This document shows, in pieces, positions 1-64,000 of a stretch of 64,000 bases of DNA. How positions within the stretch are numbered: the first letter of the stretch is position 1; each line of letters starts with the position of its first letter. Under the pieces are notes generated by a model, which was given only the letters and a program-made list of their open reading frames with translations, had not been told where the DNA came from and made no database searches. The position numbers and the translations under genes were made by a program. Source of the stretch: Nitrospira sp. (GTDB lineage: Bacteria; Nitrospirota; Nitrospiria; Nitrospirales; Nitrospiraceae). The DNA lies in NCBI GenBank assembly GCA_016873435.1, contig VGXF01000009.1, positions 1 through 64,000 on the forward strand. The letters run 5' to 3'.

Positions 1-49
1 GGACCGTCGGTCCTGCCTGTTGGACGACTGGATTGAGCGGAAAGGGGGA

Positions 50-85
50 CTATCCCGGGGCGCCGTGTCCGGCGCGCCGGGATAG
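50..85. terminator. Strong hairpin beyond the SWIB gene, possible terminator
   Basis: The arms 50-64 and 71-85 pair over 15 bases with one mismatch and a 6-base loop. The hairpin lies 9 bases past the stop codon of the SWIB gene on the minus strand, where a terminator would sit. No clear T-tract follows on either strand, so termination is an inference from position and stem strength. Confidence 0.4.
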
Positions 86-94
86 CAAGGAATC

Positions 95-355
95 TTACTT
101 CAGGTGCTTGCTGACCAGCTTAGTCATCTCGAACATCGAGACCTGCTTCTTGCCGCCAAACACCGGCTTGAGTTTCTCATCGGCGTTGATCATGCGCTTG
201 TTCTTATTGTCCTGCAGCTTGTGACGCTTGATGTACTGCCAGATCTTCTTCGTCACCTCGGTGCGGGGCATTGCCTTGGAGCCGATCACCTCGCCGAGCG
301 TGGCGCTGGGAGTCATAGGTTTCATGAAGGCGGCGCTAGGTTTTCTCTTGGCCAT
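95..355 (-). CDS. SWIB/MDM2-domain small basic protein
   Basis: The 86-residue product is basic (MAKRKPSAAF at the start) and carries a SWIB/MDM2-type fold: the segment around residues 15-85 has the family pattern LGEVIG, then a TEVTKKIWQYIK helix, LQD and a C-terminal MTKLVSKHL helix. Bacterial SWIB proteins are small nucleoid- or chromatin-associated proteins of unclear function. The start at 355 is chosen over the upstream start at 478 because AAGGAGAT sits just before it, and because the upstream extension runs through a C/G homopolymer hairpin and matches no family. The gene is the last of a minus-strand group after argB, but a 345-base gap with a hairpin separates them, so it probably has its own promoter. 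Confidence 0.82.
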   Translation of the reverse strand: MAKRKPSAAFMKPMTPSATLGEVIGSKAMPRTEVTKKIWQYIKRHKLQDNKNKRMINADEKLKPVFGGKKQVSMFEMTKLVSKHLK

Positions 356-700
356 CGTGGGTATCTCCTTAGTAAAAGAGTTGGTTGAAATTCCCCCCCC
401 CCTGGGGGGGATCTTCTCGGGCGAAAGAGTGCGATATTCCGAGGGGAAAGTCAATCCCTCTCCTGAAGAAGTACGCACGAGCGCCCTGCGTAGGCCGCCA
501 ACCGCGCACCCCCCGTGGTACTTAAACGAGCCGTTCAGTGTGACCTGCTACGTCTCCTCCTCGCTGTCCTTCAGGTCCATGTTTTGCTGCACGACCCCGG
601 CAACGCGGTCCTCGCGCCCACTCAGTCAATGAGTTTTTCGGTACGTTGCAGGAGCAGAGCGAGGCGAGGGCGATGCCAGAACCCTTTTTCAGCATCCTGA
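356..700. other. Intergenic stretch with C/G homopolymer hairpin
   Basis: There is no convincing gene here. Ten C at 393-402 and seven G at 404-410 form a homopolymer palindrome around a single T. A repeat shared with the 3' end of the HEAT gene at 10354 occupies about 661-704. The short ORFs in this stretch have no family signature. Confidence 0.6.
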
Positions 701-704
701 CTAG
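661..704. repeat. Dispersed 3'-end repeat, copy 1 (argB)
   Basis: Read on the minus strand, the sequence from the argB stop codon onward is CTAGTCAGGATGCTGAAAAA followed by a GGC-TCG-rich tail. The same pattern, also starting with CTAG that includes the TAG stop, follows the HEAT gene at 10319-10357. This looks like a REP-like element placed exactly at gene ends. Confidence 0.45.
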
Positions 705-1600
705 GCGATGATTTCCGTGCCGATGCCTTTGTGCGTGAAGACTTCCAGGAGAATGGCGTGCGGCATCCGGCCGTCGATGATGTGGGCCTTCTGTACGCCA
801 CCGCCCAGCGCGGTCAGGCAGGCATGGACCTTTGGCAGCATGCCCTCACGGATGACGCCCTTCTTAATCAGCCGCTGCATGTCTTTCTGCGAGAGTGTGG
901 AGATGTGACGCCCCTTCGCGTTGCGGATACCCTTGACGTCCGTGAGCATCAGTAGCTTCTCAGCGTGCAGGGAGGCAGCTACCGCGCCAGCCACGAGATC
1001 GGCGTTGATGTTGTAGGTGTTGCCTTCCCGATCGGTGCCGATGGGCGCGATGACCGGAATAAAATTATCCTGTTGCAGTTTCTGGATCAGGGTCGGATTG
1101 ATGGACTGGATGTCGCCGACGTAGCCGAAAGTGTCGTCCTCGGCGCCGTCCTCGTCCGCTTCCATGCCGAGGCTGTCAATCCAGGCCTTGACCGTGAGTG
1201 GCTTGGCGGTGATGAAGCCGCCGTCCTTGCCGCTGACGCCGACGGCCCGCCCGCCGTGCCGGTTGAGTAGATCTACGATCTCCATATTGATCTTACCGGC
1301 AAGGACCATCTCGACGATTTCCATCGTCTTCTCGTCCGTCACCCGCACGCCCTGCTTGAACTTGGCCTCGAGGCCAAGGCGGTTGAGCATCTCATCGATC
1401 TGCGGCCCGCCGCCGTGCACGATGACGGGGTTGATGCCGACGTACTTCATCAGAACAATGTCCTGAGCGAATTTGTCCTTGAGCGAGTCCTCCGTCATGG
1501 CGTTGCCGCCGTACTTGATGACGATGGTCTTGTCGGAGAATGCGCGGATGTAGGGGAGCGTCTCGACCAGAATATTGGCTTTTTTGACAAGCTTGTTCAT
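701..1600 (-). CDS. argB: Acetylglutamate kinase
   Basis: The enzyme phosphorylates N-acetyl-L-glutamate with ATP, the second step of arginine biosynthesis in the cytoplasm. The 299-residue length is typical. The amino-acid-kinase signature is clear: VIKYGGNAM with Lys29 near the N-terminus, the VHGGGPQID substrate loop at about 62-70, and a KLLMLTDVKG segment in the ATP-binding half. The N-terminal helix and the C-terminal GIGTEI end resemble the arginine-inhibited, ring-forming hexameric type, so feedback control by arginine is likely. It lies 60 bases downstream of xerC on the same strand, with no other arginine gene nearby. The stop codon is part of a dispersed repeat. Confidence 0.95.
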   Translation of the reverse strand: MNKLVKKANILVETLPYIRAFSDKTIVIKYGGNAMTEDSLKDKFAQDIVLMKYVGINPVIVHGGGPQIDEMLNRLGLEAKFKQGVRVTDEKTMEIVEMVLAGKINMEIVDLLNRHGGRAVGVSGKDGGFITAKPLTVKAWIDSLGMEADEDGAEDDTFGYVGDIQSINPTLIQKLQQDNFIPVIAPIGTDREGNTYNINADLVAGAVAASLHAEKLLMLTDVKGIRNAKGRHISTLSQKDMQRLIKKGVIREGMLPKVHACLTALGGGVQKAHIIDGRMPHAILLEVFTHKGIGTEIIA

Positions 1601-1660
1601 CGTGGTACTCGCCTAGCGCGCATCTTACAAAATAACATCGTGCAACACAATGTTTGAGCG

Positions 1661-2638
1661 TCAGGATTTCTGTTTGGCGGACGTTTTGCGCGCGGCCGGC
1701 GCGCGGCCGGCGCGTGGATGCGCCCGGTCATAGACCTTCATAAGCTGATCCATCGCGACGTGCGTGTATTTTTGCGTCGTGCCGAGCGATGCGTGGCCGA
1801 GCATCTCCTGGATCGCGCGGAGGTCAGCGCCCTCGTCGAGTAGGTGTGTGGCGAAGGAGTGGCGCAGCGCGTGCGGGCTGACGCGCCCAGCGGCCAGCAG
1901 CGTGGAATAGCGGGCGACAAGCCGTGCCACGCTGCGTGCGGTCAGCCGCCCTCCGCGCGCGTTGCAAAACACAGGATGCTCGTGTTTTACATGACGGGCC
2001 GCCCCTACCTCGCGGCGACGTGGGAGCGACGCGTGTCGGGACAACGCGTCGTGATATTCCTTGATTGTCTCGAGGGCCACGTCGCCGATCGGCACGATGC
2101 GCTCCTTGCGGCCTTTGCCGCGCAGCCGCACGAGCCCCTCTTTCCAGTCCACGTCCTCATCGTTCATGCCAACGAGCTCGCTCACACGCGCGCCGGTCGA
2201 ATAGAGCGTTTCGAGGATAGCGCGGTCGCGACGCGCAGCGAGCCCATTGCCCTCAGGTAGCTCCATGAGCGCGGCGGCGTCATCCTTATTCAGTACGCGC
2301 GGGAGGGGCTTTGTCTGCCTGGGCGTGCGGACGTCCGCGGCGGGATTAGCGCTGTCGCCCGTGTGGCGATTCAAAAATCGATAGAAGGAGCGCAGCGTGG
2401 CCAGCTTGCGCGCCATCGAGGATTTTTGCTCCCGTTTCTGATCGAGCCAGAAGAGATACTCGCGAACCATCAGGGCATCCACGTCGGATGGTTTCAGTGT
2501 GGGGGCCGATGCGGGATATTTGGATGTGGTGAACGCAAGGAACTGGCGGAGATCAGAACCGTAGGCGCGGATCGTGTCGGGCGAGGCGCCGCGTTCTTCA
2601 GCGAGGAACGTTACGAAAGCCCGGATTGCTTTCTCCAT
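1661..2638 (-). CDS. xerC: Tyrosine recombinase XerC
   Basis: This site-specific tyrosine recombinase is expected to act with a XerD partner at dif to resolve chromosome dimers. It has 325 residues: an N-terminal SAM-like core-binding domain (about 1-95) and a C-terminal catalytic domain. All catalytic residues are visible: Arg151 (ARVSE), Lys175, His256 and Arg259 (HALRHSF), His282 (LGHASL) and Tyr291. The last 25 residues are a basic tail. Its first 28 bases overlap the end of trmFO, so the two genes are translationally linked. This trmFO-xerC pair is common in bacteria, usually followed by hslVU, but here argB follows. A phage or island integrase is unlikely, given the housekeeping context. 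Confidence 0.92.
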   Translation of the reverse strand: MEKAIRAFVTFLAEERGASPDTIRAYGSDLRQFLAFTTSKYPASAPTLKPSDVDALMVREYLFWLDQKREQKSSMARKLATLRSFYRFLNRHTGDSANPAADVRTPRQTKPLPRVLNKDDAAALMELPEGNGLAARRDRAILETLYSTGARVSELVGMNDEDVDWKEGLVRLRGKGRKERIVPIGDVALETIKEYHDALSRHASLPRRREVGAARHVKHEHPVFCNARGGRLTARSVARLVARYSTLLAAGRVSPHALRHSFATHLLDEGADLRAIQEMLGHASLGTTQKYTHVAMDQLMKVYDRAHPRAGRAPAARKTSAKQKS

Positions 2639-3930
2639 CCGTCAAAATCCTCCAAGGCCCGGCGGACGATCTGCGCGCGTTTCTCCTCCTTGTCCTGCAC
2701 GCGTGCGGAAAGCGGCGGGAATAGACCAAAGTTGGTATTGATCGGCTGGAAATGCGCCGACGGCGTTGTGGTGATGTAGTGGAGCAGCGCGCCGTGCGCC
2801 GAAGTCGGCGGCGGCGTGACGAGCGGCAGATCGTTCAGGCCGCGTGCCGCGTTGATGCCCGCGAGGCCGCCCATGGCCGCCGATTCCGTATAGCCTTCTA
2901 CGCCCACGAGCTGTCCGGCAAAGAAGGCCGTGCTACGTACTTTCAGTTGTAGGGTGCTCTGCAGCAGCGCGGGCGAGTTGATGAAGGTGTTGCGGTGCAC
3001 GCTGCCGTAGCGGAGAAATTCAGCCTGCTCCAGCCCAGGGATGAGGCGGAAAACCCGCTTCTGTTCGCCGTAGGTGAGCTTGGTTTGGAAGCCGACGATG
3101 TTGTAGCAGGTACCGTGGCAGTTTTCGGCGCGGAGCTGTACGACGGCGTAAGGCCACCGGCCGGTCCGCGGATCATCGAGACCGACGGGCTTCATGGGGC
3201 CAAAGAGCATCGTCTGCGGACCACGCTCGGCCATGACCTCAATGGGCAAACACGATTCGAAGTAGGGCGTAGCCTTTTCAAAGTCCTTGGGCTGAACCTT
3301 TTCGGCCGCCATCATCGCCGCGTAAAACGTGTCGAAGGCCACTTTATCCATTGGGCAGTTGAGATAATCGCCGCCCCCCTTATCGTAGCGCGAGGCGCGG
3401 AAGACGACGTCCATATTGATGGAGTCGGCATCGATGATCGGCGAGATCGCGTCGAAGAAATGGAGATGTTGTGAATTTGTGATTCGCTGGATCGACGCAG
3501 CCAGCTTGTCGGACGTCAGCGGTCCAGTGGCGACGATGCACACGCCGTCGGGTGGAATCTCGGCAATTTCCTCGCGCAGGATACGGATGTTGGGGTGACT
3601 CTCAAGCGTCTGCGTGATCTTCTGCGAGAACTGGTCGCGGTCTACCGCAAGCGCCGCACCGGCCGGTACGCGGACTTCGTCGGCTACGTGGAGGATGAGC
3701 GAATTGAGCCGTCGCATTTCCTCCTTCAGGAGGCCCGGCGCGCTGATGTTGTCGGTGGAACCCAGCGAATTAGAACAGACGAGCTCAGCCAGAAAGTCGG
3801 TCTTGTGCGCCTTGGTCGACTCCTTAGGGCGCATCTCGTAGAGCGTGACGTTCGCGCCGCCGGAGGCCGCTTGCCAGGCCGCTTCAGACCCGGCCAGTCC
3901 GCCGCCAAGGATGACGATGTCTTCACGCAT
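2611..3930 (-). CDS. trmFO: tRNA (uracil-5-)-methyltransferase TrmFO, folate dependent
   Basis: This flavoprotein makes ribothymidine at position 54 of tRNA, taking the methylene carbon from 5,10-methylenetetrahydrofolate and reducing it with FADH2. It has 439 residues, the normal length. The N-terminal Rossmann FAD motif GGGLAGSEAA occupies residues 9-18, and the conserved cysteine in AELVCSNSLG is Cys52, the position of a functional Cys in studied family members. Further family blocks are MRPKES, GPLTSDKLA and GYTESAAMGGLAGINAA near the C-terminus. It begins the trmFO-xerC pair, whose reading frames overlap by 28 bases. Upstream lie a dispersed repeat copy (4015-4135) and tRNA-Val, a tRNA that would be a substrate. 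Confidence 0.95.
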   Translation of the reverse strand: MREDIVILGGGLAGSEAAWQAASGGANVTLYEMRPKESTKAHKTDFLAELVCSNSLGSTDNISAPGLLKEEMRRLNSLILHVADEVRVPAGAALAVDRDQFSQKITQTLESHPNIRILREEIAEIPPDGVCIVATGPLTSDKLAASIQRITNSQHLHFFDAISPIIDADSINMDVVFRASRYDKGGGDYLNCPMDKVAFDTFYAAMMAAEKVQPKDFEKATPYFESCLPIEVMAERGPQTMLFGPMKPVGLDDPRTGRWPYAVVQLRAENCHGTCYNIVGFQTKLTYGEQKRVFRLIPGLEQAEFLRYGSVHRNTFINSPALLQSTLQLKVRSTAFFAGQLVGVEGYTESAAMGGLAGINAARGLNDLPLVTPPPTSAHGALLHYITTTPSAHFQPINTNFGLFPPLSARVQDKEEKRAQIVRRALEDFDGWRKQSGLS

Positions 3931-4014
3931 GGGGGAGGAGTCCGGGGTGAATCAAAAAAAGGATGGGGCATTGTAGGAAGCGATAGATGGAACGTCAAGT
4001 TGAGCGGATAACAC

Positions 4015-4135
4015 GTCGCGCAGCGACACCGCCTCCGGTGCCCATACACCATGCCCCGGTGGTATTACTGGGGCCTCACTGCTCGGCGGGATCTAGTCAG
4101 AATATGAGCGGTCGCACCACACACCGAGCGCAGCG
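4015..4135. repeat. About 120-bp dispersed element, copy A
   Basis: The ends match a second element at 9719-9836. The left end (4015-4043) matches that of copy B at about 24 of 29 bases and contains a small CACCG/CGGTG hairpin. The right end is CGAGCGCAGCG in both, at offsets of 110 and 107 bases. Each copy lies about 100 bases downstream of a minus-strand tRNA gene. No gene is visible inside. It could be an old mobile element or a structured RNA. Confidence 0.4.
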
Positions 4136-4224
4136 TGCAAAGCACTTCGGCCATGGCGGGATTTCTCCGCCAGGATCAATTGCTCCAAAGCCTTGAATGA
4201 CCAGCGGATCAGGCAAGCGAGGGT

Positions 4225-4299
4225 TGGTGGGCGATACAGGTATCGAACCTGTGGCCCCTTCCGTGTGAAGGAAGTGCTCTACCACTGAGCTAATCGCCC
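4225..4299 (-). tRNA. tRNA-Val (anticodon CAC)
   Basis: On the minus strand the acceptor stem GGGCGAT pairs with ATCGCCC, followed by discriminator A and an encoded CCA. The D-arm is GCTC-AGTGGTAGA-GC. The anticodon stem CTTCC/GGAAG encloses the loop TTCACAC with anticodon CAC (valine, GUG codons). The T-arm is ACAGG-TTCGATA-CCTGT. All four arms close without mismatches. Confidence 0.95.
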
Positions 4300-4811
4300 A
4301 CGGGGAACAAGTGTAACATGGCCTCCGAGCCAGTTCAATGTACCGCCTGCCAACACCCGACGAAAGTCTGCGTTTTTCTGGAGAGAATAGACCAGCCGGA
4401 CTAGACCGCACCTCACGAAACGGACCTGTATGCAGCAAAAGAGGTGATGCGTCAAAGGTATGCTCATCATTGGAGCAGTTGTGTTGGCGGCGAAGGTGTC
4501 GGCTGGGTGTGCCACGAATTGTGATGCGGATATGAGTTGGTACAAAGTGGCGCACCGGTAGGTACTCAGCGCTCGATGCGACGGCACAGGTGTATTCGCT
4601 CCCGCTCAAGGGGCCAAGCGCCGGTGGAGGATTACCCCGGAGGCGCTGGCGGGCGGTCATGCTGTATCCGCTCAGTGGGGTGCTTGATTACACGCTCATT
4701 CTACCGTCCAATGCACTGGCCGCCACGTTTCCGGCGGTTGTTGGTTATACCAGCGAAGATGCGCGGAGCGACGTGCGGCGGCTAAAGTAATACGAACACC
4801 CGCGGTGTGCT
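4300..4811. other. Intergenic stretch, no gene seen
   Basis: Between tRNA-Val and the TPR lipoprotein there are only short overlapping ORFs on both strands without family signatures. The promoters of both flanking transcripts must lie here, but no site is clear enough to call. Confidence 0.5.
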
Positions 4812-4853
4812 CGGCGGCTGAAAGGGGGGCTTCCAGCCGCCGTGTGGTTTTTG
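4812..4853 (+). terminator. Hairpin with T-rich tail before the TPR gene
   Basis: The arms CGGCGGCTG (4812-4820) and CAGCCGCCG (4834-4842) form a perfect 9-bp GC-rich stem, followed by TGTGGTTTTTG. It has the shape of an intrinsic terminator, but no plus-strand gene ends just upstream, so it may instead be part of the 5' leader of the next gene. Confidence 0.4.
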
Positions 4854-4864
4854 TACAATCCCTC

Positions 4865-6016
4865 ATGCCCAGGGCACATTCCTTTCGATACGCAAGCGCC
4901 TGCGCCTCCATGCTGACGGTTTTCCTGTTGGCGGCCTGTGCAACGTCGTCGCCGCCGTCAAAGCTGCCGCCATCAGCCACCGACCTCATGCTCTTGAAGT
5001 CCGCCAAGCTGTGCGATGCCAAGAAAACGGTGCTCGAACGGCAGGCCGGCGTGCGGTTACGACGGGAGATCTGGGGCACCGGGGAGGAAATTCGGATTCC
5101 GTCCGATCGTAGTCCCACCGGTTCTGAGGAGGCGCTGTTCTTCGACCAGGAAGATCAGCTGGTCGGCCTGCTGTTTGTGTTTCCCGCACCCGTGGATCTC
5201 ACGCCCTATCCGGTGCTGCGGGAGACGCTCGGTAAGCTCAAGCCCACACTCGAGTTTTATTTGAATATCGGCCAGGTGTCGGTCAAGGACAGTCTCGATC
5301 CGAGCGCGCTCTACGACACCGGCGATGCGACGACTACGGTGCGGTATCTCGTGCTGACCGGCAGCCCGCCCATGCTGCTAGCGTCGTCGTTCACTGTCGA
5401 TCCCTATGCCAAGCTGATGTCGCCCTACCGAGCCGAATTTCTAGCGAGGATCGAGCGGAGCCATGCGAAGGTGGCGCCCAGCGCCAAAACATCCGGCAAG
5501 GGCTCGACGGACCGGGAACCATTCGCTGCCCTCCAGCAGTTTGCGCGTGGCGAGGCGGCACATTTCGGTTCCTGTGGCGCAAAGGACCACGTGCGGGCCG
5601 CCGATGCCTACGGCAAGGCCATTACCGTCGGTTTCTCGGACAAGCTTTGGCTCGCCGAGGCGCATCATAAGCTGGGCCTGGCACAGTTGGCCTCCGGCAA
5701 GCCTGAACCGGCCAGGGCGGCCATTGAAAAAGCCCTCGCCATCCGTCCCAACACGGCAGAGTTTCTCAACAGTTTGGGAACGGTGTACGCAAAGCTCAGC
5801 GACCGCACGAGAGCGGTGGCGATGTTCGAACGGGCCGTCACGCTGCGGCCGAATTACGTCGTGGCGCGATTCAATCTGGCCGAGGCCTACGAACAGGTCA
5901 ATCCCCGGCGGGCGATTGCCGAGTATGAGACCTACTTGGCGCTGGTCGAGGGTATTGCGGAGGAGAAAGGCCGCGCGGCGCTCGCCCAGCAACGCGTGGA
6001 GCTCTTGAAGCGATAG
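4865..6016 (+). CDS. TPR-repeat lipoprotein
   Basis: The product has 383 residues from the ATG at 4865. That start gives a short basic n-region, a hydrophobic stretch and the lipobox LLAAC with Cys25, so the protein should be lipid-anchored; the longer frame opening at 4805 would hide this signal. The middle (about 30-200) is a globular region I do not recognise. The C-terminal third holds about three tetratricopeptide repeats with the usual small and aromatic positions (HHKLGLAQLASGKPEPA, LNSLGTVYAKLSDRTRA, ARFNLAEAYEQVNPRRA), ending in a charged helix. TPRs mediate protein contacts, so a scaffold role at the cell envelope is likely. It stands alone, convergent with the DksA-like gene 8 bases away. 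Confidence 0.8.
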   Translation: MPRAHSFRYASACASMLTVFLLAACATSSPPSKLPPSATDLMLLKSAKLCDAKKTVLERQAGVRLRREIWGTGEEIRIPSDRSPTGSEEALFFDQEDQLVGLLFVFPAPVDLTPYPVLRETLGKLKPTLEFYLNIGQVSVKDSLDPSALYDTGDATTTVRYLVLTGSPPMLLASSFTVDPYAKLMSPYRAEFLARIERSHAKVAPSAKTSGKGSTDREPFAALQQFARGEAAHFGSCGAKDHVRAADAYGKAITVGFSDKLWLAEAHHKLGLAQLASGKPEPARAAIEKALAIRPNTAEFLNSLGTVYAKLSDRTRAVAMFERAVTLRPNYVVARFNLAEAYEQVNPRRAIAEYETYLALVEGIAEEKGRAALAQQRVELLKR

Positions 6017-6023
6017 GGGGCGA

Positions 6024-6467
6024 TCAGCCCCCGGCCTGTTCCGCTTTTTCCTGCCGGGTTTTGCACTCGATACAGAAGGTGGTAACCGGGCGGGCCTTGA
6101 GGCGTTTGAGCGGAATGTTCTCCCCGCAGCCCTCGCAAATACCATAGGTCCGCGTGGCCATTCGGTCGAGGGCGTCGTCGATTTTCTTAATCAGCTTCCG
6201 TTCCCGGTCCTTGATCCGCAGCGCAAAATTCTGATCTGCTTCCGCCGTGGCCTGATCATTCATGTCCGGAAAGGTATCGAGGCCGGGCCGCTGCTCGACA
6301 ACCGCCTCGGCGCCGTGAAGCAGTTCCGTGCGCTGTCGGTGGAGGGTACGGAAGATCAGCGCGTACTTAGGATCGCCGGCGTAAGGCCGCTTTTTCTTCG
6401 ACGCGGTCTGTTTCACTGCCCGGGACGGAGCGGCAGCGGGAAGAGAGGATTTCCGTGTGCGAAGCAT
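6024..6467 (-). CDS. dksA: DksA/TraR-family zinc-finger regulator
   Basis: DksA-type proteins enter the RNA polymerase secondary channel and, with ppGpp, adjust transcription during nutrient stress. The 147-residue product has a basic N-terminal tail (1-30), a coiled-coil hairpin (about 32-105) with the tip motif DxxDxA at 68-73 (DMNDQA), and a C4 zinc finger (Cys111, Cys114, Cys132, Cys135). Having both the tip acids and all four cysteines argues for a functional DksA-like factor rather than a remote TraR relative. It is convergent with the TPR lipoprotein. The gap to recR upstream is 125 bases, so it may be at the end of the dnaX-ybaB-recR transcript or separate. Confidence 0.85.
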   Translation of the reverse strand: MLRTRKSSLPAAAPSRAVKQTASKKKRPYAGDPKYALIFRTLHRQRTELLHGAEAVVEQRPGLDTFPDMNDQATAEADQNFALRIKDRERKLIKKIDDALDRMATRTYGICEGCGENIPLKRLKARPVTTFCIECKTRQEKAEQAGG

Positions 6468-6592
6468 TATCGAGGAGCTCCGAAGAAAATTATAGCTACA
6501 TGACCGGGGCCGGTCAATACGATGTCACGCATGAAGTCAGAAGTTGACACGCACAAACGCAGCATCAGTCATACATTATCGTTCATTCATTC

Positions 6593-7195
6593 CTAGAGGT
6601 CCCGCCGCCCTTCCAGCGATTTGATCAGCGTCACCTCGTCCGCGTATTCGATATCCACGCCGACCGGAATCCCGTAGGCGATTCGCGACACGCGACTACC
6701 GTAGGGCTTGAGCAAGCGTGTGAGATAGATGGCGGTGGCCTCGCCTTCGATCGTCGGATTGGTAGCGAGGATGACTTCCTCGATGCCGCCGGCCTTCACG
6801 CGCGCTTCGAGGTCCTGTGCTCGGATGTCTGCGGGGCCCACGCCGTCCAGTGGGGAGAGGGCACCCAGCAGGACATGGTACAGGCCGCGATAACCGCCGC
6901 TACGCTCGATGGCATAGAGCGTACTCGGCTCCTCGACGACGAGAATCTTCGCACGGTCGCGTTTGGGATCGCGGCAAAACTCGCAGAGTTCACCCTCGGC
7001 GATGTTACGGCACTGACGGCAGAAGGTCAGCCCATCCTTGACGGCCTTGATCGCGTCGGCGAGCCGCAGGGCGTCGTCTTTCTCGGTTTTGAGCAGATGG
7101 AAGGCGAGGCGCTGCGCGGTCTTATGTCCAATTCCCGGCAGCCGGACCAGTTCGCGAATTAGTTGCGCGAGCAGACCCTGGTTATCGAGACCCAT
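6593..7195 (-). CDS. recR: Recombination protein RecR
   Basis: RecR works with RecF and RecO to load RecA onto gapped DNA. The product has 200 residues from the ATG at 7195, the normal size; a TTG start 24 bases upstream would add residues that RecR proteins do not have. Visible in order: the helix-hairpin-helix LPGIGHKTAQRLAFHL (19-34), a C4 zinc finger (Cys59, Cys62, Cys71, Cys74), the Toprim domain with VVEEP and the EVILATNPTIEGEAT segment, and the C-terminal SRIAYGIPVGVDIEYADE block. It is the last gene of the classical dnaX-ybaB-recR group on this strand. Confidence 0.95.
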   Translation of the reverse strand: MGLDNQGLLAQLIRELVRLPGIGHKTAQRLAFHLLKTEKDDALRLADAIKAVKDGLTFCRQCRNIAEGELCEFCRDPKRDRAKILVVEEPSTLYAIERSGGYRGLYHVLLGALSPLDGVGPADIRAQDLEARVKAGGIEEVILATNPTIEGEATAIYLTRLLKPYGSRVSRIAYGIPVGVDIEYADEVTLIKSLEGRRDL

Positions 7196-7309
7196 AGATT
7201 CCCAACGATGAATGATCAAGCATGTCTGATGAGTGAAAGGACGAGCGGGCGACGGAGGCCATTCCTGTCAGCGGCCTGCATTCATACTTCAGCATTCTGA
7301 TGCTATTGC

Positions 7310-7636
7310 TCAAAAGAGGCCCGGCACCGGCATCCCGCCCGTGATGGCTTTCATCTCGCTAGCCATGAGGTCCTTCACCTTGCGCAGGGCGTCGTTGGAG
7401 GCCGCGGTGACCATATCTTGGAGAAGCTCGCCATCGCCAGACGTGAGCGCATCCGGATGGATGGCCACCGACACGATCTCCATGGCCCCGTTGGCTTTGA
7501 CCGTCACCATGCCGCCGCCGGCTGAGCCCTCAGCGACTTTGGTCGCCGCCTGCTCTTGAAGTTTGGCCAGCCGGTCTTGCATGGCCTGGGCTTGCCGCAT
7601 GATGTTGCCCATGTTCCCAAATGGATTTTTTGACAT
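7310..7636 (-). CDS. ybaB: YbaB/EbfC nucleoid-associated protein
   Basis: This 108-residue DNA-binding protein of the YbaB/EbfC family forms tweezer-like homodimers. The N-terminal helix is rich in Met and Gln (GNIMRQAQAMQDRLAKLQEQ), followed by the conserved GGGMVTVKANG strand block and the helix EMKAITGGMPVPGL at the end. It sits in the standard place between dnaX and recR. Its ATG shares one base with the dnaX stop codon (TGATG at 7638-7634), so translation is coupled. A nucleoid or recombination-linked role is inferred from the family and the location. Confidence 0.93.
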   Translation of the reverse strand: MSKNPFGNMGNIMRQAQAMQDRLAKLQEQAATKVAEGSAGGGMVTVKANGAMEIVSVAIHPDALTSGDGELLQDMVTAASNDALRKVKDLMASEMKAITGGMPVPGLF

Positions 7637-9417
7637 CAGGTAGTCTCCTTACGCTCGGCCTGCCGGATATCCACCACGTCGCTGCCGAAGACGTCGCGAG
7701 CCTGCTTTACGAGCGGATGCGTGCGCGTTTGCTCAAGCAGCGCATCCTTCTGCGAGCGGGCGCGAGCGGCGCGGGCCTGCGCAGGCGAGGGCGCTGCCGT
7801 CTGGCTAGCGGCCAGTTCGACGACGCGGATTTTGACTGGCTGGCCCGCGAGCGCGCTGCAGCAGGCGACGACGACCTGTTGCGTAGCGGGCTTGTCCATC
7901 ATGCTGCGCGCCACCGATGCCGAGGCGGGGTAGCCAATCATCACCTGGTTACCCTCAATGCCCACCAGCGAGCCCATCTCCAAAAAAGCGCCGACATTTG
8001 GATGCTTGCCGGACACATGCTCGACCACCTGCTCCCAGTTCAATTGCACGGGCGGACCGGACTGAGGCTGCGAAACCAGCTTGGCTGCTGGCGCGGGCGC
8101 CGCCGGTTTCGCCGGAGCCGGAGATGGCTTTGCCGGGGCGGACGAGGCTGACAGAGTCGTGGGGTATGGCGGAGACGGTGCCGCCGGCCGTGACGGCGGC
8201 GCAGGCCTACCCTGCAACGATGCGCTCTGTGTCGTGGCCGGCCGATTAAGCGGCGGCGGTGCAGTTGGACGCGGAGGTGCTGAGGGCGCTGGAGTCGGAG
8301 GGGAAACCTGTGCGCTGGCGGCCGACAGGCGCGCTGCTTTGATGGCCGCTGATTCAAGCACGAATCGCGGATGCGCGCTCAGGCGCAGTGCGTCCTCGGC
8401 CTGTGCAAGAATCCGAAACAGTTCCTGGACCTGCTCGACAGAAAATGATTTCGCATCGGAGACAATCTGGCGAATGTCCTCCTCGGGCGCTTCGATCAGG
8501 CTAGGTAATTCTTGTGCAGACGGCACGACAGCGGCGACGAGCATGTGGCGAGCGTATTCCACGAGCGCAGCGGCGTAGGCGCGGAGATCATGGCCCTGGT
8601 CCAGCAGCTGCGCGATGACGTTGACGGCGGCCGGACCGTCCTGCGCGATGACGGCGGCGACCATGGTGCGGACATGCTCTTGAGGCACGGTGCCGAGCAG
8701 CGTTTCGAGGTCGTCGGGCTTGACGGACTTGCCGGCAAAGGCGACGGCCTGATCAAGGATGCTCAGCGCGTCCCGCATGCTGCCCTCGCTCGCGCGCGCA
8801 ATGGCAGAAAAGCTGCGGTCTTCGACAGTGAGGCCGTCTTGCTGTGCCACAAAGCGTAGCCGCTGGACGATCTCGGCGTGTGGGATGCGCCGGAAATTGT
8901 AGTGCTGGCAGCGTGAGAGGATCGTGGCGGGGATCTTGTGGATTTCCGTTGTGGCAAAAATGAAGATGACGTGGGCCGGCGGCTCCTCGAGCGTTTTAAG
9001 CAGCGCGTTGAAAGCCGAGGTCGAAAGCATGTGCACTTCGTCGATAATGTAGACGCGGTACTGGCCATGAAACGGTGTGAACTTGACGTTCTCGCGGATC
9101 TCGCGCACGTCGTCCACTCCGGTGTTGGAGGCGCCGTCGATCTCGACGACATCCACCGAGGTGCCGTTCGTGATCTCCTTGCAATTGACGCAGACACCGC
9201 AGGGGGTCGCCGTGGGGCCCTGCTCGCAGTTGAGTGCCTTGGCTAGGATGCGGGCCATGGTGGTTTTGCCGATGCCGCGGGTACCGGAAAAGAGGAAGGC
9301 GTGCGCGATTCGCTTACTGGCGATGGCGTTCGACAGGGTCTGGACGACGTGCGGCTGTCCGATCACATCCTTGAACGTGGCCGGTCTGAATTTTCTCGCG
9401 GAGACTTGGTAATCCAT
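7636..9417 (-). CDS. dnaX: DNA polymerase III subunit tau/gamma
   Basis: This is the clamp-loader ATPase that ties the replicative polymerase to the sliding clamp. It has 593 residues: Walker A GTRGIGKT (45-52), a zinc-binding set (Cys64, Cys73, Cys76, Cys79), Walker B with DEVH, the SRCQHYNFRRI sensor region and GSMRDALS. A Pro/Ala-rich linker (about 375-475) then leads to a C-terminal tau-like domain. I see no A-rich slippery run at the linker like that in E. coli, so a shorter gamma form by frameshifting is not evident. It heads dnaX-ybaB-recR; the small SRP RNA gene is just upstream on the same strand. Confidence 0.95.
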   Translation of the reverse strand: MDYQVSARKFRPATFKDVIGQPHVVQTLSNAIASKRIAHAFLFSGTRGIGKTTMARILAKALNCEQGPTATPCGVCVNCKEITNGTSVDVVEIDGASNTGVDDVREIRENVKFTPFHGQYRVYIIDEVHMLSTSAFNALLKTLEEPPAHVIFIFATTEIHKIPATILSRCQHYNFRRIPHAEIVQRLRFVAQQDGLTVEDRSFSAIARASEGSMRDALSILDQAVAFAGKSVKPDDLETLLGTVPQEHVRTMVAAVIAQDGPAAVNVIAQLLDQGHDLRAYAAALVEYARHMLVAAVVPSAQELPSLIEAPEEDIRQIVSDAKSFSVEQVQELFRILAQAEDALRLSAHPRFVLESAAIKAARLSAASAQVSPPTPAPSAPPRPTAPPPLNRPATTQSASLQGRPAPPSRPAAPSPPYPTTLSASSAPAKPSPAPAKPAAPAPAAKLVSQPQSGPPVQLNWEQVVEHVSGKHPNVGAFLEMGSLVGIEGNQVMIGYPASASVARSMMDKPATQQVVVACCSALAGQPVKIRVVELAASQTAAPSPAQARAARARSQKDALLEQTRTHPLVKQARDVFGSDVVDIRQAERKETT

Positions 9418-9460
9418 CGTGTGCTTATGGAAAACGGGTCAATATGGCCACAGGGACGCA

Positions 9461-9493
9461 GGCACGCCCCCCCTTAGGGGGGCAGGGAGTGCC
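9461..9493. repeat. C/G homopolymer hairpin between SRP RNA and dnaX
   Basis: Seven C at 9467-9473 and six G at 9477-9482 pair around a TTA loop, flanked by GGCAC and GTGCC that extend the stem. It resembles the C/G palindrome at 393-410. It lies downstream of the SRP RNA on the minus strand, so it may end or process that RNA, although no T-tract follows. Confidence 0.4.
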
Positions 9494-9584
9494 TCGATGG
9501 CATGCACCGAGAGAGTGCAGTCCGATCGGACGTCCTCGGCGGGGACAGAGGCGATCCCTGCGGCGCACCGTCTCTCTCCAATGC

Positions 9585-9685
9585 GGGGCCAGGTGATCCT
9601 GCGGCACACCAAACGATCCGCTTACCGTTGCTTCCTTCCGGACCTGGCGGGGTTCACAGGGTTTGGTTGCACAGGGCCCAGCCCC
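9585..9685 (-). ncRNA. ffs: Small signal recognition particle RNA (4.5S type)
   Basis: On the minus strand the universal SRP domain IV core is present: CCAGGTCCGGAAGGAAGCA, with the GGAA tetraloop and the asymmetric loop that binds Ffh. The flanks fold back on each other: AACCAAAC pairs with GTTTGG-type sequence, and the ends GGGCC and GGCCC close the rod. This gives a hairpin RNA of about 100 nt without an Alu domain. The ends are estimated from pairing. Location just upstream of dnaX is common in bacteria. Confidence 0.92.
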
Positions 9686-9718
9686 TATCTCTTGGCGCGC
9701 GACACATTGCTCCACGAG

Positions 9719-9836
9719 GTCGCGTAGCAACACCGCTTCCGGTGCCGGCCCACCACGACTTGTTGGTCCTCTGGCACGCCACTGGCCGTTGGCTAATGAA
9801 CGAGGGGTTCAGTCGCGCCGAACCCCGAGCGCAGCG
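9719..9836. repeat. About 120-bp dispersed element, copy B
   Basis: This is the partner of 4015-4135: matching 29-base left end (9719-9747), a shared GTCGC-CC block, and the identical right end CGAGCGCAGCG at 9826-9836. It contains a second hairpin (GGGGTTC pairing with GAACCCC, about 9804-9826) that copy A lacks. It lies between tRNA-Ser and the SRP RNA. Confidence 0.4.
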
Positions 9837-9949
9837 GCCACAGATCATACACCACTTGTGTGAGTGGCCCCCGCAGCGCGGCGAGGCGCACCCGCCATTT
9901 TGTATCTCAAAACGGCGTGCGCGCGCCACCATGTTACGTGGCAGCGTGG

Positions 9950-10039
<90 letters not shown>

Positions 10040-10353
10040 GCGCGATCCCAGCCGGAGCGCATCTTAGCATGGTGGGGGAGAAGGAGGCTACCCGATGGCG
10101 AGCCTACAACGCGTAGCGAAGACCGACTAAAGTGCTCTGACGGATATTTTGAGTTCGTTCACTTATCGGTGGGAAACAAAAGGCGGCCGAGAGTACCGTC
10201 TCAGCCGCGTTTGAGATGACGCGAATGACAGAATGATCAAAAAGCTCTTCCGGCTAGGCCGCAACGAGCGAGAAGCCGAGGCGTGCTGTTTCTAAGTACG
10301 TTGCCGGCTCAAGACAATGCGAGACGACGCCGGAGGCCTTGTTCAGCCTCCTG
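10040..10353. other. Intergenic stretch, no gene seen
   Basis: No ORF here has a family signature or ribosome-binding site. The right end holds a dispersed 3'-end repeat, listed separately. Confidence 0.5.
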
Positions 10354-10357
10354 CTAG
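10319..10357. repeat. Dispersed 3'-end repeat, copy 2 (HEAT gene)
   Basis: Read on the minus strand, it begins with CTAG, which contains the stop codon of the HEAT gene, and continues CAGGAGGCTGAACAAGG, then TCCGGCGTCGTCTCGC. It aligns along its length with the sequence after argB (661-704). Confidence 0.45.
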
Positions 10358-11430
10358 CTAAATTGATCCCACGTATCGCACTGCTTGATCGCCCAGAACA
10401 CCGCTTCCCTGAGTTTCTTCAGTTGGATGTTCTCCGGATCGCGGATGGCCTGCAGCTTTTTGTCCAAGGCGTAGAGTGGCTCGATCGAGCGCTTGTCGGG
10501 CAGCTTGCCCAGCGCCCAAGCCACTTCCGTGAGCACGGTCCAATCCGCATTCGGATTGTTGAGCACCTCTAGTAGCGGCAACACGATCGTGGCGTCGCCG
10601 TGCAGGCCGCCCACCTGTCCGAGCCCCTTGGCGGCGGCGGCCCGTAACTCGTCGTCCTTCGAGTTTTTCAGGATGTCGATCAGGATGGGAATGCCGTCCT
10701 TGCCGATGTTGCCCAGCGATTCGGCGGCCTGCTTGGCCAGCGCCTTGTCTTTGAGCGCTTCCTTCAGCCGCGGCAGCGCGGAATCGGCCAACATCTCGCC
10801 GAGTAAGGAGATGATTTTCAGCCGACGCATCTGGTTGCCCTTGGCCTGTTCGAGTACGGTGAGCAATCGGTCGGCCTGGCCCCAGTCGGCAGTCACGCTG
10901 ACCGGGAAGTCATAGACGTTCAGGCGGTCCTTGAGCGTGGCCATGGCGTAGTCGCCAGGATTGCCGGCCCCCGCCTTCTGCGCGGCTGCCGCGGCGTCTT
11001 CAAAATCCGTCCGGACCTCCTTCTGCCAGTTGATCTTCATAGCGCCCAGCGCATAGTTGAGTTGGCAGGCAGGGCCCTTCCAGACGCGCGAGGGAGAATC
11101 GGGGAGATCGGCGTCGCCGCCGGAGGCCGTTGTGCCCTCCCAGGTTTTCCGCTGCTCGCATTTGATCTTGAAGACGACGTCATGCGGCTTGGAAGCGTCC
11201 GTGATGACGGTATAACCCAACTCTGACAGACGCGTAACGCCCACGTCTCGAAACGGGCCCGCATCTACCGAGCCCTTATCGGTAAGAGCGATGGCTTCGA
11301 CCAGGACTGTCCGGATTTTAGCCAGCTGGTCTTTCTGTTCAGGCGTGAAATAATCGCGATAGGCGCGGGCCGGTTCCTGCGCGAGAAAGACTAGCGACAG
11401 GATAACGGTAATCAAAGTGGCGCGCTTCAT
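10354..11430 (-). CDS. Exported HEAT-repeat protein
   Basis: The product has 358 residues from the ATG at 11430, chosen because AGGAGGTG lies at ideal distance and the N-terminus then is a clean signal peptide (MKRATLITVILSLVFLAQ, cleavage after about ARA). The frame stays open 240 bases further upstream, but that part has no signature. Residues 30-200 are a domain I do not recognise, including FKIKCEQRKTWEG. The C-terminal half has HEAT or PBS-lyase-like repeats (SLLGEMLADSALPRLKEAL, AAAKGLGQVGG, EVAWALGKLPDKRSIEPLY), which normally form a protein-binding solenoid. It is probably periplasmic. It stands alone on the minus strand. Confidence 0.78.
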   Translation of the reverse strand: MKRATLITVILSLVFLAQEPARAYRDYFTPEQKDQLAKIRTVLVEAIALTDKGSVDAGPFRDVGVTRLSELGYTVITDASKPHDVVFKIKCEQRKTWEGTTASGGDADLPDSPSRVWKGPACQLNYALGAMKINWQKEVRTDFEDAAAAAQKAGAGNPGDYAMATLKDRLNVYDFPVSVTADWGQADRLLTVLEQAKGNQMRRLKIISLLGEMLADSALPRLKEALKDKALAKQAAESLGNIGKDGIPILIDILKNSKDDELRAAAAKGLGQVGGLHGDATIVLPLLEVLNNPNADWTVLTEVAWALGKLPDKRSIEPLYALDKKLQAIRDPENIQLKKLREAVFWAIKQCDTWDQFS

Positions 11431-11690
11431 AAAGCACCTCCTGGAGGTGCGGGCCAGCCGGTCTGAGAGGCGGTGAATGGCACGGGAGAAAAAGAAACCA
11501 TACTGAACGGTAGGGAACCGGTCCGCCTCATGTCCCCGGTCATACACCCGCGCGAACTGACGCTCCAGTATACTGCGATCAGCCGGCGCGCACCAGCCTT
11601 TCCAGGGTTGTGATAGGGCGCCTCTTCGGCATGTTCCGTTGGCTTGGCTTGAGGCCGGCCGGCCAGTCATTCCCGGTCCATTCCGATTGC
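11431..11690. other. Intergenic stretch upstream of the HEAT gene
   Basis: This is the open N-terminal extension of the HEAT reading frame and probably its promoter region. I see no separate gene. Confidence 0.4.
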
Positions 11691-11720
11691 TTGACAGTGG
11701 CGAGGGGGGGGCTGTACAAC
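11691..11720 (+). promoter_or_regulatory. Putative sigma-70 promoter for tRNA-Leu(TAG)
   Basis: TTGACA (11691-11696) and TACAAC (11715-11720) are separated by 18 bases. The tRNA begins 77 bases downstream of the -10 box. The -35 box is perfect and the -10 box is fair. A G-tract fills most of the spacer. Confidence 0.4.
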
Positions 11721-11796
11721 CTAACTCAAGTGTCGGCGTAGCAATGAGTTGTGAGTAGTTCCGAACCAGCCCCGACCAGCAGGCTTCCGGCAGGGC

Positions 11797-11879
11797 GCGA
11801 GAGTGGCGGAACTGGCAGACGCGCGAGACTTAGGATCTCGTGGGAAACCGTGGGGGTTCGAGTCCCTCCTCTCGCACCA
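11797..11879 (+). tRNA. tRNA-Leu (anticodon TAG)
   Basis: The acceptor stem is GCGAGAG/CTCTCGC with discriminator A and an encoded CCA. The anticodon stem CGAGA/TCTCG encloses a loop with TAG (leucine, CUA codons). There is a medium-long variable arm (TGGGAAACCG) and T-arm GGGGG-TTCGAGT-CCCTC. Confidence 0.94.
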
Positions 11880-11987
11880 AACAGAGCTTGCTCGTGCTGG
11901 CTGCTTATTCTCTGAGCAAGTGATTGAGCCGCCGTAGAAACACCTCAAGTTCATCCAAAAATTTGATTCTCCTAACGTAGAGGCACC

Positions 11988-13319
11988 ATGAAAGTCGAAG
12001 TCACCGAACTGGGACCGCTCAAGCGGTCGTTGAAAATCGAAGTGCCGCAGGAGGACGTGAATCAGCAGTTCACCGCCGTCTATGGGGAACTGAACCGACA
12101 GGTCCGTATTCCGGGCTTCCGTCCGGGCAAGGCCCCGCTGAATTTGCTCGAACAGCGCTACGGCAAGGATGTCGGCGAGGACGTCATCCGCCGCCTGATT
12201 CCCACCTATTATGAAAAAGCGATCCGCCAGGCCGGCATCGTGCCGGTCGTGGTGGAGGTGCCGCCGATTGAGCGGGTCAAGATCAAGAAAGACGCCCCCT
12301 TTTCCTTTACGGCTACTGTCGAGATTAAGCCGTCCATTCAATTACGCGACTACAAGGCACCTAATCCGATTTCGCTCAAGATGGACCCGCGGACGGTGAC
12401 GGATGAGCAGATGAACAAGGTGCTGGATACCCTCCGTGAGCGGCAGGCGAAGCTGGACGCGGCACCGCCCGGCACGGCACTAGCCGACGGGTCCTACGCC
12501 GTCCTGGATGTGGAGGGGTTTCTCGATCTGGCGCCGCTCGAAGGAGCCACGAAGGCCGGCATCGTGCACAAACTCGGGGCCAAGCTGCCGGTCATGGGTC
12601 TTGAGGTGGACGAGCAACTCACGGGCAAGAAAGAAGGACAGTTAATCGAGGTTTCTCAGCCCTATCCCGCATCCCATCCGGATCCAAAGCTCGCGGGCAA
12701 GACGGTCGTGTTCCGGATCACAGTGGCAGCGGTGAAGCAGAAGCAACTGGCGCCGTTGGATGACGAGTTCGCCAAGGATTGCGGGCCGTACAGTTCGCTC
12801 GCTGAATTGACAGACAAATTGCGCGAAGAAATGGAACGCGCCCTCAAGCGCGAGATCGAAGACACCTACAAAGACACGATTTTGAAACGCCTGGCGGAGA
12901 CGCATCATTTCGACGTTCCCGAGACGCTCGTCGAGCGGGAACTGGCGGCCATGGTCCGGCAGCGGCTGGACCAGGAGGCACGGATGCGGGGCCGGCAGCC
13001 GGTGGCTGACCCGGAGGCCCACGCGGAACGTCAGCAGGAGATCAAGAAGCTGCAGGAAGAGTTCCGCCCCGAGGCCGAACGGCGCGTGAAAATCGGCATG
13101 ATTCTCGAAGCGATCGCGGAGAAAGAAGGGCTGGCGGTGGAGCAGGGCGATCTGGACGCCGAGGTGGCCAAGATGGGGGCCGAGCTTCGGCTGCCGGTGG
13201 AAGAGATCGCTAAGATCATCAAGGCGGGCGGTGACGAGGCGATCGACGAGCTCAGGGGCCGCATCATGGCTGACAAGTCGCTCGACTTCGTCTATCGCCA
13301 CGCCGTTATCCAGAAATAA
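11988..13319 (+). CDS. tig: Trigger factor, ribosome-bound chaperone
   Basis: Trigger factor sits at the ribosome exit tunnel and shields nascent chains. The 443-residue length is typical. The N-terminal ribosome-binding signature GFRPGKAP is at 43-50. The middle (about 150-240) is the FKBP-like peptidyl-prolyl isomerase domain, and the rest is the helical chaperone domain with HHFDVPETLVERE. An ATG at 11988 preceded by GAGGCACC is the natural start. It opens the widely conserved tig-clpP-clpX order, with 104 bases to clpP. Confidence 0.95.
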   Translation: MKVEVTELGPLKRSLKIEVPQEDVNQQFTAVYGELNRQVRIPGFRPGKAPLNLLEQRYGKDVGEDVIRRLIPTYYEKAIRQAGIVPVVVEVPPIERVKIKKDAPFSFTATVEIKPSIQLRDYKAPNPISLKMDPRTVTDEQMNKVLDTLRERQAKLDAAPPGTALADGSYAVLDVEGFLDLAPLEGATKAGIVHKLGAKLPVMGLEVDEQLTGKKEGQLIEVSQPYPASHPDPKLAGKTVVFRITVAAVKQKQLAPLDDEFAKDCGPYSSLAELTDKLREEMERALKREIEDTYKDTILKRLAETHHFDVPETLVERELAAMVRQRLDQEARMRGRQPVADPEAHAERQQEIKKLQEEFRPEAERRVKIGMILEAIAEKEGLAVEQGDLDAEVAKMGAELRLPVEEIAKIIKAGGDEAIDELRGRIMADKSLDFVYRHAVIQK

Positions 13320-13423
13320 CCGGACGCAACGGGCAGCAAGGAAAAGGGCGAAAAGCTGTTGCGCGCATCCGGTTGTGGTAAGATTAGATCATCCAAAACA
13401 GATAGAGAAAGGAACCAGCCAGT

Positions 13424-14056
13424 ATGCTAGTGCCGATCGTTGTTGAACAGACCAACCGCGGCGAACGCGCCTACGACATCTATTCGCGCCTGCTGAAGGA
13501 TCGGATCATCTTTTTGGGTGCGCCGATTGACGACGTGTTTGCCAATCTGGTCATTGCGCAGCTGCTGTTTCTGGAGGCGGAGGACCCTGAGAAGGACATC
13601 AATCTCTATATCAATTCGCCGGGGGGCAGCGTGACGGCTGGGCTCGGCATCTACGATACGATGCAGTACGTCAAACCGCCGATCAACACGATCTGCCTAG
13701 GCCAGGCGGCGAGCATGGGCGCGCTGCTGCTGACGGCGGGCACCAAGGGCAAGCGGTTCGCACTGCCGAACGCGCGGGTGATGATTCATCAGCCGATGGG
13801 CGGCTTTCAGGGGCAGGCGACCGAGATCGACATTCACGCGCGGGAGATTCTCAAAATCCGCGAGCGGCTCAACGAAATCATGGCCAAGCACACGGGCCAG
13901 CCGCTCGACAAGATCGCGCAGGACACCGAACGGGACTATTTCATGTCGGGCGAAGAGGCCAAGCGGTATGGGCTGATCGATGAGGTTATCGTCCGACCGC
14001 CGAAAGCGCTCAAGGGTGTCGGCAAGGACGCCGATGGAGACGGCAAGGGGAAGTAG
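13424..14056 (+). CDS. clpP: ATP-dependent Clp protease proteolytic subunit
   Basis: This serine peptidase forms the tetradecameric barrel that degrades proteins fed by ClpX. It has 210 residues. The catalytic Ser98 is in [10 protein letters not shown], His122 in MIHQPMGG, and the Asp lies in the AQDTERD segment. The N-terminus [10 protein letters not shown] is the usual short propeptide and axial-loop region. AAAGGA precedes the start at proper distance. The Gly-rich N-loop and handle helix are intact, and clpX begins 34 bases after its stop, which fits a common transcript and a shared complex. Confidence 0.96.
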
Positions 14057-14090
14057 CGCGCGCCACACACCGCTATAATGGGGAGACGGC

Positions 14091-15335
14091 ATGCCCAAGC
14101 AGGATAAGACAGACCGGCATCTGCGGTGCTCGTTCTGCGGGAAGAGCCGGGACGAAGTCCGCAAGCTGATCGCTGGTCCCACCGTCTACATCTGCGACGA
14201 GTGCGTCAACCTCTGCAATGACATCATCGCGGAGGATTGGGAGGAGGCGAAGGAGGAGATTTCCTCCAAGCTTCGTAAGCCCCACGAGATCAAGCACCAC
14301 CTCGACCAGTACGTCATCGGGCAGGACCGCGCCAAAAAGGTCCTCTCGGTGGCCGTCCATAACCACTACAAGCGGATCGCCGCCAGCGAAGTCGACGACG
14401 TCGAGCTTCAAAAGGGCAACATTCTGATGATCGGGCCGACCGGTACGGGCAAGACCCTGCTGGCGCAGACTCTGGCTAAATATCTGGACGTGCCCTTCAC
14501 GCTCGCAGACGCCACCACGCTGACGGAGGCGGGCTACGTTGGCGAAGACGTCGAGAACATCATCCTCAAGCTGCTCCAGGCCTCCGACTACGACGTCGAG
14601 CGCGCCGAGCGCGGCATCGTCTACATTGATGAGATCGACAAGATCAGCCGCAAGAGTGACAGCCCGTCCATCACTCGCGACGTGTCGGGCGAGGGCGTGC
14701 AGCAGGCGCTGCTCAAGCTGATCGAGGGCACGGTTGCCAACGTGCCACCGCAGGGCGGGCGGAAGCATCCCCACCAAGAATTCATCCAAGTGGACACGAG
14801 CAACATCCTCTTCATTTGCGGGGGAGCCTTTGTCGGGCTGGACGGGCTCATCGAGCAGCGATTGAACAAAAAGCAGATGGGCTTCGGCGCGGACATCAAG
14901 ACCAAGGGCGAGACGCGGCTCGGTGAAATGCTTCCCCATGTGCAGCCCGAGGACCTTCTGAAATACGGACTGATTCCTGAGTTTGTCGGGCGCCTGCCGG
15001 TCGTGGCGACATTGGAGGAGCTGGATGAGCACGCCCTGGTGCTCGTGCTGACCGAGCCTCGCAACGCGCTCATCAAGCAATACGAGAAGCTGATGTCTTT
15101 CGAGAAAGTGAAGCTGAAATTCACCGACGGCGCGATTGCTGCCGTGGCACGGAAGGCCTTTGCACAGAAGGCCGGCGCGCGCGGACTCCGCGCGATTCTC
15201 GAAGAAGTCATGTTGGACCTCATGTACGAGATCCCCTCGCAAAAGCAGATCAAGGAAGTGATGATCAACGAGGATGTGATTGTTGGCAAGGGGCAGCCCA
15301 TTCGCATCTATGAACAGGATACGAAGTCTGCCTGA
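14091..15335 (+). CDS. clpX: Clp protease ATP-binding subunit ClpX
   Basis: ClpX is the AAA+ unfoldase that recognises tagged substrates and delivers them to ClpP. It has 414 residues: an N-terminal C4 zinc-binding dimerisation domain (Cys13, Cys16, Cys35, Cys38), Walker A GPTGTGKT (115-122), Walker B with YIDEIDKI, the [16 protein letters not shown]-type segment and the GFGADI loop region used to dock ClpP. The C-terminal small AAA domain ends with EQDTKSA. A strong terminator at 15364-15404 ends the tig-clpP-clpX unit. Confidence 0.96.
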
Positions 15336-15363
15336 CACCAACCGGTCCACGAGAGTGCTTGCC

Positions 15364-15404
15364 ACGGGGTGTCCCTCCTAGCGGGGAACACCCCGTAGTT
15401 TTTT
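15364..15404 (+). terminator. Intrinsic terminator of tig-clpP-clpX
   Basis: ACGGGGTGTCCC pairs with GGGGAACACCCCGT across a short loop, and the stem is followed at once by AGTTTTTTAA. It lies 28 bases after the clpX stop. Confidence 0.85.
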
Positions 15405-15691
15405 AAGCGGTCAGATCCCTTCCGCCGTACGCTATGCTAACCAGCGGTACGTAGAGGGCGCTATTGATGAAATTGCCGCTCGATGTGACGAAGGTTCACT
15501 AGGGCAGGCCGCTGGAACGCGACACCAAGCGGGACACAATCGCTCTCTTGGATGAATGGGGTGAATTATTCGGGGCGGCCAAAGGCGAGGGCGATTGTCG
15601 ATTACATCAGTTTCTCGCTGCAGCAGAACTGTCCCGCGGAGGCGCAGCGTCAACCGCGCGCAGGCCCAGTGGCGGGAGTTCGTTGACTCTC
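15405..15691. other. Stretch without an intact gene, possible gene remnant
   Basis: Around 15510-15690, protein-like segments appear in different plus-strand frames (for example LLDEWGELFG, then in another frame NRAQAQWREFVDSL), each broken by stops. This could be a decayed gene, but I cannot assign a family. Confidence 0.3.
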
Positions 15692-16456
15692 TTAGGAAAT
15701 CTTCGTCGGAGAATTGATCTGTTCCAGCGCCCAGGAAGCCCAGCGCCGGACGACCGGGTCCGGGTCGCTCAAGGCGGCTGTGTGTAGCGCCGCCACGACC
15801 GTCTGGTCACCGAACTTTCCTAGTCGGTAAGCCGCCTCGCCACGGACGCCTGCATCGGAATCGTTCAGAAGCCGATCGCGAATGGCCGGCAATGCGCGGG
15901 TGTCCACCATTTCGCCCAGTGCTGCTACGGCGCCCTGCCGCACCTGCGCGTCGGGATCATTTAGCGCCGCGAGCACGGCAGGATAGGCCGATCCGGCCTC
16001 GAGCCACGTCAACGCCGAGACAGACGCTCGCCGGGTTTCCACGTCGGAGAACTTCAGTCGCTCTGACAGCAATTCGATGATGGCGTGTGTGGCGCCGATG
16101 TTGCCGAGCGCCAGCGCTGCAGCCTGTTTGACGGCGGGAGACGGATCGTCCAGCCGCTTGGCCAGTTCCAGCCCGGCCTGATCCAGCACGTCTTCACCCA
16201 GATTGCCCAGCGCCCAAGCGCTCATGGCACGGACGGCCGGCTCCGTATCGTGCAGACTGCGCAGCAGAGCCGGCGCGGTGTCAGGCCGCGCGATTTTTCC
16301 CAGCGCCTGCGCCGCGGTGGTACGCGTCTTCGGATCGGTATCGTCAAGGAGCGTGATGAGCACCGAGGTCTGTTGAGCCGGATCAGCGGGAGGCGATTGG
16401 TTCCAACAACCAGCCAAAAGCAACAGGAAGCATAGAACATAGGGTGGAGAGCTCAT
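15692..16456 (-). CDS. HEAT-repeat lipoprotein
   Basis: The product has 254 residues from the ATG at 16456. This start gives a short signal with the lipobox LLAGC at residues 15-19, so it should be a lipoprotein; the frame opening at 16501 adds 15 residues in front that would spoil this. The mature part is built almost entirely of HEAT repeats, each with the pattern of an Ala/Leu-rich helix, Asp-Pro and a second helix (AAQALGKIARPDTAPALLRSL, SAWALGNLGED, AVAALGEMVDTRALPAI, RWASWALEQI). Such solenoids bind other proteins. It lies 68 bases downstream of the TatA-like gene on the same strand and may be co-transcribed, but no functional link is known. Confidence 0.82.
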   Translation of the reverse strand: MSSPPYVLCFLLLLAGCWNQSPPADPAQQTSVLITLLDDTDPKTRTTAAQALGKIARPDTAPALLRSLHDTEPAVRAMSAWALGNLGEDVLDQAGLELAKRLDDPSPAVKQAAALALGNIGATHAIIELLSERLKFSDVETRRASVSALTWLEAGSAYPAVLAALNDPDAQVRQGAVAALGEMVDTRALPAIRDRLLNDSDAGVRGEAAYRLGKFGDQTVVAALHTAALSDPDPVVRRWASWALEQINSPTKIS

Positions 16457-16524
16457 GGCGAGAAAACTGGTGGGGGAGGAAACTCTCCGGCCAGCCGGCA
16501 TAGGCTATACGCTCTTTGACGCTC

Positions 16525-17385
16525 TCACGCTGGTTTCGGCGGGTCGTCCTGCGAGGCGGGCATGTCCTTGGCGTTCTCGATCGTCTGCTCAATTTCCTTC
16601 TGCGCCGCATCGATCTCGGCCTGGATCGTCCGCATCTGCGGGTCCACCGTCGAACGGACGTCGTTCACGGCGCTACGAAAGGTCCGGAGCGCATCGCCCA
16701 GTCCCTCGCCGAAACTCTGCATCTCGTTAGGCGGCGTCGGGGCTGGCTGCGCCTTGGCTTTGCGCGCCGCCTGTTGCGCCTGTACGCGGGCGACGGCATC
16801 CTTATTCACGATGGCCGATGGTCGCGCAGTCTGGGGTTTCGCCTGTGCGCCCGGCGGCAGCGGTGGATATTGCGCGCGCATCGTCGGAGCCGGCGCGGTG
16901 GCGCGCTGCTCCATGGTCGGCGGCTGATAGTTGGGATAGCCGCCCTGCGGCGGCGCGCCGACCTGCGCGGCAGCAGGGGCTGGGGCAGCCGGCTGCTTCG
17001 GCTGGTAGGCCTTCGGGGCGGCAGAGGCCATCATCGCGGCGGTTGTGCCAGGCGTGGCTTCCGAGCCCGGCTGATAAGCCGCCAGCGTCAAACGCCCGCT
17101 TGCCGCGGCCGCCGCTTGAGCCGCCGCGCCGGTCACAGGCGCCGTCGCCTGCGTCTGCGGGGTCTGAGTCTGCTGGACAACTTGCGCATCTTCAATGGGA
17201 GCCGGAGCCTGGACTTGCTGAACAGCCGGGTCAACGGGAGGCGGCTCCTCGTGCACAGCCTTCTTGAAGCCCTTCAAAGCTTTGCCGACGCCCTCGCCCA
17301 GAGCGGGCAGGCGGCTGGAGCCGAAGAGAATTAATACAATCACCAGAATGATAATCAGCTCGGAGAACCCCATCGTGCCAAACAT
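16525..17385 (-). CDS. TatA/B-family protein with very long Pro/Ala/Gln-rich tail
   Basis: The first 45 residues are classical for the Tat translocase: an N-terminal membrane helix ([17 protein letters not shown]), the hinge [18 protein letters not shown] and an amphipathic helix. TatA/B components line or recruit to the twin-arginine protein-export path in the inner membrane. The remainder is unusual: about 170 residues rich in Pro, Ala and Gln, then a charged, probably helical C-terminus (about 222-275, with EAQ/EIEQ heptad-like spacing). At 286 residues it is about three times a normal TatA and well above a normal TatB. TatA versus TatB cannot be settled by eye, so I leave the symbol open. 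No tatC is nearby. Confidence 0.75.
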
Positions 17386-17528
17386 GGAATAATGCTATCG
17401 GTCGCGGGCGCGCGAAGTCAAGGAAAAGGCCTGGGAGACGTGAAAGGTCTGGCGCTAGGAGTGCGGAGTGGCCAGAAGAAGCAGGTCATCTTACTCCGCC
17501 CCCTCCGCCGTACGTTTAACGCCCTACG

Positions 17529-18731
17529 CTATTTCAGGATCGGGACAATCTCCGTCTGCACCGGCTGGCCGAAGACGAGGGCCTCGCGGTCGGCCAGATA
17601 GACGTCCAGCTCGCTCCGGATGCCAAACTCGCCGGGCAGGTAGATGCCGGGCTCAATGGAGAAACAGGTCCTTGGCATAAGGCGTCGACCGTCCTTCGTC
17701 TCGAGATTATCGATATTCGCCCCGTTGCCGTGGACCTCCTCGCCAATGGAGTGGCCGGTGCGGTGGATGAAGCAGTCACCGTAGCCGGCCTTTCGGATGA
17801 CCGTGCGGCACACGTCATCTACGTCGGCCCCACAGGGGAATTTCCCGGACGACACATTCGTCTGCACAAACCGCAGGGCCGCATCGCGCGCGTCGCGGAC
17901 GGTTGTGAACACGTCGCGCTGGCGTGCCGGGACGTCCGCTCCGACGAATCCAGTCCAGGTGATGTCGGCATAGACGCTGTCGGCCGTAGGCTTCTTGGCC
18001 CAGAGGTCAATCAGGACCAAGTCACCTTTTTTAATACGCCGCGATCCCTTCGGCGCTGGACTATAGTGCGGGTCGGCGCTGTGGGCGTTGACGGCGGCGA
18101 TCGGCGGTGTGGCCGTCGTGAGCTTGTGCGCCCGGATGCGGGCGAGGATGAACTGCTGCAGGTCGTATTCAGTTAGCGAAGCGGGTGTCGTGGCGCGCCG
18201 GCGCACGTGCGCGAAGGCCTCATCCACGATCCGACGTAGTTTCGCTGCCGCATATTTATGCGAGGACAGTTGGCGGTCGTTCCACACGGCTTCGAACCGC
18301 TGCACCAGATCGGCCGAGGTGACGATCTCGACGCCAAAGCTTCGGATCAATTCACTCGTGCCCGCATCCACGCGTGAAATATAGGGTACGGCGTTCATCG
18401 GCGAATACTGCATCGCCGTTCGTTTCACACCCGTCAGCACAGCGGCCAGTGCCTGATGCTGCTCCTGCCAGCCGGCGTAGAGCCGGGTCTCTCCGGGCAG
18501 TTCGTCGAGTGTATGCGGTTCGATCTTGTGAAGAATTCTGATGGGGGTACCCTGGGCCGGAATCCAGTAGTACCAGCGGCGCGTCACGTGTCGGGCTGGA
18601 TCGAGCTTCAGAACGCGATAGGCGAGCGGATCGCTATGACGGAAATCGTAGAACAACCAGCCATCAAGGCCGGAGATATCGCGCAGCGCCTGTTGAATCT
18701 GGGCAACATGCGAGGCATGCGGAGAGAGCAT
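17529..18731 (-). CDS. M24-family metallopeptidase (Xaa-Pro aminopeptidase type)
   Basis: This 400-residue cytoplasmic enzyme probably removes an N-terminal residue before proline or cleaves Xaa-Pro dipeptides. The N-terminal creatinase-like domain (about 1-165) precedes a pita-bread catalytic domain with the five dinuclear-metal ligands: Asp in VLIDLWAK, Asp in YADITWTG, His in HRTGHSIG, Glu in FSIEPGIY and Glu in GIRSELDVY. The HTGHSIG and EPGIY blocks are diagnostic of M24. It is divergent from the gene at 18780. Whether it is a prolidase or an aminopeptidase cannot be told from sequence alone. Confidence 0.88.
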   Translation of the reverse strand: MLSPHASHVAQIQQALRDISGLDGWLFYDFRHSDPLAYRVLKLDPARHVTRRWYYWIPAQGTPIRILHKIEPHTLDELPGETRLYAGWQEQHQALAAVLTGVKRTAMQYSPMNAVPYISRVDAGTSELIRSFGVEIVTSADLVQRFEAVWNDRQLSSHKYAAAKLRRIVDEAFAHVRRRATTPASLTEYDLQQFILARIRAHKLTTATPPIAAVNAHSADPHYSPAPKGSRRIKKGDLVLIDLWAKKPTADSVYADITWTGFVGADVPARQRDVFTTVRDARDAALRFVQTNVSSGKFPCGADVDDVCRTVIRKAGYGDCFIHRTGHSIGEEVHGNGANIDNLETKDGRRLMPRTCFSIEPGIYLPGEFGIRSELDVYLADREALVFGQPVQTEIVPILK

Positions 18732-18779
18732 GGCACATCTTAAGACAAAACCGTTCGATCATGCTACAATTCCGCTATC

Positions 18780-19253
18780 GTGACAGCGTCTTCTCCGCAA
18801 TCCGCTCCCGACGCACCCCCGTACCGCATCACGCTGTTTTATGGTCCCGAACCGGTCGAGGGCTGTCCCGGCACGCTTTGCTGCACCTTCAACGTCAAAA
18901 AGCGCAGTTGGAAGGGCGGTGTGCAGATTGCTGTCGAAATCGAAGAGGCCCAGGTGGCTCGGGCCCGGCGGACGGTGGGATTTGAACAGTGGCTCACGCG
19001 GATTCTCTCGACGCTGCTCGATGCCGAGCGGGCGGACTACGAGAGCCGGGCGCAGGATCTCTTTGTGCAGCAGCTCTGCGCGGTCAAATTGGACTGTGCG
19101 ATCGAGGCGGGGCTCAAGCAGGAAAGCCGGCGATTGACGGCCGACAGTATTCAGCAGGCCCTCGACGCGGCCGTGCCGGTACGCAGTCACGAATTACTGC
19201 AGCGGATTCTGGCCGAACTGGATGTCGCCCCATATGGGGGCACGCAACTTTGA
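18780..19253 (+). CDS. Hypothetical protein
   Basis: The product has 157 residues with a GTG start at 18780 (no upstream ATG in frame). I do not recognise the family. The N-terminal 45 residues look like a beta-strand region (YRITLFYGPEPVEGC, with CPGTLCCTF containing three cysteines), and the rest is mostly helical (RARRTVGFEQWLTRILSTLL and later helices). There are no membrane segments or signal peptide. It is divergent from the M24 peptidase 48 bases away and is followed at 72 bases by a small exported protein gene. It is judged real because it is a long frame with coherent amphipathic helices and no better frame over it. Confidence 0.6.
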   Translation: MTASSPQSAPDAPPYRITLFYGPEPVEGCPGTLCCTFNVKKRSWKGGVQIAVEIEEAQVARARRTVGFEQWLTRILSTLLDAERADYESRAQDLFVQQLCAVKLDCAIEAGLKQESRRLTADSIQQALDAAVPVRSHELLQRILAELDVAPYGGTQL

Positions 19254-19325
19254 ATCGGTCCGAGAATTTGCTATAACCGGGGCATGCCAATCCGTTCCCA
19301 CCCCGTCAACCAAGGAGGAACCCCC

Positions 19326-19709
19326 GTGCGATATCTATTTACCAAAACCCTAACAGTGATGGTGCTTGTTGCTTTCTGCAGTCTGACCGTCGTCCCTGCT
19401 GGGCAGGCGCAAGTTTCATCCAGCGAGGACACCGAGAATACGGGCACCCAGGCCGGGCTGGGCGCGGCTAGCGTCCTCGTAACGCTGCCCTACAGCGCCA
19501 CCAAATTCGCCTTCGCGGTCCTGGGCGGGGTGTTCGGCGGCTTCACCTACGTCTTCAGCGGCGGGAATCTGCAGGCGGCCAATGCCGTCTGGGATACCAG
19601 CATGCGCGGCACCTTTGTCATCACGCCCCGCCACCTGAAAGGTGAGGAGCCGATTCGTTTCCTCGGTATGCCGTCGGCTCATGACCAGGTTCCTGTCCCC
19701 GCGCCCTGA
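19326..19709 (+). CDS. Small exported or membrane protein of unknown function
   Basis: The product has 127 residues from the GTG at 19326. This start is decided by the ribosome-binding site AAGGAGGA 7 bases upstream; an earlier ATG at 19284 lacks one. Residues 1-29 form a signal peptide (VMVLVAFCSLTVVPAGQAQ). After an acidic linker (SSSEDTENTG), residues about 45-80 are hydrophobic and Gly-rich (GAASVLVTLPYSATKFAFAVLGGVFGG), probably one membrane span. The tail is FVITPRHLKGEEPIRFLG. The function is unknown. Confidence 0.65.
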   Translation: MRYLFTKTLTVMVLVAFCSLTVVPAGQAQVSSSEDTENTGTQAGLGAASVLVTLPYSATKFAFAVLGGVFGGFTYVFSGGNLQAANAVWDTSMRGTFVITPRHLKGEEPIRFLGMPSAHDQVPVPAP

Positions 19710-19716
19710 CGATGGC

Positions 19717-19758
19717 ATGAAGCCGTTGATCGGCCTCATGCCGGACCTCAACGCGGGT
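19717..19758 (+). pseudogene. Relic copy of the start of the glutamine amidotransferase gene
   Basis: MKPLIGLMPDLNAG is encoded here, and the real gene 91 bases downstream starts MKPIIGVTPDFNSG: 9 of 14 residues are identical and most others are conservative. The similarity stops after this point. It looks like a truncated tandem duplicate of the gene's first codons. Confidence 0.5.
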
Positions 19759-19848
19759 GGATGCAGAAGGTGGCGGCTGCGGATTGTTGGACAAAAGTCT
19801 ACGCAGGGGCGGATTGCTCGCACTCCACACGTTGGACCCCTCTGAGGT

Positions 19849-20592
19849 ATGAAGCCGATCATCGGCGTGACTCCCGATTTTAATTCCGGCGACCGCAAGG
19901 ACTGGGGCGGCAAAGAGCCGACTTTCTTTCTGCGGGCCCGCTACATCCGCGCTATTGAAGATCTGGGTGGCGTGCCGGTGATTCTTCCCCTCGTGGAAAA
20001 CCGTGCCGACCGCAAACGCCTCCTCGCCAACCTCGATGGCCTGCTGCTGACCGGCAGCGGGCCGGATTTAGCACCCACACTCTATGGAGAACGACAACGC
20101 TACAAGTTTTGCGTCGTCAGTCGCCGCCGGGCGAACTTCGAGCTAGACGTGGCGCGCCTGGCCGCGACCGCCAAGTTGCCGGTGCTGGGCATCTGCGGTG
20201 GGATGCAAACAATGAACGTCGCCTTCGGTGGCAGTCTGGTTCAGGACATTGAGGGCGAGATGGAGGCGCCGCTGGCACACCAGCAGAAGGCGCCAGCGAC
20301 GGTACTATCGCATACGGTGGACGTGGCGCCCCAAAGTCTGCTCCGGCGCATCCTCGGCCAGGCGTGCATCCGCGTAAATAGCAGGCATCACCAGTCGGTC
20401 AAGCGCATCGCCCCGTCGTTTGTGGTCAGCGCGGTCGCGCCGGACGGTGTCATCGAAGCGATCGAATCTCCAAAACATCGGTTCCTGCTCGGCGTCCAAT
20501 GGCATCCGGAGTTTCTCTACGAACAGCATGCCTTGCACCGTAAACTCTTCCAGGCGCTGCTGAAAGCGGCACGCTCGGAACGTAACCAATGA
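19849..20592 (+). CDS. Class I glutamine amidotransferase, gamma-glutamyl-GABA hydrolase family (peptidase C26)
   Basis: The product has 247 residues. Family blocks are clear: MKPIIGVTPDF at the start, LDGLLLTGSGPDLAP, the nucleophile Cys116 in LGICGGMQTMN, and the His-Glu pair in GVQWHPEF. Relatives such as PuuD cleave gamma-glutamyl-gamma-aminobutyrate in putrescine breakdown, and others act on gamma-glutamyl peptides or polyglutamates. There is no putrescine pathway here. An amino-acid permease gene follows 54 bases downstream on the same strand, so the two may share a role in amino-acid or polyamine use, as an inference. The substrate remains open. Confidence 0.85.
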   Translation: MKPIIGVTPDFNSGDRKDWGGKEPTFFLRARYIRAIEDLGGVPVILPLVENRADRKRLLANLDGLLLTGSGPDLAPTLYGERQRYKFCVVSRRRANFELDVARLAATAKLPVLGICGGMQTMNVAFGGSLVQDIEGEMEAPLAHQQKAPATVLSHTVDVAPQSLLRRILGQACIRVNSRHHQSVKRIAPSFVVSAVAPDGVIEAIESPKHRFLLGVQWHPEFLYEQHALHRKLFQALLKAARSERNQ

Positions 20593-20646
20593 TGAGGCAA
20601 GAGTGATGGGTAAAAGACCGGGCGCCGGCTCCACACAGCACTCATT

Positions 20647-22083
20647 ATGCGTCGCTCGTCATGGTTGGCGTCCGTGCTGAGCTCCCTGTTCCGTACCAAA
20701 TCCGTTGAGCAGATTCTCGCGGACAGCGATCATCCCGACCACAGTCTAAAAAAAACGCTCACGGCCTGGGACCTGACCATGCTGGGCATCGGCGCAATCA
20801 TCGGCACGGGCATCTTCGTGCTGATCGGCACGGCGATCCTCGGCGACGCGCACCGGCCCGGCGCCGGGCCGGGGATCATCCTCTCGTTCGTCCTGTCCGG
20901 CGTCACCTGTGCGCTTGCGGCGCTCTGTTACGCCGAGTTTTCCACCATGATTCCGGCCGCCGGGAGCGCCTACACCTATTCCTACGCGACGCTGGGCGAG
21001 CTACTGGCGTGGCTCACAGGCTGGAACCTGATTCTCGAATACGGCGTCGCCTGCGTCGTCGTAGCGATCGGCTGGTCCGGCTACTTCAACAACATGCTGA
21101 CGATCGTCGGGATCGAACTGCCTTTCTGGGCCACGCACGCGCCGCATGACGGCGGGACAGTGAATCTGCCCGCCGCGATTATCGTGCTGCTGGTCACCGT
21201 TATTCTCGTGATCGGGGTGAAAGAAAGTGCACAGGTGACGGGTCTGATCGTGACAGTCAAGCTGGCCGTCGTGCTGTTCTTTCTGGCGGTGGGCTTTTCG
21301 TCGGTCGAGCCGGCTAACTGGACGCCGTTCATGCCCTATGGCTTCGAGGGGGTTGGTGCTGCCGCCGCGATTGTCTTCTTCGCCTACATCGGCTTCGATG
21401 CAGTGTCAACAGCGGCGGAGGAGGCGCGTAATCCGCAGCGAGACCTGCCCATCGGCGTATTCGCCTCGCTCGCCATTTGCACGGTGCTCTACGTGTCCGT
21501 GGCCGCGGTGCTGACGGGGATCGTGCCCTATCAAAAGATCGACATCCATGCACCGGTAGCCGAGGCTCTGCGCATGGCTGGGTTGAAATGGGGCGCGGCC
21601 GTCGTGGCAGCCGGCGCGCTGGCGGGCATCACCAGCGTGCTCGTCGTGATGATGCTCGGCCAGATCCGTGTCTTCTTCGCCATGTCGCGCGACCGTCTCT
21701 TGGGCCCATGGCTGGCCAAGGTGCATCCACGCTACGGTACGCCGCACCGCGCGACCATTCTCACCGGCGCCTGCATCGCGATCATGGCGGCGCTGGTGCC
21801 CATTAGCGACGCGGCGGACATGACCAACATCGGGACGCTCTTCGCCTTTGTGCTCGTCTGTGGCGGCGTGATTGTGTTACGTCGCCTGCGTCCCGAGCTG
21901 CACCGTCCGTTCCGCATTCCCTTCATGCCAGTGATTCCGATCCTGGCCATGGTCGCCTGCCTCGGCCTCATGGCGTTCCTGCCGCTGGTCACATGGATTC
22001 GATTTGCGGTCTGGACCCTGGTGGGAATCGCCGTCTATCTGGGCTACGGCATCACGCACAGCCGGCTGGCGCCGCAACGATGA
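20647..22083 (+). CDS. APC-superfamily amino acid permease (CAT/YfnA type)
   Basis: The product has 478 residues and about 12 membrane helices. The N-terminal cytoplasmic stretch (KSVEQILADSD, TLTAWDLTMLGIG) and the helix-1 motif GAIIGTGIFVLIG with the unwound Gly-rich substrate site are typical of the cationic-amino-acid-transporter branch. The AEFSTMIPAAGSAYTYSY motif in helix 3 and FFAYIGFDAVSTAAEE in helix 6 are further family signatures. It should import amino acids with cations across the inner membrane; the actual substrate cannot be read off. It follows the C26 amidotransferase gene closely. Confidence 0.88.
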   Translation: MRRSSWLASVLSSLFRTKSVEQILADSDHPDHSLKKTLTAWDLTMLGIGAIIGTGIFVLIGTAILGDAHRPGAGPGIILSFVLSGVTCALAALCYAEFSTMIPAAGSAYTYSYATLGELLAWLTGWNLILEYGVACVVVAIGWSGYFNNMLTIVGIELPFWATHAPHDGGTVNLPAAIIVLLVTVILVIGVKESAQVTGLIVTVKLAVVLFFLAVGFSSVEPANWTPFMPYGFEGVGAAAAIVFFAYIGFDAVSTAAEEARNPQRDLPIGVFASLAICTVLYVSVAAVLTGIVPYQKIDIHAPVAEALRMAGLKWGAAVVAAGALAGITSVLVVMMLGQIRVFFAMSRDRLLGPWLAKVHPRYGTPHRATILTGACIAIMAALVPISDAADMTNIGTLFAFVLVCGGVIVLRRLRPELHRPFRIPFMPVIPILAMVACLGLMAFLPLVTWIRFAVWTLVGIAVYLGYGITHSRLAPQR

Positions 22084-22162
22084 ACACAGCATTATGAACG
22101 ATGAACGCGGGTAGCGCCCCGCGTTGGTTTCTCACGCCCCGTTCCTACTGCGAACTTGAAAA

Positions 22163-22579
22163 TTAGCTGGTGGGCTCTTCGGGCTTTGCGGGAGCGGCAG
22201 CAGGAGGTGATGTACCCAGGGCGCCCCCAGGTGTTGACGCCGGTGCAGCGCCCGGAGTAGTGGCAGGGGCTGCCGGTTTCGGCGGTGCGGGACGCTCCGG
22301 CTTGATGCCGCCTTCCCAGGCCGGGCCGGAGAACATCTCTGGCGCGAGGTTTTTGGTCTTCCACTTCTCTTCAAAATCAGCTGCGGCCTTGTTCGGTGTC
22401 TCGCCGGCGCCCATGATGTCGTTCCACGGGTAGGCGCGCGGGCCGATCTGACAGCGGGTGTCCGTCCGCTTCATGTAGAGCGCAACAGGGTTGCCGCGGT
22501 ACGGACCGAGGTAGATATGGATGCAGCCAACGTATTCCAAGAGTTCTGCCATCCTCGCACCAAGATCAGGGAGTGACAT
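22163..22579 (-). CDS. Hypothetical protein with Pro/Ala-rich tail
   Basis: The product has up to 138 residues. The N-terminal half is globular and rich in aromatic residues (ELLEYVGCIHIYLGPYRGN, PRAYPWNDIMGAGET). The C-terminal 50 residues are a Pro/Ala/Gly-rich low-complexity tail. I do not recognise the family. A second ATG at 22552 gives 129 residues starting MAELLEYVG and may be the true start; neither has a strong ribosome-binding site. No signal peptide or membrane helix is visible. It lies alone between two transporter genes that run the other way. Confidence 0.55.
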   Translation of the reverse strand: MSLPDLGARMAELLEYVGCIHIYLGPYRGNPVALYMKRTDTRCQIGPRAYPWNDIMGAGETPNKAAADFEEKWKTKNLAPEMFSGPAWEGGIKPERPAPPKPAAPATTPGAAPASTPGGALGTSPPAAAPAKPEEPTS

Positions 22580-22678
22580 GATGTCATATCATGCCCAGGC
22601 AGGCAAGAGGCCAGCCGCTTGAGGCGAGCGGGTTGCCCGCATTGACACGCTAGAGGAAGCTCCGTAGGGTAGCGCGCC

Positions 22679-23962
22679 ATGACAACGGCTGCTTGCTCAA
22701 CATCCTGGCGCGAGGGCGTGACGCCCTACCAGTGGCTCGTGCTTTTCGTGGCCTGGCTGGGCTGGGTCTTCGATTCGATGGATGCGACGATCTATGCGAT
22801 CGTCCTCCATCCGGCACTACACGATCTGCTGCCGGGCGCCTCGGCTGCGGAAATCGGCTGGTACGGCGGCCTCATCTTTTCCGTATTTCTCATCGGCTGG
22901 GCGATCGGCGGCGTGCTCTTCGGCATTGCGGCGGACCGTTTCGGTCGAACGAAAACGCTCATGGTCACGATTCTTATCTACGCAGCCTTCACCGGTCTGG
23001 CGGCCCTGTCGCAGACCTGGTGGCAGTTGGCCCTCTACCGGTTTCTCACGGCGTTAGGCATCGGCGGGGAATGGGCGGCCGGCGCGGCGCTGGTCGCGGA
23101 GATCTGGCCGGAAGACAAACGTGCGAAGGCGGCTGGCCTGCTGCAATCGGCCTGGGCTGCAGGATTTTTTCTCGCGGCGCTGTTCAACCTGCTGTTGCGT
23201 GGCTACGGCTGGCGCGCGTTGTTCCTCGTTGGCGTCGTGCCGGCGGTTGTCGCGCTGTTGGTCCGGCTCTGGGTCAAAGAACCGGAGAAGTGGGCCCGCG
23301 CGCGTGAACGGGAACTGGCGGGCGGGCAGGGACCGTTCGAAAAAGTAGGCGAGCTCTTCAAGGGCAACCTGCGCCGCCCGACGCTCGTCGGCTCGACACT
23401 GGCCTTTGTGGCAGTCTTCGGTCTCTGGGGCTCGACGAACTGGACGCCCACGCTCGTCGGTACGATGCCGGATTTACAGGGACTGAGCAAGGAGGACATT
23501 TCGGCCCACGTCAGTTACGCCATCATGGCGCTCAATGCCGGTGCGGTGTGGGGCTATCTCCTGTTCGGACCGCTGGCCGACCGGTTCGGCCGCAAGCCGA
23601 TATTCGCTCTTATGTGCGCGGGCAGCCTCGTCATGCTGCCGATCACGTTTCTCACGCCGCGCGAGTTTGCGCACGTACTCATGCTGCTGCCAGTGCTGGG
23701 CTTCTTCAATAACGGGATCTTCAGCGGCTTCCCGATCTATCTGCCGGAACTGTACCCCACGCGCCTGCGTGCGACCGGTGCGGGATTCTGCTTCAACGCG
23801 GGGAGAGTCTTCGCCTCAGTCGGACCGTTTCTGACCGGCACGCTGACGGCGGTGTTGGGGAGCGTCGGCGCGGCCGTGAGCGCGGTGGGGCTGATTTATG
23901 CGGTGGGCCTGCTCGTCCTACCTTTCGCGCCGGAGACGAAGGGGCAGCCCTTGCCCGAATAG
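22679..23962 (+). CDS. MFS transporter (metabolite:H+ symporter type)
   Basis: The product has 427 residues and 12 predicted membrane helices. The helix-1 region has VAWLGWVFDSMDATIY with an Asp typical of the aromatic-acid/lactate symporter branch, the loop 2-3 signature is GIAADRFGRTKTL, and the second half repeats it as GPLADRFGRKPIF. PELYPTRLRATGAGFCFNAGR in helix 10-11 is also typical of sugar or acid symporters. It should use the proton gradient to move a small organic solute across the inner membrane. It is convergent with the psiE-like gene (2 bases apart). The substrate is unknown. Confidence 0.85.
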   Translation: MTTAACSTSWREGVTPYQWLVLFVAWLGWVFDSMDATIYAIVLHPALHDLLPGASAAEIGWYGGLIFSVFLIGWAIGGVLFGIAADRFGRTKTLMVTILIYAAFTGLAALSQTWWQLALYRFLTALGIGGEWAAGAALVAEIWPEDKRAKAAGLLQSAWAAGFFLAALFNLLLRGYGWRALFLVGVVPAVVALLVRLWVKEPEKWARARERELAGGQGPFEKVGELFKGNLRRPTLVGSTLAFVAVFGLWGSTNWTPTLVGTMPDLQGLSKEDISAHVSYAIMALNAGAVWGYLLFGPLADRFGRKPIFALMCAGSLVMLPITFLTPREFAHVLMLLPVLGFFNNGIFSGFPIYLPELYPTRLRATGAGFCFNAGRVFASVGPFLTGTLTAVLGSVGAAVSAVGLIYAVGLLVLPFAPETKGQPLPE

Positions 23963-23964
23963 CG

Positions 23965-24444
23965 TCAGGACGTGGCGGATGCGGATTGTCCTTTGCGGCA
24001 GCCCACGATATAGACGGCGACGATCAGAACCAGGATCACCACCACGTTGAGGCCCACGTCCCAGATGTAGCGGTTGAATTCCACGTCCGTGATCGCGGGC
24101 AGGTGCGACAGTTCCGCGCTGGCGGTCAGGATGCGCCGCGTGCAGGCGATGATGCCCACGGCGAGATAGGGCTCTATCGTCAGTACCTCAGTTTGCAGGA
24201 AGCGGACAACCGTGCGGAACAGCTCCAGAATGATGATGACCAGCAGCAGATCGTTGAGCAGTTGCAGGCCGGCGGGGAGCAACGTGGCCTTGGCCATGGC
24301 CGTCGTCACGAAGGTGAACCAGCTGTGCACGAAGACCAGCATGCCCAGGATCAGCAGGCTGATACCGGCCGTGATATAGCCCCACCGGTCCAGCGATTCC
24401 ATGCCGGACAGGACTTGCTTGATGAAATCGCTCCGGTTCTGCAT
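23965..24444 (-). CDS. PsiE-family membrane protein
   Basis: The product has 159 residues and four membrane helices (GYITAGISLLILGMLVFVHSW, LLNDLLLVIIILELFRTV, LAVGIIACTRRIL, VVVILVLIVAVYIVG). The pattern LLNDLLLVIIILELFRT and the EPYLAVGIIACTRR block match the phosphate-starvation-inducible PsiE family, whose biochemical role is unknown. Immediately upstream on the same strand (21 bases) is the cysteine-repeat protein and then the UMF1-type transporter, so these form a minus-strand run. No phosphate box is evident, so phosphate control is not claimed. Confidence 0.75.
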   Translation of the reverse strand: MQNRSDFIKQVLSGMESLDRWGYITAGISLLILGMLVFVHSWFTFVTTAMAKATLLPAGLQLLNDLLLVIIILELFRTVVRFLQTEVLTIEPYLAVGIIACTRRILTASAELSHLPAITDVEFNRYIWDVGLNVVVILVLIVAVYIVGCRKGQSASATS

Positions 24445-24465
24445 TGGCGGCCTCCCTTCGTCGTG

Positions 24466-24858
24466 TCAGGCGTTGCCTTGCTGTCCCGTCGTCTGTTGGT
24501 CCGAGCCCGGGCCGCGCAGCTGCCCAAATTTCAACTCGCGCATCGAACTCATCTTCAGCGAATGGCCGCAGCAGCGGATTTCCTTGAATCCCGCCCCACC
24601 ATCGATGATCATCACGCGCAGCCCGCAGGAATCCGGGTAGAGCTTTTTCTCGTCTAGAATCACTGAGACGGGGAGGGAGCCCTTTTTCCGTCCAAGCGGG
24701 GAGCCGACATCCGCTACGATGTCCGCTTCCGTCAGCTCGTGATCGCAGCAGAGCACCTTTTCGAATCCTTCGCCGCCGGCCATGACCTTGATGATCAGGC
24801 CGCAACTGTCCGGATGCCGCTTGTGCTCGTCGATCAGGTCGCCTTTTTTGACCGCCAT
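24466..24858 (-). CDS. Unknown protein with duplicated Cys-CysCys-His module
   Basis: The product has 130 residues made of two copies of one module. Copy 1 has HPDSCGL at 15-21, GGEGF at 28-32 and CCDHEL at 37-42; copy 2 has YPDSCGL at 74-80, GGAGF at 87-91 and CCGHSL at 96-101. The spacing from Cys19 to Cys37-Cys38 to His40 is the same as from Cys78 to Cys96-Cys97 to His99. One Cys, a Cys pair and a His per module suggest metal or cofactor binding. I do not recognise the family. There are no membrane segments and no signal peptide. It sits between the psiE-like and UMF1-type genes in the same direction. Confidence 0.7.
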   Translation of the reverse strand: MAVKKGDLIDEHKRHPDSCGLIIKVMAGGEGFEKVLCCDHELTEADIVADVGSPLGRKKGSLPVSVILDEKKLYPDSCGLRVMIIDGGAGFKEIRCCGHSLKMSSMRELKFGQLRGPGSDQQTTGQQGNA

Positions 24859-24864
24859 GATGTC

Positions 24865-26148
24865 CTATGCGTGTCCCGCAGTTTCAAGTCCGCGGCGCTC
24901 GTCCACCTGAGCAAAAATTGCCAAGCCGATTAGCAAGAACAGCGCCATCGCGAGCACCGCCCAGCGCTGACTGCCAGTCCTCGCCGCTACTTCGCCGTAG
25001 ACGATTGGACCAAGGACTGCAGCAAATTTTCCCGTGACGGTGAAGAAGCCGAACAGTTCGCCCTGCTTGCCGACCGGCACGAAGCGTCCGATCAGGGCCC
25101 GGCTGGTCGCCTGATTGGCGCCGAGCACGGCGCCCGCCACGAGGCCAATCGCATAAAATTGGTCCCGCGTCTGCACGGCTGCCGCCGCCGCAACCACCGC
25201 GATCCAGATCACTAGCGTGACGCTGATCGTGCGTGCAGATCCAATACGATCGGCCAGTTGACCGAATCCCACCGAACCCAGTCCTGCTGCAATCTGCGTG
25301 ATAAGAAAGTAGATAATCAGATCGCCCGGAGCAAAGTCCAGGACTTTATTGGCGAAAATCGCAGAGGCGACGATCACCGTGCTGATCGCATCCGTGTAGA
25401 TCAAATAAGCGATGAGAAATCTCGAGAGGTCACGAAACTGCGAGAGGCCCCTAGCCGTTTCAGTCAGCCGGCCAAAGGTATCGCGCCAAGCCGAGGCGCC
25501 GCTCGACAGGTGCGGAACGGCGCGCTCTCGCAGCCAGAGGAGCGTCGGCAGCGACGTCACGAGAAAGAACCCCGCGGTCAGCGCGAAGCTCGTCCGATAC
25601 AACGCGAGATTCTCCTCAGCGAATCCGCCGACAATGAACGGGTAGGCCAGTGCGAGCGACAGCAGTCCGCCCACATAGCCAAGCCCCCAGCCGTAACCGG
25701 AGATCCGTCCCATCATGGCCGGTGTCGTGATTTCCACCAGAAAGGCGCTGCAAAAGAGAAAGCCCAGTTCGAAAGCGAGGTTGGCCAGTGCCAACAGCAA
25801 CAGGCCCAGCCACACATCGCCGCGCTCGACAAAAAACAGCAGAGCCGTGCAGACGACGCAGATCAGCGTCGAGAGAATGAGCAGCGGCTTCTTGATTGCC
25901 CGCGCGTCAGCCAGCGCGCCTACTGGAGGGGCGAGCAAGGCCACCGCAAGCATCGAAATCGCATAGCCCCAGAACCAGAGGCGCTCCGCCGTTGCATCGC
26001 CGAGATCCTTGGCAACGACCTGGACGAAATAGACGCTATAAGCGACGGTGATGATAAGCGTGGTGAACGACGAATTGGCAAAATCGTACAGGCACCAGGC
26101 CCAGAGTTCCTTGGGGCCGGCAGGCGGGAGGTCATTCCGGTGATTCAT
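24865..26148 (-). CDS. UMF1/Atg22-type MFS permease
   Basis: The product has 427 residues and 12 membrane helices. The opening WCLYDFANSSFTTLIITV is the signature of the UMF1 (Atg22-like) branch of the MFS; the loop APPVGALADARAIKKPLL and the second-half GQLADRIGS follow MFS rules. Its ATG shares its A with the TAA stop of nagZ, so the two are translated together. NagZ works in peptidoglycan recycling, which needs an inner-membrane muropeptide importer such as AmpG, so this permease may carry a cell-wall sugar or muropeptide. That is an inference from the coupling; the family is otherwise poorly characterised in bacteria. Confidence 0.85.
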   Translation of the reverse strand: MNHRNDLPPAGPKELWAWCLYDFANSSFTTLIITVAYSVYFVQVVAKDLGDATAERLWFWGYAISMLAVALLAPPVGALADARAIKKPLLILSTLICVVCTALLFFVERGDVWLGLLLLALANLAFELGFLFCSAFLVEITTPAMMGRISGYGWGLGYVGGLLSLALAYPFIVGGFAEENLALYRTSFALTAGFFLVTSLPTLLWLRERAVPHLSSGASAWRDTFGRLTETARGLSQFRDLSRFLIAYLIYTDAISTVIVASAIFANKVLDFAPGDLIIYFLITQIAAGLGSVGFGQLADRIGSARTISVTLVIWIAVVAAAAAVQTRDQFYAIGLVAGAVLGANQATSRALIGRFVPVGKQGELFGFFTVTGKFAAVLGPIVYGEVAARTGSQRWAVLAMALFLLIGLAIFAQVDERRGLETAGHA

Positions 26149-27248
26149 TAGGCCTGCGCTCTGGAGAGCCGGGCGTGCGTACGCGTGATCGTATCAAGCA
26201 GCAACTGGTGGGTGCGGCAGCCGACGATGAGCTGCGCGATGCCGGGATCGGCCGGCACGTGAGAGCGCAGGAAACGCCGTTTCACCGCGCCGATCCGCTG
26301 AACGGATGCCGCGAGCCGCTCGTGTGTGATGGTGCCGGTCTCAACGGCGGCGTGGACGGCTTCCATCGCGGACACGGCTTTGGTGCGATCCTGGCAGACC
26401 AATAATAAATCCGCACCGGCCAGGATCGCCTGGACCGCGGCTTTGCCGACGTCCTGGTGGTCGCTGATTGCATGCATTTCCAGATCATCGCTCACGATGA
26501 CACCCGCGAAGCCCAGTTGTTCACGGAGCAGGCTGGTGAGGATCGTCGGAGAGAGCGTCGCCGGGCGGTGCGCATCCAACGCCGGATAGACCACGTGCGC
26601 CGTCATGATCGTCGTGAGGCCGTTGAGGATCGCGTACTGAAACGGGACCAGCTCGCGCGCGCGCAGCCCCTCCAGCGACGTTTCGACGACCGGCAGCTCC
26701 TTGTGCGAGTCCTTGCTGGTGTCGCCATGGCCTGGGAAATGCTTGCCGCAGGCGACGACGCCCTTGCCCTGCAGACCGCGCACGGCTGCTACGCCCAGTT
26801 CAGCCACCGCCTCCGGATCGGTCCCGTAGGCGCGGTCGCCGATGATCGGATTGTCCGGGTTGCTGTGGATGTCTAGTACCGGCGACATGTTCATGTTGAT
26901 ACCGACCGCGCGCAACTCAGCGGCCGTCACCGCGGCAGCGGCATAGGCCAGTTCCTCCGAGCGGCAGGCGCCGATGAGGCCACAGGGGGGAAAGATCGTG
27001 AAACCCTTCGGCAGGCGCGAGACGCGGCCGCCTTCCTGGTCGATGGCGATGAGGAGGGGAAAGTGTGGCGAGCGCGCCTGCAGGCCGTTGGTCAGTTCGA
27101 TGATCTGCGGGGCGTGCTCGAGGTTCCGCGAAAAGAGGATCATTCCGCCGGGCTTGTACTGGGCCTGCAGAGCGGCCCATTCCAACGAGACGGATGTCCC
27201 GTCGAAACCGAGCATGAAGAGTTGGCCGACCTGCTCTCGTAAATCCAC
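26148..27248 (-). CDS. nagZ: Beta-N-acetylhexosaminidase NagZ
   Basis: This family 3 glycosidase removes N-acetylglucosamine from 1,6-anhydro-muropeptides in peptidoglycan recycling, normally in the cytoplasm. The product has 366 residues and no signal peptide. The substrate and acid-base motif KHFPGHGDTSKDSH (169-182) is intact, the Asp nucleophile is in VIVSDDLEM, and AIDQEGGRVSRLP (69-80) is the N-terminal family block. The gene is coupled to the UMF1-type permease by a one-base overlap. Products of NagZ can control beta-lactamase regulators in some bacteria, but none is seen here. Confidence 0.94.
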   Translation of the reverse strand: MDLREQVGQLFMLGFDGTSVSLEWAALQAQYKPGGMILFSRNLEHAPQIIELTNGLQARSPHFPLLIAIDQEGGRVSRLPKGFTIFPPCGLIGACRSEELAYAAAAVTAAELRAVGINMNMSPVLDIHSNPDNPIIGDRAYGTDPEAVAELGVAAVRGLQGKGVVACGKHFPGHGDTSKDSHKELPVVETSLEGLRARELVPFQYAILNGLTTIMTAHVVYPALDAHRPATLSPTILTSLLREQLGFAGVIVSDDLEMHAISDHQDVGKAAVQAILAGADLLLVCQDRTKAVSAMEAVHAAVETGTITHERLAASVQRIGAVKRRFLRSHVPADPGIAQLIVGCRTHQLLLDTITRTHARLSRAQA

Positions 27249-27272
27249 GCGCGCCCGATGCAGGGTAAGTGG

Positions 27273-28772
27273 CTACAGACTACGATCGATCAAATATTGA
27301 ATCAGCAACCGCGTCCCGATCCCCGTTGGGCCTTTCGGAATGTACGCCCGCTCGCGCTCGCTCCAGTCGGTGCTGGCAATGTCCAAGTGCACCCAGGAAT
27401 GGTTGCCGATGAATTTGCTCAGGAACAGTGCGGCCGTGATCATACCGCCGCCCCGGCCACCGATGTTGCGCATGTCGGCCACGTCGCTCTTGAGCTGCTC
27501 GAAATAGTCGTCCCATAGCGGCATTTCCCAGACCCGCTCACCGGCTTTGAGCCCGGAGTCCCGCACGGCGCGCTTGAGATCGTCGTCGTTGCCGAACATG
27601 CCGATGGCAAATTGGCCCAGCGCCACGATGCAGGCGCCGGTGAGCGTGGCGATGTCGATGACCACGTCCGGTTTCAGGCGCGCGGCGTAGGACAGGCCGT
27701 CGGCCAGGATCAGCCGACCCTCAGCATCGGTATTCTGCACCTCGATGGTTTTGCCGGAGAGGCTTTTGAGAATGTCGCCGGGCTTGATCGCGCGGCCGCC
27801 TGGCATGTTTTCCGTGGCGGGCAGGATGCCGACAAGATGAATCGGCAGGCGCAGCCGCGCGGCGGCCCGCACGGTGGCCAGCACCTCAGCGCCGCCGGTC
27901 ATGTCTGCCTTCATCTGCTCCATGTTTTCAGCCGGCTTGAGCGAGATGCCGCCCGTGTCGAAGGTGATCGTCTTGCCAACGATCACGACCGGCTTGGTGC
28001 TCCGGCGCGCCCCGTGGTACTCGAGGATGATGAACTTCGGCGGCTCGTGGCTACCGCGTGCGACACCGAGGAAGGCCCCCATGCCCAGCCGCTCCACCTG
28101 CGCGCGCTCCAATACTTTGACCCGCACGCCGCGTTCATGGCCGATCGTCTTGGCTTCCAGCGCGACGCGCGACGGCGTCATAACGTTTGAGGGATGGTTG
28201 CAGAGATCGCGTACGAACATCGCCGCCTCGGCGGTGGCTGTTCCGCGCCGCGCGCCTTCCTTGAGATCGGCCAGTTGCCGGGTGTTGGTGGCGAGCAGCG
28301 TCAGACGCGCCACCTGCTTGTCGACGGCGTTCTTCTCGCTCAGGTACTCCGTGAACTGGTAAGTGCCGAGGATCGCGCCCTCGACAAGCGCCTGGGCCAG
28401 CTCGATGGTGGTCGTCTTTGACAGGTCCTCGCCGTGCAGGCACGTGACGAACGACGTAGCGCCGGTCTGCCGCACGCGCTTGACCGCGGTGCCCATGGCC
28501 TGCCGGATGTAATCTACCCGCGCGGCCTTCTTTTTGCCGAGCCCGACGAGCAGCACGCGTTTCGCCGGCACCTTGCCCGATGTATGGAGCAGCACCGCCT
28601 GATTCAGCTTACCCTTGAACTCGCCGCTTGTGAGCAGCTTCCGCAGTTGACCGCTGAGGGCACGGTCCACGACGCCGGCTTGGTCGTTCAGGCCATCGCC
28701 GTCGAAATGAGTGAGGACCAATACCTCCGCCGGTTCCCGTTCAATCTTTCCCTGCTTCACCGTAACATTCAT
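27273..28772 (-). CDS. pepA: Leucyl aminopeptidase PepA (M17)
   Basis: This hexameric dinuclear-metal exopeptidase releases N-terminal residues from peptides in the cytoplasm; some homologues also bind DNA as Xer accessory factors. The product has 499 residues, the normal length. Ligands and catalytic residues are in place: Lys267 and Asp272 (GKTITFDTGG), Asp290, Asp349 and Glu351 with Arg353 (NTDAEGRLILADGL). GGAG at the proper distance precedes the ATG at 28772. It lies 24 bases upstream of nagZ on the same strand, so the aminopeptidase, glycosidase and permease could be one transcript dealing with peptide and muropeptide turnover. Confidence 0.95.
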   Translation of the reverse strand: MNVTVKQGKIEREPAEVLVLTHFDGDGLNDQAGVVDRALSGQLRKLLTSGEFKGKLNQAVLLHTSGKVPAKRVLLVGLGKKKAARVDYIRQAMGTAVKRVRQTGATSFVTCLHGEDLSKTTTIELAQALVEGAILGTYQFTEYLSEKNAVDKQVARLTLLATNTRQLADLKEGARRGTATAEAAMFVRDLCNHPSNVMTPSRVALEAKTIGHERGVRVKVLERAQVERLGMGAFLGVARGSHEPPKFIILEYHGARRSTKPVVIVGKTITFDTGGISLKPAENMEQMKADMTGGAEVLATVRAAARLRLPIHLVGILPATENMPGGRAIKPGDILKSLSGKTIEVQNTDAEGRLILADGLSYAARLKPDVVIDIATLTGACIVALGQFAIGMFGNDDDLKRAVRDSGLKAGERVWEMPLWDDYFEQLKSDVADMRNIGGRGGGMITAALFLSKFIGNHSWVHLDIASTDWSERERAYIPKGPTGIGTRLLIQYLIDRSL

Positions 28773-28797
28773 TGAGTCTCCTTCAATAGACGCCTGT

Positions 28798-29433
28798 TCA
28801 CACGCCGCGTGTCTGCGGATCCCAGATCAGTTTGTGCAATTGGAGCTGGACACGTACCGGCAGTTTGTCGGCCAGCACCCATTCGGAGAGCTGGCGTGGG
28901 TCCAGTTCGCCGAACGAGGGACTGAAGAGAACCGGGCAGCGATCGGTCAGCTGGTACCGGCCGACGATCGTTTTGGAAAAGTCGTAATCCACGCGATCCT
29001 TGAGGACGAACTTGATTTCGTCCTTGCCGGCGATACGGTCCAGATTCTGCCAGTCCATCCGGTCCATCATGCCGCTACCGGGGCATTTCACATCCATAAT
29101 AATACGGGCGCGGGCATCCACCGGCGAGATGTCGATGGCGCCGCTGGTTTCGACCAGCACCGCGTAGCCCTCGTCGCAGAGCCGCGCGATCAGCGGGAAC
29201 GCTTCCGCCTGATGCAGCGGCTCGCCGCCCGTCACTTCCACCAAACGGCAGCCGAACAAACGAACCTTCGCGAGGACCTCGTCCAGCGCCATCTCCGTAC
29301 CGCCGTAAAACGTGTATTCGCTGTCGCACCAGGAGCAGCGGAGCGGGCAGCCGGTGAGCCGTACAAAGGCACAGGGCTGCCCGGCAAAGGTTGATTCGCC
29401 CTGGATGCTGTGGAAGATTTCCGTCACGCGCAT
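28798..29433 (-). CDS. queE: 7-carboxy-7-deazaguanine synthase QueE
   Basis: This radical SAM enzyme contracts the ring of 6-carboxytetrahydropterin to 7-carboxy-7-deazaguanine on the way to queuosine. The product has 211 residues from the ATG at 29433; a TTG two codons upstream is possible. The cluster motif CxxxCxxC is Cys29-Cys33-Cys36 (GCPLRCSWCDSEYTF), and EVTGGEPL is the SAM-binding GGE block. The N-terminal VTEIFHSIQGE is typical of QueE. It is 25 bases upstream of pepA. The other queuosine genes are not in the window. Confidence 0.93.
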   Translation of the reverse strand: MRVTEIFHSIQGESTFAGQPCAFVRLTGCPLRCSWCDSEYTFYGGTEMALDEVLAKVRLFGCRLVEVTGGEPLHQAEAFPLIARLCDEGYAVLVETSGAIDISPVDARARIIMDVKCPGSGMMDRMDWQNLDRIAGKDEIKFVLKDRVDYDFSKTIVGRYQLTDRCPVLFSPSFGELDPRQLSEWVLADKLPVRVQLQLHKLIWDPQTRGV

Positions 29434-29551
29434 AAACAATCCAAGTATGAACGATGAGCAATGAAATGTCCGGGGAGGGAAATCAGGCGTTCAAGAACAA
29501 AGACGCCAGTTTCTTCGTTCCTCGTTCTGCCTTCATACTTCATCGGTGGGG

Positions 29552-30250
29552 TCACTCCCATTTCACGACCGGCCAGTGGTATTTGTTTGCGATCGCGTAC
29601 ATACCGCGGATCGGATTGACGACGAGCGGATGGCCCACGGCCAGCAAAATCTCCTCGTCGCCCGGGCTGTCCCCATAGGCATGGCAGTCTTTGAGATTTA
29701 GCCCCTGCGCGTGCGCAAACTCCTCGACCAGTGCACGCTTCCCCGCGCCATAGGGGAGGGGCAGGGTCAAATGGCCCGTGTAGGCGCCAGTCTCGTCCAG
29801 ATCCGGTTGCGCGCAGAAGATGGTTTCCACCCCCAGTGGTTTGGCGAGCGGACGGATCAGAAATTCCGGACAGCCGGTGATGAAGACGACCAGATGCTTG
29901 TTGCGCTGGTGCTCCTCCAGCCGCGCCATTGCGGCTCGGGAGACGAGCGGACGGAGCTCCTGCTGGATGAACGCGTCGGCCAGCGGCTCGATCATTTCCG
30001 GGCGCTTCCCTTCTAGATAGAGTTTGCGTTCGCGTAGCGGATGCAGGGAGATCGTCGGCAGGTGCTGGAGCAGATAGCCCACGCTCTTGAGCATGTCGCC
30101 TAGGCCCACGAGGCCCTGCTTGTAGAGATGACGGAAGAAGCGGACCTCGAGCGCGGGACCGGGAATCAGCGTATTGTCCACGTCGAAAAACGCGCCGATG
30201 CGGCAGGGGGCAGCAGTCGAACCGGAGCCATGGGTGGACGGATTGGACAT
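29552..30250 (-). CDS. HAD-family phosphatase (subfamily IB, SerB-like)
   Basis: The product has 232 residues from the ATG at 30250; a start at 30295 would add 15 residues without family match. The four HAD motifs are visible: motif I FFDVDNTLIPG (nucleophile Asp and acid-base Asp), motif II in VVFITGCPEF, Lys in the GAGKRALVEEF segment, and motif IV in YGDSPGDEEIL. The helical cap between motifs I and II is of the subfamily IB type, as in phosphoserine phosphatases and small lipid- or sugar-phosphate phosphatases. The substrate is unknown. It is upstream of queE on the same strand, 118 bases away, with a heptamer-like repeat in the gap. Confidence 0.85.
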   Translation of the reverse strand: MSNPSTHGSGSTAAPCRIGAFFDVDNTLIPGPALEVRFFRHLYKQGLVGLGDMLKSVGYLLQHLPTISLHPLRERKLYLEGKRPEMIEPLADAFIQQELRPLVSRAAMARLEEHQRNKHLVVFITGCPEFLIRPLAKPLGVETIFCAQPDLDETGAYTGHLTLPLPYGAGKRALVEEFAHAQGLNLKDCHAYGDSPGDEEILLAVGHPLVVNPIRGMYAIANKYHWPVVKWE

Positions 30251-30284
30251 GGTGTCGCGTGGCCGGATTCTAACGAACGATCCG

Positions 30285-30314
30285 TTGAATGACAAGGCAG
30301 GGGGAGGCTATAAT
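30285..30314 (+). promoter_or_regulatory. Sigma-70 promoter for tRNA-Leu(GAG)
   Basis: TTGAAT (30285-30290) and a perfect TATAAT (30309-30314) are separated by 18 bases. The tRNA starts at 30325, so transcription would begin just before the mature 5' end. Confidence 0.6.
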
Positions 30315-30324
30315 CCGCACCAGT

Positions 30325-30408
30325 GCCGAAGTGGTGGAATGGCAGACACGCACGTTTGAGGGGCGTGTGGCGCAAGCCGTGCGGGTTCAAGTCCCGCCTT
30401 CGGCACCA
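30325..30408 (+). tRNA. tRNA-Leu (anticodon GAG)
   Basis: The acceptor stem is GCCGAAG/CTTCGGC with discriminator A and an encoded CCA. The anticodon stem CACGT/GCGTG has one G-T pair and encloses TTGAGGG with GAG (leucine, CUC/CUU). A variable arm TGGCGCAAGCCGT and T-arm GCGGG-TTCAAGT-CCCGC follow. It aligns along its length with tRNA-Leu(GAG) of other bacteria. A recombinase wreck begins 11 bases beyond its 3' end. Confidence 0.95.
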
Positions 30409-30419
30409 ACCCTTTGCCC

Positions 30420-30682
30420 CCCACACGGGGCGCTCCCGGTTTCTTGCCTTCGACTGTGGCCCGCTTTAGCCCGGTCTTCACGCGCTCAACACTAATGGTT
30501 CGCTCGAATTGGGCGAAGACCTTCCTTGATCTCAAAAATCATTTCCCTCAGCGGAGAGGTGGTATCGAGCCCCTGCTGATGGAGGATATCGGGTGAACCT
30601 CTTGGCGTGAATGCCTTTTAAGCAGGTCACAAGATCGAGCAGCGACCGGCCCCGCCTGTCTACTGACTACGCGGCCACAAGT
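30420..30682 (-). pseudogene. Decayed serine recombinase (resolvase/invertase) gene
   Basis: On the minus strand, pieces of a serine recombinase appear in order but in changing frames: SVDRRGRSLLDLVTCLKGIH (about 30665-30606; the family reads LDRLGRSLxDLxxxLxELH), then LHQQGLDTTSPLREMIFEI (about 30585-30528; family GIDTTTPxGRLMFxI), then FAQFERTISVERVKTGLKRA followed by EGKKPGAP (about 30520-30430; family AEFERxLIxERVxAGLxxA). A stop codon precedes the first piece, and at least two frameshifts separate the others. The N-terminal catalytic serine region and the C-terminus are missing. It lies directly next to the 3' end of tRNA-Leu(GAG), a common place for integrated elements, so it is probably the residue of a lost mobile element. 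Confidence 0.82.
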
Positions 30683-30712
30683 TCGAACGTCAACCGCATG
30701 GCCCCCCGCCCG

Positions 30713-31870
30713 TCAGGCGGGCTTCGAGAGCCGTTTCAGCAGCAGGGGAGAGGCCAGGCTTGTGAGCGTAACCGACACGACCACGGCCCCGTATTCCGCC
30801 GTCGAGAAGACGGCCTGCGCGAGACCGGCCCCCGCGAAGATCAGTACGACTTCGCCGCCCGGCACCATGCCGGCCCCCACGATCCACCGGCGGACGCCCG
30901 GTCCCCACGCGCCTAGCCCTGCGGCCAGCTTGCCCGCAATGGCCGCTCCCGTCAGTCCTCCCGCCAGCGCCAGCGACGGCCAGTTTTCTAGCACGAATGG
31001 ATTCAGGCGGCTCAGATCCACGGCCGCGCCGATCAGCACGAAGAACACGGGCACGAAGACGTCGGCTACTGGTTTGATGGCGGTGGTGATCTGCTCGCGG
31101 TGGCCGGTGCGTGCCAGGACGAGGCCGGCGGCAAAGGCGCCGATCAGCGGCGCCAGATGCAGCAGGTGTGCGCCGTAGCCGAGGCCAAGGGCGAAGAGCA
31201 ACGAGGAAATGACCAGACTGCCGCGCGTCTGCATGCGATCTAGCAGGCGGCTGAACCAGTGCGCGTAGTGCACGCCGACGGCGACGGATGCGCCCAGCAG
31301 GAGGCAGGCGAGTCCCGCGGTCTGCGCGACGCCAAGCCACGACACCGAGCCGTGGGCCGCCAGATCGAGCATGACCGACAACAGGATCATTCCCAGAATG
31401 TCGTCCAACACGGCCGCGCCCAGAATGATCGCGCCGTCCACGCTTTTCAACCGCCCTAGGTCGGCCAGGGTGCGGACGGAAATCGCCACACTCGTTGCGG
31501 TCATCGTCGCGCCGAGAAACAGGGCCTGGAAGTGCGGCAGTGCCAGTGCGCGCGCCAGGGCGTAGGTCAATCCGAATGGCACAAACACGCCGACAACGGC
31601 CACGGTGCCAGCCGAGGGGCCGGCCTTGAGGAAGGCTGCGAGGTCCGATTCGAGCCCGACCTCAAAGAGCAGCAGGAGCACGCCGATGTCGCCGAGCAAT
31701 TTGAGCGTCGGTGTTGCCTCCACCCAGCCGAGCAGGCTGCCACCGACGAGCACGCCGGCCAGCAGTTCGCCCAGCACGGCCGGTTGCCCCAGCCGCGCCG
31801 CCAGTTCGCCGAACAGGCGGGCCGAGACATAGACGGCGATCAAATTCAGAAGCAGGGACGGCAGGTCCAT
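30713..31870 (-). CDS. CPA2-family cation:proton antiporter
   Basis: The product has 385 residues from the ATG at 31870, where the first membrane helix starts at once (LPSLLLNLIAVYVSARLFG); the frame opening at 31975 adds 35 residues without signature. About 12 membrane helices follow. Family features: RLGQPAVLGELLAGVLVGGSLLG in helix 1-2, GLESDLAAFL (Glu-Asp region), and AAVLDDILGMILLS with two adjacent Asp residues, the ion-binding pair of CPA2 antiporters. It should exchange Na+ or K+ for H+ across the inner membrane. There is no C-terminal TrkA-N domain, so it is the short form. Confidence 0.88.
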   Translation of the reverse strand: MDLPSLLLNLIAVYVSARLFGELAARLGQPAVLGELLAGVLVGGSLLGWVEATPTLKLLGDIGVLLLLFEVGLESDLAAFLKAGPSAGTVAVVGVFVPFGLTYALARALALPHFQALFLGATMTATSVAISVRTLADLGRLKSVDGAIILGAAVLDDILGMILLSVMLDLAAHGSVSWLGVAQTAGLACLLLGASVAVGVHYAHWFSRLLDRMQTRGSLVISSLLFALGLGYGAHLLHLAPLIGAFAAGLVLARTGHREQITTAIKPVADVFVPVFFVLIGAAVDLSRLNPFVLENWPSLALAGGLTGAAIAGKLAAGLGAWGPGVRRWIVGAGMVPGGEVVLIFAGAGLAQAVFSTAEYGAVVVSVTLTSLASPLLLKRLSKPA

Positions 31871-32005
31871 GGTGCCGGACGATACTGGACCGTTCAGATA
31901 AAAACAACTCTGCTCAAAGGTTCGATGATCCATGCGGAATGTTGAATTGACAGAGAGCCGATCGAAACGGCACACTCCTGCTCCGTCTTCGAAGTAAATT
32001 CAGTC

Positions 32006-32413
32006 ATGAAAAATACTGAAATTCATGCGGTGCTTGGCGCGCTTGCCGTCACGGTCGGCTTCTGGCTGGCGGTGGGCAGTACACCGATCGAAGGGTTGGT
32101 TGCTGTTGCGCTGGCAGTGGCGGGGTTGCTCGTCTGGCAGGGGACGACGCTCGGCCGCCTCTGGGCCTGGGCCTCGCTGCTCGTGGGGCTCGACAGCCTC
32201 GCGTGGCCGATCGTGACGATGGTGCGGATCGGCCGCGTCACCCAGCAGCCAGACGACCAGCAGATGGGGGAAATTCTGGGGGCAGTGGTGACGGGTCTCT
32301 TTGCTGCGGTCTTCTGGATCAGTTTCGCGTGGGGGCTTTTTCGGCGGGTGCAACGGCAGGAGGGCGAGGCGGTTGCTCCGGTTCAGAACAAGCCGGCCCC
32401 AAAGACACGCTAG
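32006..32413 (+). CDS. Small membrane protein of unknown function
   Basis: The product has 135 residues with about four membrane helices (ALAVTVGFWLAVG, VAVALAVAGLLVW, WAWASLLVGLDSLAWPIV, ILGAVVTGLFAAVFWISFAWG) and a charged C-terminal tail. No family is recognised. Its stop codon overlaps the end of priA on the other strand by 4 bases. It is divergent from the antiporter gene 135 bases away; a shared control region is possible. Confidence 0.6.
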   Translation: MKNTEIHAVLGALAVTVGFWLAVGSTPIEGLVAVALAVAGLLVWQGTTLGRLWAWASLLVGLDSLAWPIVTMVRIGRVTQQPDDQQMGEILGAVVTGLFAAVFWISFAWGLFRRVQRQEGEAVAPVQNKPAPKTR

Positions 32414-34455
32414 CCAATCTCGATGGGGTCCACATCCACGTCAAATTTCAGTCCACGGTGTGCTTTCTCTGCTTCCATCTTGTCCAGCGTCGCCCTCACA
32501 CTCGTTCGTGCCAAATCGCCGCTGGAGGATTTGACCAGAATCTGCCAGCGGTAACGGCCGCGGATCCGCTCGACCGATGCTGGAATGGGACCGAGCACGA
32601 TCAGAGCGCCGGATGATTTGTTGGCGTGAGCCTTCAATGCCGATGCCCAACTTTCCGCAGCGGTTTTGACGGCAGCATCCGTTTTCCCCGACACGCGCAA
32701 ACTAATCAACTGTCCGAACGGCGGATAGCCTAGGGCTTGCCGGAACGAGAGTTCCTGCCCGTAAAATTTCTCTGGGTCGTTGTGCGCGATCGCGGCGATC
32801 GCGTGATGGTCGGGCAGGGCGGTCTGGAGAATGACCTGTCCATCCGGATGCGCCAATCCGACTGCGTCGCGCAGCATCTGATAGGTCCGTTCCGCTGAGC
32901 GGAAATCCGGCCGGTGCAGGCCTGCGTCGGCATAGGGAATGCCGACACAGCCGACCAGCGGCATCGGCAGATCCTGAAAGAGCAGTTGCGTGCCAATCAC
33001 GATATCGAGTTGTTTGTCGGTCAGGCTGCGGCGCAGAGTGGCAACCTGTTCAGCCGTGCGCGCCGTTTCGCGGTCAAGCCGTCCGATGCGCGCCCCGGGA
33101 AGCAGCCGCCGGAGTTCCTCCTCCAGCCGTTCCGTGCCCGTGCCCACCGGTTCGATGCGCGGCGAATGACAGGACGGGCAGGTGTCCGGTACGCTCTGCG
33201 TAGCGCCGCAGTAGCGGCAGGCCAGCCGGGATGCGTTTCGATAAAGCGTCAGTGGCACGGTGCAGTGGGCACAGGCGGGGGCGGCGCCGCAGTCCCGGCA
33301 GTGCAGGGCAGCGGCGAATCCTTTGCGGTTGGCAAAAAGGATGGCGCCCGATCCGTCTGCCATTGCTGCGCGCAGACCGGTTAGCATCGCCTCCGAGAGC
33401 AGCGTGCGCGGTGGCATCTGGCGCAGATCTACGAGATGGACCGCAGCCTGCCGTGCCGGCGTGAGGGTGTGCGTCTGCGGCGCGGTCTGGATCGAATGCG
33501 TCGTGTGTGTGCCGACGCTCTCCCGCGTTTCAATTGATGGATGGGCCGTGCCTAGGAGCAGAATTGCGTGATGCCGCGCGGCACGCATCGCGGCCACAGC
33601 GCGGGCGTGGTAGTGAGGTTCCGGTTCCTCCTTCAGCCCAGACGCCTCCTCCTCGTCCACGCAGATCAATCCGGGAGCGCGCAACGGCGCAAAGACGGCC
33701 GACCGCGTGCCGACGACCACGTCGGCCTCCCCGCGTCCGATGCGTTCCCATCGGCGCGCGCGTTCGTCGGGTCGCAACTCGCTATGCAGAAGCACCACGC
33801 GTTCCGGCCAGCAGGCGCTGCCGAGCGCCGCGAGCGCTGCCGCGCGGCGGATTTCCGGCGACACGATCAGGACCGTCGTTCCGGCCGCCAGGGCGGCTCT
33901 GGTGGCATCCAGCAGGACGGCCCAGCGTGAGGCGAGCGGGCCTTCGATCAGAAATGTCTCGTGGCGATGCTCAGCTAGTGCCTGCTCGAACTGCGGCCAC
34001 CACGATGGTACGGGGGTAGCGGGGAGCGGGGGCGTCTCGGGACGCAGTGGCGGCCGTTCGGTTTTCGCTGCGGCCTTCCGGCTCCTACGCGCCGGTTTTG
34101 ACGGGGCAGCGAGCGCCGGGAAAATCAGCCGCAGGCACTGGCCCCATGGCGCGAGATAGTAATCCGCGACGTTTCGGGACAGGTCGAGCAGATCGGGTGT
34201 GATGCCGGCGGCGGCTGTTTCCTCTGATGCCAGGATGTCGCGCAAGTGGAGTGGTGTCGTGCGAGCTTGCGCGAAAAACTTCGGAGGCTCAGCTGGGAAC
34301 GCGACTACGACGCCGGGCACAGTGCTGGCGCCCAGCGGCACCTGTACGAGGCTGCCGATGTGCACCGACCGGCGCAGAGTGTCCGGGATGCCATAGGTGA
34401 AGATGCGATGCAGGTGGCGGGGAACAATCACGTCGGCAAAACGGGGTACAGACAT
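32410..34455 (-). CDS. priA: PriA-like primosome protein with degenerate helicase motifs
   Basis: PriA restarts stalled replication forks by binding forked DNA, unwinding the lagging arm and loading the primosome. The product has 681 residues. The N-terminal DNA-binding region (FADVIVPRHLHRIFTYGIP) and all eight zinc cysteines (386, 389, 395, 398, 413, 416, 426, 429) are intact, and PDFRSAERTYQ is well conserved. The ATPase motifs are not: Walker A should read GVTGSGKTE but is GPLASRWAV (172-180); Walker B DEEH is DEEE (267-270); motif V Lys-Gly is replaced (LLFQDLPMP); motif VI GRAGR is DAVGL (530-534). It should therefore bind DNA and partners but not hydrolyse ATP. Confidence 0.92.
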   Translation of the reverse strand: MSVPRFADVIVPRHLHRIFTYGIPDTLRRSVHIGSLVQVPLGASTVPGVVVAFPAEPPKFFAQARTTPLHLRDILASEETAAAGITPDLLDLSRNVADYYLAPWGQCLRLIFPALAAPSKPARRSRKAAAKTERPPLRPETPPLPATPVPSWWPQFEQALAEHRHETFLIEGPLASRWAVLLDATRAALAAGTTVLIVSPEIRRAAALAALGSACWPERVVLLHSELRPDERARRWERIGRGEADVVVGTRSAVFAPLRAPGLICVDEEEASGLKEEPEPHYHARAVAAMRAARHHAILLLGTAHPSIETRESVGTHTTHSIQTAPQTHTLTPARQAAVHLVDLRQMPPRTLLSEAMLTGLRAAMADGSGAILFANRKGFAAALHCRDCGAAPACAHCTVPLTLYRNASRLACRYCGATQSVPDTCPSCHSPRIEPVGTGTERLEEELRRLLPGARIGRLDRETARTAEQVATLRRSLTDKQLDIVIGTQLLFQDLPMPLVGCVGIPYADAGLHRPDFRSAERTYQMLRDAVGLAHPDGQVILQTALPDHHAIAAIAHNDPEKFYGQELSFRQALGYPPFGQLISLRVSGKTDAAVKTAAESWASALKAHANKSSGALIVLGPIPASVERIRGRYRWQILVKSSSGDLARTSVRATLDKMEAEKAHRGLKFDVDVDPIEIG

Positions 34456-34935
34456 GCGCCATTCTAGACCGGATCGGCGGTGAATTCCTACGGGGCGTGG
34501 CAGGGGCGTGGGGCGATGAAAATCGAACGAACGACTTAGCAGGACGTTCTGAAATCGGAAAGGTCCCCACCCGGCAGCATGCTGGCCGGGGCGGTCTGGG
34601 CCCTGGCTTTGAAGAGGGACTCCTGGCGGTCAACGGCGGACAGCGGGGGATCGGCAGTCTGGTGTCTTTGAAGCCTGTGCTTGACGGCAAAACGATCACC
34701 GCGCCCACGGTGCCGGGCATCGGTGGGTCGGGTTTGCCCGTGGCAGGAAGGTCTGTTGTGATGGTGACAGCGCACCACAGCCCCCGCGCACCGCCGCACC
34801 AACCGTCTTGATTTTTGTCATAACACCTACCCCCACAGGAACCTGCCGGCACAACGAAAACGCGACTCATTGCCAGAAAAAGCCTCTGAAATTGACATGT
34901 TTGAAGGATGTCTCCGTCCTGTGTTAGGGTGCATC
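34456..34935. other. Intergenic stretch, no confident gene
   Basis: Long ORFs on both strands overlap here without family signatures or ribosome-binding sites. Around 34537-34600 the sequence TTAGCAGGACGTTCTGAAA weakly resembles the dispersed repeat found after argB and the HEAT gene. The priA promoter should be at the left end. Confidence 0.4.
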
Positions 34936-35130
34936 ATGGATCGTGCCCAGCGATCGCAACCCGGCAATACGTCGTCGCCAGACGCCCGCCCGCGGCGGAT
35001 CGACACGCAAATCCACCGGCGCAAAAAAGCCAAGGCGCTCTCGCCGCTGACGGCTGAGTGGGAAGCGCGGCGGTCCGTGAAATCGACCGATCTCAAAATG
35101 CCGTCCGACCGCATGCGAAAAGCGCCCTAA
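34936..35130 (+). CDS. Possible small basic protein
   Basis: A 64-residue frame from the ATG at 34936 encodes a strongly basic peptide (RRIDTQIHRRKKAKAL, then EWEARRSVKSTDLK). A TTGACA hexamer lies about 40 bases upstream, without a good partner. There is no recognised family, and the ribosome-binding site is poor. The frame opening at 34870 is less likely. It may be a shadow ORF. Confidence 0.3.
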   Translation: MDRAQRSQPGNTSSPDARPRRIDTQIHRRKKAKALSPLTAEWEARRSVKSTDLKMPSDRMRKAP

Positions 35131-35271
35131 GCCATCTGTGCCGAGCAGATTTGTCGAGCGGGCCGAGGGTGGTTTTTCCCTCCTGAGTTCCATTGAAATA
35201 ACAAGAGCTTCGAGATTTGCAAAAGAGCCGTGGGGCTTTCGGGGCTGAGAGGCACTAGGCCATTTGAGCGC

Positions 35272-35301
35272 TTGATTTGTCTTGAAAAATTCGACTACCA
35301 T
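35272..35301 (+). promoter_or_regulatory. Possible promoter of the nuo operon
   Basis: TTGATT (35272-35277) and TACCAT (35296-35301) are 18 bases apart, 39 bases before the nuoA start. The match is only moderate, but it is the best site in the gap ahead of a 12-gene operon. Confidence 0.25.
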
Positions 35302-35339
35302 GCCCTCCTTACTCTCAGAATTTCAGGGGGTTAGATCAC

Positions 35340-35723
35340 ATGACCGGAGCTGAGCAACTCCTGGATTATTTGGGGCGGTACTTTCCGGTCCTCCTGTTCA
35401 TTGGCATTGCGCTGGCGTTTGGCGTCGTCACGCTGGTGCTCAGTTACTTTGTCCAGCCGAAATACCCGGAAGCAGAAAAGCTCAGCGCCTATGAATGCGG
35501 CAGCGAGCCCTTCTCAGACGCCCGCATGCCGTTCCCTGTCCGGTACTATATCTTCGCTATGCTGTTTGTGATCTTTGATATCGAAGTCATTTTTCTCTAT
35601 CCCTGGGCGGTGACCTTCTTCAAGCTCGGGGTCATCGGCTTGATCGAAATGCTGATCTTTATCGCGCTCTTCGTCGTTGCCTACGTCTACGCGTGGAAGA
35701 AGGGGGCATTGGAGTGGGACTGA
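35340..35723 (+). CDS. nuoA: Complex I subunit NuoA
   Basis: This small membrane subunit is at the junction of the quinone site and the membrane arm. The product has 127 residues and three membrane helices. The conserved loop YECGSEPFSDARMPFPVRYYIFA is present; its Cys and acidic residues sit near the quinone channel. FVIFDIEVIFLYPWAV forms helix 2 with its conserved Asp and Glu. It heads a 12-gene operon (A-B-C-D-G-I-J-K-L-M-M2-N). The gap to nuoB contains ATGAA-type heptamer repeats. Confidence 0.95.
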   Translation: MTGAEQLLDYLGRYFPVLLFIGIALAFGVVTLVLSYFVQPKYPEAEKLSAYECGSEPFSDARMPFPVRYYIFAMLFVIFDIEVIFLYPWAVTFFKLGVIGLIEMLIFIALFVVAYVYAWKKGALEWD

Positions 35724-35826
35724 GCGGCGGGTATGTACAAGTGTGAATGACGAAGTATGAGCGATGAACGGAAGAGTGGGCTACTGCATGTGGCAGCATT
35801 CGGAGTAGATCGTTAGAGGTTACGAT

Positions 35827-36342
35827 ATGGGACTGATTCAGCTTGGCCGGCACGAGAAGGACGGAGACATCGACGTCATCACGACCACTGTAGAGCGCGC
35901 CGTCAACTGGGCGCGCAAGGGGTCGCTCTGGCCAATGACGTTCGGACTGGCCTGCTGCGCCATTGAAATGATCGCAGCCGTCTCCTCGCGCTACGACATG
36001 GACCGCTATGGCGCCGGCGTCTTTCGCGCCTCGCCCCGGCAGTCGGACCTCATGATCGTGGCCGGCACGGTCTGCCGCCGCATGGCGCCGGTGATCCGGA
36101 AGATCTACGACCAGATGCCTGAGCCCAAGTACGTTATCGCAATGGGGTCCTGTGCGACCTCCGGCAACATCTATGACAGCTACAGCGTGGTGCAGGGCGT
36201 GGACCGGTTCGTGCCGGTGGACATCTACGTGCCGGGCTGTCCGCCGACCCCGGAGGCGCTCTTCGACGGAATTCTCAAATTGCAGGAACGCATCATGCAG
36301 AAGCGGGTGTTCACCAAACAGCCGGACGCCGTAAAAATGTAA
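35827..36342 (+). CDS. nuoB: Complex I subunit NuoB, carrier of cluster N2
   Basis: NuoB holds the last [4Fe-4S] cluster (N2), which passes electrons to quinone. The product has 171 residues. The cluster cysteines are visible as the adjacent pair in ACCAIEM, with the others in GTVCRRM and [27 protein letters not shown] is the neighbouring family block. It is peripheral and faces the membrane with NuoD. It starts 103 bases after nuoA and is followed by nuoC after 92 bases. Confidence 0.96.
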
Positions 36343-36434
36343 TGTCTACTAATGGTGAATTGTGGATGTTAAGTTATAGAAAGCAGTTGGGCGGAGTTTA
36401 AAAATTTTACACGCACAATTCAACATTTGGTCGT

Positions 36435-36929
36435 ATGCACGCAATAGCTGAACGCATCGAGCACGATTTTCCGAATGCCTTTGTCGGCGCCACGGAGTGG
36501 CGCGGCGACCTGGCCGTGACGGTGAAGCGGGACGCGGTGCATGCTGTTGCCCGCCTGCTGCGCGACGATCCGAACATCGACTGCGATTACATGGTACACG
36601 TCAGCTCAGTGGATTGGCCGGACGATGAGGAGCGGTTTGAAGTCGTGTGGGAAGTCGCCTCGATCCGCAAGCGGCACCGCATCCGGCTTAAAACCCGCGT
36701 GCCCGAATCGGACTGCGTGGTGAATTCGTTGACGGACGTCTGGCACGGCGCCGACTTCATGGAGCGCGAAGTCTACGACATGATGGGTATCCGCTTCCGG
36801 AACCATCCCGACCTGCGCCGCATCCTCATGCCCGATGATTATACGGAGGGCTACCCCCTCCGGAAGGATTTCCCGCTCCAGGGCAAGGGCTGGCGAGACA
36901 CCTTCGAATTTTTGAATGAGAGCAAATAG
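36435..36929 (+). CDS. nuoC: Complex I subunit NuoC
   Basis: This 164-residue peripheral subunit (30-kDa type) packs against NuoD and NuoB. The C-terminal signature is complete: EREVYDMMGIRFRNHPDLRR, then LMPDDYTEGYPLRKDFPLQG. NuoC and NuoD are separate genes here, as in many bacteria, not fused as in E. coli. The short gap to nuoD (36930-36980) contains an imperfect GC-TAT-type repeat. Confidence 0.95.
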   Translation: MHAIAERIEHDFPNAFVGATEWRGDLAVTVKRDAVHAVARLLRDDPNIDCDYMVHVSSVDWPDDEERFEVVWEVASIRKRHRIRLKTRVPESDCVVNSLTDVWHGADFMEREVYDMMGIRFRNHPDLRRILMPDDYTEGYPLRKDFPLQGKGWRDTFEFLNESK

Positions 36930-36980
36930 CTCATGGCAAATAGCCGATAGCCAGCAGCTGCTCGTGGGTAGCCGGGAATT

Positions 36981-38225
36981 ATGAAATTCGAAGATCAACG
37001 AGAGACCGTCTACAAGGTGGATCCGGAACATCCGGAGACCGCCATGCTACCGCTCCAGCGGACGGAGGAGCTGCTGCTCAACATGGGGCCGCAGCACCCA
37101 AGCACGCACGGTGTGTTGAAAGTAATTCTTGAGTTGGAAGGCGAGCGGCTGGTGAAATCCACGCCGGTGATGGGTTATCTGCACCGCGGCGTCGAGAAGC
37201 TGGCGGAAGAGGGCACTTACCATCAGTTCATCCCCCACACGGACCGCCTCGACTATGTCTGCGCAATGTATAACAACTTCGCCTACTGCCGCGCCGTCGA
37301 AAAGCTCATGAACATCACCGTGCCGGAGCGGGCTGAGTATCTGCGGACGATCGTGGCGGAAGTGCAGCGGATCATCGGCCATCAATTCTGGCTGGGGACG
37401 CAGGCGCTCGACATTGGCGCGATGACGGTTTTCTTCTACACGTTCCGCGACCGCGAAATTCTGCTCGACTGGTTCGATGAGCTCTGCGGTGCACGCCTGA
37501 CGACGAGCTGGTACCGGATCGGCGGCGTCGAACGCGACTTGACGCCCTCCCTCCTCGCTAAGCTCAAGGCGTTTCTCGACTACTTCCCGCCCAAAATTGA
37601 CGAGTACCAGGTCTTTCTTGAAAAAAACCGTATCTGGCTCGCGCGCACCAAGGGCGTGGCGGTGATCTCGGCAGAGGACGCCCTGAGCTTCGGACTCAGC
37701 GGGCCTACGCTGCGCGGCTCGGGCGTCGATTACGATCTCCGGAAGTACGAGCCCTACGCGGCCTACGGCAAATGCGACTTCAATGTGCCGGTCGGTAAAA
37801 ATGGCGATACCTACGACCGGTACTGGATCCGCGTAATGGAGCTCTACGAGAGCGTGAAGATCGTCAGGCAGTGTCTCGAGCAGATGCAGGATGGCCCGAT
37901 CATGGCCGATGCGCCCAGCGTGACGCTGCCGCCGAAGAACCGCGTCTTCACCAATCTGGAATCCATGATCCAGCAGTTTAAGCTGTTCTCGCGGGGGTTC
38001 GATGCCCCTCCGGGAGAGATTTATTGCGGGACCGAGGCGCACAAGGGCGAACTCGGCTTTTACATCGTGAGTACGGGCGGCGGAAAGCCGTACCGGCTGA
38101 AGATCCGCTCGCCCTCGTTCATTCACATGGGCGCCTTTGATCACATGTCGCGTGGTTACATGATCGCGGACGCCGTGACGATCTTCGGTACCTACGACAT
38201 TGTGATGGGGGAGTGCGACCGATAG
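36981..38225 (+). CDS. nuoD: Complex I subunit NuoD
   Basis: The 49-kDa type subunit forms the quinone-binding cavity together with NuoB. The product has 414 residues. It has the conserved N-terminal loop NMGPQHPSTHGVLK with its two His residues, GYLHRGVEKLAEE, and the C-terminal IVFGTYD-type end (here IFGTYDIVMGECDR). All are hallmarks of an electron-transferring complex I and not of a NiFe-hydrogenase large subunit; the metal-binding cysteine pairs of hydrogenases are absent. There is a 70-base gap to nuoG. Confidence 0.96.
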   Translation: MKFEDQRETVYKVDPEHPETAMLPLQRTEELLLNMGPQHPSTHGVLKVILELEGERLVKSTPVMGYLHRGVEKLAEEGTYHQFIPHTDRLDYVCAMYNNFAYCRAVEKLMNITVPERAEYLRTIVAEVQRIIGHQFWLGTQALDIGAMTVFFYTFRDREILLDWFDELCGARLTTSWYRIGGVERDLTPSLLAKLKAFLDYFPPKIDEYQVFLEKNRIWLARTKGVAVISAEDALSFGLSGPTLRGSGVDYDLRKYEPYAAYGKCDFNVPVGKNGDTYDRYWIRVMELYESVKIVRQCLEQMQDGPIMADAPSVTLPPKNRVFTNLESMIQQFKLFSRGFDAPPGEIYCGTEAHKGELGFYIVSTGGGKPYRLKIRSPSFIHMGAFDHMSRGYMIADAVTIFGTYDIVMGECDR

Positions 38226-38295
38226 GCAAGGGTAAATGAAAAGACAGCTTCATTCAGTCAGCATTAAACTTCACATTTCATAATTTCGAGGAACT

Positions 38296-40986
38296 ATGGG
38301 TCTCAAGCCGGCCACCAATCCTGAAGTCGAAGCGGCGTCGATCGAACTGATGATCGACGGCACGACCGTCACGGCCAGGGACGGGGTATCGCTCTACGAC
38401 GTGATCGCGAGCACAGGCAAGATCATCCCAGCCATGTGCTACCACTACACCTTCGATCCCTTTGGCTCCTGTGGTATGTGCCTTGTAATACAGGAAGGTA
38501 AAAAGGCGCCGGTGCGTTCCTGCACGGCCAAGGCCACAGCCGGCATGATCATCCGCACCGAGGGCGACGATCTGTTCCAGGCTCGCAAGAAGGCGGTGGA
38601 GAAGCACCTCTCCGTCCATCCGCTTGATTGCCCGGTGTGCGATGCGGATGGCCACTGCGAATTACAGGATATGTCCTTCCAGCATGGCGTGACCAACCTG
38701 CCGAACGCCAAGCAGAAGCTGATCCCGGAGGACACTCGCAGCCTCGTGCTGGATTTCAACATGAACCGCTGCATTGCGTGCGGCGAGTGCATCAACATCT
38801 GCAAGGACGTGCAGATGATAGACGCGCTCCAGTTTATGAAGAAGGGCGGCTTCACGCAGGTGGTGGCCAAGGGCGACGTGGCGCTGGATTGCGAATTCTG
38901 CGGCGATTGCCTTGCGGTCTGCCCGGTCGGCGCGATTACGAACAAGTTCTCCAAGTACCTCTACAAGCCCTGGCAGTTGAAGAAGACCACGACGACCTGC
39001 AACTACTGCGGTGACGGCTGCCAAATGCACGTCGAGACGAAGGACACCGAGGTCGTACGCGTGACCTCACCGCTTTCCTGGCAAAACAAATGGGGCGAGC
39101 GGTCCGACACGGCCAACGGCCACGGCGGGCTCTGCGTGCGCGGCCGGTTCGGGTTTCAATTTATCGATAGCAAGGCACGCCTCACGCAGCCGCTGGTGCG
39201 GCAGGGGGGGAAGCTGGCTGGATCACCCTGGATCGAAACGATCGAGACGGTGGTGAACCGCCTTGCGGACGTGAAGGCGCGGCACGGGTCGAACGCCATC
39301 GCCGGCCTCATCACGGCCCGGTGCAGCAACGAAGAGCTCTACCTGTTCCAGAAGCTGATGCGCACAGCCATTGGCAGCAACTGGCTGGACAGCAGTGCGC
39401 GGTACGGTCATCTGAACTTCATCCATGCGGCGCAGCATGCGCTGGGCGCGACCCGGATGACGAACAGTCCAGCCGAGATCACTAGGGCCAAGGCGATCCT
39501 CGTCGTCGGCGCGAACCTGACCGAGACCAACCCGGTGTTCAGTCTGCGCGTCAAGGAAGCGATCCGCGTCTATAAATCGCAGATCATCGTGGTGGATTCG
39601 GCCAATACGAACCTCGCCAAGCTGGCCTCCCACCCGCTGCTAGTGAAGCCTGGCACGGAAGGTCTCTTCGTGAAGGGCCTCGTGAAATCCGTCATCGAGC
39701 AGGACCTGATCGATACTGAGGTCACTGGGAAGCACGTGCAAGCTCTCGCGGCGCTCAAGCAAGCGGTGGCGGGTGTGTCGCTCGATGCGGTGGCCGCCGC
39801 GACCGGCGTGGCGAAGGACCGGATCAATGAGGCCGCGACCGTTTTTGCGGAAGCCCCGCGCTCCGTCATCATCTGCGGCGAGGGGATTGTGCGCCGGACG
39901 GACGGCTATCAGCATGTGCTCGCGCTTGTGGATCTGCTCTGGGCGACTGGCAAGCTGGGCCGGCCCGGCTGCGGGCTCAACACAGTGACCGAGGAGGCGA
40001 ACGAGCAGGGCGCTGTGGATATGGGCGCCTCGCCGGAATTCCTCCCTGGACAGCTCTCGTTCGATAATGAGGAGGCCCGCACGAAGTTTGCCAAGGCGTG
40101 GAATGTCGCGCTGCCGGGCAAGGGTACTGGCGCGGCTCTGATGGACATCCTCAAGAAGTGCCGGAGCGGAGAGATCAAGGCGCTCTACGTGGTCGGCGAA
40201 AATCCGCTGGCGACATTGCCGGCTTCGGCGGAAGTCAAGGCGGCACTAGAGAAGCTGGAGCTGCTGATTGTGCAGGACCCTTTCCTGACCGAGACGGCGC
40301 AGATGGCGCATATCGTCCTGCCGGCCTGCACCTTCGCGGAAAAAAACGGCACGGTCACAAGCCAGGATGGGAAGGTGCAGCGCATCCGGCAGACGATGGA
40401 TCCACTGGGGGACAGCCTTCCCGACTGGCACATCTTTGCGGCGATCGGTAGCGGACTCGGCTGTAAGGCAATGGAATACGAAACGGCGCAGGACATCCAG
40501 AATGAAATCATGACCCTCGTGCCCGGCTATTACAATCTGGGCCAGCCCAGGAAGGTGACGGTCAATCCGGACGGCTACCTCTCGAACGGCTACAAGGCGG
40601 ATGTGGCCGCGCGGTACGAGATGAAACAGAATGCCGGTGGCGCACAGTTTGGTCTGACGATGGGGCAGTTGCTTTATCATTCGGGCAAGCTGTCCACGCA
40701 AGCGCCCGGCCTGCTGCTGATCGAGCCGGCGACCGGGAAGTTGCATCTGAGCCCGCAAGACATGGAACGGCTTGGTCTCAAGGACGGCGACCGTGTCCGG
40801 GTCGCATCGGCGAAGGGCCAGGCGGTGCTGAGCGTGAAAATGGACATCGCCATGCTTCCGGGCTCCTGCTTCTATCCGGAGCATTTCAACAATCCGCCGG
40901 TCAAGGACCTGATGGCCGTCGAGGTGGACGCTGCCACCGGGGTGCCCTATTTCAAGCAAACAGCGGTCGGCATCGAAAAAGCATGA
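38296..40986 (+). CDS. nuoG: Complex I subunit NuoG, formate-dehydrogenase-like
   Basis: The product has 896 residues. The iron-sulfur head has a [2Fe-2S] set (Cys48, 59, 62, 76), an N5-type His-Cys3 set (His108, Cys112, 115, 121), then two complete ferredoxin-type sets (Cys159, 162, 165, 169 and Cys199, 202, 205, 209) where ordinary NuoG has one, and an N7-like set (Cys235, 238, 242, 278). The rest is a molybdopterin-oxidoreductase domain closely like formate dehydrogenase alpha (ARCSNEELYLFQKL; GCGLNTVTEEANEQGAVDMG). The residue that is Cys or Sec in active formate dehydrogenases appears as Gly in SARYGH (365-370), so no formate activity is expected. With no NuoE or NuoF, this is probably the entry point for electrons. 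Confidence 0.92.
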   Translation: MGLKPATNPEVEAASIELMIDGTTVTARDGVSLYDVIASTGKIIPAMCYHYTFDPFGSCGMCLVIQEGKKAPVRSCTAKATAGMIIRTEGDDLFQARKKAVEKHLSVHPLDCPVCDADGHCELQDMSFQHGVTNLPNAKQKLIPEDTRSLVLDFNMNRCIACGECINICKDVQMIDALQFMKKGGFTQVVAKGDVALDCEFCGDCLAVCPVGAITNKFSKYLYKPWQLKKTTTTCNYCGDGCQMHVETKDTEVVRVTSPLSWQNKWGERSDTANGHGGLCVRGRFGFQFIDSKARLTQPLVRQGGKLAGSPWIETIETVVNRLADVKARHGSNAIAGLITARCSNEELYLFQKLMRTAIGSNWLDSSARYGHLNFIHAAQHALGATRMTNSPAEITRAKAILVVGANLTETNPVFSLRVKEAIRVYKSQIIVVDSANTNLAKLASHPLLVKPGTEGLFVKGLVKSVIEQDLIDTEVTGKHVQALAALKQAVAGVSLDAVAAATGVAKDRINEAATVFAEAPRSVIICGEGIVRRTDGYQHVLALVDLLWATGKLGRPGCGLNTVTEEANEQGAVDMGASPEFLPGQLSFDNEEARTKFAKAWNVALPGKGTGAALMDILKKCRSGEIKALYVVGENPLATLPASAEVKAALEKLELLIVQDPFLTETAQMAHIVLPACTFAEKNGTVTSQDGKVQRIRQTMDPLGDSLPDWHIFAAIGSGLGCKAMEYETAQDIQNEIMTLVPGYYNLGQPRKVTVNPDGYLSNGYKADVAARYEMKQNAGGAQFGLTMGQLLYHSGKLSTQAPGLLLIEPATGKLHLSPQDMERLGLKDGDRVRVASAKGQAVLSVKMDIAMLPGSCFYPEHFNNPPVKDLMAVEVDAATGVPYFKQTAVGIEKA

Positions 40987-41092
40987 AGTGGGCGATGGGC
41001 TATAGACACCGGGCAATAGGTAAAGTCGGAGAATCAGGGGCAGCGTCCCCGTACCCATCACCCTTCATCTGTCGCCTCTCGTGGAGTGAGCT

Positions 41093-41680
41093 ATGAGCGT
41101 CGTGGTATTCGCAAAAAAAGTCTGGGAGGCGGCCCTCTTCGCGGAAATCTGGAGCGCGATGAAGGTCACCTTTGCGCACATGCTCCACAAGCCGATCACC
41201 TTCCAGTACCCGCGCGAACAGCGGGTGATCCCGGACGCGCACCGTGGCGCCCTGGGCCTGCTACGCTACGACGACGGCAAGGAACGCTGCGTCGGCTGTG
41301 ACCTCTGCGAAGCCGCCTGCCCGTCGCGCTGCATCAAGGTCATCAGCGCGGAGGATAAATCGCTCCCGCTTCAGCGCTACGCGAGCGAGTTCTACATTGA
41401 CATCACGAAGTGCGTGTTCTGCGGTTACTGCGTGGAGGCCTGCCCGGTCAATGCGCTGGCCATGACCAAGATGTACGAGTTTTCGACTCACGACAAGCGG
41501 ACGCTGTTGTTCGACAAGAACCGGCTCTATCAGATCGGGGAGCAGCATTTGGAAGACGGCAAGAAGTATCTCTATGCTCACGGGCAGGAGAAGAACGATC
41601 AAATGTACCACGACTACCGGTATTTCTTCCCCCAGTCGGTAGAGCAGTCGACGCAGCCGCCGCCCAAGCATTTGACATGA
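41093..41680 (+). CDS. nuoI: Complex I subunit NuoI
   Basis: The ferredoxin-like subunit carries clusters N6a and N6b between the head and NuoB. The product has 195 residues. The two sets are CVGCDLCEAACP and CVFCGYCVEACP with the fourth cysteines swapped between clusters as usual. The N-terminal MKVTFAHMLHKPITFQYP is the membrane-contact helix. In most operons nuoH lies just before nuoI; here only 106 bases separate nuoG and nuoI, so nuoH is not there. nuoJ follows after 10 bases. Confidence 0.95.
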   Translation: MSVVVFAKKVWEAALFAEIWSAMKVTFAHMLHKPITFQYPREQRVIPDAHRGALGLLRYDDGKERCVGCDLCEAACPSRCIKVISAEDKSLPLQRYASEFYIDITKCVFCGYCVEACPVNALAMTKMYEFSTHDKRTLLFDKNRLYQIGEQHLEDGKKYLYAHGQEKNDQMYHDYRYFFPQSVEQSTQPPPKHLT

Positions 41681-41690
41681 TCCGGCACAA

Positions 41691-42215
41691 ATGATTCTCG
41701 TCTTTTTCGTCTACTTTGCCCTGGTGAGCATCCTAGCGGGGGTCCTCACGGTCGCCCTGCGCAACCCCGTCCATTGTGGGCTCGCGCTGCTCGCGCTGCT
41801 GCTGCACGTGGCGGGCCTCTTCGTCCTGCTCAACGCGGAGTTTCTCTTCGCCGTCCAGGTCATCGTCTACGCCGGCGCGATCCTCGTGCTCTACCTGTTT
41901 GTGCTCATGCTCCTGAATCTGAAGAGCGACGAGCGGTATTTGCATACGAAGTACGCCGTGCTGCTGTTCGCAGGCGTGGGGATCTGCAGCGAGCTGGTTC
42001 TGCTGGTCCTGCAGTCGCCGTTCGGAGGCGCCACGGGCGACGCGCCGGCTTCAGCCGTCCTGCAGCAGGGCGACAGCTACGCAGTCGGTATCAAGATGTT
42101 CAGCGAATACCTGCTGCCGTTCGAAATCGTCGGCGTATTCCTGCTCGGCGCGATTATCGGCGCCATCGTCCTGGCCAAGACGCCGACGGCCGTCGAAGCA
42201 GACCATGAGGCGTAA
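41691..42215 (+). CDS. nuoJ: Complex I subunit NuoJ
   Basis: The product has 174 residues and five membrane helices. FLFAVQVIVYAGAILVLYLFVLML is the conserved helix 3, whose bulge takes part in coupling. NuoJ with NuoA, NuoK and NuoH forms the link between the quinone site and the antiporter subunits. The C-terminal FEIVGVFLLGAIIGAIVLAK is typical. There is a 104-base gap to nuoK. Confidence 0.93.
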   Translation: MILVFFVYFALVSILAGVLTVALRNPVHCGLALLALLLHVAGLFVLLNAEFLFAVQVIVYAGAILVLYLFVLMLLNLKSDERYLHTKYAVLLFAGVGICSELVLLVLQSPFGGATGDAPASAVLQQGDSYAVGIKMFSEYLLPFEIVGVFLLGAIIGAIVLAKTPTAVEADHEA

Positions 42216-42319
42216 TCCATTCTTCGGTACGCGTCAATCGTTAAGACCGATGGACGAGACAGCACCGAGCCGGTTGTTTTTTCGTATGACACAGGACGAA
42301 TAGCGGATAACAATTTTTT

Positions 42320-42622
42320 ATGGTTCCCTTAAGCGCATACGTTGCCGTCAGCGCCATCCTGTTCGCCACGGGGCTGGTCGGCGTGTTGATCCGCCGGAAC
42401 TTCATCATCGTGCTGATGTCGGTGGAGATCATGCTCAACGCCGCCAACATCAACCTCGTCGCGTTCTCACATTACCTCGAGTCCATGACCGGGCAGATCG
42501 TCGCGCTCTTCGTGATCGCGATCGCGGCCGGCGAGGCGGCAGTGGGGCTGGCGATCATCATCGTCGTCTTCCGCGGAAAAATTTCCACGAATGTGGATGA
42601 AATGAATCTGTTGAAGTGGTGA
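42320..42622 (+). CDS. nuoK: Complex I subunit NuoK
   Basis: The product has 100 residues and three membrane helices, the normal size. The two conserved membrane glutamates are in VLMSVEIMLNAANINLVAFS and AIAAGEAAVGLAIIIV; both belong to the proton path of the fourth channel. nuoL begins one base after its stop codon. The function is known from the family. Confidence 0.95.
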   Translation: MVPLSAYVAVSAILFATGLVGVLIRRNFIIVLMSVEIMLNAANINLVAFSHYLESMTGQIVALFVIAIAAGEAAVGLAIIIVVFRGKISTNVDEMNLLKW

Positions 42623-42623
42623 C

Positions 42624-44624
42624 ATGTACGACTGGCTTGTCATAGCAATCCCGGTATTGCCGTTGGTGGCCGTCCTGCTCAACGGCCTGGTGGGGAGCCG
42701 CTATTCGCACGACGTCGCGGGCCGCCTCGCCTCCGGCTCCGTAGGCCTATCCTTCGCCTGCGCCCTCGCCGTCTTCGCGAATCAGTTGCAGGGCCGTGGG
42801 GCGCACGAAGTCGTAGCCTACCGGTGGATCTTTGGCGGGGATCTCAACATCAACCTCGCGTTTTTGATCGATCCGCTCACCTGCATCATGCTGCTGGTGG
42901 TGACCGGCGTCGGCTTTCTCATCCATCTTTATTCGATCGGGTACATGCACGGCGAGGAGGGCTTTACGCGCTTCTTCACCTACATGAACCTCTTCATGGT
43001 GTCCATGCTCTTGCTCGTGATGGGCAACAACTACGTGGTGCTCTTCATCGGATGGGAGGGCGTTGGCCTCTGTTCGTACCTCCTGATCGGCTACTACTAC
43101 GACAAGGTCTCAGCGGCCAAGGCGGCAACCAAGGCCTTTGTGGTCAACCGGATCGGCGACGCGGGGTTCTTGCTCGCAATCTTCCTCGTGTTCTATAACT
43201 TCGGCACGTTGGACTACACGCAGGTCTTCGCCAAGGCCGGCGCCCTGTCGCCCCAGATGGCCACGGCCATCGCACTTTGCCTGCTCGTCGGGGCGGTCGG
43301 CAAATCGGCGCAGATTCCCCTCTACACCTGGCTGCCGGACGCGATGGAGGGCCCCACGCCGGTCAGCGCACTGATCCACGCAGCCACGATGGTCACCGCC
43401 GGCGTCTACATGATCGTCCGCAACCACGTGCTCTATGATATGGCGCCTGTGGCCATGACGACAGTTGCGGTCGTGGGCGGGTGCACGGCGCTCTTTGCCG
43501 CGACGATCGGCCTTGTGCAGACCGACATTAAGCGCGTGCTGGCCTATTCGACGGTCAGCCAGCTCGGCTACATGTTCCTGGGCTGCGGCATCGGCGCCTA
43601 CACAGCGGCGATTTTCCATCTGATGACCCACGCCTTCTTCAAGGCGTTGCTCTTTTTGTCGGCCGGCTCCGTGATCCATGCGCTGGGCGGTGAGCAGGAC
43701 ATCCGCAAGATGGGCGGGCTGAAGAAAAAGATTCCCGTGACGCACGCGGTCTTTCTAATCGGCACGCTGGCCATCGCGGGCATCTTTCCCTTCGCTGGCT
43801 TCTGGAGTAAGGACGAGATCATGGCCCATGCTTTCGTCCATCACCACTACGGGCTCTACGCGATGGCAGCCACCGGGGCTCTGCTGACCTCCTTTTATAT
43901 GTTCCGGCTGACGTACCTGACCTTCTATGGCCCGTCGCGGATGGACCACCACACGGAAGCGCATGTTCATGAGTCGCCGTGGATCATGCTCGGGCCACTG
44001 GTCGTACTGGCCGGCCTCTCGCTCAGTGGTGGCTTCCCCGGTGTGCCGCCTGAGAACGGCTGGTTCCACCATTTTCTCCATCCGTCGGTCGCCGCGGGTG
44101 TAGCGGAGGACCATGGTGGGAGTCTGGAATTGATCATCGGCTTGATGGGTGCCGCCACGGTCATCGCGCTGATCGGCTGGGGTGTTGCACACTACCTCTA
44201 TAGCGTAGATCCGGAAACCGCCGATCAGTGGGCCGCGAAGTCGCCAGCGACCTACGCGACATTGCTCAACAAATACTATGTGGATGAGATTTACGATTTC
44301 CTGATCGTCGAGCCGATCAAGGCGCTGGGACGTGCGTGGGACTGGTTCGACAAGACGATCATCGACGGCCTCGTGCGCGGCGTGGCTGAGCTGACCGAGT
44401 GGGGCGCCTGGCTCAGCACTTGGATTGAGAAACACGTCGTCTATGCCGGCCTGAACGTCATCGGCTATGCCAATCATCTGACCGCACGGACCTGGCGCCG
44501 GTTGCAGAGCGGCCAGGTCCATCACTACGCAGCGATCATTGTGGCGGGCCTCTTCATCCTTGTCCATTTGGCCTACATCTGGTGGACGACCGGCATGGTG
44601 GGATTCGGAGTGGCGTTGAGATGA
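42624..44624 (+). CDS. nuoL: Complex I antiporter-like subunit NuoL
   Basis: This distal proton-pumping subunit has 666 residues. The channel residues are in place: Glu in NNYVVLFIGWEGVGLCSYLL, Lys in VGAVGKSAQIPLYTWLPDAMEGPTP-type motif, and the His-rich helix 8 region ALIHAATMVTAGVYM. The C-terminal part holds the long lateral helix that clamps the neighbouring pump subunits; at 666 residues the protein is longer than E. coli NuoL (613), as expected if the lateral helix must span an additional NuoM. nuoM starts within its last codons (ATGA overlap). Confidence 0.95.
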   Translation: MYDWLVIAIPVLPLVAVLLNGLVGSRYSHDVAGRLASGSVGLSFACALAVFANQLQGRGAHEVVAYRWIFGGDLNINLAFLIDPLTCIMLLVVTGVGFLIHLYSIGYMHGEEGFTRFFTYMNLFMVSMLLLVMGNNYVVLFIGWEGVGLCSYLLIGYYYDKVSAAKAATKAFVVNRIGDAGFLLAIFLVFYNFGTLDYTQVFAKAGALSPQMATAIALCLLVGAVGKSAQIPLYTWLPDAMEGPTPVSALIHAATMVTAGVYMIVRNHVLYDMAPVAMTTVAVVGGCTALFAATIGLVQTDIKRVLAYSTVSQLGYMFLGCGIGAYTAAIFHLMTHAFFKALLFLSAGSVIHALGGEQDIRKMGGLKKKIPVTHAVFLIGTLAIAGIFPFAGFWSKDEIMAHAFVHHHYGLYAMAATGALLTSFYMFRLTYLTFYGPSRMDHHTEAHVHESPWIMLGPLVVLAGLSLSGGFPGVPPENGWFHHFLHPSVAAGVAEDHGGSLELIIGLMGAATVIALIGWGVAHYLYSVDPETADQWAAKSPATYATLLNKYYVDEIYDFLIVEPIKALGRAWDWFDKTIIDGLVRGVAELTEWGAWLSTWIEKHVVYAGLNVIGYANHLTARTWRRLQSGQVHHYAAIIVAGLFILVHLAYIWWTTGMVGFGVALR

Positions 44625-46216
44625 TGCAGGAACTGACGTACGCGTTTCCCATTCTCTCCTGGCTGGTTTTCCTGCCGCTGATCGGTGCGCTCATCATCTG
44701 GGTGTTACAGGATGAGGATTTGATCCGAAAGGCGGCCTTGGGCGTGGCGTTGTTCGAAGTGGCCCTGACCGCGGTCGTTTTCAGAAATTTTGTGTCCGAG
44801 TCGCCCGCCATGCAGTTCTCCGAACGGCTGACCTGGATTCCCGAGCTCGGCATCAACTACCACCTGGCGGTGGACGGGATCAGCGTGCTCTTTGTCGGCG
44901 TGACGGCTTTCCTGACGACGCTCGTCGTCCTTTACTCATGGGACACAGTCCGTGTCCGTGTGAAGGAATACTACATCGCTGTGCTGGCGCTCCAGACGAC
45001 CACGATGGGCATCTTCGTGTCGCTCGATCTGATTGTGTTCTTCGTCTTCTGGGAGCTCATGCTCATCCCGAGCTATTTCCTGATCAAATTGTGGGGCGGC
45101 GGGGCGGAGCGGGAGTACGCGGCGCTGAAATTCGTGCTCTACACGCTGCTCGGTAGTGTGTTCATGCTGGTCGGCGTGGTTCTGCTCGACTTGAATTATC
45201 ACGACTGGGCCGTGGCGCATGCGATCCAGCCGGCCTATACGTTCGACTTTCTTGATCTGCTGACCGTGCCCATTCCGGTCGATCAGCAGCTGTTGATCTT
45301 CTGGCTGATTTTCCTCGGCCTCGCCTTCAAGGCGCCGCTGTTTCCGTTCCACACCTGGCTGCCCGACGCGCTGGTGGAGGGCCCGATCGGTATGTCCGTC
45401 ATGCTGGCGGGCGTTAAGCTGGGCACCTACGGCTTTATGCGGTTCAGCCTGCCGCTGTTGCCGGATGCCTCGACCGATGGTCTTGTGGGGGCGGTGCTCA
45501 TGGCGCTGGCGTTAGCCGGGATTCTCTACGGCGCGATCGTCGCACTCATCCAGCCGGATTTTCGCCGCCTGCTGGCCTTTAGCAGTGTGAGCCACTTGGG
45601 CTTTGTCGTGCTCGGCATCTTCGCGCTGAACTTCCAGGGCCTACAGGGAAGCCTCCTGACGATGATCAATCTGGGCTTCAGCACGGCCGGGCTCTTTTTT
45701 ATCGCCGGCTTCCTCTATGTCCGACGGCACAGCACGGAACTCTCGGCCTTTGGTGGCGCGGCCAAGCAGGTGCCGCTGCTGGCGACCTTCCTGTTGATTA
45801 TTGGCATGGCCTCGATCGGCCTGCCGGGGACGAACGGTTTCGTGGGCGAGTTTTTGATTCTCCTGGGCGCGTTCCAAGCCTACTGGCTCTTCGGCGTCTT
45901 CGCCGTGACGGGCGTGATCTTCGGCGCGGCCTATTTCCTCTGGTACTATGAGCGGGCGATGCTCGGGCCGCTGTCGCCGGGGATTCCGCGCACGATCACG
46001 GACCTAAACGCGCGCGAGATGATCATCGCCGTCTCGCTCTGTGTGATGATTTTGTGGATTGGGCTCTATCCCTCGCCGTTCCTCAAAATAATGAACGGAT
46101 CCATTCAGGCGTTGGAAAGTCGCCTGCTAGACCGGGGGGTGGAAGTAAAGGCGGTGTCGCCGCAGCCGGGGAATCGCGCGGCGCTGGAACGACCGGACGG
46201 GGGGCGCAAGATCTAA
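44621..46216 (+). CDS. nuoM: Complex I antiporter-like subunit NuoM, first copy
   Basis: The product has 531 residues from the ATG at 44621, which overlaps the nuoL stop; a second ATG follows at once. It is a 14-helix proton-pump subunit. Key residues: Glu in FFVFWELMLIPSYFLIK, Lys in FLGLAFKAPLFPFHTWLPDA, and Glu in IGLPGTNGFVGEFLIL. One oddity: helix 8 reads SVMLAGVKLGTYG, whereas the family usually has two more residues before the lysine (AGVLLKLGTYG). The C-terminus has a charged, Pro-rich tail. It is closer to standard NuoM than the next gene. Confidence 0.93.
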   Translation: MMQELTYAFPILSWLVFLPLIGALIIWVLQDEDLIRKAALGVALFEVALTAVVFRNFVSESPAMQFSERLTWIPELGINYHLAVDGISVLFVGVTAFLTTLVVLYSWDTVRVRVKEYYIAVLALQTTTMGIFVSLDLIVFFVFWELMLIPSYFLIKLWGGGAEREYAALKFVLYTLLGSVFMLVGVVLLDLNYHDWAVAHAIQPAYTFDFLDLLTVPIPVDQQLLIFWLIFLGLAFKAPLFPFHTWLPDALVEGPIGMSVMLAGVKLGTYGFMRFSLPLLPDASTDGLVGAVLMALALAGILYGAIVALIQPDFRRLLAFSSVSHLGFVVLGIFALNFQGLQGSLLTMINLGFSTAGLFFIAGFLYVRRHSTELSAFGGAAKQVPLLATFLLIIGMASIGLPGTNGFVGEFLILLGAFQAYWLFGVFAVTGVIFGAAYFLWYYERAMLGPLSPGIPRTITDLNAREMIIAVSLCVMILWIGLYPSPFLKIMNGSIQALESRLLDRGVEVKAVSPQPGNRAALERPDGGRKI

Positions 46217-46219
46217 GTC

Positions 46220-47830
46220 ATGCTCGACGCCATCCTTCTTATTATATTGTTTGCGCCATTCGTCGGGGCCATGACGCTGATCTTTATCCCGAACCGGCAG
46301 GCGCTTCAGGTGCGCCTCGTTGCGGCGATTTCAGCCGGCGTCTGCTGCCTGGCTTCCTGGATCATGTTCCTGTCGTTCGATGCCACCAAGGTCGGCTATC
46401 AGTTCGTCCAGCGGTTCGAGTGGTCCAAGGAGCTCGGTATCGCGTTTTATCTTGGCGTGGACGGCATCGGCGCGCCGCTGGTACTGGCCTCCGGCGTTCT
46501 GCTGTTCGCGGGCATTTTCATTTCCTGGCACATCAAGGACCGGACTAAGGAATTCTACATCTGGCTGCTGATTCTGGCCGCCGCCACGATCGGCGTCTTC
46601 ATGTCGCTCGACCTGTTCTTCCTGTACTTCTTCTATGAAATGTCCGTCATTCCGATGTACCTCCTGCTGGGCATGTGGGGCAGCCACACCAAGGCCTATC
46701 TGGAAACGGCCAACGCGGCCGAGTGGGAGCGCCCTGACGCCTCGCGGTTCATCCTGAACTTCGGACGGAACAGCAAGGAATATGCGGCGATGAAGCTCGT
46801 GCTGTTTCTGTCCGCCTGGGCTGTGGCGGCGCTGATGGGCATTCTGCTCATTTACAAATTCTCAGGCCTGAACACCTTCGACATCGTGCAGCTGAAGCAA
46901 CACGCGCATTTTGAGGGGACGTTGGGCACGCTGATCTGGCTGCTAATTTTCTTTGGCTTCGCGTCGATCGCGCCGATCTGGCCGCTGCACTCCTGGTCGC
47001 CCGTCGGCCACGCCGCGGCGCCCGCCGCCACGTCCATGCTGCACGCGGGCGTGCTGATGAAGCTGGGCCACTTCTCGATCATCCGCATCTGCTACGAAAT
47101 CATGCCGGACCTCACGCGGCAACTCATGCCGATTGCAGCGGTCCTCTGCATCTTCAGCATTGTCTACGGCGGGCTGGTGGCGTTTTACGCGAAGGACACC
47201 AAGTACGTCATCGGCTACAGCAGTTCGAGCCACATGGGCTACGTATTTCTCGGCATGGCGGCGCTGGACTACATCAGCCTGAGCGGCGCGGTCATTTATA
47301 TGTTCGCCCACGCGATGGCCACGGGCATGCTCTTCGCCATGGCCGGCTGGGTCTACGATCAAACGCACACGCGCGACATTCCGTCCCTCGGCGGGCTTGT
47401 CGACCGCATGCCCTTCGTGGCCGGCTGTTTCATCGTTGCCTGCATGGCCTCCATCGGCATGCCCGGCACGGTCAACTTCATCGCCGAGGTCATGATCCTC
47501 GTCGGCGCCTGGCACAAGTATCCGCTGCAAGTGTTTGTCGCCGTCGTTGGGATCGTGCTCACGATGGGGTATCTGTTCCGCATGATGCGGGGGCTGTTCT
47601 ACGGTCCGCTGGATGAGCACTATGCGCATTCGCACGATGCCGTGTCGCTGGTGGACCGGTTCCCGCTGCTGCTCATGATCGCTTGCAGTGTCGGGTTCTT
47701 CTTCTTCCCGTTCCATTTCTATGACGTGGTGCGCGCTGGCGTGGATCCGCTGATCGCCCGCATCATCGAGGTGGTGCCGGTCGTCTCGCAGACAGGGCAG
47801 GCACTGATCACCGGAGGGCCGCAGCCGTGA
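46220..47830 (+). CDS. nuoM: Second NuoM-like antiporter subunit (2M complex I)
   Basis: The product has 536 residues. It is clearly a NuoM paralogue and differs strongly from the first copy. The membrane Glu residues are kept (FFYEMSVIPMYLLLGMWG and IGMPGTVNFIAEVMIL), and helix 8 has the Lys (HAGVLMKLGHFS). The central lysine of helix 7 is missing: GFASIAPIWPLHSWSPVGHA in place of GLAFKAPLFPFHTWLPDA. About 28 extra residues, with several charges, lie after helix 5 (SHTKAYLETANAAEWE). Tandem NuoM copies are the hallmark of the 2M complex I known in Nitrospira, thought to add one more pump unit. nuoN overlaps its stop. Confidence 0.92.
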   Translation: MLDAILLIILFAPFVGAMTLIFIPNRQALQVRLVAAISAGVCCLASWIMFLSFDATKVGYQFVQRFEWSKELGIAFYLGVDGIGAPLVLASGVLLFAGIFISWHIKDRTKEFYIWLLILAAATIGVFMSLDLFFLYFFYEMSVIPMYLLLGMWGSHTKAYLETANAAEWERPDASRFILNFGRNSKEYAAMKLVLFLSAWAVAALMGILLIYKFSGLNTFDIVQLKQHAHFEGTLGTLIWLLIFFGFASIAPIWPLHSWSPVGHAAAPAATSMLHAGVLMKLGHFSIIRICYEIMPDLTRQLMPIAAVLCIFSIVYGGLVAFYAKDTKYVIGYSSSSHMGYVFLGMAALDYISLSGAVIYMFAHAMATGMLFAMAGWVYDQTHTRDIPSLGGLVDRMPFVAGCFIVACMASIGMPGTVNFIAEVMILVGAWHKYPLQVFVAVVGIVLTMGYLFRMMRGLFYGPLDEHYAHSHDAVSLVDRFPLLLMIACSVGFFFFPFHFYDVVRAGVDPLIARIIEVVPVVSQTGQALITGGPQP

Positions 47831-49317
47831 CCTTCGCGCTGACGATGAGCGCCACCGATCTGCTTCTCATGCTGCCGGAGCTGTTTCTCACCCTCTGGCT
47901 CTGTGTGATCCTCGCGATCGATTTCTCGCTGCCGCGCTTCTCGAAGCGGACCCTCGCCTATCTAAGCGTGCTCGGGCTGGTAGCGGTACTGGGGAACCTC
48001 GTCTGGTTCGACCGTGCCGGTATCACCGGCACGCTGTTCAACCACATGTTCGTCGTGGACCGGCTGGCGATCTTCTTCAAGATGTTTGTCGTCGCTGCGA
48101 CGATCCTTGTGATCCTGGCGTCCGTCGACTACGTGAAGCGCTTCAAGTTTTTCAAAGGTGAGTATTACTTCCTCGTGCTGATGTCAGCCCTGGGGATGAT
48201 GTTCATGGCCTCGGCCAACGACCTGCTGTCCATTTTCATCACCCTGGAGTTCTCGACCTTTGGCTTCTACGTGCTCGTTGCCTACCTGCGCGACAATCCG
48301 GCGTCCAACGAAGCGGGGCTGAAGTTTTTCATTCTGGGCGTCTTCGCGGCGGGGCTGCTGGCCTACGGCATCAGTCTCGTCTACGGCGAGACGGGCAAGA
48401 TCGTGCTCTCTGATCTTGCCGCTGCGCCAGCCACGACGAGCCTCGTCATCGGCTGGGTGCTGATCTTCGCGGCGCTGGGGTTCAAAATCGGTGCGGCGCC
48501 GTTCCATTCCTGGATTCCGGACACGTACCATGGCGCGCCCACGCCGGTGACGGCGTTGCTGTCCATCGCGCCCAAGGGCGCGGCTTTCGCGATTCTGCTG
48601 CGGATGTTCTTCATCTCGCTGGCGTCGTTCAAGCCGCAGTGGGTGTTGCTGCTGGTGCTGGCATCTATCCTCTCAATGACCTACGGCAACATCGTGGCCA
48701 TCGCGCAGAAGAACATTAAGCGGCTGCTGGCCTATTCGGGCATCGCGCAGATTGGCAACGTGCTAATCGGCCTCGCGGCCGGCACCAAGATGGGCGGCGA
48801 CGCAATCCTATTCTACCTGCTGACCTATCTGTTCGCGAACCTCGGCGCGTTTGCCGTCGTCATTGCCGTCGGGAATTCGATCAACAGCGATGAGATCGAG
48901 GATTACAACGGCCTGGGCCGCCGGTCGCCGTTCCTTGCCTTCGCCATGCTGGTATTTCTGCTGTCGCTGGCCGGTGTGCCGCCGCTCGCGGGCTTCATCG
49001 GCAAGCTCTACATCTTCGTCGCCGCGATCAAAGAGGGACTTTACACGCTGCTGGTTGTTGGCCTCGTCAACGTCGTCATTTCAATGTACTACTATCTTGT
49101 GGTGGTGAAGAAGATGTACATCAATGAGCCGGTGGACAGTTCGCCGCTGACTGTGTCCGCACCCATGCGGGCGGTGATCTATGCGGGGTTAGCCGGCACG
49201 CTGATCTTGGGCGTCTACCCGCAGCCGGTGATTGATTGGGTTGTCTCTGCCACGCTGATGTTCTCGAAAATCGTCTCCCCGCATGCCGCTCTCAGCGCAC
49301 CTGTCATTGGTGGCTGA
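47827..49317 (+). CDS. nuoN: Complex I antiporter-like subunit NuoN
   Basis: The product has 496 residues from a GTG at 47827 that overlaps the previous stop (GTGA); an ATG at 47845 is possible. It is the antiporter-like subunit nearest NuoK. Key residues: Glu in LLSIFITLEFSTFGFYVLVA, Lys in ALGFKIGAAPFHSWIPDTYHGAPTP-type motif, and Lys in KNIKRLLAYSGIAQIG. It closes the nuo operon. No terminator with a clear T-tract is visible after it. Confidence 0.94.
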   Translation: MTFALTMSATDLLLMLPELFLTLWLCVILAIDFSLPRFSKRTLAYLSVLGLVAVLGNLVWFDRAGITGTLFNHMFVVDRLAIFFKMFVVAATILVILASVDYVKRFKFFKGEYYFLVLMSALGMMFMASANDLLSIFITLEFSTFGFYVLVAYLRDNPASNEAGLKFFILGVFAAGLLAYGISLVYGETGKIVLSDLAAAPATTSLVIGWVLIFAALGFKIGAAPFHSWIPDTYHGAPTPVTALLSIAPKGAAFAILLRMFFISLASFKPQWVLLLVLASILSMTYGNIVAIAQKNIKRLLAYSGIAQIGNVLIGLAAGTKMGGDAILFYLLTYLFANLGAFAVVIAVGNSINSDEIEDYNGLGRRSPFLAFAMLVFLLSLAGVPPLAGFIGKLYIFVAAIKEGLYTLLVVGLVNVVISMYYYLVVVKKMYINEPVDSSPLTVSAPMRAVIYAGLAGTLILGVYPQPVIDWVVSATLMFSKIVSPHAALSAPVIGG

Positions 49318-49578
49318 CCTAGGCTGTTGACCAAGCTCCCCGACAGCGTTCGTGCTTGCTCAGGCCCTCCCCGAACCGAAGGGCATACGCCTCAGGCCTT
49401 TGCTTGCGATCGCCTTCCCGGAAGTTTTTAAACAGTCCAAAAAGAGAAGATTGGAAGACTTCCTCTGCTTTTTCAAGAACTTAAACGCCTGCAAAAGAAC
49501 TGATTTTCCCCTCTGTTCGCGGGCGTTCTATCAAGGTAAAATCCACCAGTTTACGAAATCCTTGTACGGGAGGTACCC

Positions 49579-50004
49579 ATGGCGGAGTCGATCAGGCTGG
49601 CACAATACTTCAAGATGGCGGTGCCGAACAAACCGGGGGAGGCAGTGGCGCGGCTCGATACGGTCAAGGGGGCTGGCGTAAACCTGCTCGCGTTCTCGGG
49701 GTTCCCGCGCGGCGGCAAGGCGCAGTTGGATTTCGTGCCTGAGGACCCAGCGCGATTTCAGGCCGTGGCCAAATACCACAAGTGGAAGCTGCAGGGGCCG
49801 AAGGCCTGTTTTGTGGTGCAAGGGGATGATCGGGTTGGCGCGGTAGCCGACATGCTGGAACGTCTGGTGGATGCCAAGATCAATGTGACAGCGGCGGATG
49901 CCGTCAATGCCGGCAAGGGCCGCTTCGCCGTGCTGATTTTCGTGAAGCCGGGCTCGGTCAAGAAAGCGGCGGCGGCGCTGGGGGTGTCTGAACCACATTC
50001 ATGA
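49579..50004 (+). CDS. ACT-like domain protein
   Basis: This 141-residue cytoplasmic protein has two beta-alpha-beta repeats of the ACT type: KMAVPNKPGEAVARLDTVKGAGVNLLAFSG in the first half and GDDRVGAVADMLERLVDAKINVTAADAVNAG in the second. ACT domains bind amino acids or similar small ligands and often regulate enzymes; here there is no attached enzyme. GGGAGGTACC just before the ATG at 49579 supports the start. It follows the nuo operon after 261 bases of gene-free sequence. Its ligand and partner are unknown. Confidence 0.78.
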   Translation: MAESIRLAQYFKMAVPNKPGEAVARLDTVKGAGVNLLAFSGFPRGGKAQLDFVPEDPARFQAVAKYHKWKLQGPKACFVVQGDDRVGAVADMLERLVDAKINVTAADAVNAGKGRFAVLIFVKPGSVKKAAAALGVSEPHS

Positions 50005-50376
50005 AATGATTTCTACCCGGACCCATCATCTGTGCGTGCGCCATGACCACTCCGACTGTTGCCGCAGAAAAGTCTGCGCTCGTCGGGAACGGGTCTAGGC
50101 GGGGAGCCAGGCGTGTCGAGGCCGTTGATTTTGAAAGTGGACGGCACGGGGATTTTCGCCAACAGCCCACTCACCTGGAAACTGCCGGGCGGCAACAGCA
50201 GCTATGGGACGGCGGAGGGCAGCGAGCTGCTCGGCACGCCCATGCTGCAGTGTGCTCCTAGCCAGCAGCAGCGAATCCCCTACGACACGCCGCTTAATCC
50301 GAAAGACCGCAGCTTCGACGGCCCAGCGGGCATTTTGACGGTACGAATTAGCAGCGACAGGAACAGGTGCTAACAG
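50005..50376. other. Gap without a confident gene
   Basis: A plus-strand frame (50059-50373) could encode 104 residues rich in Gly, Pro and Ser, but it has no ribosome-binding site or recognised family, and a minus-strand frame overlaps it. Its segment DGTGIFANSPLTWKLPGG looks protein-like; it may be a decayed gene. Confidence 0.35.
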
Positions 50377-51180
50377 ATGAAGGTTCTGTTGCTCGCAGCA
50401 CTCCTTTTTCTGCCGGCCCATGCCTGGGCGCAGGCACCGGCATGGGACAAACTGGCCGACGGGCTCGACGTCACGGTCTGGACACCGGGCAAGCCCTGCG
50501 CACAGGTGCCGCCGCTCTATCTGCTGAAGATCGATCCGGAGCGGTTCCGATTCGCCGTCTATCAATTCCATCACGAACGGCTCAACGGGCCGCTGACGCT
50601 GCCCGAATGGCAGCAGCGCACGAAGGCGGTCGCCCTATTCAACGCAGGCCTCTTTCTCGAGAATTTCTCCTATATGGGGCTGCTCTACAGCGGTGGCCAG
50701 TCGGCGGGAAGCGCGAAGCATGCGCAGTGGCAGGGCCTCTTCGTGGCCGAGCCGTTTGCGCCGATGGGAAAGAAGGCGCGAGTCCTCGACCTGCAGGCTG
50801 AGGCGTTCGATCCCGGGCGGCCGGCTTATCAGGAGGCGGCGCAGGCGCTGATGTTGCTGGACCGGCAGGGCAAGCCGCGGGTGCGGCAGTCCGGCAAGGC
50901 GGCGCAGCAGACGGTCGTGGCGGAGGATCGCGCCGGCCGCATACTCGTGATCATGTCGAATGGCGAGATCCCGCTCTGGGAACTCGCCGTGTGTCTGCGG
51001 GACGGTTTTCGTGACGTGACGCACGCGATGGCCATGGACGGTGGGGCTTCGTCGGATGTGCTGATCAGTTCAACGCTCTCGGGCCCGCGCACCGACGCCG
51101 CCTGGTCTCCGCTGGTGGATGGCAAGGGGCTCAGTCACACGCCCTTACCCGCGGTGATCGGGATCTTTCCGAGGCAGTGA
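50377..51180 (+). CDS. Exported phosphodiester glycosidase family protein (NAGPA/DUF2233)
   Basis: The product has 267 residues with a signal peptide (MKVLLLAALLFLPAHAWA, cleavage after AWA or AQA). The body matches the NAGPA-type fold: ALFNAGLFLENFSYMGLLYSGGQ in the middle and HAMAMDGGASSDVLIS near the C-terminus, where the DGG pattern is the family's best block. Members include the human uncovering enzyme for mannose-6-phosphate and bacterial exported proteins that act on exopolysaccharide or phosphodiester-linked sugars. The periplasmic location is inferred. The rhodanese gene converges on it 3 bases away. Confidence 0.8.
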   Translation: MKVLLLAALLFLPAHAWAQAPAWDKLADGLDVTVWTPGKPCAQVPPLYLLKIDPERFRFAVYQFHHERLNGPLTLPEWQQRTKAVALFNAGLFLENFSYMGLLYSGGQSAGSAKHAQWQGLFVAEPFAPMGKKARVLDLQAEAFDPGRPAYQEAAQALMLLDRQGKPRVRQSGKAAQQTVVAEDRAGRILVIMSNGEIPLWELAVCLRDGFRDVTHAMAMDGGASSDVLISSTLSGPRTDAAWSPLVDGKGLSHTPLPAVIGIFPRQ

Positions 51181-51183
51181 GGG

Positions 51184-51606
51184 TTAGCGGCCGGCTGGTT
51201 GCGTCGCGTAACCGGCCTCGACCCACGCGTTCATACTGCCGCTGACGTTGTAGACATGCTTGTACCCGAGGTCGGCCAGAGTTTCCGCAGCGATGTTGCT
51301 CCGGTGGCCGGACTGGCAGTAGACGACGATGTGGTCGTTGGTCTGTGCCCCGATTTCGCGGTGGCGGGTCCGCATCTGGGAAAACTCGATATTGCGGTCG
51401 GTACCCGGAATGACGCCGCCGATATGTTCCTTAGCCGAGCGCACGTCAATGAGAAAGAAACCCTTGTTGAGATGATCCGGCGCTTTTTCAAGCGCGGCTT
51501 TCAGCTTTTCTACAGAGATGAGGTACGAATGATAGGCCAGCGCCTGCGGCAATGCCGCCAACATCACCAGCGCCATCAGTGCGAACGCGAGCCGTGTACT
51601 TCTCAT
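51184..51606 (-). CDS. Periplasmic rhodanese-domain protein
   Basis: The product has 140 residues from the ATG at 51606, chosen because GGAGG precedes it and the first 25 residues are then a signal peptide (RLAFALMALVMLAALPQALA). The rhodanese domain is complete: FFLIDVRSAKEHIGGVIPG and the active loop VVYCQSGHRS with Cys97, then NVSGSMNAWVEAGY. It may transfer sulfur or simply bind small thiol or anion ligands in the periplasm. Its start codon is only 9 bases from the start of the divergent lipoprotein gene, so the control regions must overlap coding DNA. Confidence 0.85.
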   Translation of the reverse strand: MRSTRLAFALMALVMLAALPQALAYHSYLISVEKLKAALEKAPDHLNKGFFLIDVRSAKEHIGGVIPGTDRNIEFSQMRTRHREIGAQTNDHIVVYCQSGHRSNIAAETLADLGYKHVYNVSGSMNAWVEAGYATQPAGR

Positions 51607-51615
51607 GAAACCTCC

Positions 51616-51951
51616 ATGGACGGAAGGAGTCTCCATGATACGAGGGGGTTCCCTGACTGGTCAAGTCTGGCCCTGGCGGGGCTGTTGCTGCTGGCTGGCT
51701 GCGCCGAGGGCGTGAAGTTCGTTCAGGAGACCGAGACGGGTGGGATTGTTGTCTATCCTTATAAAGGAGACAGCGCGCTCCTCTCGAGCTTTCGGGGGGA
51801 CGCACTCAAGATGATCCGGGACAAATGTCCGAAAGGTTACAACGTGCTGAAGGAAGGAGAGACGAAGGGCCTTCGGCGAATTCAGGACAATGTCGGCGGC
51901 TCAGAGGAAATCACGCTGAACCGTTGGGCGATCAAGTTTTCCTGCAAGTAA
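51616..51951 (+). CDS. Small lipoprotein, start region possibly frameshifted
   Basis: A lipobox (LLLLAGCAEG) and a mature domain of about 85 residues (VKFVQETETGGIVVYPYKG, IRDKCPKGYNVLKEGETKG, ITLNRWAIKFSCK) show a lipid-anchored protein. In frame, the only ATG is at 51616, without a good ribosome-binding site and 9 bases from the divergent rhodanese start. A better start, the ATG at 51635 with GGAAGGAG before it, is out of frame by one base; it would come into frame if the run of five G at 51644-51648 had six. So this is a real gene whose 5' end is either shifted by a sequencing error or phase-variable. Confidence 0.6.
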   Translation: MDGRSLHDTRGFPDWSSLALAGLLLLAGCAEGVKFVQETETGGIVVYPYKGDSALLSSFRGDALKMIRDKCPKGYNVLKEGETKGLRRIQDNVGGSEEITLNRWAIKFSCK

Positions 51952-51960
51952 CGGCTGTGG

Positions 51961-52521
51961 CTAGAAAGCCTGCTGGAGATCCTTGATCGTCAGCAGGCTG
52001 ATGAGCGTTACGCCGAGGTCTTCTACCTTCTTGCGACCCTCCTGTTCTTGACGATCCACGAGCACGAGCGCATGCGTGACGGTCAGCCCGGCGTGGCGGG
52101 CGGCTTCCACGGCCTTGATCACCGAGCCCCCGCTTGTTAGCACATCGTCCACGACGACGGCCTTGTCACCACGCTGCGCCGCGCCTTCAAGCAGCTTGCC
52201 CGTCCCGTGATCCTTGGCCTGCTTGCGGACGACAAACGTTCGCCAGTCCTTCTTGTTGCGATGAGCTTCATCCGAAATAGCCGTGGCGATCGAGATGGCC
52301 CCGATTTCCAATCCGCCGATACAGTCCACCGGCAGGCCTTGCAGGGCTTCAAACGCCAGTTGAGCTACGAATGCACGCGGACCCGGATGGGCCATCAGCA
52401 CCCGGCAGTCCACGTAGAACGGGCTCACGGCGCCGGAGGCCAGCGTGAAGCCTTTGTCCTTGTCCCACTTGAATGACTGGGTAGTCAGAAATGATTTGGC
52501 GAGGTCGGATTTGAGTGACAT
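51961..52521 (-). CDS. pyrE: Orotate phosphoribosyltransferase
   Basis: The enzyme joins orotate to PRPP to give orotidine 5'-phosphate in pyrimidine synthesis. The product has 186 residues from the ATG at 52521; the frame opening at 52596 adds 25 residues that do not belong to the family. The PRPP-binding loop VVVDDVLTSGGSVIKA is complete, and the catalytic flexible loop region (VVRKQAKDHGTGKLLEG) has its Lys residues. GFTLASGAVSPFYVDCR is the orotate-side block. It is convergent with the small lipoprotein gene. Confidence 0.94.
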   Translation of the reverse strand: MSLKSDLAKSFLTTQSFKWDKDKGFTLASGAVSPFYVDCRVLMAHPGPRAFVAQLAFEALQGLPVDCIGGLEIGAISIATAISDEAHRNKKDWRTFVVRKQAKDHGTGKLLEGAAQRGDKAVVVDDVLTSGGSVIKAVEAARHAGLTVTHALVLVDRQEQEGRKKVEDLGVTLISLLTIKDLQQAF

Positions 52522-52625
52522 TGGTGCGCAGTATAAATGGGGGAACGGGCGCAAGTCATCCCCGATTTTGAACCATTGTTTCCTTGACCGGTTCATACGC
52601 GGGCGGTACGGTAGTGCTATTATTT

Positions 52626-52973
52626 ATGGAAACCACAGGACACGAGGCGTTCACTGTGGCCACGCGCATCGTGTTTGCAACGAGGATGACGGCGGTGCTG
52701 ACTGCGCCGGTCTTCGCCCGGACCGCGACGCCCGACATCGACACCCGGCGGCAGTAGCAGCAGCGGATCAACCAGGGCGTGCCCAGCGGCAAACTCAATA
52801 AGCGCGAAGCGGCCCGTCGGGAGCGTGGGCAGGCGCGCATCGCCGAGTATGCAGCAGCGGCCACGGCTGACGGGGTGGAGATCAAGCAGAGGCACGCGCA
52901 GCACCATCGCGAGCCGAACTGTGCGAGCCGCCACATTGCTTGCGAGAAGCCTGATCGGCAGGAGGCGCACTAA
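52626..52973 (+). pseudogene. Small exported protein gene interrupted by an in-frame TAG
   Basis: From the ATG at 52626 one frame reads 43 codons, meets TAG at 52755-52757, and then continues open to TAA at 52973. Both sides belong together: before the stop a signal-like stretch and PDIDTRRQ, after it QQRINQGVPSGKLNKREAA and a tail with SRHIACEKPDRQ. This matches a known style of small exported proteins with the repeat pattern R-I-xQG-xxSG-L-xxEA. The simplest reading is a gene killed by one base change; readthrough cannot be excluded. It is followed by a strong terminator. Confidence 0.65.
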
Positions 52974-52989
52974 CGAAGCGTGATTAAAA

Positions 52990-53029
52990 AGGCGGGTCTC
53001 GCCTTCCGGCGGGCCCGCCTCATTTTTTG
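52990..53029 (+). terminator. Intrinsic terminator
   Basis: AGGCGGG pairs with CCCGCCT, extended inside by CGCC/GGCG, and the stem is followed by CATTTTTTG. It lies 17 bases after the stop of the interrupted small gene and just before the SDR gene. Confidence 0.8.
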
Positions 53030-53034
53030 TCATT

Positions 53035-53907
53035 ATGGCTAATTTCCCTCACGCGCAGACTGTCGTCATCACCGGCACCTCGACTGGCATCGGCGCAGCC
53101 TGCGCGCTGGCGCTGGACCGCCTGGGCTGGCGCGTTTTCGCCGGCGTGCGCCGCGGGCAAGACGGCGAGGCCCTGCGTGCGCAGGCCTCGCCGCGGCTGA
53201 GACCGATCATCCTGGATGTCACGGACACGCCATCCCTCGCCCAGGCCGTTGAGACCGTGCGTGAAACAGTTGGCTCCTCCGGGCTCGCCGGTCTTGTGAA
53301 CAATGCCGGCATCGTCGTGGCCGGTCCGCTCGAAGTGTTGGACTTAAACGATCTGCGTAAGCAACTGGAGGTCAACGTCATCGGACAGGTGGCCGTCACA
53401 CAGGCGTTCATTCCGTTGCTCCGGCTGGGGCACGGCCGCATCGTCAATGTGGGTTCCATCGCGGGTCTCTCGGCAATGCCCTTCATGGGTTCTTATTCAG
53501 CGTCGAAGTTTGCCCTGGAAGCACTCACCGACGCGCTGCGGCTCGAGCTCCAGGCTTGGGGCATTCAGGTGTCCATCGTGGAGCCGGGCGCCATCGCCAC
53601 GCCACTTTGGAGGAAATCCAACGAAGATGCCAGGCAACGTGAAGCCGCCGCCAGTCCGGAAGCCAAGGTGCTCTATGGGCAGGCGATCGCCGGCGTGCGG
53701 GAAAGGGTAAAGCAGGCTGAGCAGCGGGCCGTTCCACCGGATGCCGTCGTTGACGCAATCGTGCATGCGTTGACGGCCTCCTGTCCGAACACCCGCTATC
53801 TGGTCGGCGCCGATGCGAAACTGCGCGCCTTCCTGACCAGGGTGTTGCCGGACCGCCTGCAAGACCGGTTTCTGACCTGGGCCCTCAAGCTCCCGCGTCC
53901 CTCGTAA
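53035..53907 (+). CDS. Short-chain dehydrogenase/reductase
   Basis: The product has 290 residues. The Rossmann NAD(P) motif is TGTSTGIGAA near residue 15, the structural NNAG is in GLVNNAGIVV, and the catalytic set is Ser in VGSIAGL and Tyr-Lys in SYSASKFALEA. An Arg after the second strand (GVRRGQDGE) hints at NADP(H). The C-terminal extension after residue 190 is longer than in minimal SDRs and resembles SDRs acting on retinol- or steroid-like or lipid alcohols. There are no pathway neighbours. It lies upstream of the sigma-54 regulator gene (54 bases) on the same strand. The substrate is unknown. Confidence 0.85.
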   Translation: MANFPHAQTVVITGTSTGIGAACALALDRLGWRVFAGVRRGQDGEALRAQASPRLRPIILDVTDTPSLAQAVETVRETVGSSGLAGLVNNAGIVVAGPLEVLDLNDLRKQLEVNVIGQVAVTQAFIPLLRLGHGRIVNVGSIAGLSAMPFMGSYSASKFALEALTDALRLELQAWGIQVSIVEPGAIATPLWRKSNEDARQREAAASPEAKVLYGQAIAGVRERVKQAEQRAVPPDAVVDAIVHALTASCPNTRYLVGADAKLRAFLTRVLPDRLQDRFLTWALKLPRPS

Positions 53908-53961
53908 TTATTATTCCGCATTCCCTTGACCGTTCCTGCTTCTGGTCTTAGTCTGTAGCCC

Positions 53962-55356
<1,395 letters not shown>

Positions 55357-55357
55357 C

Positions 55358-56599
55358 GTGAAGAAGAAAAGAGCCAGGCCTCAGTCAAAGTCCGGGCGGA
55401 ATTCCGGAAAACCTTCTGCTCAGACCCGCGAGATCGAGCAGGTCGTCAACCGGCTCAAGACCGAGCGCGAAGCAGCGGTGGAGGCGCGCGCGTTGGCTGA
55501 GGCAGGCGAGCGCGGGGCGCTGCACCGCGAATCGCAGCTGGCCAATCTGCAATTGAACGGCATTCTCCAGTCGGCCATGGACGCCATCATTACGGCGGAC
55601 GACTGGCAGAATGTCGTGCTCTTCAACAAAGCGGCGGAAAAGATGTTCGGCTGTCCGGCGTCGGAGGCGATCGGGCGGTCCATCACCCGATTCATTCCGC
55701 AACGGTTCCGCGAAGCCCACACGGTGCATGTGAAGGCGTTCGGCCAGTCCGGGACGACGAACCGGAAAATGGGACGATTGGGCGCCATCACAGGGCTCCG
55801 CGCCAACGGGGAGGAGTTCCCGGCCGAAGCCTCAATTTCACAGATCGCCGTAGGGGAGAACAAATATTTCACGGTCATTTTGCGCGATATCTCCGAGCGC
55901 AAATGGATGGAGGATCAGCTCCGGCAGACCGAGCGGCTGGCCGAGGTGGGGATGCTGGCCTCGGGCATGGCCCATGAGATCGGCACGCCGATGAACGTCA
56001 TCATCGGCCGGGCCGAGCAGCTCATGCGTAAGACCGAGGATGAGACGACAAAAAAGGGACTGGCCACGATCGTCTCGCAGGTCGAGCGCATCACCAAAAT
56101 CATGAACCAGTTGCTGACCTTCGCCCGGCGGAAGCCCAGCGAGAGGCGGCCGGTCAACATCGGACAGATCGCCGAGGATTGTATCGAAGTCCTGCAGGAA
56201 AGGATCCGGCGTTCACGCGTGACGGTGCAGTCGGATTTCGAAACGACGCTGCATCCTGTCCATGTCCACGCCGATCCCGATCAGATGAGCCAGATGCTGC
56301 TCAATCTGTTCATCAACGCAATCCATGCCATGCCCGATGGCGGGACGCTGCGCATCGGACTCGCCCGAATGGACCGGCACGTGCAGATTGTCGTCGCCGA
56401 TACGGGCTACGGGATTCCTCCCGAAGACCTGTCGAAAATCTTCACGCCGTTCTTCACGACCAAGGAGGCTGGAAAGGGCACCGGCCTCGGCCTGACGGTC
56501 GTGCACAACATCATCGAGGAGCATGGCGGCTCCATTTCGGTGGAGAGCGAACCCGGACGGGGGACCACCTTCACGATCATGCTCCCCGCCAGCAAATAG
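55358..56599 (+). CDS. PAS-domain sensor histidine kinase
   Basis: The product has 413 residues from the GTG at 55358, 1 base after the regulator stop; the frame is open further upstream, but that would lie inside the regulator gene. The basic start and a coiled coil (about 20-65) lead to a PAS domain (66-185, MDAIITADDWQNVVLFNKAAEKMFG). The HisKA box has His206 in ASGMAHEIGTPMN, and the HATPase domain has LLNLFINAIHAM, DTGYGIP and GTGLGLTVV. No membrane helix is present, so it is a cytoplasmic sensor. It should phosphorylate Asp62 of the adjacent regulator, and perhaps also the lone receiver at 56825. The signal is unknown. Confidence 0.93.
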   Translation: MKKKRARPQSKSGRNSGKPSAQTREIEQVVNRLKTEREAAVEARALAEAGERGALHRESQLANLQLNGILQSAMDAIITADDWQNVVLFNKAAEKMFGCPASEAIGRSITRFIPQRFREAHTVHVKAFGQSGTTNRKMGRLGAITGLRANGEEFPAEASISQIAVGENKYFTVILRDISERKWMEDQLRQTERLAEVGMLASGMAHEIGTPMNVIIGRAEQLMRKTEDETTKKGLATIVSQVERITKIMNQLLTFARRKPSERRPVNIGQIAEDCIEVLQERIRRSRVTVQSDFETTLHPVHVHADPDQMSQMLLNLFINAIHAMPDGGTLRIGLARMDRHVQIVVADTGYGIPPEDLSKIFTPFFTTKEAGKGTGLGLTVVHNIIEEHGGSISVESEPGRGTTFTIMLPASK

Positions 56600-56670
56600 C
56601 GAGCAGCGAATAGCTGATATCTTTTCCGGCCTCCTACAGTTCGCTATTAGCTGCCAGCTATTAGCGCTCT
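56596..56670. repeat. Imperfect inverted GCTATT-type repeats
   Basis: The stretch between the kinase and the lone receiver holds several near-copies of AGCTATTAGC and GCGAATAGCTG in both directions. Similar GCTAT-like runs occur at 36928-36955 and 40998-41022. They lie between genes of the same operon. Confidence 0.4.
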
Positions 56671-56824
56671 CCAGCAGTGGGGCATCCTGCGCCAGCCGTT
56701 CCCGCCCCAACTGTAGTGTTTCTCGCCAGAGCGGCCTCCTGAAGCCGCGGGATCAGCCGAATTTCCCTCTGCGCAACCGCCGGCTCGCTTTTTCAAGGCG
56801 GCATAATTATTGCGTGAGAGAACC

Positions 56825-57247
56825 ATGAGGGGAGGCGCAGGCCGGACGGAGAGCGGTGTGGGACAAGAGAGGAAATCGGTGCTGCTGGTTGTGGAAGATG
56901 ACGGGGATATGCGCAGCTTGATCTGCGACGAGCTGTGGGATCTCGGCGCCCGGGTCGTGGAAGCGGCCGACGGGGACGAGGCCATGCAGAAACTCAGCGG
57001 CGCCAAACCGGATCTGATTCTGACCGATCTTCGGATGCCGGCGGGCGGCATGGATCACGTGCTGCGGCTTCGAACGATGGTGCCCGGATGTCCGATCATC
57101 GTCATGACGGCCTTCGGCGATGCGGCGATGCGGGAAACCGCGCTCAAGTGCGGCGCCGCCTATTTCGACAAGCCGGTCCGCATGGCGGAGCTGAAAGCGT
57201 CGATCAAACGGTTGCTGGATCATCGAGGAGCGCAAGCTGACAAGTAA
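56825..57247 (+). CDS. Single-domain response regulator
   Basis: The product has 140 residues from the ATG at 56825 (a TTG five codons upstream is less likely). It is a CheY-like receiver only: acidic pair EDD near residue 24, phospho-acceptor Asp68 in LILTDLRMPAG, Thr in VMTAFGD and Lys in YFDKPV. There is no output domain, so it would act by protein contact, for example as a phosphate sink or a phosphorelay step between the kinase and the second activator. An unusual Gly-Gly insertion follows the active site (MPAGGMDH). It sits between the kinase and the second sigma-54 activator genes. Confidence 0.88.
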   Translation: MRGGAGRTESGVGQERKSVLLVVEDDGDMRSLICDELWDLGARVVEAADGDEAMQKLSGAKPDLILTDLRMPAGGMDHVLRLRTMVPGCPIIVMTAFGDAAMRETALKCGAAYFDKPVRMAELKASIKRLLDHRGAQADK

Positions 57248-57285
57248 CAGACTGACAGGCTCAAAAGCCGGAGCAGAATTGGGTC

Positions 57286-58686
<1,401 letters not shown>

Positions 58687-58701
58687 TCGCATCATTGCCT
58701 G

Positions 58702-59577
58702 ATGCGGACTTGTCGCTTCCGCCATGAGATTGGATCCGGACGTGTCCCTCTTCCTCCCGCGCTCGGGCTGCTCCTGACCGCGAGGCTTACCCTCTTGGCA
58801 GGCTGTGGAACAGCCCCCGTCGCCCAACGGGATTCCGGCCGCGCTCCCACGGTGCTCGTCGGCCCCTTCACGATGGAGGTGGCCATTTCGCACAGCAGCA
58901 AGATTTATTCGTTCGACGAACCGCCTTCACCCGAGCAGGAACCGGACATCAGAAAACGCCTGATCGCCGACGCCACATTCACGGCGCAGCAGTTGATGAC
59001 CGATCGTCTCGGCAGGCAGAAGAGGTTCTCGGTGCTGCCGTTGCACGAAGCGGAGCGCCTCGAAGCCACCGTGGCGCCACTCGTCACGGTGGCTCGCGAG
59101 CGAATTCTCGCGATGGGCCGGGTGGCCGGCGCCGATCTGGTGCTCTTCGGACGGCTCCTGGGCTATGGGCAGATGCCGTTGCGGTACTGGCTGACGGGGT
59201 GGGCCATCACCGCCTCGTCGCAACTGACCGTCGTGGGCGCGGTCAGCGGCTGCAATTCGGTGGCCATGGGCAGTTATCTCCTGTTCGACATCATGACCGA
59301 CCTGCCGATCTGGACCGGCGGCTTTTACGCGTTCGGCTGGGCGTTCCGGCCGGTGCTGATCGAGGTGGAGGTCTGGCAGTTGACGGGCTGCGAGCAGGAG
59401 GTCTGGAAGGTGCGCGAGTTCGCACTGCTCGGACACAAATATCTGGAGACCTATCCGGAACACTTGCGGAAGAAAAAGGAAGTCCAGTTGGAAGCCAATC
59501 TCACACGGGCCATCGAAGAGCTGGCGGAGCTGGCCAGCCGCACGCTGACGATGCAGCCCTGTCCGCAGGCTCCATAG
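58702..59577 (+). CDS. Lipoprotein of unknown function
   Basis: The product has 291 residues. The N-terminus is basic and hydrophobic with a lipobox (LTLLAGCGTAP), so a lipid anchor is expected. The mature part has a segment reminiscent of envelope proteins that gather metal- or stress-related functions (RLIADATFTAQQLMTDRLG, GADLVLFGRLLGYGQ), then a hydrophobic, Gly-rich middle (WLTGWAITASSQLTVVGAVSG) and a helical end. I do not recognise the family. It is 15 bases after the second sigma-54 activator and the last gene before the multicopper oxidase, so a role in the same envelope process is plausible but unproven. Confidence 0.7.
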   Translation: MRTCRFRHEIGSGRVPLPPALGLLLTARLTLLAGCGTAPVAQRDSGRAPTVLVGPFTMEVAISHSSKIYSFDEPPSPEQEPDIRKRLIADATFTAQQLMTDRLGRQKRFSVLPLHEAERLEATVAPLVTVARERILAMGRVAGADLVLFGRLLGYGQMPLRYWLTGWAITASSQLTVVGAVSGCNSVAMGSYLLFDIMTDLPIWTGGFYAFGWAFRPVLIEVEVWQLTGCEQEVWKVREFALLGHKYLETYPEHLRKKKEVQLEANLTRAIEELAELASRTLTMQPCPQAP

Positions 59578-59623
59578 AACGTATTCCCGCGTCTGCCCCA
59601 TTCCACACCAATTTGCAGTTCTC

Positions 59624-59645
59624 AGCGTCCAAATCATTGGACGCT
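59624..59645. promoter_or_regulatory. Perfect 9+4+9 palindrome, candidate activator-binding site
   Basis: AGCGTCCAA (59624-59632) and TTGGACGCT (59637-59645) are exact inverted copies around a 4-base spacer. It lies about 160 bases upstream of the sigma-54 promoter, the usual distance for binding of NtrC-type activators. It is enclosed by a second inverted pair, CCACACCAAT (59603-59612) and ATTGGTGTGG (59708-59717). Confidence 0.55.
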
Positions 59646-59800
59646 CCAACTAGTTGAAATGATTGAGAGCTGTATTTTGGCATCTGCCGGTCTGTCCAGA
59701 GATGTGGATTGGTGTGGGGAAGACTTTTCTGGCGCATTCTCAAAATAGCTCTAAGTGATTGTTGAGTCAGACGATTTACATTTTCATTTTAATGCGAGAG

Positions 59801-59818
59801 TCCGGCACGACAGTTGCG
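59801..59818 (+). promoter_or_regulatory. Sigma-54 (-24/-12) promoter for the multicopper oxidase
   Basis: The sequence reads CCGGCACGACAGTTGCG. The invariant GG is at 59804-59805 and the GC at 59816-59817, with exactly 10 bases between. GGCACG and TTGC match the consensus. Transcription would start near 59829, about 173 bases before the start codon. The preceding genes encode two sigma-54 activators. Confidence 0.7.
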
Positions 59819-59831
59819 GTAATCCGTCTTG

Positions 59832-59907
59832 CCGGTGAAGGGTGGGGTGTACTTGGACCGGCCTCCGATTCACCCTAGACCCCTCCTCACGGAGGACCCT
59901 TCACCGG
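59832..59907 (+). promoter_or_regulatory. Leader RNA stem at the 5' end of the oxidase transcript
   Basis: CCGGTGAAGGGT (59832-59843) and ACCCTTCACCGG (59896-59907) are perfect 12-base inverted copies. The 52-base loop contains a small TCCTC/GAGGA hairpin. The stem begins within a few bases of the predicted transcription start, as 5' protective or regulatory stems do. No T-tract follows. Confidence 0.5.
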
Positions 59908-60001
59908 TTCAAAGAAACCGGCCGGAAGTTGGATTAAGAGGAAGCGACACTTTTTTCACAACGTCATGAGGACTGAATTGTTCAAACCAAGGGAGGCCAT
60001 T

Positions 60002-63000
60002 ATGCACAGGCAGTCGTACCCGCAGAGTTGGATGACGACTCTGCAGCATCTTGTGGTGGCAGCGAGTCTGGCGGCGACGCCGGCGGCGTTTGCCGAGGAA
60101 AGCCATCAGCACCAGACATCGCCAAAAGCGACGTCCGTGGGATGGCAGCAGCAGTTGAAGGGCCAGACCATCGTTGAGGAGGCGATCGAGGGACGCACCG
60201 CGCGGTCCGCGCAGATCGAAGCCCAGCATCACCGCCTGATGGAGAATCTGGACGCGCAGATGCAGCGCGAAGGCCGCATCCGCCAGACGTCCGGCGCCTT
60301 CGGCAACACGTCCATGATGCACCAGTACATGGGGCAGGACGGCTCCAGCTTTCTGCTGATGTCGGACAACAAAATGGAACCGGTGTCCGCGACGGGCGGC
60401 AAGTGCCCGGAGGCCGCGCCGGCCAAGCACTATGACATCTCGATGATCGGCATCGAGATCACGCTGAACCGCTGGCAGGATTTCTATCCCGGCTACATGT
60501 ACGTGCTGACACAGGACGTGGACAAGGCCCGCGCGGAGGAAGCGAAGAACAAGGCGGCGCGCGAGAAGGATGGGTTTGATCCGGGTTCCGTGACCACCGG
60601 CCTTCAGGGCGACGTGATCCAGCCGCTCGTCATCCGGGCCAACCAGGGTGACTGCGTGAAGATCACGCTGCGCAACCAGATGCAGGAGGAAATGGGCAGC
60701 CTGCACATCCAGTCGGCGGGCATGATCATCAGCGCCACGGGCAAAGCGGCGACGACGACCAATCCGGATTCCGTTGTGGCGCCCGGCAAGTCCGTGGACA
60801 TGGAATGGTACATTCATGCGCATACCCAGGAGGGCGTGCGGCAGTTCCATTCCTACAGCCGCGACCGCGAGCTGACGGTGCTGGGTCTTTTCGGCGCCTT
60901 CATCGTGGAGCCGAAGGGTTCCAAGTATCTCGATCCGCTCGGCACGGGGCCCGCGCCTGAGGTGGCCACCGGCTGGCAGGTGATGATCGACAACGGCTCG
61001 GGCCCGGACTTTCGCGAGCACGTGCTGTTCTATCATGAGATCGGCGACGAAGCGTTCCGCCCGTTGAACAAGAAGGGCGACTTCCTGCCGCAGCGCGATC
61101 CGCTCACCGACGCCTACCGTCCGGGCGGCCGCGCGTTGAACTACCGCAGCGAGCCGTTCGGCATCGATCAGATGCACCTGCAGCACGAGTATTTCGGGTT
61201 CGAAGACGAGTCCATGGCCTACAGCGCCTACACGTTCGGCGATCCGCCCACCACGATTCCCCGTGGCTATCTGGGCGATCCGACGAAGTGGCGCATCGTG
61301 CACGGCGGGTCGGAGGTGTTCCATTCGCACCATCCGCACAGCGGTACGATCCGCTGGCAGCGCAGCCCGATGACCGAGCCCAACAACATGTGGGCGATGG
61401 GCCAGGACGGCCCGGTGAAGTATCCGGTCATCCGGACCAAGTCCGACCGCGTGGACGTGGAAGTCATCGGTCCGTCGGAAGCGCTCGATCTCGAGCCGGA
61501 ATGCGGCGGCGGAGGGTGCCAGCACCTGGCCGGCGAATTCCTGTTCCACTGCCACGTCGCCCACCACTATGTGGCGGGGATGTGGGGCTATGGCCGCTAC
61601 TACAACACGCTCCAGGTGGGCGCGAGCCATACCGACACGATGCCGGACATGCGGGAACTGCCGGACCGGCAGGGCCGCATGAAGCTCGGCGTGTCGTCCG
61701 ACAAGCTGATCGGGACGACCGTCGACTGGTTCGGCAAGAAGTTCCAGATCGTGGCGCGCAATCAGAAGACCAACTGGAAGGCCAATCCGGTCGTCGTGAA
61801 CATCAAGGACTGGGTCGAGATGTTCGTGCCGGCGCAGGGCAAGCCCGGCCACACGGATGAGGAAAAGGCTCAGATCATCTCCTACGACGCCACCGTGTGG
61901 GATTGGAAGTGGGAGGGCGACGTGGCCAAGGGCGAGCGGGAGAGCACGGCCGTGAACCCGAAGTATCCCGCGGCCGCCAAGTGGTCGGACACCACCCGTC
62001 CGAACATCCTGTTCGATCCGACCACGGGCAAGCTGGCGTGGCCGCTCTTCAAGCCGCATTTCGGCAAGCGCGTGCCCTTCTCCGCGAACCACAGCGGGGC
62101 GCCCTGGCTGGAGCCGATCCACCAGGACGAGAACGGCGAGCGGACCAGCGAGCCGGCCAAGCCGGGCGAGAACGGTCCGTGGAGCCTCTGCCCGGCCAAC
62201 GCGAGCACGCCCAAGGTGAACAATCTCCATTTCATCCGTCTGCCCATCACCCTGGCCAAGAAGCAGGGGAAGGAGCCGGCGATCACGGATAAGGACGGAT
62301 TGATCTACGTGCATCACGAGGAGGAGAACCTCATTCGCAAGGACGACGACCTCAAGTTCCCGGCGGTCATCCGCGCCAACGTGTATGACTGCGTGGATAC
62401 GCTGCTCACGAGCGAGTGGGACGACGACGACTACACCAACTTCCAGTCGTCGAAAATCAACATCCACCCCCACTTCTTCCAGTTCGACACAGGGAACTCG
62501 GACGGCGTGATCTCCGGCATGGAGTACGAAATGTCGGTCCGTCCCTTCACCATGTGGGGGAAGAAGACGAAGCACGGGCTGCCCGCGCCGATGGTGGCCA
62601 AGCTGCCCGGCGGGGCCAAGGCGGGCGCCACGTCCGTCACGATTCAGATGGCGCCCGGCGCCACCGCGTTCCATGTGAACACCGAAGTCATGGTGGGCAT
62701 GGACTGCCTCGAGAAGGGCAGAGATGCCGCGACCTCGCTGCCGCGGGATAAGAGCTGCTCGGAGGTGGCGAGGATCAAGGCAATCGACGGCAGCACGCTG
62801 ACCTTCTTCAAGCCGTTGAAGCGCAACCACCCGGCGAACGACTTAGTGTCGCCGGAGTATGTGCGGTACCGCTACTGGGTGGACGCCGATTACGGCACCG
62901 TGTTCTGGCACGACCACGCCTTCGGCGCGACGACCTGGCCGCACGGCGGGTTCGGCGTGACGATCGTGGAGCCGTTCGGCAGCACGTATCACGATCCGAA

Positions 63001-64000
63001 GAACGGCAAGCTGGTCTACAGCGGGCCGATCGCGGACATCCACAGCACCGAGCCGATCGGCTACGGCGTGAGCGGAAGCTTCCGCGAACTGATGGTGTCC
63101 ATCCACGACACCGTCCCGCACACCGTAAACGTGATCCAGGCGGGCAATCCGCCCGGACAGCCGATCGAGGTGGCGCTGGAGGCCGGCAAGACGGTCTCGT
63201 TCCAGATGCCGGACAAGATCCTGCTGGCGCCGAATCCGTTCATCAACGGCGGTACGCACACGACGGGCAGCGGGTTCAACTTCCGCGCCGAACCGTTCGC
63301 TCAGCGGCTGGCCAACAATCCGGACACGTCGGTGCTGTTCAGCAGCGCCACGCACGGGGATCCGGACACGCCGCTGTTGAAGGCGTACACGGGCGACACG
63401 GTCGTGTTCCGCCTGTTGCATCAGTTGATGAACGAATCGCATGTGTGGACGATCGCCGGGCATACGTTCCTGACGGAGCGCTATGCGGGGGATGCCAATC
63501 GGAAGAACTCGATCCACGTCGGGATCGCCGAACGGTATGACCTCGTCACCAAGGCCGGCGGCTTCCAGGGCATGCCGGGGGATTACATCCACTTCAACGG
63601 GCGGAGCTCGCACTTCGCCGAGGGCGGATGGGGCATCTTCCGCGTGCTGGACAAGCCGGCCACGGACCTGCAGCCGCTTCCGAAGGGGACCAATCCCAAG
63701 GGCATTCCGGAAACGCCGAGTGGCGTCTGTCCGTCTGGCGCGCCGGTGAAAAACTTCAACGTCGTGGCGGTGGACCGCCCGATGAAGCTGCATCCGAAGG
63801 CGCCGGACTCGATCGAGGTGGACTTCGAGCGGAAGATCGAGTTGACCATGCCGGAAGGCAAGATCTTCATGCTTGAGGACGAGGCGGCGCGGACGGCGGC
63901 CAATGTGACGCCGCATCCGTTGACGCTCCGGGTGAACCTCAATGATTGCATCAAAGTGAACCTGAAAAACAAGATGGCCAAGAGCAAGGCGTCGTTCTTT
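60002..64000 (+). CDS. Giant secreted multicopper oxidase (Mn-oxidase-like), 3' end beyond window
   Basis: The frame is open from the ATG at 60002 (GGGAGG upstream) to the window end: 1333 codons and no stop. Residues 1-31 are a signal peptide (cleavage after AFA). Copper motifs: HIQ (His235), HAH (272, 274), QFH (283), HSHHPH (441-446) and the complete type 1/trinuclear motif HCHVAHHYVAGM (Cys517, His522, Met527). A second set begins with HPH (822, 824), FWHDH (970, 972) and NESH (1147), so several cupredoxin domains are repeated, and a third block starts at the window edge (NLNDCIKVNLKN). Ordinary multicopper oxidases have about 500-600 residues; such giants include bacterial Mn(II) oxidases (MnxG, McoA). 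Oxidation of Mn(II) or another metal outside the cytoplasm is inferred, not shown. Confidence 0.85.
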   Translation, partial: MHRQSYPQSWMTTLQHLVVAASLAATPAAFAEESHQHQTSPKATSVGWQQQLKGQTIVEEAIEGRTARSAQIEAQHHRLMENLDAQMQREGRIRQTSGAFGNTSMMHQYMGQDGSSFLLMSDNKMEPVSATGGKCPEAAPAKHYDISMIGIEITLNRWQDFYPGYMYVLTQDVDKARAEEAKNKAAREKDGFDPGSVTTGLQGDVIQPLVIRANQGDCVKITLRNQMQEEMGSLHIQSAGMIISATGKAATTTNPDSVVAPGKSVDMEWYIHAHTQEGVRQFHSYSRDRELTVLGLFGAFIVEPKGSKYLDPLGTGPAPEVATGWQVMIDNGSGPDFREHVLFYHEIGDEAFRPLNKKGDFLPQRDPLTDAYRPGGRALNYRSEPFGIDQMHLQHEYFGFEDESMAYSAYTFGDPPTTIPRGYLGDPTKWRIVHGGSEVFHSHHPHSGTIRWQRSPMTEPNNMWAMGQDGPVKYPVIRTKSDRVDVEVIGPSEALDLEPECGGGGCQHLAGEFLFHCHVAHHYVAGMWGYGRYYNTLQVGASHTDTMPDMRELPDRQGRMKLGVSSDKLIGTTVDWFGKKFQIVARNQKTNWKANPVVVNIKDWVEMFVPAQGKPGHTDEEKAQIISYDATVWDWKWEGDVAKGERESTAVNPKYPAAAKWSDTTRPNILFDPTTGKLAWPLFKPHFGKRVPFSANHSGAPWLEPIHQDENGERTSEPAKPGENGPWSLCPANASTPKVNNLHFIRLPITLAKKQGKEPAITDKDGLIYVHHEEENLIRKDDDLKFPAVIRANVYDCVDTLLTSEWDDDDYTNFQSSKINIHPHFFQFDTGNSDGVISGMEYEMSVRPFTMWGKKTKHGLPAPMVAKLPGGAKAGATSVTIQMAPGATAFHVNTEVMVGMDCLEKGRDAATSLPRDKSCSEVARIKAIDGSTLTFFKPLKRNHPANDLVSPEYVRYRYWVDADYGTVFWHDHAFGATTWPHGGFGVTIVEPFGSTYHDPKNGKLVYSGPIADIHSTEPIGYGVSGSFRELMVSIHDTVPHTVNVIQAGNPPGQPIEVALEAGKTVSFQMPDKILLAPNPFINGGTHTTGSGFNFRAEPFAQRLANNPDTSVLFSSATHGDPDTPLLKAYTGDTVVFRLLHQLMNESHVWTIAGHTFLTERYAGDANRKNSIHVGIAERYDLVTKAGGFQGMPGDYIHFNGRSSHFAEGGWGIFRVLDKPATDLQPLPKGTNPKGIPETPSGVCPSGAPVKNFNVVAVDRPMKLHPKAPDSIEVDFERKIELTMPEGKIFMLEDEAARTAANVTPHPLTLRVNLNDCIKVNLKNKMAKSKASFF

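Follow-up and report, generated by a model that had tools for sequence, protein, structure and literature searches.

Most Nitrospiraceae genomes carry a structured leader RNA behind a sigma-54 promoter and ahead of a giant multicopper oxidase gene, MCO54. It is a new RNA family, uncatalogued before. Its apical segment GGACCGGCCUCC, judged by its complementarity, is an anti-Shine-Dalgarno (anti-SD) sequence. The leader hairpin probably controls the amount made of two enzymes, MCO54 and its paralogue MCO70, which are named after the promoter type of each oxidase gene. In the most far-reaching reading, the sigma-54-induced leader would be a built-in antisense regulator throughout the Nitrospiraceae, with MCO70 turned off and MCO54 gated, i.e., an RNA-based isozyme switch. 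Its probability is put at roughly 0.37. The original prediction, made from the sequence of the window alone, had described a sigma-54 control region with a palindrome, a nested inverted pair and a leader stem; the anti-SD loop, its match to the paralogue and the new RNA family go beyond it.

Gene neighbourhood and sigma-54 control

The window, i.e., the whole stretch of 64,000 nt that was analysed, comes from a 1.72-Mb Nitrospiraceae genome that is 98.5% complete. Its control region is flanked by a two-component/sigma-54 regulatory cluster (53962-58686) on one side and by the giant multicopper oxidase gene (ATG 60002) on the other. The genes concerned are the following.

53962..55356, + strand: NtrC-family response regulator with a GAFTDA loop (Pfam)
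55154..56599, + strand: PAS histidine kinase (Pfam and neighbour comparison)
56810..57247, + strand: stand-alone receiver (response regulator), a neighbour conserved in relatives
57286..58686, + strand: PAS-AAA-HTH_8 sigma-54 activator with a GSFTGA loop (Pfam; conserved neighbour)
60002..64000, + strand: giant MnxG-like multicopper oxidase (MCO54), running past the window edge to 64906 on its own contig (Pfam Cu-oxidase_3)

If the upstream ATG 59966 is taken as the start, the frame on its own contig gives an MCO54 product of 1647 aa. It is homologous to the MnxG of PDB entry 9bxa (E 4e-85), but its match to the NCBIfam MnxG model (NF041487) is partial and, with 102.5 bits, does not reach the equivalog cut-off of 3100 bits. 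On these comparisons, the protein is therefore classed as MnxG-like and not assigned as MnxG. The gene of the PAS-AAA-HTH activator adjoins MCO54 in 28 orthologous loci, compared to 0 of 29 loci for MCO70. Sigma-54 itself is encoded in the same genome (PF04552, E 6e-56). As for the other regulators, the frame of the histidine kinase at 55154 overlaps the preceding gene, so that its true start is probably further downstream. The NtrC-family regulator shows GAFTDA where sigma-54 activators carry GAFTGA (GSFTGA in its neighbour at 57286), and its contact with sigma-54 may not be normal. A lipoprotein-like reading frame of 291 aa (58702-59577) lies between the activator gene and the promoter. It has no Pfam or NCBIfam match and, among the relatives, occurs at L029 only.

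The control region upstream of the leader consists of the following elements.

59603-59612 / 59708-59717, no strand: 10-nt inverted pair, coordinates as first described
59624..59645, no strand: upstream activator site 1, AGCGTCCAAATCATTGGACGCT, a perfect and conserved 9-4-9 palindrome
59691..59710, no strand: probable upstream activator site 2, TCTGTCCAGAGATGTGGATT, a weaker copy of site 1
59803..59818, + strand: sigma-54 -24/-12 box CGGCACGACAGTTGCG, with GG at 59804-59805, GC at 59816-59817 and N10 spacing
59829, + strand: inferred transcription start, 12 nt past the -12 C by the standard sigma-54 distance

Palindrome, inverted pair, box and stem are all present exactly as first described, position for position. 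None of them is convincing alone when counts within the window are compared with those in shuffled sequence. Stems of 12 bp with a loop of 3-60 occur once (0.35 expected), short palindromes of 9 bp nine times (2.4 expected), 10-bp pairs within 100 nt 16 times (11.9 expected) and strict sigma-54 strings twice (1.65 expected). What decides is the comparison between genomes: essentially every orthologous locus has the palindrome, the box and the stem again, at constant distances from one another. Conservation across about 45 related loci thus bears out three of the four original inferences, namely the sigma-54 promoter, the upstream activator site and the structured 5' leader, each in its own right.

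The box CGGCACGACAGTTGCG is close to the sigma-54 consensus TGGCAC-N5-TTGC. The sequence upstream was long enough for a test at 44 orthologous MCO loci; 43 of them have a GGCAY-N5-TTGC box (L045 has none), 220-510 nt ahead of the oxidase match, and the box is also found at the loci of a sister family. Across the orthologues, a constant 51-54 nt separate the box from the RNA core, so the RNA element would begin about 2-3 nt past the expected transcript start. Taken together with the sigma-54 gene of this genome, these results uphold the promoter as first proposed. The reading of the palindrome as an upstream activator site fared equally well. Site 1 follows the consensus CTGTCYAA-N4-TTRGACAG across the family, and its form and position are kept in 44/44 loci scored, window included. 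Counted from the box start, it lies between -177 and -184 in 42 of these loci and at -192/-193 in two. The palindrome is thus supported as an activator-type site, and its presumed binding protein is likely the PAS-AAA-HTH protein encoded at 57286..58686. Many relatives have equivalents of site 2 (TGTCYAA-N4-YTGGAAA) between -113 and -117. A role for the nested 10-base inverted pair is not supported. The pair shows no conservation across the orthologous loci compared and its frequency is at chance level, for which reasons it was rejected as a looping element.

Structure and distribution of the leader RNA

The leader measures about 173 nt, from the inferred start near 59829 to ATG 60002, and comprises these parts.

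59828..59912, + strand: conserved leader RNA element, a three-way junction (model R1; R1 match of 70 bits, fold and covariation)
59831-59843/59896-59908, + strand: helix P1 of the element
59844-59849/59871-59876, + strand: helix P2 of the element
59853-59857/59864-59868, + strand: helix P3 of the element
59882-59886/59891-59895, + strand: helix P4 of the element
59855..59866, + strand: anti-SD segment GGACCGGCCUCC, invariant in 38/38 distinct type I elements
59992..59998, + strand: SD sequence GGAGGCC, complementary to the loop over 7 bp

The perfect 12-bp stem (59832-59843 / 59896-59907) is lengthened to 13 bp by a G-U pair. Folded free of covariance information, the first 112 nt of the leader reach -50.1 kcal/mol (z = -3.1). 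Across 38 distinct elements, 10 of the 22 pairs changed on both sides, including 6 of the 11 pairs of the closing stem, and P1 is 100% paired. When divergent copies were added (68 sequences), the number of pairs changed on both sides rose to 17 of 22. In this alignment, which had been fitted to the structure, 97.1% of cells are paired vs 36-54% in slid controls. The compensatory stem changes that the original prediction proposed to look for in related genomes were hence found, and its structured 5' leader is confirmed at the level of conservation. A long inverted repeat bound by a regulator as DNA, and not acting as RNA, would agree with the presence of inverted repeats beside the promoter. 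It is nevertheless hardly credible, given the position downstream of the start, pair changes that pass through G-U intermediates and four nested helices with covariation.

Of 118 Nitrospiraceae genomes, 101 contain the R1 element, and 19 of 22 genera are represented. In a covariance search, antisense matches came in at E up to 0.5, and a threshold of 0.002 was used. In a sample of the phylum (246 genomes), the element occurs only in Nitrospiraceae and in a single sister family within the same order (5 genomes). There, the stem sequence is replaced, and the loop with its anti-SD segment, the box and the gene are retained. Every copy inspected, extra copies included, is located upstream of a giant MnxG-like MCO gene. 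Rfam release 15 gave no match for the window region, six orthologous loci and five divergent loci. A second match of the region in the same genome (C10:14887, L002) was discarded as an AT-rich chance match with no sigma-54 box. Up to about four giant MCO paralogues are present in Nitrospira genomes, several in tandem, with promoters of sigma-54 or sigma-70 type, and the leader element has spread among giant-MCO subfamilies (L158-L171, L303-L316). At L170 (G100:C15:35000-43000), a type I leader copy (3949-4033) with promoter-like DNA upstream stands ahead of a shortened MCO frame, whose N-terminus is fused to a C-terminal part; it looks like a second copy that has undergone deletion.

The anti-SD loop and its predicted targets

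The sequence GGACCGGCCUCCG of the apical hairpin is without variation in the 38 distinct elements. Nearly all MCO genes bearing the leader have GGAGGC(C) at their SD; orthologues show, e.g., GGAGGCCG, GGAGGCCA and GGAGGUC. SD usage in the genome under study was assessed on 787 kb of unselected contigs, plus pattern searches. Of the 104 GGAGG-type SDs there, no more than 12 have CC next, and GGAGGCCG was rejected as the general SD of the genome, as it accounts for only 4 of the 104 (GGAGGCCGG for 1). Divergent leaders, which belong to other giant-MCO paralogues, reveal compensatory pairs: the loop CCUCCUGAA occurs with the SD UUCAGGAGG, and the loop CCUCCUCUC with the SD GAGAGGAGG. In 22 divergent leaders, loop-SD pairing is better for the real partners than after shuffling (p = 0.014, a value that calls for caution as the sequences are related). 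Since type I loops are invariant, loop-SD covariation depends on these divergent copies.

The same evidence bears on a protein-binding or mRNA-stabilising 5' hairpin, for instance a CsrA-type GGA target, for which the SD complementarity would be incidental. Such a hairpin is suggested by the stem start at about +3, as is typical of 5' protective hairpins, and by a GGA in the apical part. We consider it highly improbable: a protective stem needs neither a 13-nt invariant loop nor loop-SD compensation, and no CsrA gene (PF02599) was found in the 98.5%-complete genome. Explanations of the CsrA and RsmZ type were rejected, as neither CsrA nor RsmZ was found.

In the window, the cis match covers only 7 bp; by duplex energy, it stands at about rank 100 among 719 start regions of the same genome. 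Cis pairing would therefore depend on proximity here. Most genera have one or two more GGAGGCCGG(U/UC) copies 16-71 nt past the stem; no strong extra copy of the GGAGGCCGG type follows the stem in the window leader. Further GAGGCCGG and GGAGGCCGGU(C) copies, which lack a start codon, occur in the leaders of the loci L005-L048, with up to 11 nt of complementarity to the loop. The gene next downstream of MCO54 (L021 9029-10066, other loci) often has an SD of the GGAGGCCGG type, and the loop might act on several cistrons of the MCO54 operon. The loop is kept in genomes without MCO70, which calls for a role in cis. Complementarity and covariation make gating of MCO54 translation in cis a fairly probable function of the leader.

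A ligand-sensing riboswitch would make other use of the same parts. Its invariant core, including GGGUGAUU and CCGAAUGACCC, would bind a metal or metabolite and toggle the loop between the SD and the internal copies. The nucleotides flanking the anti-SD segment (GGGUGAUU, CCGAAUGACCC), which lie outside the SD complement, are indeed invariant as well, and most genera offer the loop two mutually exclusive partners. The divergent copies ahead of other MCO genes, however, alter much of the flanking core and keep the loop, which fits pairing and not a ligand pocket. The riboswitch is thus deemed unlikely.

The second predicted target of the loop is MCO70, an unlinked paralogue about 64-68% identical to MCO54. 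Neither a sigma-54 box nor the leader element is found upstream of MCO70, whose promoter is of the sigma-70 type (conserved TTGACA-N15-18-TATCKT). The loop GGACCGGCCUCC is the exact 12-nt complement of the MCO70 SD (GGAGGCCGGUCC-AUG). In 23 non-redundant sequences, the translation start reads AAGGAGGCCGGUCC-AUG, and the GGAGGCCGGUCC block holds about 1.4-2 bits per position vs 0.03-0.8 in the upstream flank. The motif GGAGGCCGGTCCATG is present in 62 of 118 family genomes and nearly always single (0 for the reversed-pattern control), and the occurrences that were read are MCO70 starts. An origin of the SD extension in a hairpin of MCO70 itself was rejected, as most MCO70 mRNAs have no comparable internal partner for the SD. 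In the genome under study, the MCO70 SD GGAGGCCGGUGC has one mismatch and 10 contiguous pairs with the loop. It ranks second of 719 start regions for loop pairing, in a set where three of the seven stretches were chosen for holding hits. In this genome, the loop pairs comparably with a few other genes that have GGAGGCCGG SDs. Starts with AAGGAGGCCGG SDs are found at G000 C7:17875, C11:53326, C1:169496 and C6:111753; they belong to two peroxiredoxins, a probable 2-oxoacid:ferredoxin oxidoreductase subunit and a NarL-type regulator, and are possible further trans targets. Among genomes without the leader, the MCO70 motif has drifted in G066 and G009 and is kept in G017, G058, G021 and G047.

The conserved 7-nt extension of the MCO70 SD matches the loop and thereby suggests a role in trans; silencing of MCO70 by the leader is put forward tentatively on this complementarity. 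Alternatively, the element might act chiefly as a small RNA derived from the leader, which would silence MCO70 through its anti-SD loop when the sigma-54 operon is on, with the cis match being secondary. The match to the MCO70 SD is perfect over 12 nt vs 7-8 nt in cis, the predicted duplex reaches -29.2 kcal/mol vs -15.2 kcal/mol for the SD of the window itself, and the MCO70 motif is essentially single-copy per genome. Against this stand the intact loop in genomes without MCO70, the compensatory changes seen in cis and the absence of a general terminator. Some genera have a U-run after the stem (L021) and the window has none; a consistent terminator after the element, which would support a free small RNA, was not found among the orthologous loci. 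Overall, a primarily trans-acting RNA appears rather doubtful.

A mechanism can be drawn up from what is read in the sequence, i.e., the promoter, activator sites, RNA structure, invariant loop and both complementarities. The PAS-AAA-HTH activator, encoded just upstream, would bind the two sites around -180 and -115 and drive sigma-54 transcription of MCO54. The transcript would open with a three-way-junction RNA of about 80 nt that displays GGACCGGCCUCC in its apical hairpin. In the cell, the loop would pair with the GGAGGCC(G) SD of the same mRNA in a long-range pseudoknot and gate translation. The extra GGAGGCCGG(U) copies of most genera, 30-70 nt past the stem, may compete with the SD for the loop, a possible anti-sequestering switch, which might respond to a sensed signal. 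The leader, whole or processed, would reach the MCO70 mRNA and probably also repress it in trans via the 12-nt SD complement.

Related systems and significance

SD-sequestering riboswitches and pseudoknot leaders have a structured conserved 5' core with a segment able to pair with a downstream SD. The conserved core of the Nitrospira leader likewise holds such a segment, and two hallmarks of these leaders were found in it: a covarying structure and an SD complement kept by compensatory change. In contrast to them, it has no Rfam match, and its segment also matches the SD of an unlinked paralogue. Listeria SreA and rhizobial rnTrpL are terminated or processed leader RNAs, reportedly shown by experiment to regulate an unlinked mRNA by pairing. 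They share with the Nitrospira element a 5' leader that has an unlinked mRNA as pairing target, but trans action is only predicted for the latter.

In function, the alpha-r14 small-RNA family comes closest. The alpha-r14/NfeR1 anti-SD small RNAs of rhizobia carry ultraconserved anti-SD loops on variable stems (PMC10746234). Both systems target translation starts with an ultraconserved anti-SD hairpin loop (CCUCCUCCC there, CCGGCCUCC here), but those of the Alphaproteobacteria act in trans as free small RNAs and have three such hairpins (PMC10746234). In Nitrospirales, a single hairpin sits in a three-way junction within an mRNA leader after a sigma-54 start, and the target sites reach beyond the SD core. 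At the promoter level, the available text of two studies on Pseudomonas putida GB-1 describes sigma-54 control of mnxG and mcoA by MnxS1/MnxS2/MnxR, i.e., giant MnxG-type MCO genes with sigma-54 promoters and dedicated two-component/sigma-54 activators; that text makes no mention of a comparable leader RNA (PMC11409713, PMC11930936). Nitrospira differs by its phylum, by a PAS-AAA-HTH activator encoded next to the oxidase gene and by an added paralogue with a sigma-70-type promoter.

In the open-access literature, no report was found of a cis-regulatory or trans-acting RNA for Nitrospira oxidases, or of this leader RNA. Nitrospira are dominant in nitrite oxidation and include complete ammonia oxidisers. 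Their MnxG-type oxidases are suspected of manganese oxidation and removal in drinking-water filters (PMC12070406). Now that a promoter, an activator, an RNA element and two predicted targets are defined, the regulation of these oxidases can be tested directly. Should the trans arm prove true, one conserved 12-nt loop would wire an isozyme switch between two giant MnxG-like oxidases.
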